DNA of 64,000 bases from Zygnema cylindricum. Taxonomy: Eukaryota > Streptophyta > Zygnematophyceae > Zygnematales > Zygnemataceae. Below are positions 1 to 64,000 of the stretch, one piece after another. The notes beneath the pieces were generated by a model. It was not told the origin of the DNA. It ran no database searches and saw only the letters and a list, made by a program, of their open reading frames with translations. The stretch spans positions 78,466-142,465 of the forward strand of contig JBBHKE010000063.1 of the NCBI GenBank assembly GCA_037447655.1, read 5' to 3'. How positions within the stretch are numbered: position 1 is the stretch's first letter; each line of letters begins with the position of its first letter. The position numbers and the translations under genes are program-made.

Positions 1-205
1 TATCTCTACGGTAGGGATCTTTCTTAGCTTAGTAAAAAGGTGCCAATCACGACACATATGCATGGATGCACCTGAGTCAATGATACATCCTTCCTTTGGG
101 GCTTCCCAAATTGCCCAGAGAGCACACTTCTGTTTCCTAGGGATCTGCTTCTCCTCCATATTGTTGTCAAGAAAAAGTTCCCCATCCTCCTCCTCAAAAG
201 ACTCC
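1..205 (-). pseudogene. Copia gag/protease fragment joined to another Copia
   Basis: Read on the minus strand, this stretch gives an acidic linker followed by a Copia aspartic protease start, with catalytic DSGAS and then HMC (about 35-75). It follows without a stop the integrase-end sequence VFGSKCFVLNTS of the neighbouring Copia. Protease lies upstream of integrase in Ty1/copia, so this order cannot come from one intact element. I infer a junction between two different Copia copies near 200. The element continues beyond the window's left edge. Confidence 0.6.
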
Positions 206-2394
206 TTTTGAGATGTATTTAAAACAAAACATTTACTACCGAATACTTTGAAATGACTAACCTACAACTTTCTACCTGTCCAAAGCTCAAAAGGTGGAGT
301 CTTAACTGATTTGGATCCAATCCTGCTTTTAGTATAAACTGCACAGTTGAGGGCCTTGACTTAGATTTTCATATCTACACCGTTATCTGCAAGCATAGAT
401 CTAGCACATTCTCTTATTGTTCTATTTAATCTTTCCCAAACACCATTTTGTTGAGGTGTATAGGGAACTGTCAGTTGAAGACTAATACCTTCATCCAAAA
501 GAAACTGTTCAAATTCTTTTGACATGTACTCGCCTCCGTTGTCTGATCTGAGCTCCAAAACTGGAACACCATGTAGTTTTTCCGCCCAAGCTAACACCAT
601 GTAGTTTTTCCGCCCAAGCTTTGTAGAGTTTGCAGTGTCCGAACACTTCACTCTTTTCATTCATAAAGTATACCTTTGTGAGTTTGGAGAAGTCATCTGT
701 AAAGGTGACCATAAAACGAACCCCCCCAGCAGATGGTACCTGTGCAGGTCTTTAAAAATCAGAATGGATGACCTGAAATACTTTGTCTAATATATGTTCT
801 GACTCCTGTGGAAATGGTAGCTTATGGATCTTTCCAAGAAAGGAGCCATCACATGTTTTAACTGGTTGATATGTGATAGAAACAACCTCTATTTTTCCAG
901 TTTTTACCATATTTTTCAAGCTATCATAATTAACATGACTTAACCTTTTATACAATAACTCATTTTCAGACATAACACCGAAATAGAGAACATGATTTTC
1001 CTTAGAATTTCCCATATCCATGCAATACATTTTGCTGTCATCTCTAGTTCTTGTGTCTGTTACTTTGCCTAGCTTAGTGACAACTTGCCTACCCCCTTTA
1101 AGGGTGACCTCAAAGTCTTTGCTCTCGACTAAAGATGTAGAAAACACATTTTTCCTAAAGTCCGGAACATACAAAACATTGATAAGTGTCCTTTCAACTA
1201 AATTCCATCCTACATCTACCATCAAGAAATCATCACCCTGAGCAGATGTTTGGACACTCATGCCACAAGCGTAGTAGATATTTTTTGCAGATGCTGATTT
1301 AAGATTGGTAAAGATCGCCTAGTTGCAGCACATGTGGGCCAATGCCCTGGTGTCCATTATCTATCAGGCGTCCTTCGAGCCCTTCATTGGGCCCACCATA
1401 GCAAATAGATCCAATTCATCCTGTTCATTGAAGGTTAAAGTCTCATCTTTTTCAGCTACAGAAGAAGAAAACAAAGAAGTGTTTTGTAACTGATTTCCAG
1501 AAAAGCCTTGATTAAACTAACTCTGCTGCCAACCTGGCCTGTATAAACCTTTCTCATTTGCATTTTTAAGTTTAGGGCAGTACGTCTATCCATGATCTTT
1601 CTGTGAACAGTAAAAACATACAATAAAAAACTGTCTATTTTGGCTTCGATTAAACTGATTAAACTTATTAAATTGACTCTGGTTCTCATTAAACTGGTTT
1701 CTCTGCGTGTTAAACTGAGTTCAGGGCTAACTTCTCTCATCAAAATCCGTATTGAAAGCCTCTACTTGTTTCTCTCCATTAATAAGCTTAGATGTAGAGT
1801 CCTCATCTAATATTATAGTGATTGCTAAATGAATGTCCAACTAGATTTGTCATGCTTTTTCAAATTGACAACTGCATCTTTCATACTGCTAGAAAGACCT
1901 CTTATTACCAAAACATCTTGCGAAAATTCAGGAAAATTATCACCAGCACATGCATATGCATCAATAAGAGCACAAAAGTTATCATTGTATTTAGTCATTG
2001 TATCCCCCGAGTATTTGTAGTCCCAGATTTTCCCTGCCAATAGAAGTTCCCCTTGATCATTTGTTTTTCGTAAAAACGTTTTTACTGAATTACAATTATC
2101 AATCGCCTTTTTCATCTTGATTCGTGACATAACCAAGTTCTCCCAGAGACATAGCTTCATAGTGTTCTGAGCTTGAGAGTTTTTCTTCGCCCATGTTAGA
2201 TCAGTTTCATCAAGTGATCCATCGAAAATATCCAGCAAACGTGCAGTCTCAAAATATGACTCAACCATATCTACCCAGGAAGCATACTTTTATCCATTAA
2301 AGATAAGGATTCTTGATCACTGTCCCATAACATGTTGTTCTATGACTACCAGTGCAGGTGGAGCTGCAGGAGTAGTTGTAGAAGTAGGCATGAT
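206..2394 (-). pseudogene. Degenerate Ty1/copia gag-protease-integrase (copy A)
   Basis: Gag begins at the minus-strand ATG near 2391 (MPTSTTTPAAPP) and resembles the copy at 54.7-59.0 kb. Gag of the UBN2/retrotrans_gag type is readable at 2268-1825. The protease site at about 1357 reads MDTRALAHMC where the sister copy has MDTGASTHMC, so the catalytic Gly is lost. GAG-pre-integrase is at 1261-900, and integrase (RSDNGGEY, PYTPQQNGVWE) is at about 900-361. Several frameshifts are present, one caused by an exact 28 bp tandem duplication at 565-620. Reverse transcriptase is missing. Not functional. Confidence 0.85.
565..620. repeat. 28 bp tandem duplication inside integrase
   Basis: Positions 565-592 and 593-620 are identical and abut directly. 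28 is not a multiple of three, so the duplication shifts the integrase frame of Copia copy A. Confidence 0.9.
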
Positions 2395-3240
2395 TAAAAC
2401 AGAAGCTTAACAAGAATCCTATCGAATACCAGTTGTCCAGTGCCTATAAACTTTGATCCACATATCCAAATTAAACCAAATTTAGCATACATTTAAAAAC
2501 ATCACACACTGTGAATTCCCAAAATTGTAGCACAATTGAACAAGTTAACTATAAGATATGACTCTAGCAAGTATTCCAAAACTGCCCTTTAGAATTTCAT
2601 AATCCCAAAACTGGATGATACAAATTTGGCTTAGTCTTAAACTTTTTACATTGAGAGTGTGTCTAGTGCTAACAAAAAAATCAGATGCCAACACGTGGCA
2701 CTGTAGTGTAATCTAAACAATGAAACAATAATTTTTAACGCGCTAAACTACAACTATATGTGTCCCAGATATTTACAGAATAATAGCCGATGTTGGTGTC
2801 ACTTAGTAATCATCGGTCATGAGAGTCCACGCGATTGTTGTCTTGAAGTACGGAGCACCTAAGTACGTACAATGTGCTTAGTCACTTGTGGTCCCCACTC
2901 AAATCTCGTCCGTTGACTTGATTCGTATTAACGATTTGTTCTTGTTCCGTACATAACATATCTTTGCAATATCAGCTTTCGACTCCGTTCGTCTGATTTT
3001 GAGAGTCCGCTCGTTCGATGGTCAACATGTGTAAGTTAGTGTTGGCGCCTTTTCAAAATACTTGCACAGGCTTCAGATACCGAAGCATGTTCCTGTAGAA
3101 GTACAATACACTCTATTGTTCTTCTGCTACTGTAACACTAATAAAGTTAACTATTGCAACTGACTTAGACCAAATATATTCTAACTCCTAAATCTCTTCT
3201 CACAGCCATATCTACTGAGGAAAAAGCTTTAAATCCAACA
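2395..3240 (-). mobile_element. 5' leader and 5' LTR of Copia copy A
   Basis: On the minus strand the LTR begins TGTTGGATTTAAAGC at 3240 and resembles the Copia B LTR start TGTTGAAATTGG at 59924. Both then share a CTCAGTAGAT block and a GTGTTACAGTA block. Sequence beyond 3240 is a gypsy RNase H region, so 3240/3241 is the insertion edge. The inner LTR boundary and primer binding site are not resolved. The target duplication cannot be tested because the other end is outside the window or rearranged. Confidence 0.7.
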
Positions 3241-5180
3241 CTTTTTGACTTATGACTGCACCTAAACCTTTATCACATGCAACTGTGGTGATTAAGACTT
3301 CAAACTCTCTAGTTAGGTCAAGATACACCAATGTAGGGGCAAAGGTCAACTTCCCTTTTAGTTCTTCAAAAACTCTCTCTTGATTAGCTCCCCACACAAA
3401 CATCTCTTTCTCCCGTAGTAAATTCGTCAAAGGTGCGGCGATCATACTGAAGTTCTTGATAAAATTCCTGTAATAAGTAGCCAATCCAAGAAATGATCTA
3501 ACTTTTGTCACATTGGTAAATTGCTTCTAATTTTGGATTGTTGTGATTTTAGATGGATCTGTTTTAACACCTTCCCCACTAACTATATGACCCAGAAATA
3601 ATTGTTTACTTTTAAGAAAACTGGATTTTGACAAATTTCCATTTAGTTTTCTTTCCCTTAACCTTTCCAGCATTTCCTTAAATGAGTTACATGTTGTTCT
3701 TTAGATTTGTTGTAAATTATAATGTCATCTGTAAACACTTGAACAAACTCATATATATAATCTGAAAAGGTTTGGTTCAATAATCTTAGATAAGTGGGCC
3801 GTGCATTTCTCAAACAAAATGGCATCACTATCCATTCAAAATGATCGGTTGTAGTTTTAAAAGCAGTTTTATCAACATCTTTAGTTCTAATCGGCACCTG
3901 ATTAAAGCCACTTCGCAGATCAATCAAAGACATTAATTTAGCACATTTGAAACGATATATCGAATCAGATATTAGTGGTAACGCATACTTTTTTTTCACC
4001 GTAATCTTGTTCAGGCTATGATAGTGGACACACATTCTCAACGTTCCGTCCCTCTTTTTGACGAAGAGGACTAGTGCTCCGTATGGTGATTTGTCTGCCT
4101 GAGTATGTCCTTTCTCTAAAAGCTCCTCGATCTGTTTCTTTAACTCCTCTTGCTCAAAGAAGTTATGCTTATAAATTCTTGTGACAGAGGGGTTACATCC
4201 AAGTTCCAAGTTAATAACATGTTCCACATCTTGGGAAGGTGGCATTTCTAAGGGTAAATCATTTGGGAAAACATCGTAAAATTCAAAAATCATATCTTTA
4301 ACAGCAACATCAGATGTATCAATGTCCGTTACAAAATTAGATTTTAGTTTTTTAAGATTTTTAGTGGTGTCAAATTTAGGAATGACATCAATGTTAGTGT
4401 CCCCCCCCCTCCCCCCCCCCTTTCTTCATTTGTAACTACCTTTGTTACTAATAACAAAAAAACAGATTTGTTTTATCTTTTAAGTGCTTTTTATATTATT
4501 TAGCTAAAATCAAACGTTTAACTCCCTATTTGTTTATGTTATTTATATGATTTTTATGCAATTTCCTCGAAGGTAATGCTTGCAAAACCTTCCAAACATT
4601 TTCAAACTTCACTTTCGAGGTGTTAGTTTCCCAATTAATTTGAGGATTATGTTCATTTAACCAATGCTTTCCCTGTACTAGCTCCTCACTTCCCAAATTC
4701 ATTATTTCACATATAATTTTCATTTTATGATACTGGATATCAACATCTTTTGTGTCAATTTGTAAATCTAATATGGACTTATTACCATTTACCATTTGAA
4801 AAGGTAAAGATTTTCCCCTTATCATTGTAAGAACTTTATTTGCCTCTACAAACTCATGTGAAATATAATTATGTGTAGCACCTAAATCAACCATTACTCT
4901 TAATGGTTTTCCCTCCACTAAAGACTCGAACCTGATCAAACAGTGTCTGGTGTCATCGTTAATTAACTGTTCTAACATAGGTATGTTATTTAGAATTTCA
5001 TCAAACAGTGTCTGGTGTCATCGTTACTTAACTGTTCTAACATAGGAATGTTATTAAGAATTTCATCAGAAGGATTCTGGAAACTATGCAATGTAGTGAG
5101 AATCATAATACATTCAGTAATCCTAGCCTTTCCATTCATTAATTTGACCTCTAGCTCTTTAACTTCTGGATCCGGTTAAC
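3241..5180 (-). pseudogene. Ty3/gypsy remnant (protease, reverse transcriptase, RNase H start)
   Basis: Minus strand. A retropepsin-like domain at 4978-4526 reads VDLGATHNYIS; the expected DSG/DTG is DLG, so the catalytic site looks broken. Reverse transcriptase is at 4293-3658, with SPYGALVLFVKKRDGTLRMC, LRSGFNQV and the active-site box FTDD. The connection domain (SFLGLATYYRNFI) and start of RNase H (CDKGLGAVISQ) run to 3241, where Copia A interrupts it. Frameshifts occur near 3660 and at a C-run around 4400-4420. Gag-side sequence ends near 5180-5212, next to the LTR-like repeat at 5213. Confidence 0.88.
4935..5064. repeat. 65 bp tandem duplication
   Basis: 4935-4999 and 5000-5064 are near-identical abutting copies, differing at a few bases. 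They lie at the N-terminal side of the gypsy protease reading frame. Confidence 0.9.
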
Positions 5181-5212
5181 TAAGCTGAGGACTTTCAGTT
5201 AGTCTTATCCGT

Positions 5213-5741
5213 TGTCACGCCGCATCTCGTCGGCCACTTTCCTTGTTAATATTTAGGTTATAGGATGAGCGGCCGCCACACTATTTTGCATTTGGGTGAT
5301 ATTCTGGTTTCGCAGGTCCTTACATACTGACGTTGCAAATTGACCGTCCGTACATACCTACGTTGACCGTAATTTTCGTCGACGACAAGTTTGACCGTAG
5401 GACTTACATTTCCCGTAATTTTCGGCGACGAGGTTGACCGTAAATTATTTCATTTCCCGAAATTCTCGCAGACGATTTATTTTCGAATTCACGTCCGTAC
5501 TTAAGTTTTCTGTCGCAGATTTTGGCGTGACGTGACAGACGATTTCATATATTTATTTCGCGAAGTATGATTTCGGAATGTCGGTGGCGCGGTGTACAAT
5601 TTCAATCATCAATGACGCGACGTACAATTACGAAACATTGGCGACGCAGCGTGCGATTTCGAAATGTTGGCGAGGCACGCTGATTGGTGTATTTGAAGTT
5701 GTGAACCCATCTAGGTTCACGCATTCACATGTAGTTAGGAA
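5213..5741 (+). mobile_element. 5' LTR-like direct repeat of Gag-protease element
   Basis: Begins TGTCACGCCGCATCTCG and aligns along most of its length with 11098-11586, including motifs CGCGAAGTATGATTTCGG and CACGCTGATTGGTGTATTT. Similarity stops near 5741 and 11586. The true outer LTR limits are uncertain: the polypurine tract lies about 200 bp before the 3' copy starts, so the 5' copy may be truncated on its left. No convincing target duplication was seen. Confidence 0.7.
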
Positions 5742-6606
5742 AGGTTTTAATCCGCGGACTGTGAATTTTGTAACGTAGGCATATGGTTCTGGTCGCTTAT
5801 TGGATAGGACCCAAACTAGTCACAAATTGTTAAGTGAAATACTTTCACATGATTGGTTAGTTAGCAAATGTCAGAAATTAGTACTTTGGTTGTTTCGTTC
5901 GTACTTAGGCTATTGCTTTAGGTTTTATACTCTCATAATTTGAGAGTACAGGAATTGGTCGAAGAGGACTTACATTTTCTTCTCTTTTTCCTTTGTCTTT
6001 TTCTTTAATCAAATTGTCAGTGTTTTTCTGCAAGGCTTTTTCTGCCTTAGTTAGTTAAGCGCCTAATCTTTCTTTTTTTTTTTATCATACTTTCATTTTA
6101 AGCCATACAATTTAATTCACTCGGTTTCAGCCGGAGTCCACACGGTTTCCCTTCAACAACCTCTTTTAGTGTGGATTTTGCAAACTTTCTCAGACTATCT
6201 CTGGACCTTTGTGCATGCATTTTGTGAATTGGAGTTAGGACTTGTTGTCTAATTTCTGGTGCCCCGATTGGAGTTTGCTTGTGGTTTGGTAGGATCCAGT
6301 TATCTCAGATTCTCAATAGCTTTTTATTGCTTGTTTTTATTATCATTTTCTGCGATTGGTTATTTGAGTATTGGAATCCGGTTATCTCGGATTCGGTGCA
6401 GATTTTTAACGTTGCTTCTTGTATTTTTCTCGTGCCAGTTTTACTTATTGGTTCTCTTATTATTTGCTATTTTGTGGCTTACTGTTATAATTGTAAGTTT
6501 TGTTCGATTTTAATTATTTCGAATTCTATACAGTTTGCTATTTATTGCTTTCTGCTTCGGTTGCTATTTTTCTTTATTTGCAATCCTAGATCTAACTCCT
6601 GTAAGG

Positions 6607-6686
6607 AATAGGTCCAGACCGTGGATCCTAGTGGCTAACCATCGGCAATAGGCCCAGACCGTGGATCCTAGTGGCTAACCATCGGC
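6607..6686. repeat. 40 bp tandem duplication
   Basis: 6607-6646 and 6647-6686 abut and differ at one position (GGTCC versus GGCCC). Confidence 0.92.
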
Positions 6687-7395
6687 TTAGTATTTCTGTA
6701 CTCTCAAATTATCATTCTTCTCTCTCTTGTTGTGTGCTTTTAAAAATCAAAAAAAATATCATATTTCATTTTCAGTTTTTTGTTTGAGAAAAAAACACAA
6801 AAAAACATTATCTTTCATTTTCAGTATTGCTTTTTGGTTTTGTCTTTTTCCATTTTCATTCCAATTTACTTGTAATTTTCAGTTTTGCTTCTCATTTTGG
6901 TGTGAGAACAAAAATTTAAAGAAAAAAAATATATTTAACATTATTTACAATATTAAATCTATGCATTTCTGAATTATCTCTCACCTAGTTTGGATCCCGG
7001 TTTTTCTTTTTACAAGTTGTAATCCTATTTCTTCTAAACTGGTTTTTTTTTCAGTTTTGCCTTTGAAAAAAAAAATGATAAAAAAATTGATATATATCTA
7101 AAATTTGTACCTTGAAAATACTTTTGTTTGTTTTTTCAATTTAGTTCTTTGGTGGTTTTCCTCTATCTAATTTCTGTTCCCCACCTTGCTGCCACTTTAT
7201 TTTAGGTTTTTTAGGTCTAAATTTGTGGCAGATTTTAGGGTTTGGTCGCAGATTTTAGGGTTTGGTTGCAGATTTTAAAGTTAGTCTGCAGAATTCGGGT
7301 TTGGGATGCCCCTAACTTGATTCTAACTTGCTTTGTGACTTATACTATCTTTTCCGTTACTTTTAGTCTTCCTTTCCCGGTCCTGCACCATACAA

Positions 7396-7605
7396 AGATC
7401 TCCGTGGCTTCACATTTTGGATTCGCTTTCAGTTTTCATTCGTAATCTGAATTGTTAAGCTGTGGTGTTTCACACGATTATTTGGAAATTGTGGGAGCGG
7501 AGATCTCCGTGGCTTCACATTTTGGATTCGCTTTCAGTTTTCGTTCATAATCTGCATTGTTAAGCTGTGGTGTTTCACACGATTATTTGGAAATTGTGGG
7601 AGCGG
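7396..7605. repeat. 105 bp tandem duplication
   Basis: 7396-7500 and 7501-7605 are near-identical abutting copies in the leader of the Gag-protease element. Confidence 0.93.
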
Positions 7606-8193
7606 ATTGCGTAGCAGACTCACCCTTTGAGCCTCTGCAAAGCCCCAGTTGTAGCAATCAGCTGCGGTTAATCACTATATTATTAAAGGTGTTGTGTAAG
7701 TATTACGATGCCGTGCGGGTGCATGCGCGTATTAGGATAGTTCGGTGATCGCTTAGAGGGTACGTGAGTGGATTGGGTTCAATCTAACCCAATTGTATTG
7801 AGCATCTGCATTATTCATGCTTTCTATGCTTGCCATCTGGCCGTGAGTGGCCTTGTGTTTTTCTTGTTGTATGTTTGGCGTGGAATTTTCTGGTTAGATC
7901 TGGCCGTTGGTGGCCTTGGATGAAACTATTTTCTGCTCGTGGAGCTTTAGATCTCCACCTCCGAGTGCTTGTTTAGCAATTTTCTACTTTTATAGATCTG
8001 GCCCTTTGGCATTGCCCACTCGTTTGCAAGGTAGAGGTTTTGGTAACAGCGGCTTCTTGATTAGATCTGGCCATCGCGGCCTTACTATTGACAATTTGAG
8101 ATTCTTGCCTACGTGTTTGGTGTGGTTCTCACTTGTTGCATTTCGAATAGATCGTGTTCATTACCCCGTCGTCCTGGTTCCCATTTTCCTTTT

Positions 8194-10872
8194 ATGCCCA
8201 CCGATTGGAACAATCTTAATTTTCGTCCCAGGTCTACTCGTAGTGGCGTTGTTTTCCGCCAATCACTTGTAGACCAAATAGATCTATCAAGTCTACCTCA
8301 TTCTCCTATAGTTTCAATTCCGGTATCGAGAACACCTTTTGTCCAATCAGGACTCACATCCGTCTCTTCTTTGTCATCTATCTCATCTACGCTATCTGTA
8401 GAGCAAATTGACGACAAAGGTTTCGAGTAATCCACTTCCGGTTCCCTCTCTTTTTGGTCTTTTCCTAGTCTCATTTTGGTCCCGTCTTCGTACACGCTAG
8501 TCGGTGACATGGCTTCCTCCTCAAAGGACCCCATGAACAAAATGCAATTCTATTTTTCAGGGATGAAGGATACAATGTTCTTATCTCATTTTCGTATGTT
8601 GTATGATACCAAAATGCGCGATTTGGCATTTCGCTATCAGAATCGATTTGATCTTCCTGTAGCATTCTCTCTCCTTGGTCGGTATCTCAGAGGTTCGACT
8701 CTCGCCTTATATTTCCGCAAGTATAAAAGTATACTCGCAATGACAAAATTTTCCCCTCTTTTCGTAGGCACACCAGAGGTGATAGGACAAGTGGATATTC
8801 ATTTCAGGCTGCTTTTCTTGAGGTCCTACATGCCCAAGGTAATGTCCTAGTTCGCGCTGTCCCGGAAAATCCTCGGCAATATGTTGTGGTTGTGCGTGTT
8901 GTTGTCCCAACACGATCAGGGATGACGATTCCGTTGCGAGATCCCCTTTCGGTCATGTTCGATCTCCTAGAAGCGGAGTATCGAATGCAAAATCCGGATC
9001 AAGTGAAAGAACTGATAAACTTTGAACGTAAACCGGGTGAAACCGCCGCCGCTTTACGTGCCCGTATGGAGACGCTACGGGAAGCCTTACCGGACTTATT
9101 GTCCATTGCGGAAGATGTCCAAAAATTTGTTGGATAGTTTCCTGATCACTCAAAACGATTTATCGAGAGTCATCTTACGCAAACATACGGCTTGAAATTT
9201 TACTTTGACCAAGCCGCCCAATATGTTGTTGAATATAAAATATAGTCGTGTTGGTGGGAAGCTCATGATCGATCAGAAGTTGCTTCCCCACTTCCCCCAC
9301 GAAGCAACCCATGGCCCAACAATAGGCCTCCGAAGGTGCTTGCCATTGGAACTCCACCGTTTAACCTTGGAAACAGATTATGATTTTGTTGCGGGGAAAT
9401 AGGGCATAAGGCTCGCATGTATCCATATAAGACGGCCACATGCACTCACTGTATGGGACATTATGCCCATCGATGCCAAATTAAAAACCCAGAGTTCTCA
9501 TATCACAATCAAATCAAGAATGGGGTATTTCTGCCCGTTCCGCCTAGCCGGTCACTTGCCCGTTCCGCCAAGCCGGTCACTCTGCCTAAGGAGACTGAGA
9601 AAGAATCTACTCCTCCTAGAATTTCCCATAGAGAGAGAGAAAAGATAGAGTTGCAAGCTACTATGGCAGTTATGATGAAAGAACAGTTCGATGCTTTCAT
9701 GGCGGAGATGAAGCCACAGTTTACCAGAATGGCCCGTACGGTCAATCACATGCCAACGTTGGCCGGTCGAGCCCTTCGGGTTTCCACCGTCCAACAACGA
9801 GTAGCCGCATTTGACAAAGGCTCGCCGGATCATAATCGAGTCGGAAAAATAACAAACTCTTATATTCCACTATTTTTTGAGAATGACCCTCTCTCTCCAC
9901 TTCCAGAAACGGCTTTAGCTATCGCAGCTGAAGCACTTACAATCTTAGGTAGTACAATCCAAGATGCTCATCGAGTCAAAGAACGGTTGAGCATCCTTTC
10001 GGCCATGATTGAGGACATGCCCATGGCCTCTCCTATTTCGGGTGAGGTCCTTGCAGCCGCCGCTTTACCCGCGTTGCAATTGAATGGCAATCTGACCGCA
10101 GTCAAGCCAATTTCAGCGGAGAAACGTAGCACGTTAGATCCTCACATCAGCTTTCTTGATAACAGGTGACACTAATTCACAGTGAATGGTGTCGCACCTT
10201 CCCTCCCTCTCATGGACACCGGAGCCAAACCCGTGATCCTCGGATCCTCATTTGCGTTGAAGCTTGGCCTCAAGGTAGACAAGCTGCAACCCACAACCAC
10301 ACGGTTACTAACTTCTGCTGGTAACACGGAGCCGATCCTTGGAATCACTAAAGATCCCCTCGTGTTTTGGTTTCAAACAGAAACCGAAACTGAATTTTCT
10401 GAAATTTCTTCACATGCGCTCGTTACTAAGTGTAGCGATTACGAATGTTTGGTTGGCCAGGACGTTATATTTTGGGTTGGCAGCGGTGTAGATATACACG
10501 ACTAGATATTCTCTTACAGACACAATCACTTTCTTGAGCGGAAGATTTGCCTTCCACTTATTTCGGCACGGAAGCCCTTGCCTATCATGGCTCATTCATC
10601 GACAGCATTTTCGGCTTATGCTGGTTTAACCACATTTGATACTAACATCTCTCCATGCATTCTCAAGATTGTCAAGATGGCTTCTAATGGGATGTTGAGT
10701 TCACAAGGTGCAGATTACATGGCTATTAAGGAGCATGCCAAGATGGGTGTTTCACATTATTTGCAAGATTTTTCGTAGGACCTAGATTCCAAGCGGATAC
10801 TCATTACAGAGGAGACTTGTGATTCACGACTTCGCGGGCTTCCGATTGTGTTGGCTAACTCCTCCGCAGGCT
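8194..10872 (+). pseudogene. Gag-protease polyprotein of LTR element, no RT/IN (TR-GAG-like)
   Basis: Likely start is ATG 8194 (MPTDWNNLNFRPRS). The capsid-like Gag region at about 8510-9220 shows WxxYLRG-type helices and the block RKPGETAAALRARMETL. Two zinc knuckles follow. The first (FCCGEIGHKA, about 9381-9420) has lost its first Cys to TGA and its last Cys to Tyr; the second is CTHCMGHYAHRC at about 9441. A retropepsin-like domain carries LMDTGAKPVILG at about 10193-10228. A short conserved-looking tail (NISPCILKIVKMASNG) runs to about 10860. Stops at 8428, 9135, 10167 and 10503 plus at least one frameshift (8850-8886) make it a pseudogene. Only about 370 bp separate the protease end from the polypurine tract, so reverse transcriptase, RNase H and integrase do not fit. 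Confidence 0.78.
9533..9582. repeat. 25 bp tandem duplication in Gag C-terminal region
   Basis: 9533-9557 and 9558-9582 abut with two mismatches. The duplication shifts frame in the Pro/Ser-rich spacer after the zinc knuckles. Confidence 0.85.
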
Positions 10873-10891
10873 AAGGAGTTGGGGGGGGGAA
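10873..10891 (+). promoter_or_regulatory. Polypurine tract of Gag-protease element
   Basis: A purine run AAGGAGTTGGGGGGGGGAA directly follows the last open coding segment. This is where the plus-strand DNA primer of an LTR retrotransposon is expected. The LTR would then be expected to begin just after it, about 200 bp before the visible direct repeat at 11098. Confidence 0.6.
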
Positions 10892-11097
10892 TAAATGGAT
10901 CTCCCTCTCGGCTTCCCACTCACCTTCCACCTTTTATCCTTTCCACCCGTTATTTCCTTTTCACATTGTCATATTCATTTTTGCTTTGTATTATAATTCT
11001 TTTGCTTGAGGATTTGCATTGCTCGTTTGTTCCACCTTTTCTGTACAGCTGGTTGGGTTGCATATTTTTTGGTTCGATTAGACACATGCACGACAGC

Positions 11098-11586
11098 TGT
11101 CATGCCGCATCTCGTCGGCCACTTTCCTTGTTAATATTTAGGTTTTAGGATGAGCGGCTGCCACACTAATTTACATTTGGGTGTTATTATGGTTTCGCAA
11201 GTCCATACATACTTACATTGCAAGTTGATCGTTCGTACATACCTACATTGACCGTAATTTCTGTCGATGACAAGTTTGACCGTACGACTTTCATTTCTAG
11301 AAATTTCCGCCGACGATTCATTTTCGAATTCACGTCCGTACTTAAGTTTTCTGTCGCAGATTTTTGGCGTGACGTGATAGACAATTTCATATATTTATTT
11401 CGCGAAGTATGATTTCGGAATGTCGGTGGCGCGACGTACAATTTCAATCATCAGTGACGCGACGTACAATTACGAAACATTGGTGACGTGGCGTGCGATT
11501 TCGAAATGTTGGCGACGCACGCTGATTGGTGTATTTTAAGTCATGAACCCATGTAGGTTCACGCATTCACATGTAGTTAGGAAGGG
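11098..11586 (+). mobile_element. 3' LTR-like direct repeat of Gag-protease element
   Basis: Starts TGTCATGCCGCATCTCG and matches 5213-5741 with scattered substitutions and one deletion of roughly 40 bp. It ends abruptly at 11586, where a different repeat family (11587-12063) begins, so this copy was probably truncated or interrupted there. Confidence 0.7.
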
Positions 11587-12063
11587 ATGTGCGCCGTCGG
11601 ATTAAATTCGACATTAAATGTCGACCGTTTAAAACAAATGTCCGTTTCATTTGTTTCGTGCGAAATGACGTTCGCACTAAACCTTAACAAGTTCTATGTT
11701 CGTTCGTCCGTATTTCAGGTAAATGGTTTCTGTATTATACAATAGTTTAAATACTAATGAAACCCTATATCATCTAACGTACTTCTACGACAGACTGATT
11801 AGAGCTAACGGCTACGCCGCGCACTGCCGGTCGGGGGTTCGAGTCCTGCCAGACTCAACCTTTTGTTGAGAGTGACTTAAGTCACTCTTTAGTCCTTCCT
11901 ATGGAGCTTAGGCCGCCATGGCTGTATCGCTCTCTCTCTTCTTCAGGGACTACAACAAGTATGGGGGCAAGAGAGAAGAGATGGAGGCAGGCTGCCTAAA
12001 TTTTCTTTATATGTTTCCGCTAATTAGTTCTATACCTAGAAAATACAACTACTTATTTCAACA
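11587..12063. mobile_element. LTR-like repeat with tRNA-like segment (family F2)
   Basis: Homologous in the same orientation to about 50340-50873, which abuts the 3' end of minus-strand Copia C. Shared blocks include AAACCCTATA, a tRNA-like part, a CT-rich block after CATGGCT, and a purine-rich block ending GAGGCAG-CTGCCT. Read on the minus strand it begins TGTTGAAATAAG at 12063. It is probably a divergent solo LTR, but flanking duplications were not found. Host-element assignment is inferred from the 50 kb copy. Confidence 0.5.
11790..11856 (+). ncRNA. tRNA-like segment in F2 repeat
   Basis: Contains GGTTCGAGTCC at 11836-11846, an exact match to the Pol III B-box consensus, preceded about 35 bases upstream by an A-box-like AGAGCTAACGGCTA. 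The acceptor ends (ACAGACT and AGACTCA) are not complementary, so this is tRNA-derived rather than a tRNA gene. Confidence 0.45.
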
Positions 12064-15000
12064 TAAAAAACAATACGTGATGCAACGAGTAAGTTCAATG
12101 TTCTATATATATCGATTTATGCCTGAAAATTTTTCCACGTTTTTGGACAAATCTATTCCTCGATGAATACCTATAGATCATGTAACAACTTTCGCCCATA
12201 CAAATTTGGGGTGAGTGTGTAAGTATAAGTACATGCACATACAATAATGTGCATATACCATAATGTGCATTACAGTATATAAATACAAACTATCACCCAA
12301 TACTCTATGTGAATTTAAAAAGATTGTGGAAGTCGGTTTATTAGTTTTGATAACCACCTCCATTTATCACAATTTGTGATATTTACAATTATTAGGTGGA
12401 GGGCGTTATCGATGATCGTAGGGTAGGTAAACGTTGGGACACCTCTTTCGTTGAGTTAGTTGTACAACCGAGCAAAACATTTATTAGTTTGATAAAACCT
12501 TAAAATGTGATAAACTAATCGTCAAATGTTATATTGGTAACATGTTGGTAAAAACGATTTTCCAAGTTGGTACATCGCCGTCTATAAACACAACAACAAC
12601 TATTTTATGCAAGTCCACTGAGTATTTTAGAGGGCACTCTAACAAGTTGATCCTCATTCCACCATTCGAACCAGTCCCTAAGTAGGAAAACATTTGAAAA
12701 AGAGTGAAAAACGTTAATGTACAATTGTTATATTTTATCGAAGCCATACGTTTTATGGGTTGGTTGAGGGGAGGGGGTATATAAGACGAACACATGTTTC
12801 CACTTTGTGTGTTTTTTTTAATCATCGAGCATTTTTTTGGATATAATATAACATTAGCACTTGAATGGAGTGTTTACGGCTTGAATAATTATTGCCATCT
12901 TTGAAATTGTAAGGGTTACGTTCAGTTGTGCGCATGTTTTTATGTACGGATAAAAAACTAATTGTAATTTGTATAAATTAGCTAGACGTATTAAAAAAAA
13001 TTGTTAATACGTTATAAACCTTAAAATTTTAAACCAATGAAGTTTAAACGCCGACAAGCCCTCAAAACATGACTGTCATACGTTATGACGTTGTATTATA
13101 GTGATATGTAAAATTATCAATCACCTCTTGATACCATTTCATATCGTAATCTTACATTATTTGTATCGAATAAAAACAATTGCAGGTGGGGGAATACACT
13201 CTGATATGTTTGTGATGTTACGAGGATTTTCCATGCTTACTTTATAATAATTATTTATTTAGTTGTTAATTACAAAGGTGCCACTTGTGGAGTGGATTTT
13301 TATGCAGTGTGACATCAATAATTGAAAATAACTGATGGCAAAATATATTATTTTAAGTCACAACTGATAGTGTAATAACGAAGCTTATTCCCCTAATGGT
13401 AAAGTATCGCTTTTAAAGTACGCTAGAAGGAGAGTCTCCATAGTTGGTTCTCTTAACCTACACACTCAACGACCTTTCGTCGCAAATATTCACGAGCGAC
13501 CTACTTGTGGGAGGGTCCTTTATGGGAGTTCGTATAAGACAATAGTTTCACCGTGTACCTTCCAAACCCAAGCGGTTTTTTAAATCGTTGAAATCGAACT
13601 AAAGTGAAAAAAAAACATATTGCAAGATTGGCGAAAGAACATAAAAATTAACCGATTTAGTTCGTTTCGGTTTGGTTTTATTTCTCAAGCTCTAGAGTGG
13701 GTCCAGTGTTACCGTACAACAAGTGTTACCATATAGCAGCCTACCAGGTCGGGTTTTTTTTTGCACGAATTAAATAAAACTGTACGTGTAAAACTTTAAT
13801 TGAAATCACAAAGCAAATTAAAGGGTTTAAGGGGATGAAAGGAACAAAAAAAAGCCATTAAACCATTGGGCTTAAACAACAAGACACCTCCATTTGTTTA
13901 CCCTTGCCACGCCCCCCAAATTCACCTTGTTTACGCCCCCCCATCCCCCCCTTGCCTAGTGCACTCCCTCTCTTACCCATACCTCTTGTTACTTTCTTTA
14001 TTTATCCAATCCTACTACCGTGCATTTATTCTTCAATTAAATCAGACTTCGGGTGCAAGCTAGTCTATTTTTGAAATCGGACGATCCGAACGAAAGCTCT
14101 CCAAACGGATGATGAATTCAGGAAAATAGAAGTGGCAAAAATATGGTTTGATTGGGTTTAAAGAGGTTGTCCCAAACATGGCCTATTTTTTAATTACAAC
14201 GAACAAAATTAATAATTATACCAATGTTGAGTACATTAAATAACGAGAGTCTTTATTGCAAAAATTGCGATGGCAAAACCATCTGAATACAAAAAAGGTA
14301 AAACTGAAAAGAAAACATTAAATACTATAGTTAGTAACGAGTCAATTAAATATGACTATGAGTGATTATTCGGTTTAAATTCTGGCTGGCTGAATTGATT
14401 TTTCATGTTGATGTCATCCATATGGCATAAACCAGCAAAAAAGATGGCATATTAAAGGAGAAAAATCAGTTTTAATGAGTCAAATCTGACTCGTTGACAT
14501 GTTAAATCCAACGATTGTAAGTACGGCGTAACGATATGAAACTGCTAGAATTGAAACGTAAACGTTAGATAGAAGGCTCATCTTGTTATTCGTACATATT
14601 TAACAGAATTATGTACGGCCTTAATATTGACTCAATATGTACGGTCGTAGTTCTCCTTCTATGTTCGATTTCCCGTAAGTCAAAATGCTATTAAGGGATT
14701 GACTTTGTTACGGGAGCAAAATTCCATGCAGGTGGCGGTTTCGCACTGTATTACACTGCGCCGTATACTGCTATTAGCGCTGCTGCTGTTTTGTAAATAA
14801 AAAGAATCGTTTTCCCCAGCAACTGTCAGATCTTTCATATTGACGGTTGGGATCCACAGGTAGGATTATCACCTCCCTGTTCACGACGAAAAATGACAAA
14901 AAAGCGGCGAAAATACACGTTAGCAACTTAGCACTTCACCGCGAATCGCTATTAATGTTAATGTTCTTCTTGCCACGTAACATCTATTCTCCGGACACAC

Positions 15001-15260
15001 TTGTCGGATTCTGGATCTGACGGTTACGATTGAAAGTTAAGATTCTCAAATTCCGATTGGCGGTCTCAAATTGAAAAAAGGACAAGTGTGTACGGAGAAA
15101 ATATGTTTTTATAGACGGTATATACTAGAAACGGGAGATCGTACTTTTCAAAAGTACGAAGCCTAAAACGTTTATTACAGATTTTTCTTATCGTGCGCAT
15201 ATTTATTTATGTGGGAGAGTACACCTCATCACCGTTATCATGATAAGCATTGAACACCGT
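12064..15260. other. Gene-free AT-rich spacer
   Basis: No ORF resembles a known protein and no exon chain was found. Terminal motifs of the R1 MITE family (CACCGCGAATCGCTATTAAT) occur near 14937 and, more degenerate, near 14750, suggesting old insertions. Confidence 0.5.
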
Positions 15261-15288
15261 TGACTGTATGGTCCGTACTATACGCTTT

Positions 15289-15391
15289 TCAGTACAGTAC
15301 TGTACTGTACTGGATTCCGTACCTCCACACCAATTGCCGGGAAAAAATTAAAAGGAGAGGATCCATTATTTCACTCACACACCACTTACCC

Positions 15392-15427
<36 letters not shown>

Positions 15428-15464
15428 CCCCTCCCCCCCTCCCTCTCCCTCTCCTCTCTCGGTC
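15289..15464 (+). promoter_or_regulatory. Proximal promoter/5'UTR region of ligase gene
   Basis: Holds GTACT-type short palindromic iterations (15295-15311) and a CT microsatellite (about 15396-15460) immediately before the start codon at 15465. CT-rich 5' leaders are common in plants. No TATA box could be assigned with confidence. Confidence 0.35.
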
Positions 15465-18400
15465 ATGTCTTCTCCTCCCTTTATTTTCCGCTGCCCGACT
15501 GGCGACATTTCGCTGCCCGAAAATGTTTTGCTGCCCGAATATATTTTCCAGGGGATGGAAAAATTCGGAAAGAAAACGGCGTCTTTGGACGGAGCGGACG
15601 GGCATGGATACCGTTACGACGAGGTAAAAAAAAAAAAAAAAGAGAAAAAAAAAGTAAAGAAAAGAAAAAAAAGGAATGTAAATTTATGAATCTTTTCGTC
15701 TCTTGTATTTTTCTATTTATTTATTAATTTTAGGATTTCAAACTGGTGTATTTTTTTTTCTTTCTTATCTTTTTTGACTTTTTAATTTAATTTTATGTGT
15801 TTTTTTTTTTTTTTTTTTTTTCGTTTTTTGTTCTTTTGGAACTATTTAAATGATAACTGATTCTCTTTGTATTTGATAGTGTCGTATTTTTTTTAGGAAC
15901 TTCTTACACTGGTTTTTTTTTTTTTTTTGTTATTGGGTTTCCTCCACCTTAATTAGTCTGGATGAACAGTTTGCCCCTTTTTTTTTTTTTTTTTTTTTAA
16001 TAACGAGAAAAAGGCGATTTTTTTCATCAATTGATAAAAAAATGTAGATGGCATTTTTTACCAGTTGTACCATTTAAATAAAAAGAAAAAGAAGAAAATA
16101 AAGAAAAATTAAAAACAACAAGAAACAATGAAAAATGAATAAAAAGTTTGTTAATTTGGGATTTGAAGTTATATTTAAGGTAGCATATTTTTTATTTTAA
16201 CGAATGAACCATCTTTTTTTTTATTGGGGTTTTTGACTTTTACAACAATTTTTAATTACAGCTTCTAAATAAAAGTGGTTAAGGATTTTTTTTATTTTTT
16301 ATTTTTAATTCATGGCAATTTGGAGGCCATTAATATCTCCCTCTCTCCCTCTCCCTATCGCTCTCGCTCTCCCTCCCCCTCCCCCTCCCCCTCCCTCTCC
16401 CTCTCCCTCCCTCTCTCTCTCTCCCGCCCTCTCCCTCTCCTATTTGCAAACTTATTATTCCTGTTTTTTTTCTCGATTTTTTTTCCTTGATTATTATTAT
16501 TATTATTATTTTTTACTCTTTTTTTTTTAATGATTAGTATTATTATCATTTTTTTTTTCCTTCAGTTGAAAAATCTGGTTTATAATACCGCCGCGGGACT
16601 GGTCGATTTGGGGATCGGGTATGTTTTTTTTTTTTTCTCTCTCTCTCTTTTAAATTTTTATTTTTATTTTGTTAAATAAAGGCCAATAGGTATTTCAAGG
16701 TTTTTCCCGCGCTCTTCTTAATTTGTTTTTTTTCTAAAAGTTTTTTTTTTTTTACTATTATTTCCAGTCAACAAATTTTGGATTTCAACGACACAGTTTT
16801 TTTATTAAATAAATACCAAATTGGTTTTTTTTTTTTTTCAGAAATAAAACGTGGTTATGATTCTTTCACCAAACACTAAAATCGTCAAATTACAAAAAGA
16901 ACGTTTCTTCACCATTTATATCCGTTTTTTCCCCGTCCCCTCCCCCCCCCCGTTTTTTCCATTTTTTTTCCCGGTTTTCCCCTCCTTTGGACTCTCCCTT
17001 CTCCTCTCCCCTCTCCTCTCCCCTCTCCTCTTTTCTTTCTATCCCCTTTTTTTTCAGAAAAGGAGACGTGGTCATGATTCTTTTACCCAATTGTCCCGAA
17101 TACCCCATTTTATTTTTGGGTATAATTAGTTTAGGGGGAATTGTTACCACCGCCAATCCCACCTATGGGGAGAGAGAGATAAAAAAACAAATGGAAGACA
17201 GTAACACTAAATTAGTTATCACTACTGAAACACTTTTGGGTGAGTTGTTTCTCTCTCTTTCCTCTCTTTCCCCTCTCTCCTCTCTCTCTCCTCTCTCCTC
17301 TCTCTCCTCTCCTCTCCTGTCTCCTCTCTCATTCCTCTCTCTTTCCTCTCTCCTCCCTCCTCTCTCTCTCTTCTTTCTCTCCTCTCTCCTCTCTCTCTTC
17401 TCTCTTTCCTCCCTCTCCTCTTCCCTGTCTCTCCTCTCTCTTCTCTCTTTCCCCTCTTTCTTCTCTCTTCCTCTCCTTCCTCTCTCTTTTGTCTCTTGCT
17501 CCTTTCTTCCTAAAACTCTTTCCTTTTGTTTTTTCTCTTAACCGTCTTACTTCTTTTTCTTCCTGTTTTCATTTCTTTTCCTCTTTTATCTTTCTTTTGG
17601 TTTCTTTTTCTCTTCTTTTCTTCGCTTTTCTCTTCTTTTCCTTTCACCTTTTCCTTTCTATGCCTTCCCTTCCCTTCCTCTTCTTTTTTTTGTTTCTCCT
17701 CCTTTCTTTCTTTTTTTACTCTGCTTTCCCTTTCCCTTTTTCCTCCCTTCTCTCCCTTTCCACCCTTTCTTCCCTTGCCTTTCTTTCCTCTTTCTTTCTC
17801 CCCTTTTATTTTTCTTCTCCTCCTATTTTTTTTTCCGTTTCTCCTTCTCTTTTCTTTTTTTTCTCCTCTTTCCCTCTTTCTTCCCTTTCCTCCATTTCCT
17901 CCCTTTCCCCCCTTTCCTCTCTTTCCTCTCTTTTCGTTCCCTTCTCTCCCTTCTTCCTTCCTCCTCTTTTCTTTTTTTCCTCCTCTTTCCGTTTCCTATT
18001 TTCCTCCCTTTCCTCCCTTTCATCCCTTTCCTCTCTTTCCACTCTTTCCTCTCTTCCCCCTTTTTTCTCTCTTTCCTCCCTTTCCTCCCTTTCCTCTCTT
18101 TCCTCTCTTTCCTCCTCTCAATTCCTTCCCTTCGCTTCCTTTTTCTCTTCCTCCTTTTTTTATCGGTTTCTCCTCTATTTTTCTTCGCAGAAAAAAGTAA
18201 TCGGCGAAAAACTTCCTCTCATATTATTGTCTCCAACCTCTTCGAAATTTTCAAATTTTAAAACTGTCGCTCAACTGTTCTCGACCGATTGTTCGAAAAA
18301 TCGTAACTTTATTGTATCAAAAATGGGTTTAAACACCGATATTTGCGTTTTACCGTATTCTTCGGGAACCACGGGAGATGCAAAAGGGGTAATGTTGAGT

Positions 18401-20326
18401 CATAAAAATATCATCGCTAATATTGGACAACATGTCGGAGGAAAAACGCCTCGATTGGAGTCGAGGTTAGTTTAAATTGGAAGGAAAAAATAAGGTTATT
18501 TTGAGTTATTTTTGTTTTTTTTGTTTTTTCTGTTATTGTTATGTGTTTTTTTTACACATTCTATACATTTTGCACATTATATATTTGTATATTCGATTTT
18601 GTTACGATTTCGTCGAGGTCAAGGTTTCTTGCGGGTTTTGTATATTCTAATTTTATATCGATTATATGTTGATTATATGTCGATTTTATGTCGATTATAT
18701 GTCAATTTTACATCAGTTATTTGTATATGTTGATTACATGTTGATTATATGTCGGTTATATGTCGGTTATATGTCGATTATATGTTGTCTATATGTTGAC
18801 TTTGTGTCCATTATATGATTATATGTGAATTATATGTGGATTATATGTGGATTACTTGTGGATTATATGTCGATTATCTGTCGATCATATGTCGGTTATA
18901 TGTCAATTATATGTCGATTATATGTTGATTAGGTGTCGACCGGAGACAAGGTAAGTTCATTTTTCTGGCAAAGGCAGATTTTTAAATTTTTTGTTTCATG
19001 TGTCGATTTCGTATCATTTTTGTTTTTTTCTTTTTCTCGATGTTATGTTGAATTCTTCTTTTTTCCATCTTTCCCAGAGATGACGACGTGACATTAGCGT
19101 TACTGCCCATGTTCCACATCTACGCTATAACTTGTGTGAATTTAATCGCATTAAAAACGGGTGCGACACTTGTCACGATGGCGAGGTTTGATTTGGAGCA
19201 CATGTTGGCTCTCGGAGAAAAGTACAAAATCACTATGGCGCCTTTGGTACCGCCCATTATTTTGGGTGAGTTTTTTTTTAATTGGGAGTTTGTTTAGTAT
19301 CTCCTGTTTTTTTTTTATGTGTGTGTGTCTTTTTGTTTTATTATTATTGCTATTATTACTTTTGTTACTATTATATATATATATATTATTATTATTATTT
19401 TTGGCTGTTATTATTATTATTATTATTTTTTTTTATTTATTTTTTTGATATTATTGTTATTGTCATTGTTGTTATTATTTGTATTATTATTATTGTTATT
19501 ATTCTCAATAAATGGACCTTCTAAAACGTTTTTTTTTTTCCATTCGATTTTCTTCATCTTCTCCATTTTATTTTTCTTTTCTTGAATTCGTTCACCTTGT
19601 AACCATTTTAACCTTTTTTTTTTCGGGCAGCTCTTGCAAAATCCCCGGTGGTACAAAAGTACAATTGGAGAAGTTTGAGGACCGTAATCTCTGGAGCCGC
19701 ACCTCTCGGGGCAGAACTCGAAAAACTTTTCAAAAAAAAATATCCTAATGTCGCTCTCGGGCAGGTAGCAGTTTTTTTTTTTTTTTTCTACTTTTAATAA
19801 AAAATGAAAGCACTCTGGAAATCCCAAAAAATAATCTGTCTCTCACTTCCCTCCCTCCCTCCCTCCCTTCTCCCTCCTTCCCCCTCCCTGTCCCCCTCCC
19901 TCCCTCTCTCTCCTCCCCAGGGCTACGGCATGACAGAGAGCAGTCCCACTCTCTCCCTCTCCTGTGCCTTTATGCCACGTAGCGACCTCTCTTCCTCTCC
20001 CTCCTCCTCCCCCGGGTCCGTTGGTACTCTGTTGCCCTGTACGGAGGCTGTTATTGTGGACACCGCTACAGGACAAAATCTGCCGCCCGGGAGGAGAGGG
20101 GAGCTCTGGGTCAGAGGCCCCCAGGTCATGAAGGGTGAGATTTTAGGTTTTTTTTTGTTAGGGTTTTTTTTAGGGTTTTTTTTTGGGGGTTTTATGGTGA
20201 GTGAATTTAAAAAGAAAACTTAAAAAAACTCTAAACATATACCGAAACTTCTATACTCTCTCTCTCTCTCGTTCTCTTTCTCTCTCTCTCCCTCCCTCTT
20301 TCTCTCTCTCTCCCTCTCTCTCTCTT

Positions 20327-20367
<41 letters not shown>

Positions 20368-22107
20368 ATTTTGTAAAGTGTTATCCCCATCAGAACCAGC
20401 CAACTATGGGCGTCACCGCCGTATTGGAATCCACACTAATTTATGTGTCGCCACGTGGCTCATGGTGGGCCACTCAAACTAAACGACGGTGTATTAGCGC
20501 CAATCCGTGATGTCAAAATAACATTACCGGGGATTAGAGTGGACTTGTTCTTAAAAAAGTACAAAAAGTACAGCGTGAATCACTATAATCCATAATAATA
20601 CCATCGGTTGCGGTGACGGCTTTTCCAGGCCCATACAGAAAATAGCGTAAAAAATAAGTAACTTTTTTTTTTCTCTTTTAATGCTAAATTTTTATTCAGT
20701 TCGAAATTATCTTTTTATTCTGACCCAAAGTACAGTTAATAACATAGGCACCAAAGCATAGATCTCTTAAGGCAAATAGCGATTCACGGTGTACTTTCCG
20801 AAGGCACAATTATTAAAAATAGTAATTATTGTATATATATACACAAAGGTATATATATGTGTCTATTAGTGTTGTGTATCAGTAGCCATTTGCCGATAAC
20901 CGATATGTACCCTTTTTTGTAGTGTTGTGTATCGGCAGGGTTTTGCTGATAATCGTTATGTACCTTTTTTTGGCTTGCCGATAATCGATATGTTGGCACG
21001 ATATATCGACACTGGTGTTATCGCCAATAAATGACCGATTATATCGGTTTTTTATCGCGGTACCGATAACTATCGGCGATAATTGTACGGTTTATTCCGT
21101 TTACTGAGCTGCCGTTATTCTGTTACACAGTATGGAACAGATTGTTACATATGACATGCCACGCTATATACAGTGAAAAATATAATACAGTATATTATAA
21201 AGTACTATTATATAGCGTACTATATTTTTTCCACTTATCGCCGAATTTGTTGGTCTCGGACCGATATATCGGGACCCCTAACTGTTCGATAACCGATAAC
21301 TATCGGTATCGGTGTTATCGTGACAAATTTCTCGCTGATAAACAACACTACTTTTTTGACCTACCGATATCCGATGTATTGGTCTGGTATATCGGTAACG
21401 GAATTATCGCACTAAAAAACCGATGTATCGCGATAAATTACCGAAAAATATCGGGCCCAACAATTATCAGCCCCGTACATTTGTACTGTTTTGTTCGAAT
21501 GTACGGAACGGATTGTCATACGTGGCATGCCACACTATACAATGTATAAAATATAATACAATATAGTATAGAGTACTATGATATAGTGTACTATATTTTT
21601 TACACCTATTAGCGGTAAAAAAATTGTTGGTTCCAGAGCGATATACCGGGACCCCTCACTGTTCCATAACCGATAATTATCGGTTTTATCGCGATAAGTT
21701 TTGACCCGATACACAACACTAGTATATATGTATAAATCTATATATCTTATATGTGTATTATATCTATGATATCAAAAAGATATTTTTACATATATATATA
21801 TATTGTTACAAGAGAATATGTTAATGTTGTTGTTTTGTTGTTACAATATGTATATGTACTTTGATGTTTTTACACATGATGTTGTGTGTTTTGTGTAACG
21901 GGATACAATGTGTGTTGTGTTTTTTGAGGCAAGCTGTATAATTGTAATAATGTTGCTGTTTCAAAAGATGTTGTGTACTTGTGTACATATAAATATCTGG
22001 ACCTGTGTTGTTTTATCAAACAATAATAATCTTACATATGTGTTTTACATAATCTACATACATATATATATATCAGGTAGATATATATTATATTATATAC
22101 ATATTAT

Positions 22108-22143
<36 letters not shown>

Positions 22144-25100
22144 ATATATATATATATATATTATATATATATATATGTGAGTATGTACGGACATAAAAAT
22201 TTATACATGTTTTGTATCATGCATCGCTGTATGGGCTCGTCTATTGTAGAACAGGAGACACGGAGAGAGGGGGATAGAGGGATAGAGAGGGATAGCGAGG
22301 GAGAGAGGAAAGGAGATACTCGTGTTTACCTCGATATGGTAAAGCAATTGTATCGTATCGCGGATATTTTGAAAAAATTTCATACGATTTTTAACGCTTT
22401 ACAACCACTCCAGGAAAAAATCGTTTAAACAAAGCCCCTTAGAGTTTTACTACAAAAAAAAAAAACTGTAAAAAACTCACGATTCCACCCTCGAATAAAA
22501 CCAATTGAAAGCAAACCCTAAACAAAGCAAACCCTAAAAAAAAATCCTGAAAAAACAAACCCTAAAGAAACAAACCTGATTAAAACAAAAACAGTTAAAA
22601 AAAACTGCCACGTGTCACCCTGTCAGGCTATTTGAACAAGCCTGAGGCGACAGCTGTCACGGTGGACGGGGAGGGTTGGCTCCACACGGGTGACGTGGCT
22701 CTAGTGGACAAAAACGGAGAGATTTTTATCGTGGACCGAGTGAAAGAACTTATCAAATATAAAGGTTTCCAGGTGAGTTTTTTCTCTCTCTTTCTCGCTC
22801 TCTCTTTCTTGATCTCTCCCTTTCTCCCACCCTCGCTTTCTCTCTCTTTCTCTCTTCCTCTCTCTTTTTTTTTCATCCTCTTTTTCTCTCTCTTTCTCTC
22901 TCTCTTTCTCTCATTCCCCCTCTCTCTCTTTCTCTTTCCTCTCTTGCTCTCTCTTTCTCTCTCTTTCTCACTCTCTCTCTTTCTCTCACTCTCTTTCATC
23001 CTCTTTCTCTCTCTAATCTCTTTCTCTCTCCACCCTCTCTCTTTCTTTCTTTCTCACTCTCTTTCTCTCTCTTTCTTCCTCTTTTCCTCTCTCTTCCTCT
23101 TTTGCTCTCTTTCCCTTTCCTCTTTCTCTCTCTCTCTCTTTCTTTCTCTGTCTCTCTCTTCCTCTCTCTACTTCTCTATCTTACTCTCTCTTATTCAATC
23201 TTTCCCTCTCTCTCTCCCTCTCTTTATCTCTCTTTCTCTCTCTTTCTCCCTCTCTTACTCTCTCTCTTCCTCAATGTTTCCCTCTCTCTCTCCCTCTCTT
23301 TATCTCTTTCTTTCTCCTTCTCTCTCTTTTTCTCTCTTTCTCCCCTTTTTTCTCTCTTTCTCTCTCTCTTTCTCTCTCTTTCCCTCTCTCTCTCCCTCTA
23401 TCGCTCTCTCTTTCTCTCTCTTTTCCTCTCTTTATCCCTCTCTCACTCTCTCTCTTTTTCTTTTTTCTCTTTCTCTCTCTTTCTCAATCTTTCCCTCTCT
23501 CTCTCCCTGTTTCTCTCTCTCTCTTTCTCTTTCTCTCACTCTCTCTCTATATATCTGTGTATCATTTATGTTTATGTTTTCGTTGTTTTTGTTCCCCCTT
23601 TTTCCCCCGTTTTTTTTTTTTTTTTTTTTTGGTAAGGGTTGGGATTTGGGGAGATTTATTTTTTGTGCGTTAAAATTTTACAATTTTTTTACAAAATGTA
23701 ACTATATGTTAATAGAATTTGACACAGTTGTATTGCAGAATTTCGACAATTTTCAATCAAATTTTCACAAAATCTAGAAGAATTCTGACTGAATTTTTGA
23801 AAATTTCACAAAATCTTACAGAATTTTGACTATGTTTTACAAATTTTGACCGAATTTTACAAAATTTAAATTTTGCAAAGATTGACTATGTCTTACCAAA
23901 ATTTGGTGAAAATTTGCAGAATGTTTACTAAATGTGACAAATTTTGACTGAATTTTACCAAAATCTGTCAAGAATTCACAGAATTGACTGAATTCTACAA
24001 TATTCGGAAATTTTACAGAATTTTGACTGAATTTTGCTGAAATTTCACAAAATTTGCTGAAATTTTAGGAAATTTGACCAAATTTTACAGATTTTAGTCC
24101 AATTTCACACAACTTCATATTTTTTTCCACATATTGACTGAATATTATACAATTTTATGATTTTAACGGGAAATTGACCAAAAATTCATTGAAATGTTCC
24201 AAAAAGTCGACAGGAAATTGTTGGAAAATTGACGGAAAACCTACAAAAAATTCACAGAAACTTGCAAAACTTTTATGGAAAATCTACAGGAAATTTACGG
24301 AAAACGGAGGGCGGTTTCTATGCAGGTTCCTCCTGCTGAACTGGAGAGTATTCTGTTGTCACATCCCTCCGTTACGGACGCCGCCGTAGTTCCGTAAGTT
24401 GTTACGGAACCCGAAATCCCAAAAAAACCCTCTAAATACCTAAAAAAACCCTGTAAAACCCTAAAGAAAACATATGAGACTCTAAAAAAAATCTCTAAAC
24501 CCCCAAAATAAAACTTATATAACCCTGGAAAAAGCTAAAAAAAACCATAGAAATAATTCTAAAAAAAATCAACCCTAAAAATGACTTATAAAACCCAAAA
24601 AATAGATATGAACACAGCTTCAACAAGTCCTAAAAAACCCAAAATAAATAAAAAAAAACTTTTAACCCTAAAATATTTTTAAATTTCAAAAATTTACTGT
24701 TTGAGAAGAGGACAAAGAAAACTCTTTGATAGCATTTATGCACCCGAGAAACCACTTTTTTTTCCTTTATTATTATTTGTTTTTTTCCTTTTTTTTGAAA
24801 TAAAAGGCGTCCGGACGAGGAGGCGGGAGAGGTTCCGGTGGCCTTTGTGGTGAGGGGGGGGAAGAAGGGAGAGGAGATAAAAGAGGGAGAGATAAAGGAC
24901 TTTGTGGCCAAACAGGTGAGAGTTGTTTTTTTTTTTGTTTTAAATGTTATAAAGTAAAAAAGAAACAAAAAAACCCCTCGTGTATTCTGTGTTTAACATT
25001 CAATGGTAAAACCGTTTTTTTCTTTTTTCACTTTTTTAATTGAAGTTTTTGTTTGTTTTTTTTAATTATTGATTTATTTCTTTTATCTATTTACTTGTTT

Positions 25101-26043
25101 ATTTATTTGTTTGTTTCTTTAATTTATTTTTCTTTTTTTTATCCATTTCTTTCACTTTGTTATTATTTATTTATTTACTCATTTATTCATTTGTTCATAC
25201 ATTTATTTATTTGTTTATTATGCATTTATTTTGCAGATTGTGTTGTAAAAACGATTCATTTGTGTTTTCCTTTCTCTCTCTCCTTCTTTTGATTTTTTTT
25301 TTATTGTTTCATTTTCTCATTTGTTCATTCATTTGTTTATTTATCTATATGTTTATTTAGTTATTCATTTATTTATTCATTTATTGTTTTATTTATTCAT
25401 CTATTTATTCATTCATTTATTTATTCATTTATTTATTTATTCATCTATTCATACATTAATTAATTAATTGATTTATTTATTAATTTGTATATTGATTCGT
25501 ATATTATTTTTGTAGTGTTGGGTATCGAGGACCTATTGCCGATATTCGATATATATCGAATTTTAGGTATCCGATAATCGATATATCGAATCCATGTGCC
25601 TAGAAGCTAAATATCCGGATATTTATGCGATTTTTTTTCTTCCCGATTTTTTTTCTCAAACCCCCCCCCCCCCCCCGTGGCGCGTGCTCAGTGGGGGGGG
25701 GGGTGACGGGGTTCCGTACGATTTTCCGTACGAATTTCTGTACTTTAGCTGTACGGACACCCATTTTTCGCGATATATATCGCGATAATTTATGTTGGTC
25801 CCGGTACGATATATCGCTGAGTCTGCTCGATCGATATTCGATGTATCGATTATCGAAATTATCGCAATATGAATTTACCTGATACCCAACACTATTTTTT
25901 TGTATGTTTAGTCGTATATTTATTTATTTGTATATTTCCAGGTGGCCTCCTACAAGAGACTCCACAAAATTATTTTTGTGGATTCGATTCCGAAGTCAGC
26001 GGCCGGAAAAATTTTAAGGAGGGAACTTCGATCTCGTTTGTAA
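15465..26043 (+). CDS. 4-coumarate--CoA ligase-like acyl-activating enzyme, peroxisomal (11 exons)
   Basis: ANL-superfamily ligase: adenylates a carboxylic acid with ATP and transfers it to CoA. Exons: 15465-15623, 16566-16618, 17058-17239, 18198-18465, 19078-19265, 19631-19764, 19921-20134, 22627-22772, 24326-24393, 24807-24915, 25942-26043. They sum to 1623 nt, in frame, 540 residues, the usual 4CL length; all junctions are GT-AG. Motifs: P-loop [16 protein letters not shown] (183-198; the usual LP before K194 is DA), LPMFHIYA (230-237), GYGMTE (329-334), GELWVRG (388-394), TGD (420-422), [11 protein letters not shown] (436-446), catalytic Lys530 in PKSAAGKIL. The C-terminus SRL is a known plant PTS1 tripeptide, pointing to peroxisomal 4CL-like enzymes (jasmonate or beta-oxidation type) rather than cytosolic 4CL. 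A Ser-rich patch sits at 351-361. Substrate unknown. Exon calls were made by eye. Confidence 0.9.
16842..16875 (+). pseudogene. Vestigial duplicate of exon 3 start, with acceptor site
   Basis: A T-run plus CAG acceptor at 16839-16841 is followed by about 34 bases resembling the first bases of exon 3 (17058 onward), sharing ACGTGGT-ATGATTCTTT. One base is missing, so splicing exon 2 to this site would read G-N-K-T-W-L and then TGA. This is a degenerate partial exon duplication and a potential premature-stop alternative acceptor. Confidence 0.6.
17245..18190 (+). repeat. Polypyrimidine tract filling intron 3
   Basis: Roughly 900 bases almost wholly C and T on the coding strand (TCTCC, CCCTTTCCT iterations) between donor 17240 and the acceptor AG at 18196-18197. 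The long ORFs here exist only because such sequence rarely forms stops; they are not proteins. Confidence 0.95.
18655..18945 (+). repeat. 11 bp minisatellite in intron 4
   Basis: About 25 imperfect copies of an 11-base unit like TTATATGTCGA, with variants GTTGA, GTGGA and GTCGG. The unit is too short and has no unique spacers, so it is not CRISPR-like. Confidence 0.9.
19330..19510. repeat. TTA/TTG trinucleotide-rich tract in intron 5
   Basis: Simple-sequence tract of TTATTATTA with interruptions and a short TA run. Confidence 0.85.
20253..20365. repeat. CT microsatellite in intron 7
   Basis: CT-rich simple repeat shortly after the intron 7 donor (20135). Confidence 0.9.
20568..20794. mobile_element. 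MITE, R1 family
   Basis: Terminal inverted repeats GTACAGCGTGAATCACTAT (left) and the complement of ATAGCGATTCACGGTGTAC (right), two mismatches. Same termini as the copies at 37.7-38.2 and 61.5-62.1 kb. Lies in intron 7 of the ligase gene. No target duplication identified, so superfamily is unassigned. Confidence 0.6.
20867..21721. mobile_element. hAT-like MITE (family H1), interrupted by a sibling
   Basis: Begins TAGTGTTGTGTATC and ends with its inverse GATACACAACACTA. Flanking octamers GTGTCTAT and GTATATAT match at 6 of 8 positions, consistent with an aged 8 bp hAT target duplication. The body is rich in CGATAACCGATA-type short palindromes. It is split by another H1 element at 20920-21350. 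Confidence 0.75.
20920..21350. mobile_element. hAT-like MITE (H1) nested inside H1 copy
   Basis: 431 bp, from TAGTGTTGTGTATCGG to GCTGATAAACAACACTA, flanked by a perfect 8 bp duplication CTTTTTTG (20912-20919 and 21351-21358). This dates it after the outer element. Confidence 0.85.
22060..22180. repeat. AT dinucleotide tract in intron 7
   Basis: TA/TATTAT repeats over about 120 bases. Confidence 0.9.
22500..22600. repeat. Telomere-motif-like AAACCCTAAA iterations in intron 7
   Basis: Several AACCCTAAA-type units separated by A-runs just upstream of exon 8; similar units recur at 24410-24660 in intron 9. They resemble the plant telomere unit CCCTAAA but are irregular. Confidence 0.5.
22778..23560 (+). 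repeat. Polypyrimidine tract in intron 8
   Basis: Nearly 800 bases of CTCTCTTT-type sequence begin within a few bases of the donor at 22773, all pyrimidine on the coding strand. Confidence 0.95.
23720..24300. repeat. Degenerate AT-rich tandem-like array in intron 8
   Basis: Irregular repetition of units like TTTTGACTGAATTTTAC over about 580 bases, immediately before exon 9. Confidence 0.65.
25060..25500. repeat. ATTT tetranucleotide array in intron 10
   Basis: Imperfect TTTA/TTCA/TTTG repeats, ending just before the H1 MITE at 25513. Confidence 0.9.
25513..25894. mobile_element. hAT-like MITE (H1) in intron 10
   Basis: 382 bp from TAGTGTTGGGTATCG to its inverse GATACCCAACACTA. Flanking octamers TATTTTTG (25505-25512) and TTTTTTTG (25895-25902) match at 7 of 8. 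Third copy of the family that also sits in intron 7. Confidence 0.8.
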
Positions 26044-26395
26044 ACTTTTTTTTTTCTGGTAGCTGGAAACACCTTTTTACCATGACGCTCCCCCCTTTTC
26101 CTCCTCCCCCCCTCCAAAAAAAAAAAAAAGGTTATTTTTTGGGTTTTTATGCTCGTTAGGAAAAAGAGTAAGGAGCAGATTTGTGCATATTTTTGCTGCT
26201 TTTTTTTTCCCTTTTTTTGGTCGAAATCTTATTTCTATTTTTTTCAGAAACACGTGTAAAATGTGGATAAACTTTTTTTTTTTTTTTTTTGTGTCGAAAT
26301 TGAGTTTTGTTTCAGGATGATGTCCAATTTTTTGAGGCTACCAACAAAAATAAACGAATGGCGATAATGATAAAGATGCCTTTTCTTTTTCCACA

Positions 26396-26401
26396 AATAA
26401 A
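26396..26401 (+). terminator. Possible polyadenylation signal of ligase gene
   Basis: AATAAA about 350 bases after the stop codon at 26041-26043. Other A-rich candidates exist nearby, so this is tentative. Confidence 0.25.
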
Positions 26402-27692
26402 ACCATATTTATTTCAAAAGGTTTATATTACCTCAATACAAAATATATCCGTTTTTATTTTTCATATTTCAACGAACTACATCCAACTGACAGTTTTTCT
26501 CATGCAGTAGCTTTGTCCTTTTCCTCGAATGCCTCTTGTCACGAAAGAAACAGTACACAACAAATAAAATATCACAACCGTACCGTCAACACTTGAGAAT
26601 ATGACTATTTCCCACTTTATATATTTTTAAGATATAATAACAGAAATAGTAGCGACCCGTGTGTTTTAAACTTAATAGTTCAGATTTTTATATGTACAAA
26701 ATGTACAAAATATACAAAATGTACGAAATGGAAAAAACGTACGCCATGGACAAAATGCATAAAACGTACTGAATGTTTTGAAAATGTACGGTTCGTACAG
26801 AATATATGTAATGTACAAAATGTAAATGTAAACCAATAGTGAAATTGATAAACTCAAATTAGTGTGGACATGGTATCCAATAATTTGTCGGTTCACTTAA
26901 GACATATGTGAGTACATTTGTACTTATCTGAATATTAATAAAAAAATATTTCGATGTACATCACTAATAAAAATGAATAGAAATCAATAGGTAAACAGTA
27001 CCAAAAATCTCATTTCCCTAATTTCCTTAGTTTTTGACAGCTTTTCATGACAAAAAAAAATAAAATTGCAAAAACGAAAAGGTATATTGTTTTCGATTTT
27101 TTTTTGTCTTTTGTCTGTTTCATGTTCTACATGCGCCCCCTAAAGTCGCAACTTTTAGCCATTTTTACGGAATCCGTGATAGATCAAGGTCCACAGTTAT
27201 CCGTAAAATGTTTATTAGAATTCCTTATCTGTGAGTTAATTAAATAAATATGGGGTATAAAGTGCTCTAATTTGTCGCAATTTTTAGAACCACGGTTCGT
27301 ACGAGCACCATTTTTTCTCGAAAGGAGTCAATTTTATGGCTTTTTTATTATTGATAACATAAAAATAGAATAAAAAAAAAAATGGTTTTTAAAACATGAT
27401 TTAGTGTGGATGCAAAGGGGCATCCGTACTGGAATTTATTCTGGTGAGAAAAGAATAAAAAAAACACCTTGCTTTAGCTTATAATGAAAATTAATTACTT
27501 AAAACAATTGATTTTTCAAATAAATGACGAGTTAGTAAAACTGTTTCTCTTAAGAGTCTCTACAAAGATATGTCAAAAAAAACGTTAAAAAAAACAAAAA
27601 AGTTAAAGAAGAAACATAAGTTAAGAAAAAGATGAGATTAAAAAAGGACAAAAAACAAAAAAAGACAATTGAAAAAGTTAAAAAGGACCCGT

Positions 27693-27832
27693 CAGAACGC
27701 TCCCGGTCCATCGACTGCCGGCGGAATGTGCACGGCAGGACGGTCATCAAGCGGCGCTGCTGGCCGACAGAATTGCCGGCCGGCTGCGCGCAGTATTCGC
27801 GCTCAGGGCCGGGAGTCTCTACTCGTCTTCCG
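27693..27832. other. GC-rich island in AT-rich spacer
   Basis: About 140 bases rich in GGCCGG/GCCGGC motifs, bounded abruptly by A-rich DNA. Neither strand gives a recognisable protein and it does not resemble rRNA. Origin unknown. Confidence 0.5.
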
Positions 27833-29076
27833 GGATTTGGAATTTGACTGTATTAGAAGATACAAACAGGAGTACGAACTATAGAACAGATCCTGTTCAA
27901 GTATAGTCGTAATATAATGATGACAAATTTCGGTTTTAATCGCGTAAAGTTTATTGCGTAGAAAATTGTGGGAGAAACCGCTACCTCGATATTTTAATTT
28001 TTTGTTTTTTTTTTTAAACGGCTGATAGTACTGCAACGTGGTCGGTTTGTGCTGAAAAGTACATTTAAGAACAGTACGGTATTTAGTAGCGGGAAAACTC
28101 TTTAAGCAAGGCTCGATTTTCATCTGCTTACGTGGAGGCTTCTCGTCCGCTTATATTTTTGAATTCTTATCGCTAAGCAGTATAAACTGAACAGAAAAGA
28201 CAAAAAGATAATAAATATGACCGAAGAGGCCGAGCGACGACCGGTTGGACAGGTCATCATGGGAGCCAAATCTTGTAGATTCTTTTTACCGTACTAATAC
28301 GTACGGACTCAGCATAGCTGCCCTAAAATCGACGGCCAGACTGTTTGTTTTCTATACTTCCTGTACTTTTGCTGCTGCTATTTCCTATGAGGAAATAGCG
28401 ACAGGTAATAGCGTGCGTATAATAAATTAATGCGTGCCCCTAACAACGTCCATAAAAGTTAAAACATTGCTATTACGGGAAAATGATTCGAGATAGTTAT
28501 GATTTCTACATCTATGGGTGACGCAAGAATATCGTACCATACTACGTCATATGTACGGTCACAAGTGACAAGATTTTTAGCTGGTCACTAGAATCTCATG
28601 TACGGACGAATGGCATGCTAACCAACCCCCAAACAGAAAATTCAACCAATGAAATCAAATATTGCTCACCGACAAAACCTGAGCGGATTTTTCATTTTGT
28701 CAGCAGGTCAAGTACAGCTTTCTTCTTTACTTTTATGGTTGGCGAGGACGGCTAGCACTGTATTTTGCAATTTGGCCGTACTTTTTACTATTCCTTGTCA
28801 TTTTGACTTTGTGGAGATGCCAGTGAATGGGATGTACGGCTAGTTCTTTCACTGACATTTAAGAAAAGTCAGCGATAATTTAAAAAATTTGAGGTTGACT
28901 CTTTTTTTCTGTAGCATGCTATCCAACATGGAGGGTCAGCCAAAAAACTGCCCGTAAAATGTCATGATAACGATGACGATTGCGAATCTCTTGGCTCGAG
29001 AATGTACGTCATCATGAAGTACTTTCCTGTACCTAGGACTACAGATACGACAATATTGTTTTTCCCGTTATTTTAG

Positions 29077-29335
29077 GGTGCGTCTCTATGTACTTCAAAC
29101 TTAGAGATTTTTTTTTGTTTTTTAGCGCAGATCCGGCGGACCCGGATTTCGGGTGTCCCTATGTGTACCAAACGAAATTGTCACTTAAGGCGTGACGATT
29201 GTATACGTCGACAATGCCCGTGACGGCTGTCAACGTCTACAATCTGTGATGACCCACGTCATTTTTCGTAACTGCTTGTGACGTCGCGTGACTTTTCGTG
29301 ACATTGTAGACCTACCGCCCTCTAGTCGCGTAGCT
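29077..29335. mobile_element. Degenerate Harbinger-like MITE end (family P1)
   Basis: TTAGGGTGCGTCTCTATGT followed by TTTAGCGCAGAT and a run of CGTCTACAA/GTGACATTGTAGA motifs, the same order as in intact P1 copies at 43.9 and 48.4 kb. The opposite end was not found. Confidence 0.4.
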
Positions 29336-29944
29336 CCGTTTTAAATTTTGGCTCCATCGAAGATTCTCTTCGGTATGTACGAAAAGTCCCTCTTTGTTTT
29401 TCAGTCCGTACTGGCTCGTCCTCGTCAGCCTGACGCCCAGATTCTTTTTCGGCCGCCTCATTTATAAGGCATGGAACGTGTCAACTTTAGATACGTTGCT
29501 GAAGATTGCATGCCGTTGGATTACATGTCTTGGACTCTTGCAAAAGATATTGTTTCTATGGCCATTTCTGAAGCGTCGCCGTCGAGTTCTGACAATTATT
29601 ATAGTGCACACCGAAGTTCGCTCAGCGTGCACACTACGGAGTTACGGCTGAGCCCTAACCGACATGCTTTCCTATTTCGGATCAAATCATAAAAACATCG
29701 AAGCGCAATATCTGAGTCGAATGCGAATCTGGCTGGCCAATCACTGCGGCTTAAGTTCTTGTTTGAACCAGTGATGAAATGCGGCTTTGTTCACCCTAAA
29801 AACACTACTATAACGCTTAAACGGTTTAACTCACTTAACATTTCGTCAATTCAAACGTTCAACTAATTTTAACTACACAAACATGCCTACATGCATGCGT
29901 GTATTTTCAAGTTCACACGTATTCTTAATGTTGTACATGGCACT

Positions 29945-30033
29945 AGGCCCGGTTCGGTTCGGTTCAGTTGGATTGGGTTGGGTTGGGTTGGGTTGGGTTC
30001 AGTTCGATTCGGTTCGGTTTGGTTTGGTTCCGA
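29945..30033. repeat. GGTTC/GGGTT short-repeat block
   Basis: Runs of GGTTC and GGGTT pentamers; related GGTTCGG/CCGAACC words recur at 30760-30775 and 37110-37190, probably ends of an old dispersed element. Confidence 0.6.
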
Positions 30034-31973
30034 TGAGATTTGCAAACTAAACAAACCCTAGATTATGCGGAACCCCAGCGGTTCAAACGGTTAAACCGTC
30101 AAAACCCCTTAGAAACCTCAAATACCTTCAAACATGATTTAAAAACTTGAACTGATGATTTTTCAAATTTAACTAGATTTTGTATTTATATTTTATTTTC
30201 ATGTAATTTAGAAGCATTAATTTCATTGCACAACCTTATATTTATTAATTCATACATTGGACGAGACTGGGTTTGGCGTGAACTACGGGGCTTTACAAAT
30301 CCTTTAGTGTCATTCGACATTAAGAGTGACTTATCTCACATGCGGAGACCTTTTTTGTTATATTATGAAACTTTATTTCAAAAAGTGCGATGGAAAAATC
30401 CACCAAGGTACAAAGGGGTTCAAAAAAGAAAAAAAAACGCTCGAAGACCATACTAGTCGCAATGTTGCATTAATATGTTAATAATCTTGCTCGGCGTAAG
30501 AATGACTTCCAAGATAAGTAAAGCTTGAAGTTAACATTTAGGAGTTTATACCATACTCCGTAGTGCATGCATACTATCCGGCTCGCTAGGTCAACGCCCA
30601 TAGAATTAAAAAAACGCCATGTTAACGTTCTTTAGGCGTTTTATTCGCATCTTCGGGTTTGCTACAAAATTCGGGCGGCTAAACGTTTCGAACGACCCTG
30701 TTCGGCATAATCGAACGGTTAATGTTGGTTAGGAAGTAAAAAACCGATTCGACTCACATTGGACCGAACCGAACCAAGCTGCGTCCACCGCCAGAAAACA
30801 AACGCACAAGTTTCGATGTGTACGGAATGAATTGATTACACCTGTCACGGCCTCTAAAATTTTCCCCACACGTGTACAGTGAAGTGTTTTTTAAACGCCT
30901 TTTCGACTCGCGCAACCGCCACCTCTGCCGGGACAAAAAAATAAAAGAGAGGCTGCGGACAAAAAAAGATTTGCCTGGTTACAAAAGACATCATGTTCGT
31001 ATCTGCGCGGATGCGGAAAAACGACAATAGTGCGGGCTGTAAACGGCTGCTAAAAAGTTATAAAGTTCAAATTGGCCGCTAAAAGTGAACAAAGTCTAAC
31101 CGGAAAAAATAAAGTTACAATTTACGGAAATATGCTGCCATTTAGAGCCACATGGAGCCTCAAGCGCTTAACCACTTTACTTACCAAGAGGGTAAAAGCG
31201 GTTTTTTTAACCTATTGGTTTAAACGGCATTAGGTTTTGATTAGACACAACAACATCTCCATACAAGACATGAACTGGAGAGATATATAAATAATGAAAT
31301 TACATTGAAGTAATAAATTTTCTAATTTATAATTATTTTTATTACTTTGTATGTCTGAGATTAAATACAAAGTAATAAAAATAAACAGAATAAAGCTAAA
31401 TAAGTGTAATTATAGCAGTTATGGTCGAATCGTCTCGAGTAAAGGGAATTTCGCATAGGACAAATGTTCGGTCAACAGAAAAAAAATTACAAAGTTTCAA
31501 AAGTGTGCGATGGACTTATAGGAATGCATATTGTAATTAAACTACTTTGCGTTCTAAAAATTCATGTTAGTTTTTCCGCCTTTCTTACTGGTTTTTGAGC
31601 CGAAAGAGACAAAACCTATTGTGAATATTGACACCGGTATTATAGTGTGTCCTTTATATTCCTGATAAACAATTCCTCCTATAGGTCAACTCTTAACTAC
31701 CATTTGTCTCCTCCTCAACAAGAGAAGGTTTTAGGATAAAATATATGAATGACCGAAAAAGTGACCACGCTATCTACAGAAAAAATAACTGTTAGATTTT
31801 TGCCGTCCACATTTGTTCTTACACAAAGATACCTTTGTAACCGCATTACCTCTAATCCATAAAAAGGAGAGGAGAGAGGAGAAGGGAGGAGAGGAAAAAA
31901 GAGAAGAGAGGACGAGAGAGGAGAGAAGACTTTTTTCTAACAGAACCCTATTTTTAGTGCTGAGTCAGTGATC

Positions 31974-31999
31974 ACACACACACACACACACACACACAT
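31974..31999. repeat. CA microsatellite
   Basis: About 13 CA units. Confidence 0.95.
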
Positions 32000-33159
32000 A
32001 AAAGACGAATAAAAACGTTACAATAGTCACCAAAAAGAAACCCTAATTTCCCTTCATTTCTAACACAACGTAGCAACCCTTCAGAAACAATCTCACAAGG
32101 TAATTTCGCGAGAGGCATTATGTTGAGAGTAAACTGCACCATTTTAGGGTAAACAGTACAGTAAATTACCCAAAACACTACGGATTGTCCAATTTACTCT
32201 AAAAATGTGGGTAAAACTTCGAAAGTCACCCTATTATCAATCAGCAAGATTCACCAATACTGCGACAATTCAAAGAACAGAAAAATACTCCGCGCAACTA
32301 CAAGGAACTTAGAAAAAAAAGAAAAAAAAAAAGAGCACCATAGAAACTTCAAATAAGACGGCCAGTGTCTCATCCATTCAGCCAAGCGCCATTCTCAAAC
32401 CATTTGACCGACAAAAAAAAAAAAAAACAGAAAAGACACACCAGAGGTTCATAAAAGTTCATAGAAAAGTTCATAATATCGCCTGTCACATTACCAAAGT
32501 TAAAAATCCATATCAGTCAAGGATTCAATACTTTACATTTGAATTCAAGAGTTGATCAGAAACCTATTGCGGCTATCAGCCTAACACATACCAACTGCAA
32601 TTACAGCCTAGAATCCCTCTCCCTCTCCCTCTCTCCCTCTCTTATTTCCATCCCTTAAATCTCAAATCCCTCTGGAAGGTAACCTTCCCTCTAATGTAAC
32701 ATTCCCTCTAAGGTAACATTCTCTCCCTCCACCCCTTTATACCAGTAAGGCTTTTTAGCCAAATCACTACTTTGATAAAAAAATCGACTTGTTACTTACA
32801 AAGAATCTCAAACTTCCTTTCAGGTTCTCACTAGGACCACTAACTAAACATTGCTCTTTCAGAGCTCCTGACTTCACCTCGTGGCAAAAAAAAAATAAAA
32901 AAATGCCTTATTCTTTTCAAGGAGCGTACCAAAAACAAATGGTTGACGAGTGGTTGGTGACACTCCGAAGTTATGGAAAAAAAAAAGAAGAAGAGAAAAA
33001 AAAACCCGCCAAAATGTACCATTTTCCCTCGTCTAATTTTCCAGAATACAAAAATTAAGTATAGCAACAAAAGAGAACTAAGAAAAAAAGTTAAAAAGCA
33101 AAAGAAGTAGAAAAGAAGGAAAAAAGAAAAATCGAATCTATAACTACAAACCTAATTGC

Positions 33160-35244
33160 TCATCCGCATACATTAACCTCCACCGATCCTTGCCAACTGG
33201 TAATCCTTCTCCTTTTCAAAGAAGGACAACTTTCCAAACAAGGCGATTGATTTGACTGGTTTGTCTCATCTGCCTCGACCAAAGCTTGTTGACACTCGTC
33301 TTTTTCTCCGCCGTCTTTCTCGTCACAGTTTCCAAGAATCTCTTCACATGCTTCGATCAAACCCGTTGTTCCCACAGTGTAACAATCTGTCACGTTCATC
33401 GTTTCCGACACCTGACAATTTTCCGTGGTCATCGTCAATTGACGTGAATCCGACATCTCGTTTTGTAAGACATTAATTTCCTTTTCACAAGCGGTCCTCT
33501 GTCTCCTTTTCGGGCTTTTCTCCGTTTCCAAAAACCCACCAGAATCATCCGAAGAGGAAAATAAACTACCGTAACCTGACACATCATTACTCCTACAATC
33601 GGGAGGGAGCCCCCCTACCTCTATAAAATCCCCTATTCCCAAAACTATTTCCATTACGGTCTCCCTCTTCTTATCTACCTCCGGCTTCCTCTCATTAACC
33701 TCTTCGGTATCAACTACACCATTTTCCTTCTCGTACGACTGAATTTCCATAGGAGAGCACAAATCTGTTACTCCTCCCATACTCTGTTCTTCCGATGACT
33801 GCCACATGGAAAAGGTCAGTTCACTCTTGACTTCTCCTCCGCCTCCTCCTTCTCTTACTACTCCCTCCCTCCCTCCCTCTCCCCCGCCCACAGAAACACG
33901 TAAAGAATCGGAAAAGGATCTGTTGTCATTGCTGATGTCAGACAGCCATGGGTGCCTCAAAACTTCTTCGGCCGAAGGTCTTTTGTCGCTATCCACCGTA
34001 AGCATCCATCTCACCAAACCTTTTAATTCTTCCGAACATTTTGTCCAAACCCCGGACGATAACTCCAATTCCTTACTGTACACGAACTTATTCGAATCCA
34101 AAGAATTCAAAGAATCTTTTGAACACTGGAAGGGATGTTCTCTGAAAATTAAAATGTGAAGGAGAACTCCAAGACTCCAAATATCCGCTTTCGTTCCGTA
34201 TCTCCTTCCTTCCGCGACTTCCGGAGCCAAATATGACGGAGATCCGGCCCGCCCTTCCGCAAAAATATGGCGTCCCTCTCTCTCTGACATGACGGCCAAT
34301 CCAAAATCTGCGACTTTCACACGAAACTTTGAATTTATTTCAAAATCTGTCGACTGATTGATAAAAAGACCACTCGTATTTTTTGGACTTTTGGGTGCAC
34401 CAATAATGTTGGAGGAATTCGACTGAGAAGCCGGAGGAGGAGAAGATGGAGAAGATTGAGATGATGACAAAACCGAGAATTCTTCGTTCAAAGAAAAAGA
34501 AATTGCCCTAGGAACAAAAACCGAGTTGGAGTCATCTTCAAATTGAAGTGAAACCATGTCAGGTTCCAAAAATGGAAGGACAGGAATCTCCGAACAAGAA
34601 GAAAAAGAAGAAGGAGAAGGAAAAGGAGGAGAAGGAAAAGAGGAGGTCGAACCAAGCTTCCATAGATCCTGCTTCTCCATGGATCCTGTTTCCGTTTCAA
34701 ACACCTGTACCTTCTGTACCTTCTCCTCGACTTCCTCCGACACAACACCACTAAAGACACGATTTAGTGTGGAGAAGAGGATAATATTTTCCGGTTTCAA
34801 ATCTCTATGCAGTACTCCCTTCCCGTGACAGTAACTGACTGCTTCCACTACTTGTCTAAAAATATCGACTGCGATTTTTTCGCTCATCGGGTCTCGATTT
34901 TTATTCAACCACTCTAATAAATCTCCTCGATCCGCGACTTCCATCAATATATGGACGGCGTGGCTGTCTTCATAAACTCCTTTTAACTCAACGATCCCTT
35001 CGTGTCCTGACACGTGTCGCAGCGTGGCGATCTCTCGGAGGACGGCAGATTGTTCTGATTCGAGTCGAACTCTCTCTTTGAAAATAGTTTTACATGCGAC
35101 AAGTTCGCCAGTTGTACGGTTTTGGCAGCATCTGACGACACCGTAACCTCCGGAGCCGATCTGCGGTCCGAGCCAATAATCTGCTGAGAGCTCGCGATGG
35201 ATGCTTCCAGGAACCATGTACAGGTGAGGCACGTGTGAAGACAT
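33160..35244 (-). CDS. Serine/threonine protein kinase, CDPK/PEPKR2-like, with large kinase-domain insert
   Basis: Single 694-residue reading frame. Kinase landmarks in order: glycine loop IGSGGYGVV (29-37), ATP-binding Lys52 in VACKTI, catalytic HRDLKPEN (146-153), DFG 313-315, GSPSYLAPEV (335-343), DIWSLGVLLH (354-363), final HPWL (431-434). The pattern resembles plant PEPKR2 and calcium-dependent kinases, but no EF-hands follow; the tail from 440 is acidic, Ser/Gly-rich and low complexity. Between HRDLKPEN and DFG there are about 160 residues where kinases normally have about 20, a Ser/Pro/Glu-rich insert (roughly 158-305). It could be a true insert or an unspliced in-frame intron. Start chosen as the first ATG before the domain; Met10 is an alternative. 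Confidence 0.88.
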   Translation of the reverse strand: MSSHVPHLYMVPGSIHRELSADYWLGPQIGSGGYGVVRCCQNRTTGELVACKTIFKERVRLESEQSAVLREIATLRHVSGHEGIVELKGVYEDSHAVHILMEVADRGDLLEWLNKNRDPMSEKIAVDIFRQVVEAVSYCHGKGVLHRDLKPENIILFSTLNRVFSGVVSEEVEEKVQKVQVFETETGSMEKQDLWKLGSTSSFPSPPFPSPSSFSSCSEIPVLPFLEPDMVSLQFEDDSNSVFVPRAISFSLNEEFSVLSSSQSSPSSPPPASQSNSSNIIGAPKSPKNTSGLFINQSTDFEINSKFRVKVADFGLAVMSEREGRHIFAEGRAGSPSYLAPEVAEGRRYGTKADIWSLGVLLHILIFREHPFQCSKDSLNSLDSNKFVYSKELELSSGVWTKCSEELKGLVRWMLTVDSDKRPSAEEVLRHPWLSDISNDNRSFSDSLRVSVGGGEGGREGVVREGGGGGEVKSELTFSMWQSSEEQSMGGVTDLCSPMEIQSYEKENGVVDTEEVNERKPEVDKKRETVMEIVLGIGDFIEVGGLPPDCRSNDVSGYGSLFSSSDDSGGFLETEKSPKRRQRTACEKEINVLQNEMSDSRQLTMTTENCQVSETMNVTDCYTVGTTGLIEACEEILGNCDEKDGGEKDECQQALVEADETNQSNQSPCLESCPSLKRRRITSWQGSVEVNVCG

Positions 35245-35275
35245 TGCTGCGCTCTCTCCCTCTCTGTGCCTGTCT

Positions 35276-35314
35276 TTGACTGTCTCTCTATCTCTCTCTC
35301 TGTCTCTCTCTCTG

Positions 35315-35345
<31 letters not shown>

Positions 35346-35346
35346 T
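35276..35346 (-). promoter_or_regulatory. CT/GA-rich 5' leader of kinase gene
   Basis: CTCTCTCT tract (GAGAGA on the coding strand) 30-100 bases upstream of the kinase ATG at 35244. Placement parallels the ligase gene, whose leader is CT-rich on its own coding strand. No TATA element assigned. Confidence 0.35.
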
Positions 35347-35399
35347 GCTCTTGCTCTCTCTTACTAGTGTATCCTATCTGTTTCTCCTCCAGGCTCTGC

Positions 35400-37670
35400 C
35401 AGAGTTAGTGCTGAAAGAGAGGAACAAACGGTGTACAAAGCCCCTAGGCAGAGGTAGATAGGATTGGCAGGAAAAGCCAAAAGTCTGGTGAGCACATGGT
35501 TACAAAACCCTAATGCTGCCCACGGAGCCAGGCTTTGCTTAATGAAAGAGCGGCCGCCAAGATAATGACATGCCAGTTGTACTTTTTTGTAACGAGGTAC
35601 TGACAGCGTGAACGCGCACGCCGTCATTGGTTAAAAGGAAAGCAGGAATGTAACGTGGGAGTGCCACGAAGACTAGGGGGACAAAGTCACGCGTATTGCT
35701 ACCGCGTGGACGGACGGCCGCCGCCGTAATAATGGCCGTTGAGCCTGAAGATCGGGAGCAGCGAGGATCGGATTAGTATCAGGTATACGGGAGATTTGAA
35801 CCGTTAGATTATGCTGGAGGTGGTATGGACGACTGTGAGAGAGATACTTCCGGATTGCTGATTGACACCGCATGATCCATGGGTGAAGACCAATACACGT
35901 GGAGGAGAAACGTCGACCGGGGCAGTGAGATCTAGGGTTAATCTGTACATAATTTGTACGGCCAACCTTTATCGAAAATACGGGAACAAAAGGACACGAC
36001 AAATATTTTTCATACCTCCCTCAAAGGGCAGATACAGTGGCCGACAAGCCTGGACCTGCCACATTTCTCACGCTGAAATGGATGATTTTGCTGGCCGGCC
36101 GGCAATCCACGTGCGCAAACGGTCTACGACCGCCTTTGCCGCTAAAGTCTTCAAAGGTCTGCGCTATTTCTCCGTACAGGTGCTTAACCATGGAGGACAA
36201 AATCCAAGAGAATCAATCACAAGGATTGTAGCATTGTACTATAAGATGGAGTTTGAGCCGACAAAGTAAAATAGTACAGTATCAAAAGTACACAATAGTA
36301 CTTTGTATAGGTTGACGCACATGATTTCTGGTAGGTGGTTGACACAAATGTCGGTCTTTTTTCGGTCAGCGCGATGATATCAAGTTTGACGCTTGAAGCT
36401 GTAGATCTATCTGTCCAAGATCTGAGACACGCCGATAAAAATCGGTTCTTGGGAAGATCTTAGGTCAATCTCAGCCGTTCATATGACGATCGAATGGCTG
36501 AAAGCTACATGAGTGAATCCTCCTGATAGCGCTAGAATGCGTACGGATGATTTTTTCTCAAAAGTCCTTTTCAAAACCAGCCGCAAAAAATCGGCCTGTC
36601 GGGTGATGTCGACAACCAGACAGAACGTTCGCTAAAAAGTAAAAAGGAAAAACGTAGAAGATGACGAAGTCCCTTTGAGAGAGTTGACCAGAAAAATAAT
36701 AGAGCTCGCTGATTCGTCAAAGGACAAAACGGAGCTACACTACAGTACCTGTACCAGACTCCCCGCGGCGGATCTCTCAAGATAGAAACATTAAATTATG
36801 TTTTCGTACATGTGACGATTCATCAAACAAAATCAAGCCACAAAACGAACCTGCTGCTATCCAAAAGTTGACGTCAATAATATCACAAATGGACAAAAAA
36901 AATTGTCAATCTCGACTGCTGGCTTTTCAAACATGAACACGTGACACTTCAGTAGAGGTTGACGAATAGGGGGAGGGAAAGAACAAGATTTTATTCCACA
37001 TAGGCGTGTGCGGCCGTCCGTACGACTCTAGAGCCGCACAGAGTACAGCAGGGAATAGGGACCCATGGAAACGCAGGCGGAAGACCGTTCGATCCGTACA
37101 ATCAGTAGTCGGGCCGCCGGTTCGGTTTGGAGCCTCTAGGTTCGGAACCGAGCTAAACGGTCTTTAACCCGGTACGAAAATTCCGAACCAGAAAGATACT
37201 GTTGGATTTCACCCAATCGAACAGCTCAAACCGTTAAACCGTTAAAAAAATTGAAAAATCTTAAAAAAAAGGGAATATCTGCCGATGCGAACAAATTTGA
37301 AATTTCATAGGGACGCAAAATTTCAAACTGCGTATCATTATTTCGATACGGTACAGTACGGCAATAGGATACTTTGTGACGACCAATCGGACGGCTGTCT
37401 AAGAAGTCCCGCAATAGTATCGACGGCGATCGGGACGACGACCGTTTGTCCAAAACCAAAAGGGTAGAATACATTGCCGGGTTTTTATTAGAAGCAATCT
37501 GGACCGTTCGTTGACATTTTCTATAAAATATCCATAATGGACTCTCAAATTCTGCTCTTGGAGTGATTCGCTGACGGTATGGGCGAATCGTGCGTTGCCC
37601 TTGGGAGGATATGGGCCATTAGAATTGTCGAGATATTGGTGTCTATTGAAATCTGGCGGAAAGAGGTTGA
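35400..37670. other. Gene-free spacer
   Basis: No recognisable coding sequence on either strand. GGTTCGG/CCGAACC words at 37110-37190 suggest a remnant related to the 29.9 kb block. Confidence 0.5.
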
Positions 37671-37674
37671 AAGA

Positions 37675-38175
37675 GTACACCGTGAATTGTAATTAGAGTA
37701 AAGAAATGAAAAATAATAATTGAGTTATTAACTGTAATTTGTGTAATCATTTTTTTTCAAAAAGAAAATTTTACTCTAATTTATCAGTAACCCTAATTCG
37801 GGTTTGTTTTCGTACTAATTATCCGCCCTGATATCTTTACCATAAATTAGGTGAATCTGACAAAACGTACAGTTTTACGTCATTATGACGTTTGTACTAC
37901 GCGCTTTGTGAAAACGCAGTACATGATAATGGTCTGTATTAAATCATTTTTTGCATTTTTTTCGTTAATAAAGTACAATTTTGCACGGTCAGACACCGAC
38001 CGTACGCCACACCATTTAAAACGACACTATAATAGAGTTGTTAACGCTGATTCAAAAAGTGCCTTACATAATGTAAAGAATAATTTAGAGTTATGTACTC
38101 TATTTAGGGTGATAGAGTCAAAATTTGGGGCGACGGAGTTCATGTACATAACGCTAATTACGATTCGCGGTGTAC
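37675..38175. mobile_element. MITE, R1 family
   Basis: Left end GTACACCGTGAATTGTAATTAG is the near-perfect inverse of right end TAATTACGATTCGCGGTGTAC. The interior carries TTTTGCACGGTCAGAC and an ATTTAAAACGACAC block that recurs at 39.6 and 63.7 kb. Confidence 0.6.
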
Positions 38176-38591
38176 CGTAGCAGTCAATTTCTGGCCGTTG
38201 CGGCGATCTCGAGCTACAGTAGTACATCTTGCGTATCGACGCAGATGTGCCTAGTTGTCTTCATGCCCACAGGTGGAGAGAAAAAAGAGCTATATCCCTC
38301 CTTAAGAATTATTAGTGTAGGGAAAAAAATAGTGGATTTCATTAAATAAATATTAGGTTTCATGACCTTGAGCCAACAAAACATTAACTCGAATTAACAC
38401 ACATGTGAGAATAGGTTTGTGCAATTTCCCCCCTTTTTTCTTACTAGGAACCAAATTTGTACACTTTCCCGTGTCGACGCAACTACCTTTCCCTTGTCGA
38501 TAATGTTTTGTGACACTTTCTTTAGAATTTAGTACAAAGTTGTGAACACTTTTGGTACGGACAAACACTTTTCACACATTATTTTGACTTA

Positions 38592-39560
38592 GGGTGTGTG
38601 CCCATGTGTTCAAGTAAGGGTTTTCACAAAAAATGGGATTTGCAACGAGAAAATCTTATGCCGTACAAAAAATGTGCAAGAACCAAAGTGTACTTTGCGT
38701 CATCGTGGAACTTGGAAAATACTTAAACTCAGCTTTATTATCATTTCCACCCACTTCCACATCACGCCAGCTCATCTTCACACTTATACCGGAATCAAAT
38801 CGCGAGTTGATTTTCATATAAATAATACCCTGTTGACAAATAAAAACCCGTCATTGCACGCTTCAAAAGTTTTCAATTTGTTTTGCACAAGGGGGAGTAC
38901 ACGTTATTTTATTCCCTGCTCGTCACGCGCATGTAAGTAAGAAAATGACAAGCATGTAGGGAAAAAAATTTGTTAGGGTCTCAAACCTCCAATTTCATAC
39001 ATGGGTCCTTTGCAAAATTTTGCGTCGTCCTCGTCTCTCCCCCTCTTTCTCACTCGATCGCTCCTCTTTCTCTCTTCTCTAAAAAAAATGCCTCAATAAT
39101 ACTAGCAAATGACATATTTTTTTTCCTTTTTTTATATTTTCGGTCTTAGTTTGATTGCATATCGAATGATAAAAGATAAGAAAATGAAATCGGGAAGCCA
39201 TGGTTGAAAGTTTACGTACTGATGACAACAGAAGGTAGCATGACTTCGCTATGTCACAAAACCATAAACATCTACAATGTCACAAAAACCTGGACGTCTA
39301 CAACCGTCGCCAATTTTATAGACGCAAAACATTCGATGTCACTTTGACAACAACCATTTGTAGACGTATGCGATTGATTATGTTGTCCACGTGTGGGCGT
39401 CTACAAATGTTCGTAGTTTGTTGGCGTATACAAGTGTCGCAAGATATTGGCGACGTCTACAACTGTTACATATTTGAAGTAATGAAGACGCAAGTAATGA
39501 TTGACATAGAAACACTTTGAAGTAATGCAGAAAATCACTCTAAAATCTAAAATAGACCAA
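38592..39560. mobile_element. Harbinger-like MITE (P1), right end decayed
   Basis: Left end GGGTGTGTGCCCATGTG after TTA (38589-38591). The interior is the reverse complement of the copies at 43.9 and 48.4 kb. The right terminal repeat is no longer recognisable. Confidence 0.65.
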
Positions 39561-40436
39561 AGACCAAGCTACATAAGCAGATAGCTGATATGATGACAAA
39601 CTTTTTTTCGATGTGATTGATTTTTCGTTTAGTCCGATTTCACGTGCGAGCGCGATTGTATTAAATCATTATTTGTACCTTTTTACTTAAAAAAGTACAA
39701 TTTTGCACGGTCGAATGTCGTCCGTACTCCATACTATTTAAAACGAACCTATATTACAATTCTGTTACGCTAACTAAACTTACCTAAATTAGAATAATGA
39801 AAAAATTTGAATCGTTTACTCTATTTGATGTCATAGAGTCAAAATTTCGAGCGACCGAATTAGAGAATTTACTCTAATTACGATTCGCGGTGTGGTGTAC
39901 GTAGAAAAGATGTTGTCAGTAGCTAAAAAATTATTAACGCTATTTACGATTCGCAGTGTACTAGTCAATTTTCTGGCCGTTGCGGCAATCTCGAGCTACA
40001 ATATTCCTTTTTGCGAATCGACGCAGATGTGCCTAGCTGTCTTTTATGCCCACAGGTGGAGGGAAAAACGAGCTATAACCCTCCTTAAGAATTATTAGTG
40101 TTGGAAAGAAAATAGTGGTTTTCATTAAATAAATATTAGGTTTCATGACCTCGAGCCAACAAAACATTAACTCTAATTTACACAAATAACACTACTTTGG
40201 ATACGCTGTTCAAGTGTAGCCGCTATACCTTGCTAACATGTGAGGATAGGTTTGTGCAATTTCCCCCCTTCTTTCTTAATATGAATCAAATTTGTACGCT
40301 TTCCCGTGTCGACGCCACTAACTTTCCCTTGTCGACAATGTTTTGTGACACTTTCTTTGGACTTTAGTACAAAGTTGCGAACACTTTTAGTAAGTATTGA
40401 CACTTTTCACACCTTATACCAACTTAGGGTGTGTGC

Positions 40437-41445
40437 CCATGTGCTCAAGTAAGGGTTTTTTTGCGTTGTTTTCACAAAAAATGTGATTAGCAACGAGAAA
40501 ATCGTATGCAATACAAAAATGGGCAAGAACCAAAGTATATTTTGCGTCATCTTAGAACTTGGAAAGTACTTCGATTCGGCGTTGTTATCATTTAGACCCA
40601 ATTCCACGTCACGCAAGCTCATCTTCACACTTATACCGGAATTAAATCGCGAGTTGATTTTTATAGAAATAATACGCTATTAGCGAATAGAAAACCGTCA
40701 TTGCACGAGTCAAACGTTTTCGATTTTTTTTTTGAACAAAAGAGAGTACACGTTATTTTTTTCCCTGCTCGTCACGCGCATGTACATACAAAATGAGAAG
40801 CATGTAGGGAAAAAAAATTATTAGGGTCTTGGACTTTCAATTTCATTCATGGGTCCTTTGCAAAAGTTTACGTCGTCCTCGTCTCTCCCCCTCTTTTCTC
40901 ACTCGATTGCTCCTCTTTCTCTCTTCTCTAAATAAAATGCATCAATAATAGTATAAAATGAAATATCTTTTTTTTCTTCTTTTCTAATGTTTTTGGTATT
41001 ACTTTGATGGCATATTCGAATGATAAAAGATAAGAAAAAAGGAAATCGGAAAGCCATTGCTGAAAGTTTACGTACTGATGACAACACAAGGTAGCATGAC
41101 TTCGCTATGTCATAAAACCTTAAACATCTACAATGTCACAAAAACCTCGACGTCAACAACCGTCGCCGATTTTGTAGACGTAAAACATTCGATGTCACTT
41201 TGAAAAAAAACCATTTGTAGACATAAGCAATTGATAATGTTGTCCACATGTGGGCGTCTACAAATGTACGCAGTTTGTTGGCGTCTACAAGTGTCGCAAG
41301 ATATTGGCGACGTCTACAACTGTCACATATTTGAAGAAATGAAGGCGCAATTAATGATTGACATAAGAACACTTTGAAAAGTACAATGTAAAATCTGCCC
41401 TAAAATTCAAAATAACATTCTAAAGTTTTGGTTATATGGACAAAT
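40437..41445. mobile_element. Harbinger-like MITE (P1), right end decayed
   Basis: Left end GGGTGTGTGCCCATGTG after TTA (40434-40436). Right side still reads AAAGTTTTGGTTATATGG near 41417-41434, a degraded terminal repeat. Second copy within the 1.8 kb tandem duplication. Confidence 0.65.
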
Positions 41446-41609
41446 AGCTAACATGATGACAAAGTTTGCCCCCTCTCCTCTCCAAAATTAATTGATTGCA
41501 GAAAAGGTTGTGGTTTAAGAGAAAGAGAAAGCCGAAAATTAGAGGAAGTATTCAAAAGGGTAATATATATCTAATCTCTCTTCTTAGTAACTCAGATAGT
41601 CAAGCGTAG

Positions 41610-42100
<491 letters not shown>

Positions 42101-42119
42101 GGCTACTTCTCAAGTAGCC
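42101..42119. repeat. Hairpin at edge of GA microsatellite
   Basis: GGCTACTTCTCAAGTAGCC: 8 bp perfect stem with a 3-base loop. Confidence 0.8.
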
Positions 42120-42175
42120 AAGAAGATATACTAAGGCAGAAGAGAGAGAGACTGGATAAGCCTCTGGCAAAAAGG

Positions 42176-42240
42176 TAGACCGGCCAGGACTCGATCCTAG
42201 CCCTACAAAATCCCATATCTGCTTACCTAGTTTCCGGCTT
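42176..42240 (-). ncRNA. tRNA-like segment beside the microsatellite
   Basis: On the minus strand: 5' acceptor AAGCCGG (42240-42234) pairs with CCGGTCT (42183-42177) at 6 of 7 positions. The T-arm has a 5 bp stem and a B-box-like GGATCGAGTCC. The D and anticodon arms are shortened (33 rather than about 40 bases) and do not fold well. tRNA-derived relic, possibly related to the F2 repeat. Confidence 0.4.
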
Positions 42241-42514
42241 TAACCAGTTGATGTAGTTGAAGTCGATATACACATGGGGTGTTATGTAAAAATAAATTTG
42301 ATTTTACTCGTCTAATTCATTTAAACGGATTCAGTCAAAACGGGGTACATAAGGAGAAAAAATATAAGCCCCGCAAAATATTCGGCGCGCCGCATAATTG
42401 AACGGAAGGCGATTTAAGAAATTTATGATCGGACGATCTGCATGAGCGGCGGGAGCCTGGAATGGTTATTTTGGCGCTTTACACCAAAAGAGCTACAAAC
42501 ATACACGTGGCATT

Positions 42515-42737
42515 TGTTGACGTACGTGAAACGTGCGCTCGATATCCGGAATTGTGGTAATATCCACACTAAAAAGCTATATAAAAATGGACCCACCAGC
42601 ATAACATCCGAGCTGGTGGCACAGTGGTAGTGCGTTCGCAGCTTAAGTGAAAGGTCCCAGGTTCAAATCCTGGCCGGCCTCATCAATCCCTTTATTGGGA
42701 TCGTCCATTCTATCCCCCGATTCTAGGAATCTTAACA
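42515..42737 (+). repeat. 5' LTR of TRIM
   Basis: 223 bp, TG...CA ends, direct repeat of 42804-43025. TATA-like TATATAAAA near 42579. Confidence 0.95.
42610..42682 (+). ncRNA. tRNA-like sequence in 5' LTR of TRIM
   Basis: Same D, anticodon and T arms as the 3' LTR copy. The 3' acceptor strand reads CCGGCCTC instead of CCAGCTC, one substitution plus one inserted base, which weakens the acceptor stem. Confidence 0.8.
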
Positions 42738-42750
42738 TGGTATCAAAGCC
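42738..42750 (+). other. Primer binding site (initiator Met-tRNA type)
   Basis: TGGTATCAAAGCC directly after the CA of the first LTR; the classic plant site is TGGTATCAGAGC. Confidence 0.9.
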
Positions 42751-42803
42751 AGGGGGACCAGGTTTACATGGACTATTATGACCGGCTACCTCTCGAGGGT
42801 GGG

Positions 42804-43025
42804 TGTTGACGTACGTGAAACGTGCGCTCGATATCCGGAATTGTGGTAATATCCACACTAAAAACCTATATAAAAATGGACCCACCAGCATAACATCCGA
42901 GCTGGTGGCACAGTGGTAGTGCGTTCGCAGCTTAAGTGAAAGGTCCCAGGTTCAAATCCTGGCCAGCTCATCAATCCCTTTATTGGGATCGTCCATTCTA
43001 TCCCCCGATTCTAGGAATCTTAACA
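42804..43025 (+). repeat. 3' LTR of TRIM
   Basis: 222 bp, preceded by purine tract GAGGGTGGG and followed by the target duplication. Confidence 0.95.
42899..42970 (+). ncRNA. Full cloverleaf tRNA-like sequence in 3' LTR of TRIM
   Basis: 72 nt fold as a complete tRNA. Acceptor GAGCTGG/CCAGCTC 7 of 7; D-stem GCAC/GTGC 4 of 4 with loop AGTGGTA; anticodon stem TTCGC/GTGAA 5 of 5 (one G-T); variable AGGTC; T-stem CCAGG/CCTGG 5 of 5 with loop TTCAAAT; discriminator A, then TCA. The B-box GGTTCAAATCC is consensus. The anticodon loop AGCTTAA lacks the nearly invariant T33, so decoding is doubtful; by position the triplet would be CTT (Lys-type). No T4 terminator follows closely. Confidence 0.88.
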
Positions 43026-43088
43026 GCATTACCTTTGTTTAAGAAACTTCGGTCTCTCAAAACATCTGAGTGCGAGAGACTTTTAGAC

Positions 43089-43738
43089 CATAGTTCAAAA
43101 GTAGGCGTTTTTATGGTAGGCCTTTGGTAGGCGCACAAAACTTTGCACTAAACTCGCGTAGAGTAGGCATATTGTATGGGTGTGAGTTGTGGACACTCTT
43201 GTACGATCGTACGAATATGACGTATGATCATAATACAGCGCACGCCACCTGTCGACATTTTTTAGCGAACTGACGCGGCGTAGGATGACATTCCGCCAGA
43301 AAAAAAACCCGGAAAAAAAAAAAAAAAACGCGGACGGGCAACCTGGTTGGTCAATTTGAGGCTTTATTTAGTGTGGCCTTCAAAATTGCAGACGCTAATA
43401 TGACAAATTGTCCTATCGTAAGTTGTGTTACGGGATTTTCATGTGATCTTCTTAAGATCGCTACTTTGATCAGCGACCGTCCGATCTTCTAAATCTGACG
43501 GTTGAAATAAAAAACACCTCAAAATTCACAGAAAAAATATTTTCTGTCCGATTTTTTTTCAAAATTTAGACATGCCGTTTAATTCTCTATCGATCGATGT
43601 GCAACTCAACCTCTTAACCTTTTTTTTCATTTTTCGACCAATACAATATGGGTCTTAAGGGCATATTGTATGTTTTGCATACAATAGGCATACTGTATGG
43701 GCCTACTTTCACCTACTTTTGAACTATGTTTTAGACTT
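43089..43738. mobile_element. hAT-like MITE (family H2)
   Basis: 650 bp with inverted ends CATAGTTCAAAAGTAGGCG and CACCTACTTTTGAACTATG, flanked by a perfect 8 bp duplication TTTTAGAC (43081-43088 and 43739-43746). No coding capacity. A shorter sibling lies at 61171-61435. Confidence 0.92.
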
Positions 43739-43915
43739 TAAATATTCTGAAAGTCTAAGTTCAAAATATATTCAATTTAGTGTGGCACTAACTCAATCAA
43801 ACACGTGTCAAGAGGACATTACTTTAAAACGGAAGGTTTGCGTACGACCAATTTGAAGATGTTAAATTCATATCGAACGATTCATACACAAAGCAAGAAA
43901 ACCCGAAATGACTAA

Positions 43916-44867
43916 GGGCGTGTTCCCATGTAACCGAAACTTTGAAATGTTACTTTGGATTTTAGCGCAGATTTACGTTGTACTTTTCAAATTGTTCCAA
44001 TGTCAATCATTACTTGCGCCTTCATTACTTCAAATATGTGACAGGTGTAGACGTCTACAAAATATGCGACAGCCTACGATAGTACGCAACGAAATGTAGA
44101 CGACTACGAAACTTTCTAAAATTAGTGACGTCTACATAAACGACGACGGTTGTAGACATCGAGTTTTTGTGACATTGTAGATGTTTAGGGTTTTGATACA
44201 TCGCGAAGTCATGCTACCTTGTGACGTCATCAACACGTAAACTTCCCGCCATGGCTTCCCGATTTATTTTTCTTACCATTTATCATTCGATACGCCATCA
44301 AAATGAGACCAAAAATATATAAAAAAAAGGAAAAAACAATACCTTTCATTTATTACTATTATTGATGCATTCTATTTAGAGAGGAGAGAAAGAGAAGCGG
44401 TCGAATGAAAAAGATGGGGAGAGACGAGGACGTTGTAAATTTTTGCAAAGGACCCATGAATGAAAGTGGAGGTCCGAGACCCCAACGATTTTTTTTCAGT
44501 ACATGCTTGTCATTTTTGTACGTACACGCGCGTGACGAGTATGTAAAAAAATAGCGTGTACTCTCCCTTGTTCAAAAATTTTCGAAGACGTTTCACGCGT
44601 GCAATAACTGCTTTCTATTCGTCTATGGGGTGTTATTTTGGTTAAAATCAGATCGTGATTTGATTCCAGTGCAAGTGTGAAGATGAGCTGGAAGTGGGTC
44701 GCGATGATAATAACGCCAAATTGCCGTACCTTCCAAGTTCCAAGAGGACGCAAAATGTACTTGTGTTTTTGCCCATTTTTCTTACGGCGTAATATTTTCT
44801 CGTTGAAAGTCCCATTTTTTGTGAAAACGACGGAAAAAAACCCTTACTTGAACACATGAACACGCCC
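43916..44867. mobile_element. PIF/Harbinger-like MITE (family P1)
   Basis: 952 bp, ends GGGCGTGTTCCCATG and CATGAACACGCCC, flanked by TAA (43913-43915, 44868-44870), the Tourist-type 3 bp duplication. Interior shared with the other P1 copies, including GTGACATTGTAGATGTTTA. Confidence 0.88.
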
Positions 44868-45237
44868 TAAATGGAATCACGAGTGTTGGTAGGATTAACC
44901 GGGTATTTATAGAAGAGATTCGCGGAACATGTAGTACAGTTAAGGTGGTCAATGGCATTAATCCTTATTGGAAGAGTAGCGATCATAGTTGTTTTTAAAG
45001 CATTTACGCAGGATTCGAACGCGCGTACAATAAGTAAAAACTGGAGAGGTCGATTTGAAAACATGTACCGCACTTTGTACGCTTTCCGTCGAATGAGTGG
45101 TAAAAAATATGATGTATTAAATACTTATCCCTTCTCATGTCGGAACATCTACATCAACTGGTTACAGTCAATCCTAACAGCGGATACTAGGGGCGTAAGT
45201 AGGCCCTGATTCAACTCCTGCGAAATGCTCATTTTTT

Positions 45238-46077
45238 GTTAGAATAAAATTCTCTGTCTTTCACAGACAGACACCCATGGCTTTTCTCTCTCTACCTCTC
45301 CGAGAGCATGCAACTTCAAAAAAACAAAGTACAAGCCATATGTAGATGACAGTTTTCATCATTCAACATTGCACGACGTAACATATTAATAATAAAAAAA
45401 AAATCAAATTAGACAAAAAACAAATACATTTATTTCCTTTATCTATTTTTACTCTAAATCTTCTTCCTTTACATCGAATTCCATCATGTCTTCATCTGAA
45501 TCGTCTTCCTTAACCTCCCTTTCCTTTTCTTCCCATTGTATCAGATCCTTTTCATAGTTGACCCCTGGTCTCTAATACGAGACGATTTCTCATTGCACTA
45601 CGGATTGGTAACTTGTAATTCACACCTACATCACCAGTTTTCTTCACCGCTGCCTTGTTATAATAAAATTGTATGTCGTTCACAGACAGACACCCATGGC
45701 CTTCTCTCTTTACCTCTTTGAGAGCATGCAACTTCAAAAAAACAAAGTACAAACCATATGCAGATGACAGTTTTCATCATTCAACATTGCACGACGTAAC
45801 ATATTAATAATAAAAAAAAAAATCAAATTAGACAAAAAACAAATACATTTATGTCCTTCATCTATTTATACTCTAAATCTTCTTCCTTTACATCGAATTC
45901 CATCATGTCTTCATCTGAAACGTCTTCCCTAACCTCCCTTTCCTTTTCTTCCCATTGTATCAGATCTTCTTCATAGTTGACCTCTGGTCTCTAATACGAG
46001 ACGATTTCTCATTGCACTACGGATTGGTAACTTGTAATTCACACCTATATCACCAGTCTTCTTCACCGCTGCCTTGA
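45238..46077. repeat. 420 bp tandem duplication
   Basis: 45238-45657 and 45658-46077 abut and are about 95 percent alike by eye. The unit includes part of the hAT transposase remnant. Confidence 0.93.
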
Positions 46078-46440
46078 AATACGAGTCATCTAAAATTTTG
46101 AACGACAATCCATTGGCATAAAAAGTCGCGACCCAAGCTAAATCTACCTCCTTATTGTTTTTCATGCTGAATGCACTTTTTTGTATTTTCGTCTAAACAA
46201 CTTTTACTTTGGTCCTTATAGTCAGTGGAAAACTGTACGTGAGTTCATCCAGGTCACATACTACATATTTTTTAGAGGAATTAGCCGATTTTCCTTTGTC
46301 AACCACGATAACTCCTCGTTCACCTCGTCTGGACACATTGTGCAAGCTCTAATCCCTCGACACTTGACAATTCCAGTGAGATCATTTTGTGATCCTAGTT
46401 GCTTAGGCGATAAATTCGAAATTACAGTAAATACAAACAC
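45536..46440 (-). pseudogene. hAT transposase remnant (BED finger and DUF659-like parts)
   Basis: On the minus strand 46440-46250 gives LTGIVKCRGIRACTMCPDEV, resembling the end of a BED zinc finger. 46165-45971 gives VATFYANGLSFKILDDSYFK, then GVNYKLPIRSAMRNRL, resembling the DUF659 region of plant hAT transposases (usual form: YANGIPFNVVRSPYF...GYKPPS). Frames are broken and the second part is duplicated by the 420 bp tandem repeat. No DDE core or dimerisation domain was found. Confidence 0.65.
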
Positions 46441-46585
46441 ATAATCTGTTGGCTATTAGAATTCCACTGTCCGGAGCCTTCACGTGGTCCCACTCCTCTC
46501 CTCGAACTCTAGGCATCGTTGTTTTTTTGGAGGTCTTTCACTTTTTCGTCAACGGCTTCAACGACAGTTTACTAACTACTGCCGT

Positions 46586-46759
46586 GGCGTCGGCAATGGC
46601 GTCTTCCTTGAATTTTCGCTTTCAACTGTTGAAGTATTTATGGCGGATTTTTTTCGAAAATTTAAAGAAAACGGCGTCGGCAATGGCGTCTTCCTTGAAT
46701 TTTCGCTTTCAACTGTTGAAGTATTTATGGCGGATTTTTTTCGAAAATTTAAAGAAAAC
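46586..46759. repeat. 87 bp tandem duplication
   Basis: 46586-46672 and 46673-46759 are identical abutting copies. Confidence 0.95.
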
Positions 46760-48406
46760 GCCTGTACACATTTTGAACTTACAACGCTCAAATAGTGTGA
46801 CGCCGCAACGTCTCTTTTTGGAAATGTCCGTAGACGTGATGATAAATTTCCGTACATTTCTGTATACATTCTGATCAGTTTACTAAACAAAAAGTACCGA
46901 TACGTGCATCGCATCTTTTCGTCAAGTTTCGTACAGTTTCCGTGAATATTCATACAGTTACCGTAATTTGTCTATAGGTTTCCGTAAATTTCCAGTTTTA
47001 GTTTACAATAGACGTTTTTTTGTGATTTTTTGAAAAGTCACTTACAATACGTAGAAACTAGAAAAAAGGAAAAAATTGCGCGTATTGAAAAACTAGGGTA
47101 GCGATACATGACCACTTGCGGAGGCAGAAAATTAGAAAGGCGACATAGTTGAAAACAAACGTGTTGGCAAAATATATCCACCATGTTGGTTTGAAAAGAT
47201 AGTTTTGTGCGTGTGTGTAGTTTCATTTGTACACAATGGTTCGTGAGTACAGGACGTGAGTTTAATGCGTATGCTATTTGAATTTATTGTAGAGGTTCCT
47301 ATAGATTTATGGATTGGGGGGAAGTAATAATATTGGTTTTGGAAACCTTTAGTCCTCTCTATATCTCGTGTGTGAGAAAGAGAGTCTAGACTTAGCCGGT
47401 TTTGTGTACAAACTGAGTTGACGTAGACAAAATGTGGTGTGGTATGTAACTCCAAAGGGAGTTCACAGATTTGGTACACTCTATGTACACGTGTCGGTCC
47501 GTGGGGAAGTCGAGCTTGGTTGAGTTGGTTGACAAAGTACATATTTACTTGAAGGACCAGATTTACACGTGGAGGTTCATCTTCGGTGATGAATGAATAC
47601 GCGGACGGCGGACGGAGTTCGCCGTCATTTTTGGAAGAGAAATATTGACCGAACCGTCATTTCAGTGGACTAACTTTGACTGCGTACTTTAGCAGCGGCT
47701 AGGGTTAAGAATTGATGTAAATACTTGTACGGTAGATGGCGGGGATTAGTTTGATTAATTTTTAGTGTACCGACACACCACGGTAGTTGTGGTACGGTGT
47801 AGATCAGGTGTAGGTTCACTTTGTATATATAGGACTTAGTCATTTTTGGACTTAGGAACTTTTTGGACAGAATCTGTTTCTGCTCCTTTTTGGGAATTTC
47901 ATCTGAGAATTGCTCTCAGTTCTAATGGCAGAATTATCTGAAATTTTGCATGTGTGTTCTTCCTTGTATTGAAAATATTGTGGAAAATTCGCAGACCTAT
48001 TGTGTGTCTGATTTTCTTGGGGCTTCATTGTGAAGTTGGTCAGATTTATCAAAGTTCTGGCAGGCTGTTTTTATGCAACTTTGACTAGATGGTGTGATAA
48101 TTCTGTTGGGTATATTTATATGAAAATTTGTGGGAATACTGAATATTATAGAAAAAATATGTTTATGAAGTTTCAGATTTATTTGGTAATTCTGTATAAT
48201 TCTGAGTGGTTTCAAAGTAGGCTGTTTTTGGGGTAGTCTGTGGTGCTTCCGAGGGTAAATTCATGGCTGGAATTTCTTCAAACCAACACACTAGAGTGCT
48301 TTATGTCGTATTCCGATTAAAATTTAGCGTGTCCGGTGTAGATTAGAATTTTTTGAGAAAAACATGCGTTGTTCTTAACGTAATATAATATGTAGATCTT
48401 GATGAA
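46760..48406. other. Gene-free spacer
   Basis: AT-rich; ORFs on both strands show no known motifs or skewed coding signal. Confidence 0.5.
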
Positions 48407-48409
48407 TTA

Positions 48410-49362
48410 GGGTGTGTGCCCATTCAACCGAAACTTTTAAATATTACTTTAGATTTTAGCGCAGATTTTACGGTGTACTTTTAACAATGTTCCTATGTCA
48501 ATCATTACTTCCGCCTTCATTACTTCAAATATGTGAAAGTTGTAGACTTCTACAAAATGTGCGACGGGCTACGATAGTACAAAGACTACGAAACTTCCTA
48601 AAATTAGTGACGTCTACAAAAACAGCGTCGGTTGTAGACGTCGAGTTTTTTGTGACATTGTAGATGTTTAGGGTTTTGTGACATTGCGAAGCCATGCTAC
48701 CTTGTGACGTCATTAGCATGTAAACTTTTCGCTAAGGCTTCCCTATTTCTTTTTCTTACCTTTTATCATTCGATATGCCACCAAACCGAGACCAGTAATA
48801 TTAAAAAAACAAGAAAAAAAAACATCTTTCATTTGATAATATTATTGCTACATTTCATTTAGAAATGGAAGAAAGAGGAGCGATCGAATGAGAAAGATGG
48901 GGAGAGACGAGGACGTCGTAAACTTTTGCAAAGGACCCATGAATGAAAGTGGAGGTCGAAGACCCCAACGATTTTTTTTCCGTACATGCTAGTCATTTTT
49001 GTACGTATATGCTCGTGACGAGCAGGGAAAAAAATAGCGTGTACTCTCCCTCGTTTAAAATTTTTCGAAGACGTTTCACGCGTGCAATACTGGCTTTCTA
49101 TTCGTCGATATGGTGTTATTTTGGTTAAAGCCAGGTCGCGATTTGATTCCGGTATAAGTGTGAAGATGAGTTGGCGTGACGTGGAAGTAGGTCGAAATGA
49201 TAATAACGCCGAATCGAAGTAATTTCCAAGTGCCAAGATGACGAAAAATGTACTTTGGTTCTTGCCCATTTTTCGTACGGCATATGATTTTCTCGTTGCA
49301 AGTCCCATTTTCTGTAAAAACGACAAAAAAAAACCCTTACTGTAACACATGGGCACACACCC
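48410..49362. mobile_element. PIF/Harbinger-like MITE (P1), best preserved
   Basis: 953 bp with perfect 14 bp terminal repeats GGGTGTGTGCCCAT, flanked by TTA (48407-48409, 49363-49365). Same orientation as the 43.9 kb copy. Confidence 0.93.
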
Positions 49363-49365
49363 TTA

Positions 49366-50150
49366 GGTATTTCGATAGGATACTGCGACATTGTATTACA
49401 CACCGTTCAGATCTACAGTGCGCTGTAACAAAGTGATCCTAGTCTAGATTCTAATAAATGTATCTAGGACAAAAAGAAAGACTGGACCGTCGCCCAAAGG
49501 ACTGGACCGACGGTCAAAAGACTTGTACGTAAGAAAAAACTAGACCGACGTATGTAATGAAAAAGTACAAAAGACAGCACCAACTTATGGAAGTACGGAC
49601 AGGACCAGAAGCAAGTCGTCCGGATAAGACGGTCAACAAGACTTGACCGATCGAAGAGAAGTACGGGCAAGACAAAAGTAAACTGACGCTAAATGTCCGT
49701 AAACACCCCCCCTCAAGCAAAAACTAGGAAGTAGATTGAGATGAAAACAAAGGAAATTTAGCTAGGAGGAAAAGAAAGACAAAGGCCAGAGGAGAGGTGG
49801 TGTTGCTTGCAACTCTGAGACCTCCATAGGACCTCAGAGTAAACAGCTCACACGAAGCAACTAGGATAACCCTGACCCCTTTGTCTTTCAGCACGAATAA
49901 CTTCCACCCTGGCAAACAAAAACTCTGACCACCTTCACCCCTGTGCAGGCAAGACTCCCCTGAGTTGATACCAAAAAGAATCTTTGAATTTGCTTCTCTG
50001 AGCAGTTAGTTATGGAGGGTCAAAGTTGACATTTTTTACAGAAGCTCTCTGGGAGAGAGGGTCCTATCTACCAATTTTTTCTAAGTCCTATCTCTCTCTA
50101 AAACTCTATCTACTACTGTACGGCACCAATCCTATTACACTGCCGTACAC
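49366..50150 (-). other. Possible LTR-element end with polypurine tract
   Basis: On the minus strand a purine tract GCTTGAGGGGGGG is followed at about 49708 by TGTTTACGG, the expected order of PPT and 3' LTR start. A primer-site-like TGGTATCAACTCAGG lies upstream at about 49972. The matching second LTR was not found, so this may be part of an unrelated truncated element or chance. Confidence 0.3.
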
Positions 50151-50339
50151 AGAAGTACAGCTGCTGGTGTACTTTATGTACGGATATTGTACGACATGAC
50201 CTAAATGTCGACACATGTCATATTCGGATTCGGTCCCGTAATTCCCAAAGATGCCGCAATCCAACGTAATCGTGCCACGTGTCATCCGATGTGGCGATGA
50301 CCACAAACCGTCGAGAATCTCTTCCGTGATCTTGACTTT

Positions 50340-50873
50340 TTTTTCGGCCGTCCGATTGAATGCAGATTTCAATCGTAGCCGTCATAAATGCTTGTGCGGT
50401 ATTTGTTTCGTAAAAGAAACAAAATGCGCGGTACTCGTTTCTTATCCATACCGAAATCCGTACGTTTACATAACTGGATCTATGTATCCGTAAACATCCG
50501 CCGTTAAATGAATTTTCCTACGTGGCAACATTTAAATAAATATCAAACCCTATAGTATGTATCTTAATGTCTAGACTTAACGGATAAGTCTACCGGCTAC
50601 CGGCGTTTTGACGGTCGGCAGGTACCAGGATCAAATCCTGGTTCCGACATACTCCTTTTAGCAAATAAACCTACCTATCCGTAAATCAACTAATCTATTT
50701 CCCGTAAACCTCTGGATAGCCTAGGTAGTCATGGCTCTAGCTTCCTCTCCAACTTCTCAGTGACTGCAACAAGTGTGGGAGTTGGAGAGAGAAGTTAGAG
50801 GCAGACTGCCTCGGCTTCTTTCTGTATTCCAGTTTAGACCCAGAAAATAACAAAAGAACCATCGATTTCTACA
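50340..50873 (-). mobile_element. LTR-like end of Copia C with tRNA-like segment (family F2)
   Basis: Sequence directly downstream of minus-strand Copia C polyprotein and homologous to 11587-12063. On the minus strand it begins near TGTAGAAATCG (50873). It includes a tRNA-like segment in antisense to the element and a CT/GA-rich block. Its left limit is uncertain. Confidence 0.45.
50579..50649 (+). ncRNA. tRNA-like segment in F2 repeat
   Basis: T-arm CCAGG-ATCAAAT-CCTGG at 50625-50641 is a perfect 5 bp stem with B-box-like GGATCAAATCC. An A-box-like AAGTCTACCGGCTACCGG lies at 50586-50603. 39 bases separate the putative acceptor strand from the T-arm, as in a real tRNA. Acceptor pairing is only about 4 of 7. 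Confidence 0.45.
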
Positions 50874-53345
50874 TTGCTCAAAGTGAGGGCGATGAAGAGC
50901 CTTGGTGAGATAATCGACCTCTTGGTCCGCGAATTTGACATAAAGAAACTGGAGAGTGCCATCTTTGACCCGCTCCCGAGAGTCATGATACTGAATGTCG
51001 ATGTGCTTCCTCCGTTTGTGGTGAACAGGATTGCGGATCAAAGCAAGGGGCTCCTTAGGAATCGGAAAAAATAGGAGTAGGGGCTTAAGGGGGAAACCTT
51101 AGATTGGAAAGTAGGGTCCGAAGCCAAACAGCTTCCTTGACGGCGTGACAAACGGCCATATATTCCGCCTCAGTGCTGGAGTATGCCTTGGTAGGTAGCT
51201 TTGTGCATGACCAATAGAAAAGACCATTGCCCAAAAAGAAGCACGAGCCAGTGGTGGAACGGCGGGAAAGCTCATCTTGTGCCCAATCTGAATCAACAAA
51301 ACGCGTAAGAGCACTAGAGCCAGAGGAAGAATATGTGAGACAAAGAGTTTTAGTGCCCTGTAGAAAACGAAAGACACGTTTTGCTGCGGCAAGATGATCA
51401 AGAGAAGGACTTTGAAGGAATTGAGTGAGTTTAGTGACACCTGTGGTAATGTCAGGGCGGGTGGCCTGTATGGCGTACATAAGGGTTTCGACCATCGAGC
51501 GGTAAGTGGCATGGAGGGAGGGGGAGAGAAAGGAGTCAGTGGAAGGGAGTCAGTGGAACGGAGTAGAGGGGCATTGGCATCTAAAGGAGTGGAAAAGGAG
51601 GTGCACTCTGCCATGCCAAAGCGTTCCAAAAGATCAAAGATAAAGGTCTCTTGAGAGAGAGAGAGAGAGAGGGTGCGAGCCGAGCGATTACGAGAAACTT
51701 GAATGCCCAAATAATAAGTGAGCTCACCTAGATCGACTATGTCAAAATGGGTCTGAAGGAGAGATTTGACATTTGAGATTTTAGAGAGGGAAGGACGAAC
51801 AAAAAGGAGATCGTCGACAAAGATTGCAACAATGATCAAAGAGGTGTCAGAGCCACGAGAGTAAATGCTAAAATCGACATCAATTCGGGTAAATCCTTCT
51901 TTCCGCATAATGGCATCTATGGTATGGTTCCATACACGTGGGGATTGCTTTAATCCATAGATTGTTTTTATGAGATAGCAAACCAAATGTTCAAATCAAG
52001 GGGAAATAAAGCATTCAGACTGATGCATGTAAATGTCCTTAGACAAGATCCCATTTAAAAAGGCATTTTTAACATCTATCTGATAAACATGGAAATCATG
52101 TTCAGCAGCTAAAGAAAGTAAAGTGCGGATAGATGTCAACCGGGCAACAAGAGCAAAGGTTTTAGTGAAATCTATACCTTTGATTTGGGAAAATCCCTTC
52201 GCCACCAAGCGAGCTTTGTATTTGTCCACGGATCCATCCGCTTTTTGTTTTACACGGAAGACCCATTTCGAACCGATTGCATTTCTTCCAGGAGAAGGGG
52301 AACAAGATTCCATGTTTTGTTGGAAAGTAACGCATTGAATTCAGCATCAGCGACAATTTTCCAAAGGGAGGCATCAGGACGTTTTAGGGCAGCTTTGAGA
52401 GAGAGAGGGGCTGTCGAAGCCAAGCCCGGCCAATGGCGTAAACTAAGAGGCATAAAATCAAAGAATCAGCGAGATGATTCTAACGTCAAGGAAAAAAGAA
52501 AATAAAAGAAAATCCGCTCGCGAAGGCATCCGGCAAAAGATAAAATCATTGAGAGATAAAGTGAAAATTGTCAAGAATCAACAAAGAACAAAGGATAAAC
52601 ATCTAGATCGTGAAGTCCGGCGTCGTGGTCGTCAGATGATTGAGAAATTGAAGAGAAAGGGGGGGAAAAGAAGGGATAGAGAATTGAGGAAGCATGGATA
52701 ATGGGGAAAGGGGGAAAGGGAAGGGAAGACATTGAAAGTTTCAGAAGTGGGTTTGGGGAAAGTTGTAGAGAGAGGGCGTCTTAGAAGGATTCCCAGAAGG
52801 ATGCAACTTGGAATTTAGGTATTTTAACAAAATAAAAAACAGCGTATGGATCGATTGGAGGAGGTCTTTATACCACGCTTCACAGCCAAAGATTCTAAGG
52901 TGGCGTATATCTGGTTTGACAGAGGACCATGCTTCCATTGGAGTAGATTCTGGTAAAGCGTTAATGGGATAAAGATTGCGTAAGTAATTTGCGCAAATGA
53001 CAGCCTCTGCCCAAAATTCATAAGGCAAATTTGCAAAGTACAGCATGGAGCGTGACATGTCATGTAATGTTCGATTGTACCTTTCTTCAATGTCGTTTTG
53101 TTGTGGCGTCAGAGTCGCCGTTAAATAACGTGAGATTCCATGTTGCATGAGAAATTCAGAAAACTAGTTGGACAAAAATTCGCCACCATTGTCACTGCGC
53201 AAGACCTTGATACGTTTGTTGTGAAAATTTTCTGCCAACGCCTTAAATTCCTGAAATCGGGCAAAAGCGTCAGATTTGATTACTTTGATAATTAATGAGA
53301 CATGTTTATAAAAATTAGGACAAGTGAAATTAAAGATAACTTGTA
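50874..53345 (-). pseudogene. Degenerate Ty1/copia integrase-RT-RNase H (copy C)
   Basis: Minus strand: integrase core with RSDNGGEF (about 53195), an in-frame stop, then TPQQNDIEERYNRT and HLRIFGCEA (53148-52850). Reverse transcriptase from 52453 has GSKWVFRVK, YKARLVAKGF, IDVKNAFLNG, and the active box FVDD (about 51800). RNase H has DSDWA and SSTEAEYMA (51290-51150), ending HIDIQYHDSRERVKDG near 50960. Several frameshifts; gag and protease are missing on the right. A different lineage from copies A and B. Confidence 0.88.
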
Positions 53346-53441
53346 CAAGTTTTTGATGGAAGGAAAGTAACTTGATGATTGTCTTTTGTGTGTGTGTGTA
53401 ATTTTGTGCCTGGTTACAATTTGTGCGTGAAATCGTTTCAG

Positions 53442-53570
53442 ATTGTTAAGCTAAAAGTAAGCGCTAAATGAGTTGTGTTTGGAGTAAAAGAACACAGTTT
53501 GTGAGTGAAACTGTGCCATATTGTTAAGCTAAAAGTAAGCTTTAAGTGAGTTGTGTTCGGAGTCAAAGGG
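53442..53570. repeat. 78 bp-period tandem duplication
   Basis: ATTGTTAAGCTAAAAGTAAG at 53442 recurs at 53520 with the following GAGTTGTGTT-GGAGT block. Confidence 0.8.
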
Positions 53571-53673
53571 ACTCATTGCTGTTAAGTAACCATCGGTCAA
53601 ATTATATTACTAGGGAGGTATTTTTGGGTGGTCTTTTGCGTATCTAATAGGTGACTTTGCAACTTCTGGTAGA

Positions 53674-53741
53674 GTTCTTGTTGCTACAAAGCAACAAGTA
53701 ATGGGTCGTTCTTGTTGCTACAAAGCAACAAGTAATGGGCC
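53674..53741. repeat. 34 bp tandem duplication containing a hairpin
   Basis: 53674-53707 and 53708-53741 abut. Each contains CTTGTTGCT-ACAA-AGCAACAAG, a perfect 9 bp stem with a 4-base loop. Confidence 0.88.
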
Positions 53742-53756
53742 CACGGCTCAAAATAC

Positions 53757-54724
53757 TTAGTGTATTTCTACAACCACAGTAGCAGGAGGATAGCCAGAAG
53801 CAGTAGTAGTGGAAGTAGACATTTAAAGCAGAAGCTAACAAGCACCCTACTCAACAACCAACTTCAATATGTGATAGAATGCAACTCAGTGATCTATGCA
53901 GACTCAAATTCTGCATAACAGTAGTAAGCACAGTGTAGAATCACTCTACAAAGATTCAACTCAATTGATCCAGCCAGCCATAAGATCTTCACACTGCAGT
54001 TACACAAAAACTGCCTTAGTTTATTAATATCCCAAGACTTGGATGATCACAATTTGTCTAAGTCTTAAACTATATACTCACAGTGTGTATCTACACACTA
54101 ATTTAAGTGACTGTACTACAGTACTATTCTATTCTACCACAAAGTACTAAAATTATACTTACTATTCTATGAGTACATCCAAAACCTAATTTTGCCTTTT
54201 CTCTAAATCTGAATAGTGCGACACTATTTTAAATTAGCTAAACTACAAAACCTTGTTTCAGATATTTACAAATAGAAGGCCGTACATTAAATGTTCTTGG
54301 CGCTTAGTCAGCTGTGGTCCATAGCATTCAGCTGACTGTTGTCGTGTAGTACGAAACACCTGATACCGTCAAAGTGTGCTTCGTCATTTGTGGTCCCTTC
54401 AGAATCGCGCCTGTCAATTCGATGTCAATCAACGACCCTTCTTGGCTGAACGTACCATACTTTTCCATATATGCGGTTTGCATTCCTTTCGTCCGATTTC
54501 ATCAATCGGCTCGTTAATCTCCCGACACGTGTAACTGGTCATCGGCGGTACTCCGTGAAATCTGCAACACCCTTTTCTTGCCGACGCGTGTCCAACTGGC
54601 CGTACACTACACTATCTTAGTCTTCTGTTACTGTAACACTATGATTTTCATTTCCCAAAACATTCTAAGTCCTTAATTCTTTCTCACAACTCTATCTACT
54701 GAGTAAAGATTTCCAATTTCAACT
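53757..54724 (-). mobile_element. Second LTR plus leader and gag start of Copia B
   Basis: Matches 58930-59924 in the same orientation with roughly 10-12 percent divergence by eye: gag ATG at 53822 (MSTSTTTASG), leader, and LTR ending (minus-strand start) at 54724. A normal 3' LTR would not be followed by its own leader and gag start, so this marks an LTR-internal-LTR-internal chain. Gag is truncated after about 22 codons. Confidence 0.8.
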
Positions 54725-57700
54725 CTCCCCTAATTCTTTAGACTCAGTCACTCACTCAGCCCAATAGCGTTTCTACAAAACTGTAACTCAGGAGCAGGAA
54801 GGGGTTTAGTTAGCATGTCAGCAAAACAGAGCAGGAAGGGGTTTAGTTAGCATGTCAGCAACAATTTTCTCATCTGGTAAATAACACAATTTTAAAACTC
54901 TTCCAAGCACATTTTCAATCACAAAATGAAGTCTGACATCCATGTGCTTGCTCTTAAAATGATTACTCGGGTTAGTAGCAATAGCAATGGCTGCCTGGTT
55001 GTCACACCAAATAATCTGTGGACCTGTCTGCATGTATCCAAGTTCTTGCAAAATGGACTTAACCCATAAGAGTTTTTTGAGTGCAGAAGATGTTGCCATG
55101 TACTCTGACTCCATTGTAGACTGTGCTGTAACCTTTTGGTGCTTGCTGCTCCAGCATGAAGTTCCATCTTGGATCTTTAGGAAGAAGCCGGTTGTAGATT
55201 TTTGGCTTGGCATATCCCCATAGCTGGCATCACTCCAAGTCTGCATTTTCACTTCTCCTCCTCCGAGTATCAACTTAAGATCTCGAGTCCCTGCAAGGTA
55301 TCTCAAAAATCTTTTTGCAGCTTCCCAGTCTGCCCTCTTAGGATATTGCAGACTTCTACTTAGGACTCCTACAGCTGATGCAATGTTAGGTCTCGTACGA
55401 TTCATGAAGTATATAAGACTTCTCACTACCTGCCTATACGACTTTGAAGCGTTAAACTCTTCATCCCCTAACTCTAGGCTCTCACTAACCATTATGCCTG
55501 AGTCTGACTCACTTCAATCAAGCGTCTTTCTGAATTCTATGGGAGTTACAAATCCTTTTACATCTTTCATTTCAAATTTTACCAGCATATTACTTATTGC
55601 TTCCTTTTTTGTTAACATAATGAGTTTTCTGTTTCTGTCTCTCTCTACCTGTATTCCTAAGATTTACTTAAATTCACCAAGGTCCTTCATCACGATCCTT
55701 GACCTTAAAGCAACTTTAATTCGATTTATCTCATCCATAGACTTGCTTAGTAAAGCAAGTCATCCACATATACAGCAATATAAAGAATCCCATCCTCCCC
55801 TTGCAGTATATACACTGAGTGCTCTGAACTAATCCTTTAAAATCCTAGTCTGGTAATAAATTCATCTAGTTTTAAGTTCCATTGTCTAGGGGCTTATTTC
55901 AGCCCATACAAAGATTTTATTAGTTTACAGACTAAGTTTTCTTTCCCTTTCTCTACATACATCTCCGGTTGTTTCATGTAAATGTTTTCTTCTAACTCTC
56001 CATGCAGGAAGGCAGTCTTAACGTCCATGTGGTGGACTTCCATGTTTTCTATAGCAGCCAAACTTAGTAAGATTCTAACAGTGGGAAAATCTGACAACTG
56101 GAGAGAAGGTTTCCTCAAAATCAATACCTTTTTTCTGATTGTAACCTTTGGCCAAAAGTCTGGACTTGTACCTTTCGATGGTGTTGTCCGGGTTGAGTTT
56201 CACTTTGAACACCCATTTGCTGCCGATGGCTTTCCTGCCCGGAGGAAGATCCACCAGCTCCCACGTCTGCGCCTCCATGATGGACTTCATTTCGTCCTTT
56301 ACTGCCTCGATCCAGTGATTTCTCTCCCGTGATGAGAAGGCTTTCTGAATTGTTAACGGTTATGTTGTAGCTGCTGAGAAAGCAAAATGTGAGCTTGCTT
56401 GCAGACGGGTGCTGGTTCTTCTTCCCCCCGGAAATTCTGAGGCTGAAATTGTCGGCAACTTGCTATTTGTTTTCCTGATTTGAGTTGTTGCAGGTGGCGA
56501 AACAAGATCTGGATTTGCTGATTCCACATGTGAAGGAAGCGGTGTAGATGTTGGTGCCGAATCTAGTTCTGCAGCAGGTGTTGCATTTGGTAGAGGGATC
56601 TGTGGAGATGTAGTTGTAGCCGGTGACTGTGACTGAAAATAAACAGGGTGAGTATGCTGAAAGATCACATACTCTTGTACCTTTCCTGTTTGTTCACTTT
56701 CTGTGTTTGTGAACAGATTAACCGAATCTTGTTCATCCTTCAATTGTATATTTCTACATACAATGACTTTCTTCTTCTCTAAGACATATACCCTATAACC
56801 CTTTGCATTGTCATCATATCCCACAAAGATCCCAAGTAAGCCCTTAGCTTCCATTTTCCACCTAGTCTTCGATGTGTCTAAGACAAAACATTTGCTGCCA
56901 AATACTCTAAAGTGACTAACATCCGGTTTCATGACTGTCTAGAGTTCATAAGTTGTAGTCTTAACCGATCTAGATGCAACTCTGTTTTTAATATAGACCG
57001 CACAATTGAGTGCTTCAGCTTAGAATTTCAAATCTAAACCTTTGTCTGTAAACATGGACCTAGCACTTTCTGTGACAGTTCAATTTAGTCGTTGAGAAAC
57101 ACCATTCTGTTCCGGTGTATACGGAACTGTCAAGTTATGACTGATACCTTCCTAGAGGAGAAACTGTTCGAACTCCTTTGAAGTATAATCTCCTCCGTTG
57201 TCCGATCATAGCGCCAAGATCGGAACTCCATGCAACTTTTGTGCCCATGCCTTGTAGTGCTTGAAGTGTGTAAACACTTCACTCTTCTGCTGCATGAAGT
57301 AGACTCTTGTGAACCTCAAGCAGTCATCACTGAATGTAACCATATAGTGGACACCTTCAGCAGATGAAACCTGTGATGGACCGAGAACATCAGAGTGGAT
57401 AAGTTGTAGAACTTTGTCCGATCTGTGGTCAGATTGCTGTGGAAAAGGTAATTTGTGGATCTTTCCAAGTGAGCAACCATCACATGATTTCACAGGTTGA
57501 GAAGTAAGAGAGACACCCTCAACCTTTCATGAATTCACCATCTTTTGCAAGTTATCATAATTGATATGGCCTAATCTTTTATGCCATAACTCATTTACAG
57601 ACGATACACTGGAATAGAGAACATCATTTTCTTTGTATTTTGCCATATCCATCCTATACATCTTGCTTGCATCTCTAGTTCCTGTCACTGCAACTTTTCC

Positions 57701-58999
57701 TAGCTTGCTAACAACCTGTCTTCCTCCTTTGAGGATTACATCAAAGCCTTTGCTCTCTGCCAAAAAAGTAGAAAATAGATTCTTTTTGAACTCTGGTACA
57801 TATAACACATTGTGGAGAGTTCTCTCTACACACTTTCCCCCCACATCTACCATTAAAGATACATCACCCTGTGCTGAAGTTTGCACACTCATGCCGTAGG
57901 CATAGTAGATGTTCTTGGGAGTTGTCGCCTGGAGGTTGGAAAAACTGGATTTGTTCCAACACATATGTGTCGAAGCCCCGGTATCCATGATCCATCCTGT
58001 ATCTCTCTGGCCTTCCATAGCTGCCGCCATTGCAAATATTTCTGCTTCATCACCTTCAGTGTAAGAGAAGGGATCATCTTCTTCGTTTGCAGAACTTGAG
58101 AAGAGAGCAGTTCCCCGAGAAGAGTTCCCAGAAAAGCCCTTATGATATGGGCTCTGCTGCCAGCCTGGATGATATAGTCCTGTTTCATTTGCCTTTTTCA
58201 ACTTAGAAGAGTACCTGTATCCATGTCCTTTTTCAGAGCAGTAAAAGCAAGAAGTAGCCTGTCTATTTGGTCTATTGTTATACTGGTTCTCATTTTGACT
58301 CCTATTCTGATTTCTGTTCAGATTAAGTAAAGTTTTCCTGTCAAAATCTGTGTTCAAAGCTTCTACCTTTCTCTCTCCATGAAGTATTTTAGTAGTTGCT
58401 TCTTCTTTTAAGATTAGATTGTACACTAACTGAAATGTCCAGCTAGATTTATCATGAGTTTTCAGGTGGACATACACTCCTTTCATATTACTAGGGAGTC
58501 CCCTAACAAGTAAAGCTGCCCGCGGGAACTCAGGAAATCAGCCACCAGCAAACGAATGTGCATCAATAAGAGCACGAAAGTTATCACAATATTCCACCAT
58601 ACTCCCCCGCCCCGGAGTATTTATAGTCCCAGATTTGTCTAGCCACCAGAAGTTCCTCTTGGACATTAGATTTCTCAAAAGCAGTTTTTAGTGATTCCCA
58701 GATTTCTTTTGCTTTTTTCATTTTGAGCCGAGACATGACCAAATTCTCGGAGATGCATAGAATCAGATTGTTTCGCGCCAGTGAGTTTTTCTTCGCCCAG
58801 CTCGCATCTGTTTCACTTAAAGTACCATCCAAGACCCCCAATAGATCAGCAGTTTCAAATGTGGATTCAACCATCGCCGCCCAGTATGAATCATTTTGGC
58901 CATTAAATTGGGGATTCTTGATGAAAGGCCCATAACGTGTTGTTCTACAACCACAATAGCAAGAGGAGAGCCAGAAGCAGTAGTAGTGGAAGTAGACAT
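54725..58999 (-). pseudogene. Degenerate Ty1/copia polyprotein (copy B), nearly full length
   Basis: Minus strand, ATG at 58999 (MSTSTTTASG). Gag core 58900-58440. Zinc knuckle CFYCSEKGHGYRYS near 58235 has lost its last Cys. Protease WIMDTGASTHMC near 57970. GAG-pre-integrase LWHKRLGHINY near 57590. Integrase CDGCSLGKIHKLPF, HSDVLGP (57490-57200). Reverse transcriptase [19 protein letters not shown] (56240-56000) and YVDD (about 55770). RNase H SDASYGD, STMESEYMA, CDNQAAI (55250-54990), ending DMLTKPLPA. Multiple stops and frameshifts; a 37 bp duplication truncates the C-terminus. A polypurine-like AATTAGGGGAGAG (about 54737-54725) precedes the LTR. Confidence 0.92.
54792..54863. repeat. 37 bp tandem duplication at Copia B pol end
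   Basis: 54792-54828 is repeated from 54829. It changes the natural C-terminal frame so the read-through ends ...PALFC and stop. Confidence 0.88.
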
Positions 59000-59099
59000 T
59001 TAAAGCAGAAGCTAACAAGCACCCTACTCAATAGCCAACTTCAAGATGTGATAGAATGCAACTCAGTGATCTATGCAGACTCAAATTCTGCATAACACC

Positions 59100-59924
59100 A
59101 GTAAGCATAGTGTAGAATCACTCTACAAAGATTGAACTCAATTGATCCAGCCAACCACAAGATATTCACACTGGAGATTCACAAAAACTGCCGTAGTTGA
59201 TTAATATCCCTAGACTTGGATGATCACAATTTGTCTAAGTCCTAAACTATATACTCACAATGAGTATCTACTGGTCACACTAATTTAAGTGACTGTACTA
59301 CAATACTGTTCTATGCTACGACAAAGTACTAAAACTGTACTTAATATTCTAAGATTACTTCCAAAACCTAATTTTGCCCTTTCTCTAAATCTGAATAGTG
59401 CGACACTATTTTAAATTAGTTAAACTACAAATCTTTGTATCCAAATATTTACAAATAGGAGTCTGTACGTTAAATGTTCTTGGCGCTTTGTCAGCAGTGG
59501 TCCATAGCATCCGACTGACTGTTGTCCCGTAGTACGAAGCACCTGATGCCTTCCAAGTGTGCCTCGTCATCTGTGGTCCTTTCTGAATCACGTTCGTCAA
59601 TTCGTTGTCAATCAACGGCTCTTTTTGACTGACCTTACCATACTTTTCCATATATATGGTTTGCATTTGGTTCGTCCGATTCCATCAATCCGCCCGTTAG
59701 TCTCCCGACACGTGTAACTGGTCATTGGCGCTACTTTGTAAAACCTGCAGCATCCTTTTCCTGCCGACGTGTGTCCAATTGGCCGTACAATACACTCTCT
59801 TAGTCCTCTATTATTGTAACACTATTTGAGGTAATTATTACAGATTTCCACTTCCCAAAATATTCTAGGTACTTAATTCCTTCTCACATCTCCATCTACT
59901 GAGTAAAGATTTCCAATTTCAACA
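59100..59924 (-). mobile_element. 5' LTR of Copia B
   Basis: Minus-strand LTR begins TGTTGAAATTGGAAATC at 59924 and repeats at 54724. The inner boundary near 59100 is approximate; no standard initiator-Met primer site was found next to it. Confidence 0.7.
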
Positions 59925-61170
59925 ACACCTAGATGTAAGTAAGTGTAACATTCCATTAAACGAAAAGAGGGTTCGTTATTGGATGACGTATGTTTTCGTA
60001 CAATGACGTACAGAGCCGTACCATATTTTTTTTGTCAGACAAACATCGTTTCTGGAAAGCTGTCGGGAAGCTCCAATGATATAGGCGTAGTTCTTGACAA
60101 TTGGATATTTCACTTTTTGACATCCGCGAAGCAATCGCGCACATCATCTAGTGGGCCCTAACTCTCCTTGGTACACGTAGAAAAGAAAAAAAATATATAC
60201 TTTGAACAAGCGATCACAAGCGTGCACGTCGTACATGCCATGTGCCTCCTGCCACGCTGAATGCAAGTCAGCGGAAAATATCCTCGCACGCTCCATCTGA
60301 CATCCACCAACATTGAAAGTTTGCCTCGTCATTTTGCCATTCTCTTTCAAAATTTCGATTTCCATATTCAAAATCAAAATGTGGCCGAAAAATTTACGTA
60401 TGAATCATTAACTACCTCCGATCGTACAAATATTCTATTTGTAGATTATTTAAAGAGTTTACTTGGACTCTAACCCATGTGGCGCCAAACATAATTGAGG
60501 AATGTTTGTTACTGGCTTGACAAAATGGAGCAGACTTCCAGTAAACCTTGTCAGTAGACTTTTTTGTACATTTACTGGGACCTCCTAATGGAATGTTACA
60601 CTATGTGCTATGATGGACTGCTAATGAATCCTTTCCACCTTTTAGAGGCCAGGTGGATGCATATCTACTAGAATCTGCCATAAAATATTTGGCGAAAGAA
60701 ATCCTGTCAAGCTTTATTTATCTACCGTTGAGATTCGTGGTTTGCCTTTGTTTTTTTTGTTTTGTTTGTGGGTTGTCTGTAAAGTCTTGTTTGTACAATG
60801 AGATACCGTAGTACTCTTGTAAATATTTTACTATACAGAATATACAGTGGGAAAATCTCTAATGATGTTAAAAATCTCACACAAAATTGAGTGGTTTCAC
60901 CTATACGAAGACACGTATGCAAAAACTACAGTGCGTACAGTATTGTGCGTACAGTACTGTACAAATACTACAGTAGAAAGTCCTGTAGTTAATTGGCACA
61001 ATCTGATGTAAAATTGGCCTCAAATCCGTACAACTATTGGCAACTCCTGATGGAGAAACGCCCATAGATATGAACCGAGATCCTAAAAGTACGAACACAT
61101 CGTACGAATATCGCACGTATGAAAATCATGAGACGTCCACTAGGGACAATAATAGCGATACTCTGTGAAC
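59925..61170. other. Gene-free spacer
   Basis: No gene or clear repeat recognised in this stretch. Confidence 0.5.
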
Positions 61171-61435
61171 CATAGTTCAAAAGTAGGTGAAAGTAGGCCT
61201 ATAGAATATGCCTCATGTACGCAAAATATACAATATGACCTTAAGACCCTTATTGTATTGGTCCCAAAATGATAAAAAAAGTAACAGGGTTGAGTTGAAC
61301 ATCGTTCGATAGAGAATAAAACGTCATCGGACGGTCATTGGTCAACATATAGATCTAAGAAGATCACATGAAAAGCCCATAACAGGACTTGCGCCTACCA
61401 AAGGCCTACTATAAAACGCCTACTTTTGAATTATG
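61171..61435. mobile_element. hAT-like MITE (H2), short form
   Basis: 265 bp with ends CATAGTTCAAAAGTAGGTG and CGCCTACTTTTGAATTATG and a perfect 8 bp duplication CTGTGAAC (61163-61170, 61436-61443). An internal-deletion relative of 43089-43738. Confidence 0.92.
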
Positions 61436-61534
61436 CTGTGAACTGTATTACAACGTATATAAATTATGCGCCTTATGCGCCTGAAATTTCGTACGTTATG
61501 AATTTTTTACGGAAGGACCGTACGACATTCAAAA

Positions 61535-62081
61535 GCTACACTGCGAATCGTTATTAGTGTCAAAGTTTAAATAATGTTTAAGAAAATTTACCGTTAATTA
61601 ATGCTAATTAATAATTTGAATTTTATTTAAAAAAATGTGTATTCTAATTTCGACATTATGTTAATTTGGGAACAGCAAAAATGGAATATTCGCCGTTAGA
61701 TTATACACATTATTATATAAATCCATACAAAATATTAGAAATTGTACGCCGTTGTAAAATTTAAATATCCGTACATGTCATACTAATTTACGTGTCAAAC
61801 TAATCCCGATTTTTTAGTGCGCGTTCCCATGCGTGCGCGTCTGATTTAATTCATTTTTTGTAAAATTTTCGTTTGAAAAGGTACATTTATGTACGGTCTG
61901 ACATCGACCGTACACCACACTATTTATATCTTATTGTATTTTCGTTCTTTACTCTATTTTGTACGGTACCTTAATTGACGTCAAGGAAAAATTAAAATCA
62001 TGTATCATTTTTGAGGAAAAAAATCAAAATTTTAAGAACCCAAATTAGGGACTTTGACATTAATAACGATTCACGGTGTAC
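61535..62081. mobile_element. MITE, R1 family, long inverted ends
   Basis: About 30 bp terminal inverted repeats (CTACACTGCGAATCGTTATT and the complement of AATAACGATTCACGGTGTAC, extending through GTCAAAGT). The interior has GGTCTGACATCGACCGTAC shared with the 37.9 kb copy. No clear target duplication. Confidence 0.65.
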
Positions 62082-62217
62082 AATTCATCGCCAATCGCTA
62101 TTACAGTAAAGGAATAAATAGCAGAAAATAAAAAATTGGTGTTATTAACGCTAATTGGGAAAAAAAAAACAAAAAAAACATATTTGCTAATTAATCATTA
62201 ACTCTAAGTGCACATTC

Positions 62218-63230
62218 CCATGTAACCGGAACTTTAATCTTGTAACTTTGTTTCTACCGAAGATTCTCCGTACAGATTTTAGGGCATTGCGATGTAAGCT
62301 CAAATAAATTGTTATTTCAAAAAGTGATAAGCGTAGACATGTACGAAACATGTGACAAATAAACGGTACATACAATGTTGCGAAACTTCCACTCGGCTTC
62401 AATTTCAGGCGTCCACTCGCACGCTATACAGTTTTTGTAACTTCCCAATGTTTGTACGCCACATTGTTGACGTGGAGGCATTGCAGACATGGAGGCATTG
62501 CAGATGTTTAGAGTTTGTGACATTGTGATGTCACGCACGTCACGCTCAACGTTGACAGCGCCGACGAAACAAATTCTTTACTTTCTACATAGTTTTCCGA
62601 TTGTATTTTTCTGTCTTGTCTTACTCTGCTTGCCATCGAAATACGCCATAAGATGGTAAAAAAAATTGTTTTCGGAGATCTTTCATTTTATACCATTATA
62701 GACGTTTTTCGTTACAAGAATTGTGAGATAGACGCGGTAGTGGGAGAGGGAGAGAAAGAGAGGCGCTTTCACGGACTTCGCTTTTGCGAAATGGAGTCCG
62801 TTGGTCGAGACCCCTCCACGACCCCTGTATGGAAAAAAAAACACGGAAAAAAAATCACGCACAGGCTGAAAACGTGCAGTGGGTTTTTTTTTGGTACTCC
62901 ATGCACAAAAGTTGTTAAAAATTTCCGACACGTGCGACAACATCTGCCTCTTCGTTCACTTCAGTGAACTATATTTAAAATCACCTCGAGGTGATTTTAA
63001 ATATAGTTTAAAGATGAGCTGAAAGTACGTGAAAGTGGGTCGAAAGGCGCTAGAGGACAGACTGCATTGCGCTAGACATCAAACTGTAATACATGTAAAG
63101 TTTTAAGGCAACGCAACTTGTACGGTGGAAAATTCAACTTTTAGCTACGGTTGCAGATTTTCATTTTTTTCCAAGTTATAGAGGAGAACGACATAAAATA
63201 ATTGTAACTTTAGCACATGGGAAAGTGCCC
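62218..63230. mobile_element. PIF/Harbinger-like MITE (P1), diverged
   Basis: 1013 bp, ends GTGCACATTCCCATGT and the complement ACATGGGAAAGTGCCC, flanked by TAA (62215-62217, 63231-63233). The interior keeps the P1 order (GATGTTTAGAGTTTGTGACATT, GATGAGCTG). Contains a 42 bp palindrome absent from its relatives. Confidence 0.8.
62967..63008. repeat. Perfect 42 bp palindrome
   Basis: Uninterrupted inverted repeat without spacer, centred on CTCGAG (62985-62990); left arm AACTATATTTAAAATCACCT, then C. Confidence 0.97.
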
Positions 63231-63364
63231 TAATTTGGGTTTTTTCGAATTATAAATGCCTGCCGTATTGATGTCTACATCAATATATGTATCCATACAA
63301 AATTTGACAATTCGTATGCCAAAATCTGAATGTTCGAGTTTGCGTCTCTTTTCACATGCGTCCG

Positions 63365-63915
63365 CAATTACATCAAATGCCTTTTTGTACATTTGTATTT
63401 CAAAAAGTACATTTTGGTACGGAAAAAACTGTCCATACATCACACTATAAACATTGCGGTGTGCTTCCGTTGTTATCGCTAATTAAAAAAATAACCCTAA
63501 ACGACGTAAAGGAAAAAATAGAATTATTGATTGTATTTCAGGTTTTTTTTTTTTTAAAGGGCACCGAATTAGCGATATTTACTCTAATAGCGATTGGCGG
63601 TGTAGTGTAAAGTACACCGCGAATTGTGATTAGAGTAAATAACGCTAATTCGGTCGCTCGAAATTTTGACTCTATCACGTCAAATAGAGTAAATGATTCT
63701 AATTTTTTCTTTATTCTATTTAAGGTAAGGTTTAATTAGCGTAAAAAATTATAATATTGGTTAATTTTAAATAGTGTGGAATACGGATGACGTCAGACTG
63801 TGCGAAATTGTACCTTTATAAGTAAAAAAGTACGAATATTGATTTAATAGAATCGCTCTTGCTCGTGAAATCGCACTAAACAAAAAATCAATCACATCGA
63901 AGAAAAGCGGTTCGC
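63365..63915. mobile_element. Two R1-family fragments, head to head
   Basis: ATAGCGATTGGCGGTGTA (63590-63607) meets GTACACCGCGAATTGTGAT (63614-63632). The right part to about 63900 is the reverse complement of 39600-39900. Outer limits not resolved. Confidence 0.5.
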
Positions 63916-64000
63916 ATAACTCTCGTCCGTCGACAGCATCGTCGTCAGTGTGAACATTAACTGACATTCAGCGCGGCAAATAGTTCTAACGTCATAATGA

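Follow-up and report, generated by a model that had tools for sequence, protein, structure and literature searches.

A TRIM retrotransposon family of Zygnema cylindricum with a tRNA-like sequence in each LTR, a candidate for Pol III transcription

The window, that is the whole stretch of 64,000 nucleotides of Zygnema cylindricum DNA analysed here, contains two tRNA-like genes detected by ARAGORN, one in each LTR of a single small element. Are they genuine tRNA genes, the trace of a chance insertion into an LTR, or a working part of the retrotransposon that carries them? The features on which the answer is built are the following (positions in the window, strand, description).

42510..42514, no strand: 5' target site duplication GCATT (sequence reading)
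42515..42737, + strand: 5' LTR, 223 bp, TGTT...AACA
42578..42586, + strand: TATA element TATATAAAA of the 5' LTR, 32 nt upstream of the tRNA-like part, a spacing as in the family
42610..42682, + strand: tRNA-like sequence of the 5' LTR, with a 1-nt insertion in the acceptor 3' strand (ARAGORN; Rfam RF00005, 44.4 bits)
42738..42753, + strand: primer binding site for initiator tRNA-Met, matching the complement of its 3' end (15/16)
42738..42803, + strand: interior, 66 bp, too short to code
42792..42803, + strand: polypurine tract adjoining the 3' LTR
42804..43025, + strand: 3' LTR, 222 bp
42867..42875, + strand: TATA element TATATAAAA of the 3' LTR
42899..42970, + strand: tRNA-like sequence of the 3' LTR, 21/21 cloverleaf pairs, box A- and box B-like motifs, G33 (ARAGORN; Rfam, 58.4 bits)
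43026..43030, no strand: 3' target site duplication GCATT (sequence reading)

The element and its genomic family

The LTR element is complete, measures 511 bp (42515-43025) and is bounded by TGTT...AACA; its 5' and 3' LTRs (223 and 222 bp) are 98.7% identical. GCATT is present on both flanks, and the complete element with a perfect 5-bp duplication proposed by the sequence-only reading is thus borne out. The same is true of the proposed initiator-Met primer site, purine tract and 66-bp interior: the primer binding site TGGTATCAAAGCCAGG adjoins the 5' LTR, the purine tract CTCGAGGGTGGG adjoins the 3' LTR, and the former matches the complement of the initiator tRNA-Met 3' end (with CCA added) at 15 of 16 positions. 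The query for this tRNA was a plant sequence, which we take to be the initiator-Met tRNA and which was recovered with 100% identity at two places in the genome of the alga. No open reading frame of at least 120 aa in the ORF list of the window overlaps the element. A tRNA-type Pol III promoter, putative in the window element, is also a character of the tRNA-derived SINEs. SINEs have no LTRs, primer binding site or polypurine tract, and a SINE identity was rejected on the two LTRs, both of these sites and the 5-bp duplication of the window element.

The genome of the alga (352,776,454 bases in 2689 contigs) gave 889 first-look candidates for the LTR and 116 for the interior, of which 40 were scored in each case. 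A set of 40 loci was composed of the window copy and 39 fetched near-full-length matches, picked by similarity; locus L047 duplicates L046 and was dropped from later counts. As expected from this selection, LTR-interior-LTR units are present at all 40 loci, some of them with a truncated LTR. The 5-bp duplications are perfect at 26 loci, carry one mismatch at three and do not match at 11, several of which are truncated or tandem. Among 20 further loci, eight are single LTRs without interior, and five of these solo LTRs are flanked by perfect duplications; the extraction of paired copies and solo LTRs suggested by the sequence-only reading has therefore yielded perfect duplications in both classes. 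Two tandem forms, L018 with four LTRs and L025 with three, also have perfect outer duplications, and L045 is a tandem LTR-interior array as well. The target duplications argue against segmental duplication as the sole means of spread. The LTR-LTR distances of 32 pairs range from 0 to 0.136 (0-13.6%), two pairs being identical, and the family appears young and well populated. When the divergent copy L071 was used as query, mostly known places were found again, plus a few new ones. Of 43 interiors, 23 have the primer binding site TGGTATCA(A/G)AGCC and 9 have TGGTATCGGAGCC; the purine tract TCTCGAGGGGGGG is found in 27 of 38 cases.

Is the tRNA-like part a constant component of this family? Most loci came from queries that contain it, and the interior query is the fair test. 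All five fetched loci found by the interior query alone (L067-L071) carry the tRNA-like part. This part alone, used as query with 40 candidates scored, gave at least 41 matches, 40 of them at 97-100% identity. From the fetched loci, 104 tRNA-like stretches were taken (matches that did not span the part were left aside), two were excluded for length, and the 102 aligned ones all occupy the same position in the LTR. The tRNA-like part is thus not peculiar to the window copy, where its absence from other copies had been named as the observation that would point to a chance secondary insertion. Such an insertion of a single tRNA or SINE has in its favour that tRNA-derived SINEs exist in general; against it stand the presence of the part in both window LTRs, its fixed place in the family, the five interior-only loci and the many near-identical matches. 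We consider it refuted by these observations, and next to impossible.

Fold, identity and subtypes of the tRNA-like part

With the Rfam model RF00005, the 3' LTR scores 58.4 bits (E 4.9e-10) and the 5' LTR 44.4 bits (E 3.5e-6). The 3' LTR forms 21 of 21 cloverleaf pairs, one of them G-U. The sequence-only reading was right in assigning a tRNA-like sequence to each LTR and full stem pairing to the second; the window 3' LTR, however, has a U-A pair where the commonest form in other copies is U-G, and in the 5' LTR a 1-nt insertion breaks an acceptor pair when the sequence is read ungapped, a defect that is hidden in the gapped alignment. The D loop is one base shorter. In the Rfam scan of the 40 loci, 49 tRNA matches above the gathering score were obtained in 33 loci and seven loci had none. 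Among the 21 cloverleaf pairs of 79 LTRs, no mispair was found in 40 LTRs, one in 19 and two to six in 20. In the five youngest LTR pairs other than that of the window (distance at most 0.009), 10 of 10 tRNA-like parts are fully paired.

Over 80 distinct tRNA-like sequences, 95.0% of cells are paired, the T stem being the lowest (90.8%). The D-stem pair 11-23 is C-G in 55 of these sequences and U-A in 20. In a control of 500 shuffles, three of five measures exceed all shuffles and the other two are reached by 38 and 43 of them; kin sequences can beat shuffles without structure, and the 20 U-A cases may stem from one event. A two-column slide control likewise has 28 double-change cells, yet with 38.8% paired. 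No significant excess of conservation over the remaining LTR was found for the tRNA-like part (one-sided Mann-Whitney, p 0.35), its mean divergence from the majority being 5.5%, against 7.5-8.1% in the upstream LTR and 3.7% downstream. This lack of excess conservation neither proves nor excludes a promoter use.

ARAGORN labels both window sequences tRNA-Lys (CTT), which would make them a pair of functional tRNA-Lys genes. Position 33 is G and not U. Across the family, this position is G in 90 of 104 sequences, A or C in seven and unparsed in seven, with U in no parsed sequence, which argues against a decoding tRNA. A comparison was made with real tRNAs of the same genome, sampled with ARAGORN at 50 loci (58 genes, some counted twice where stretches overlap; 31 distinct sequences); several isotypes are absent from this sample because its loci are the highest-scoring matches. 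None of the 31 distinct sequences is close to the tRNA-like part. The closest is an Arg-CCT tRNA, with 50 identical letters for a 72-nt query, whereas the true tRNA-Lys(CTT) shares 44 to 45. The 79 LTRs are moreover split at the third anticodon letter between T (45) and A (34). Functional tRNA-Lys genes were rejected on position 33 and on the low identity to the sampled tRNAs, and this interpretation is very improbable. One of the 58 genes is a tRNA-Lys-like pseudogene with anticodon CTA (L082:2261-2332), which has a tRNA-Lys(CTT) gene as a neighbour at a distance of about 0.7 kb. ARAGORN called 70 tRNA genes in the 40 TRIM loci, and automatic tRNA counts for this genome may therefore be inflated.

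Two subtypes of the tRNA-like part are distinguished. Type A has 72 nt, C11-G23 and mostly the anticodon CTT; type B has 73 nt, U11-A23 and CTA. Between the majorities of 57 type-A and 20 type-B sequences, the differences are at LTR positions 106, 118, 120, 124 and 130 plus one inserted base. Each of these differences falls within the tRNA-like part; the rest of the LTR shows none between the two majorities at the thresholds applied. On a tree of the LTR minus the tRNA-like part, 11 state changes are needed for the 20 type-B tips, in a topology without branch support and with poor resolution expected. Within the alignment, from which all mixed and recombinant cases were taken, L029, L025 and L041 combine A and B LTRs in one element; in each of L045, L050 and L069 a single LTR has the appearance of a recombinant. 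The likeliest source of this mixing would be an exchange between copies, through template switching or gene conversion.

Promoter signals and the proposed route of copying

The motif TATATAAA is found in 69 of 79 LTRs, and the distance from the TATA element to the start of the tRNA-like part is 32 nt in 54 of 56 measurable LTRs. Box B is recognized by pattern in 50 of 79 LTRs. With the box A- and box B-like motifs, this TATA spacing makes a use of the LTR by Pol III plausible. Pol II could make use of this TATA box just as well. In the sample of tRNA genes from the same genome, a TATA-like motif lies at -45 to -20 in 42 of 57 genes, a count obtained with a loose motif in AT-rich flanks, without chance control and with some genes counted twice.

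The termination signals are less regular. There is no TTTT on the sense strand of the window element. Downstream of the 5' tRNA-like part, the nearest TTTT at 39 loci falls inside the element in 12 cases, beyond it in 22 and is not reached in five, and this scatter indicates that there is no fixed Pol III terminator. TTTT occurs within 30 nt in 32 of 57 sampled tRNA genes. The missing TTTT was not used as a sign of selection: TTTT is likewise absent from 2333 of 5000 first-order simulations, though from just 85 of 5000 stretches of 511 bp drawn at random from the window.

The best reading of these data, to which we give a probability of about 0.75, is that of a non-autonomous TRIM of the Helenus/TRIMp3 kind, transcribed by Pol III from its LTR and copied by the enzymes of another element. 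It is based on the LTR-PBS-PPT-LTR anatomy (PBS, primer binding site; PPT, polypurine tract), the 5-bp duplications, the multicopy family, the tRNA-like fold with its box motifs and the near-fixed TATA spacing. Pol III would start near the 5' end of the tRNA-like part within the 5' LTR, and the transcript would cross the short interior and continue into the 3' LTR, or as far as the first T-run in the flank. Initiator tRNA-Met would prime minus-strand synthesis at the primer binding site; the strong-stop DNA, extending from the tRNA-like part to the LTR end, would jump to the matching sequence of the 3' LTR, and the enzymes of an autonomous LTR element making 5-bp target duplications would finish copying and integration. 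A run-off into the flank need not be fatal in such a scheme, since the strong-stop DNA can pair internally with the 3' LTR.

An ordinary Pol II TRIM would account for part of the same observations. The TATATAAAA box would then direct Pol II to a start some 30 nt further on, at the 5' end of the tRNA-like part, and the latter would be a passive passenger or act in the RNA only. The conserved TATA box at a Pol II-like spacing, the missing fixed Pol III terminator and the tRNA-like part without excess conservation all agree with this. A passenger should however decay in source copies, yet the tRNA-like parts of the five youngest other pairs are all fully paired (the window 5' LTR has its 1-nt insertion); the D-stem change is compensated, and TATA-like motifs precede many sampled tRNA genes too. 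We regard transcription by Pol II as a serious but unlikely alternative.

The Pol III reading can be carried one step further, in a form that we put forward as speculative and rather doubtful. The tRNA-like part may be kept as a folded RNA besides being promoter DNA, and be a substrate or binding partner of the tRNA machinery (RNase P/Z, export, packaging). Its D-arm/anticodon-arm half might be swapped between copies as a block, as in types A and B and the mixed LTRs, so that a small-RNA module would evolve apart from the surrounding LTR. The copies with identical LTRs and the compensated D-stem pair make promoter function and RNA-fold function directly testable against each other.

A mobilising partner was sought among the Copia elements, which are abundant in the genome; 150 places were scored, all above the cut-off, from 22405 first-look candidates. 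Ten Copia ends, from LTR pairs 96-99.9% identical, have the primer site GTTATGGGCC, whose complement lies in the anticodon stem-loop of initiator tRNA-Met and not at its 3' end; several LTR boundaries in this reading are blurred by local alignment. None of the ten ends, the parts of these elements that were read, shares its primer binding site or LTR with the TRIM. The window has its own Copia element (53760-59923, - strand) with LTRs of about 1 kb, 87% identical, and a primer site beginning with GTTATGGGCC; it too shares neither primer binding site nor LTR with the TRIM. In a search with Copia protein, the named matches were to beet, hop, Phytophthora and a scale insect.

Relation to known TRIMs and other features of the window

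The sequence-only reading had proposed a tRNA counterpart of Cassandra, and this comparison is upheld: as in Cassandra, the promoter of a small-RNA gene, here a promoter-like part, lies inside each LTR of a TRIM and recurs in the family. Tandem LTR-interior arrays also occur in Cassandra, according to the accessible parts of PMC4717578 and PMC10853983. The Cassandra LTR has a 5S rRNA, unlike the window element, which has a tRNA; no 5S rRNA match above the Rfam gathering score was obtained in the window or in the 40 loci scanned, and membership in Cassandra was rejected on these scans. The plant TRIMs of Gao et al. 2016, as far as described in the main text, are similar in size, anatomy and tandem forms (their L3I2 and longer), and the word "tRNA" is absent from that main text by word search (PMC4717578).

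The suggestion that a tRNA-bearing TRIM might be new as a kind fails. The accessible text of Kojima 2024 (PMC10886601) describes Helenus as TRIMs with a tRNA-derived LTR sequence, known from fungi, from animals and, among plants, from Selaginella moellendorffii alone. Helenus, Cassandra and Ajax are classed there together as TRIMp3, and the available part of a 2026 meeting report repeats this description (PMC12859917). According to the same text of PMC10886601, the screen was limited to TRIMs below 1000 bp, Helenus would be mobilised by autonomous Copia (fungal) or Gypsy (animal) elements, and a Pol III promoter function is expected for TRIMp3 and not demonstrated there. Judged by that description, the window element resembles Helenus in being short (511 bp), with two LTRs and a non-coding 66-bp interior, in the tRNA-like sequence that each LTR carries together with its box A/B, and in its PBS and PPT at the ends of the interior. 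The 5-bp duplications stated there for plant and fungal Helenus are found here (perfect in the window, at 26/40 loci and in 5/8 solo LTRs), as is the disagreement between anticodon and closest isotype noted for many Helenus, here judged by identity to sampled tRNAs and not by tRNAscan-SE. The differences concern the primer site, which is complementary to the initiator tRNA-Met 3' end here and lies in the anticodon loop in the majority of fungal families (PMC10886601), the full cloverleaf pairing in 40/79 LTRs here, and the size of the plant representative: Helenus-1_SMo, compared by its description only, has an LTR of 120 bp, against 222 bp here, and an interior of 85 bp (PMC10886601).

Probably new, with respect to this partly accessible literature, are the family itself and the occurrence of the Helenus type in a streptophyte (zygnematophyte) alga. 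No further plant or algal report of this type was found among the papers listed in the literature searches, most subscription papers, preprints and Repbase being outside its scope. TRIMs of the Pol III type with a tRNA module, known in the plant lineage from Selaginella in the text cited, would thereby gain a probable record in the algal group that is sister to land plants.

A search of viral contigs with the pattern gave 0 matches, a plasmid search found none, and no rbcL was recovered from the genome of the alga. The contig search returned four contigs of prokaryotes, each with a single match of 19 bases that was regarded as fortuitous. Several other features were observed in the window. Two pairs of long direct repeats, 83-84% identical (43908-44868/48402-49363 and 38164-39604/39950-41467), are probably other LTR or tandem elements. 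A long, single-frame protein kinase ORF (33160-35373, - strand) has distant relatives: among the best 120 of 3339 matches, the named ones are mainly from animals, the green ones include Closterium, Mesotaenium and a few chlorophytes, and no land plant is among the matches listed. The identity with the Mesotaenium and Closterium matches is 37-49% over 17-25% of the kinase. An array of an 11-bp unit like TATATGTCGAT extends from 18608 to 18968, and a plant U3 snoRNA gene (Rfam, 130.4 bits) is located at 27686-27910 on the - strand.
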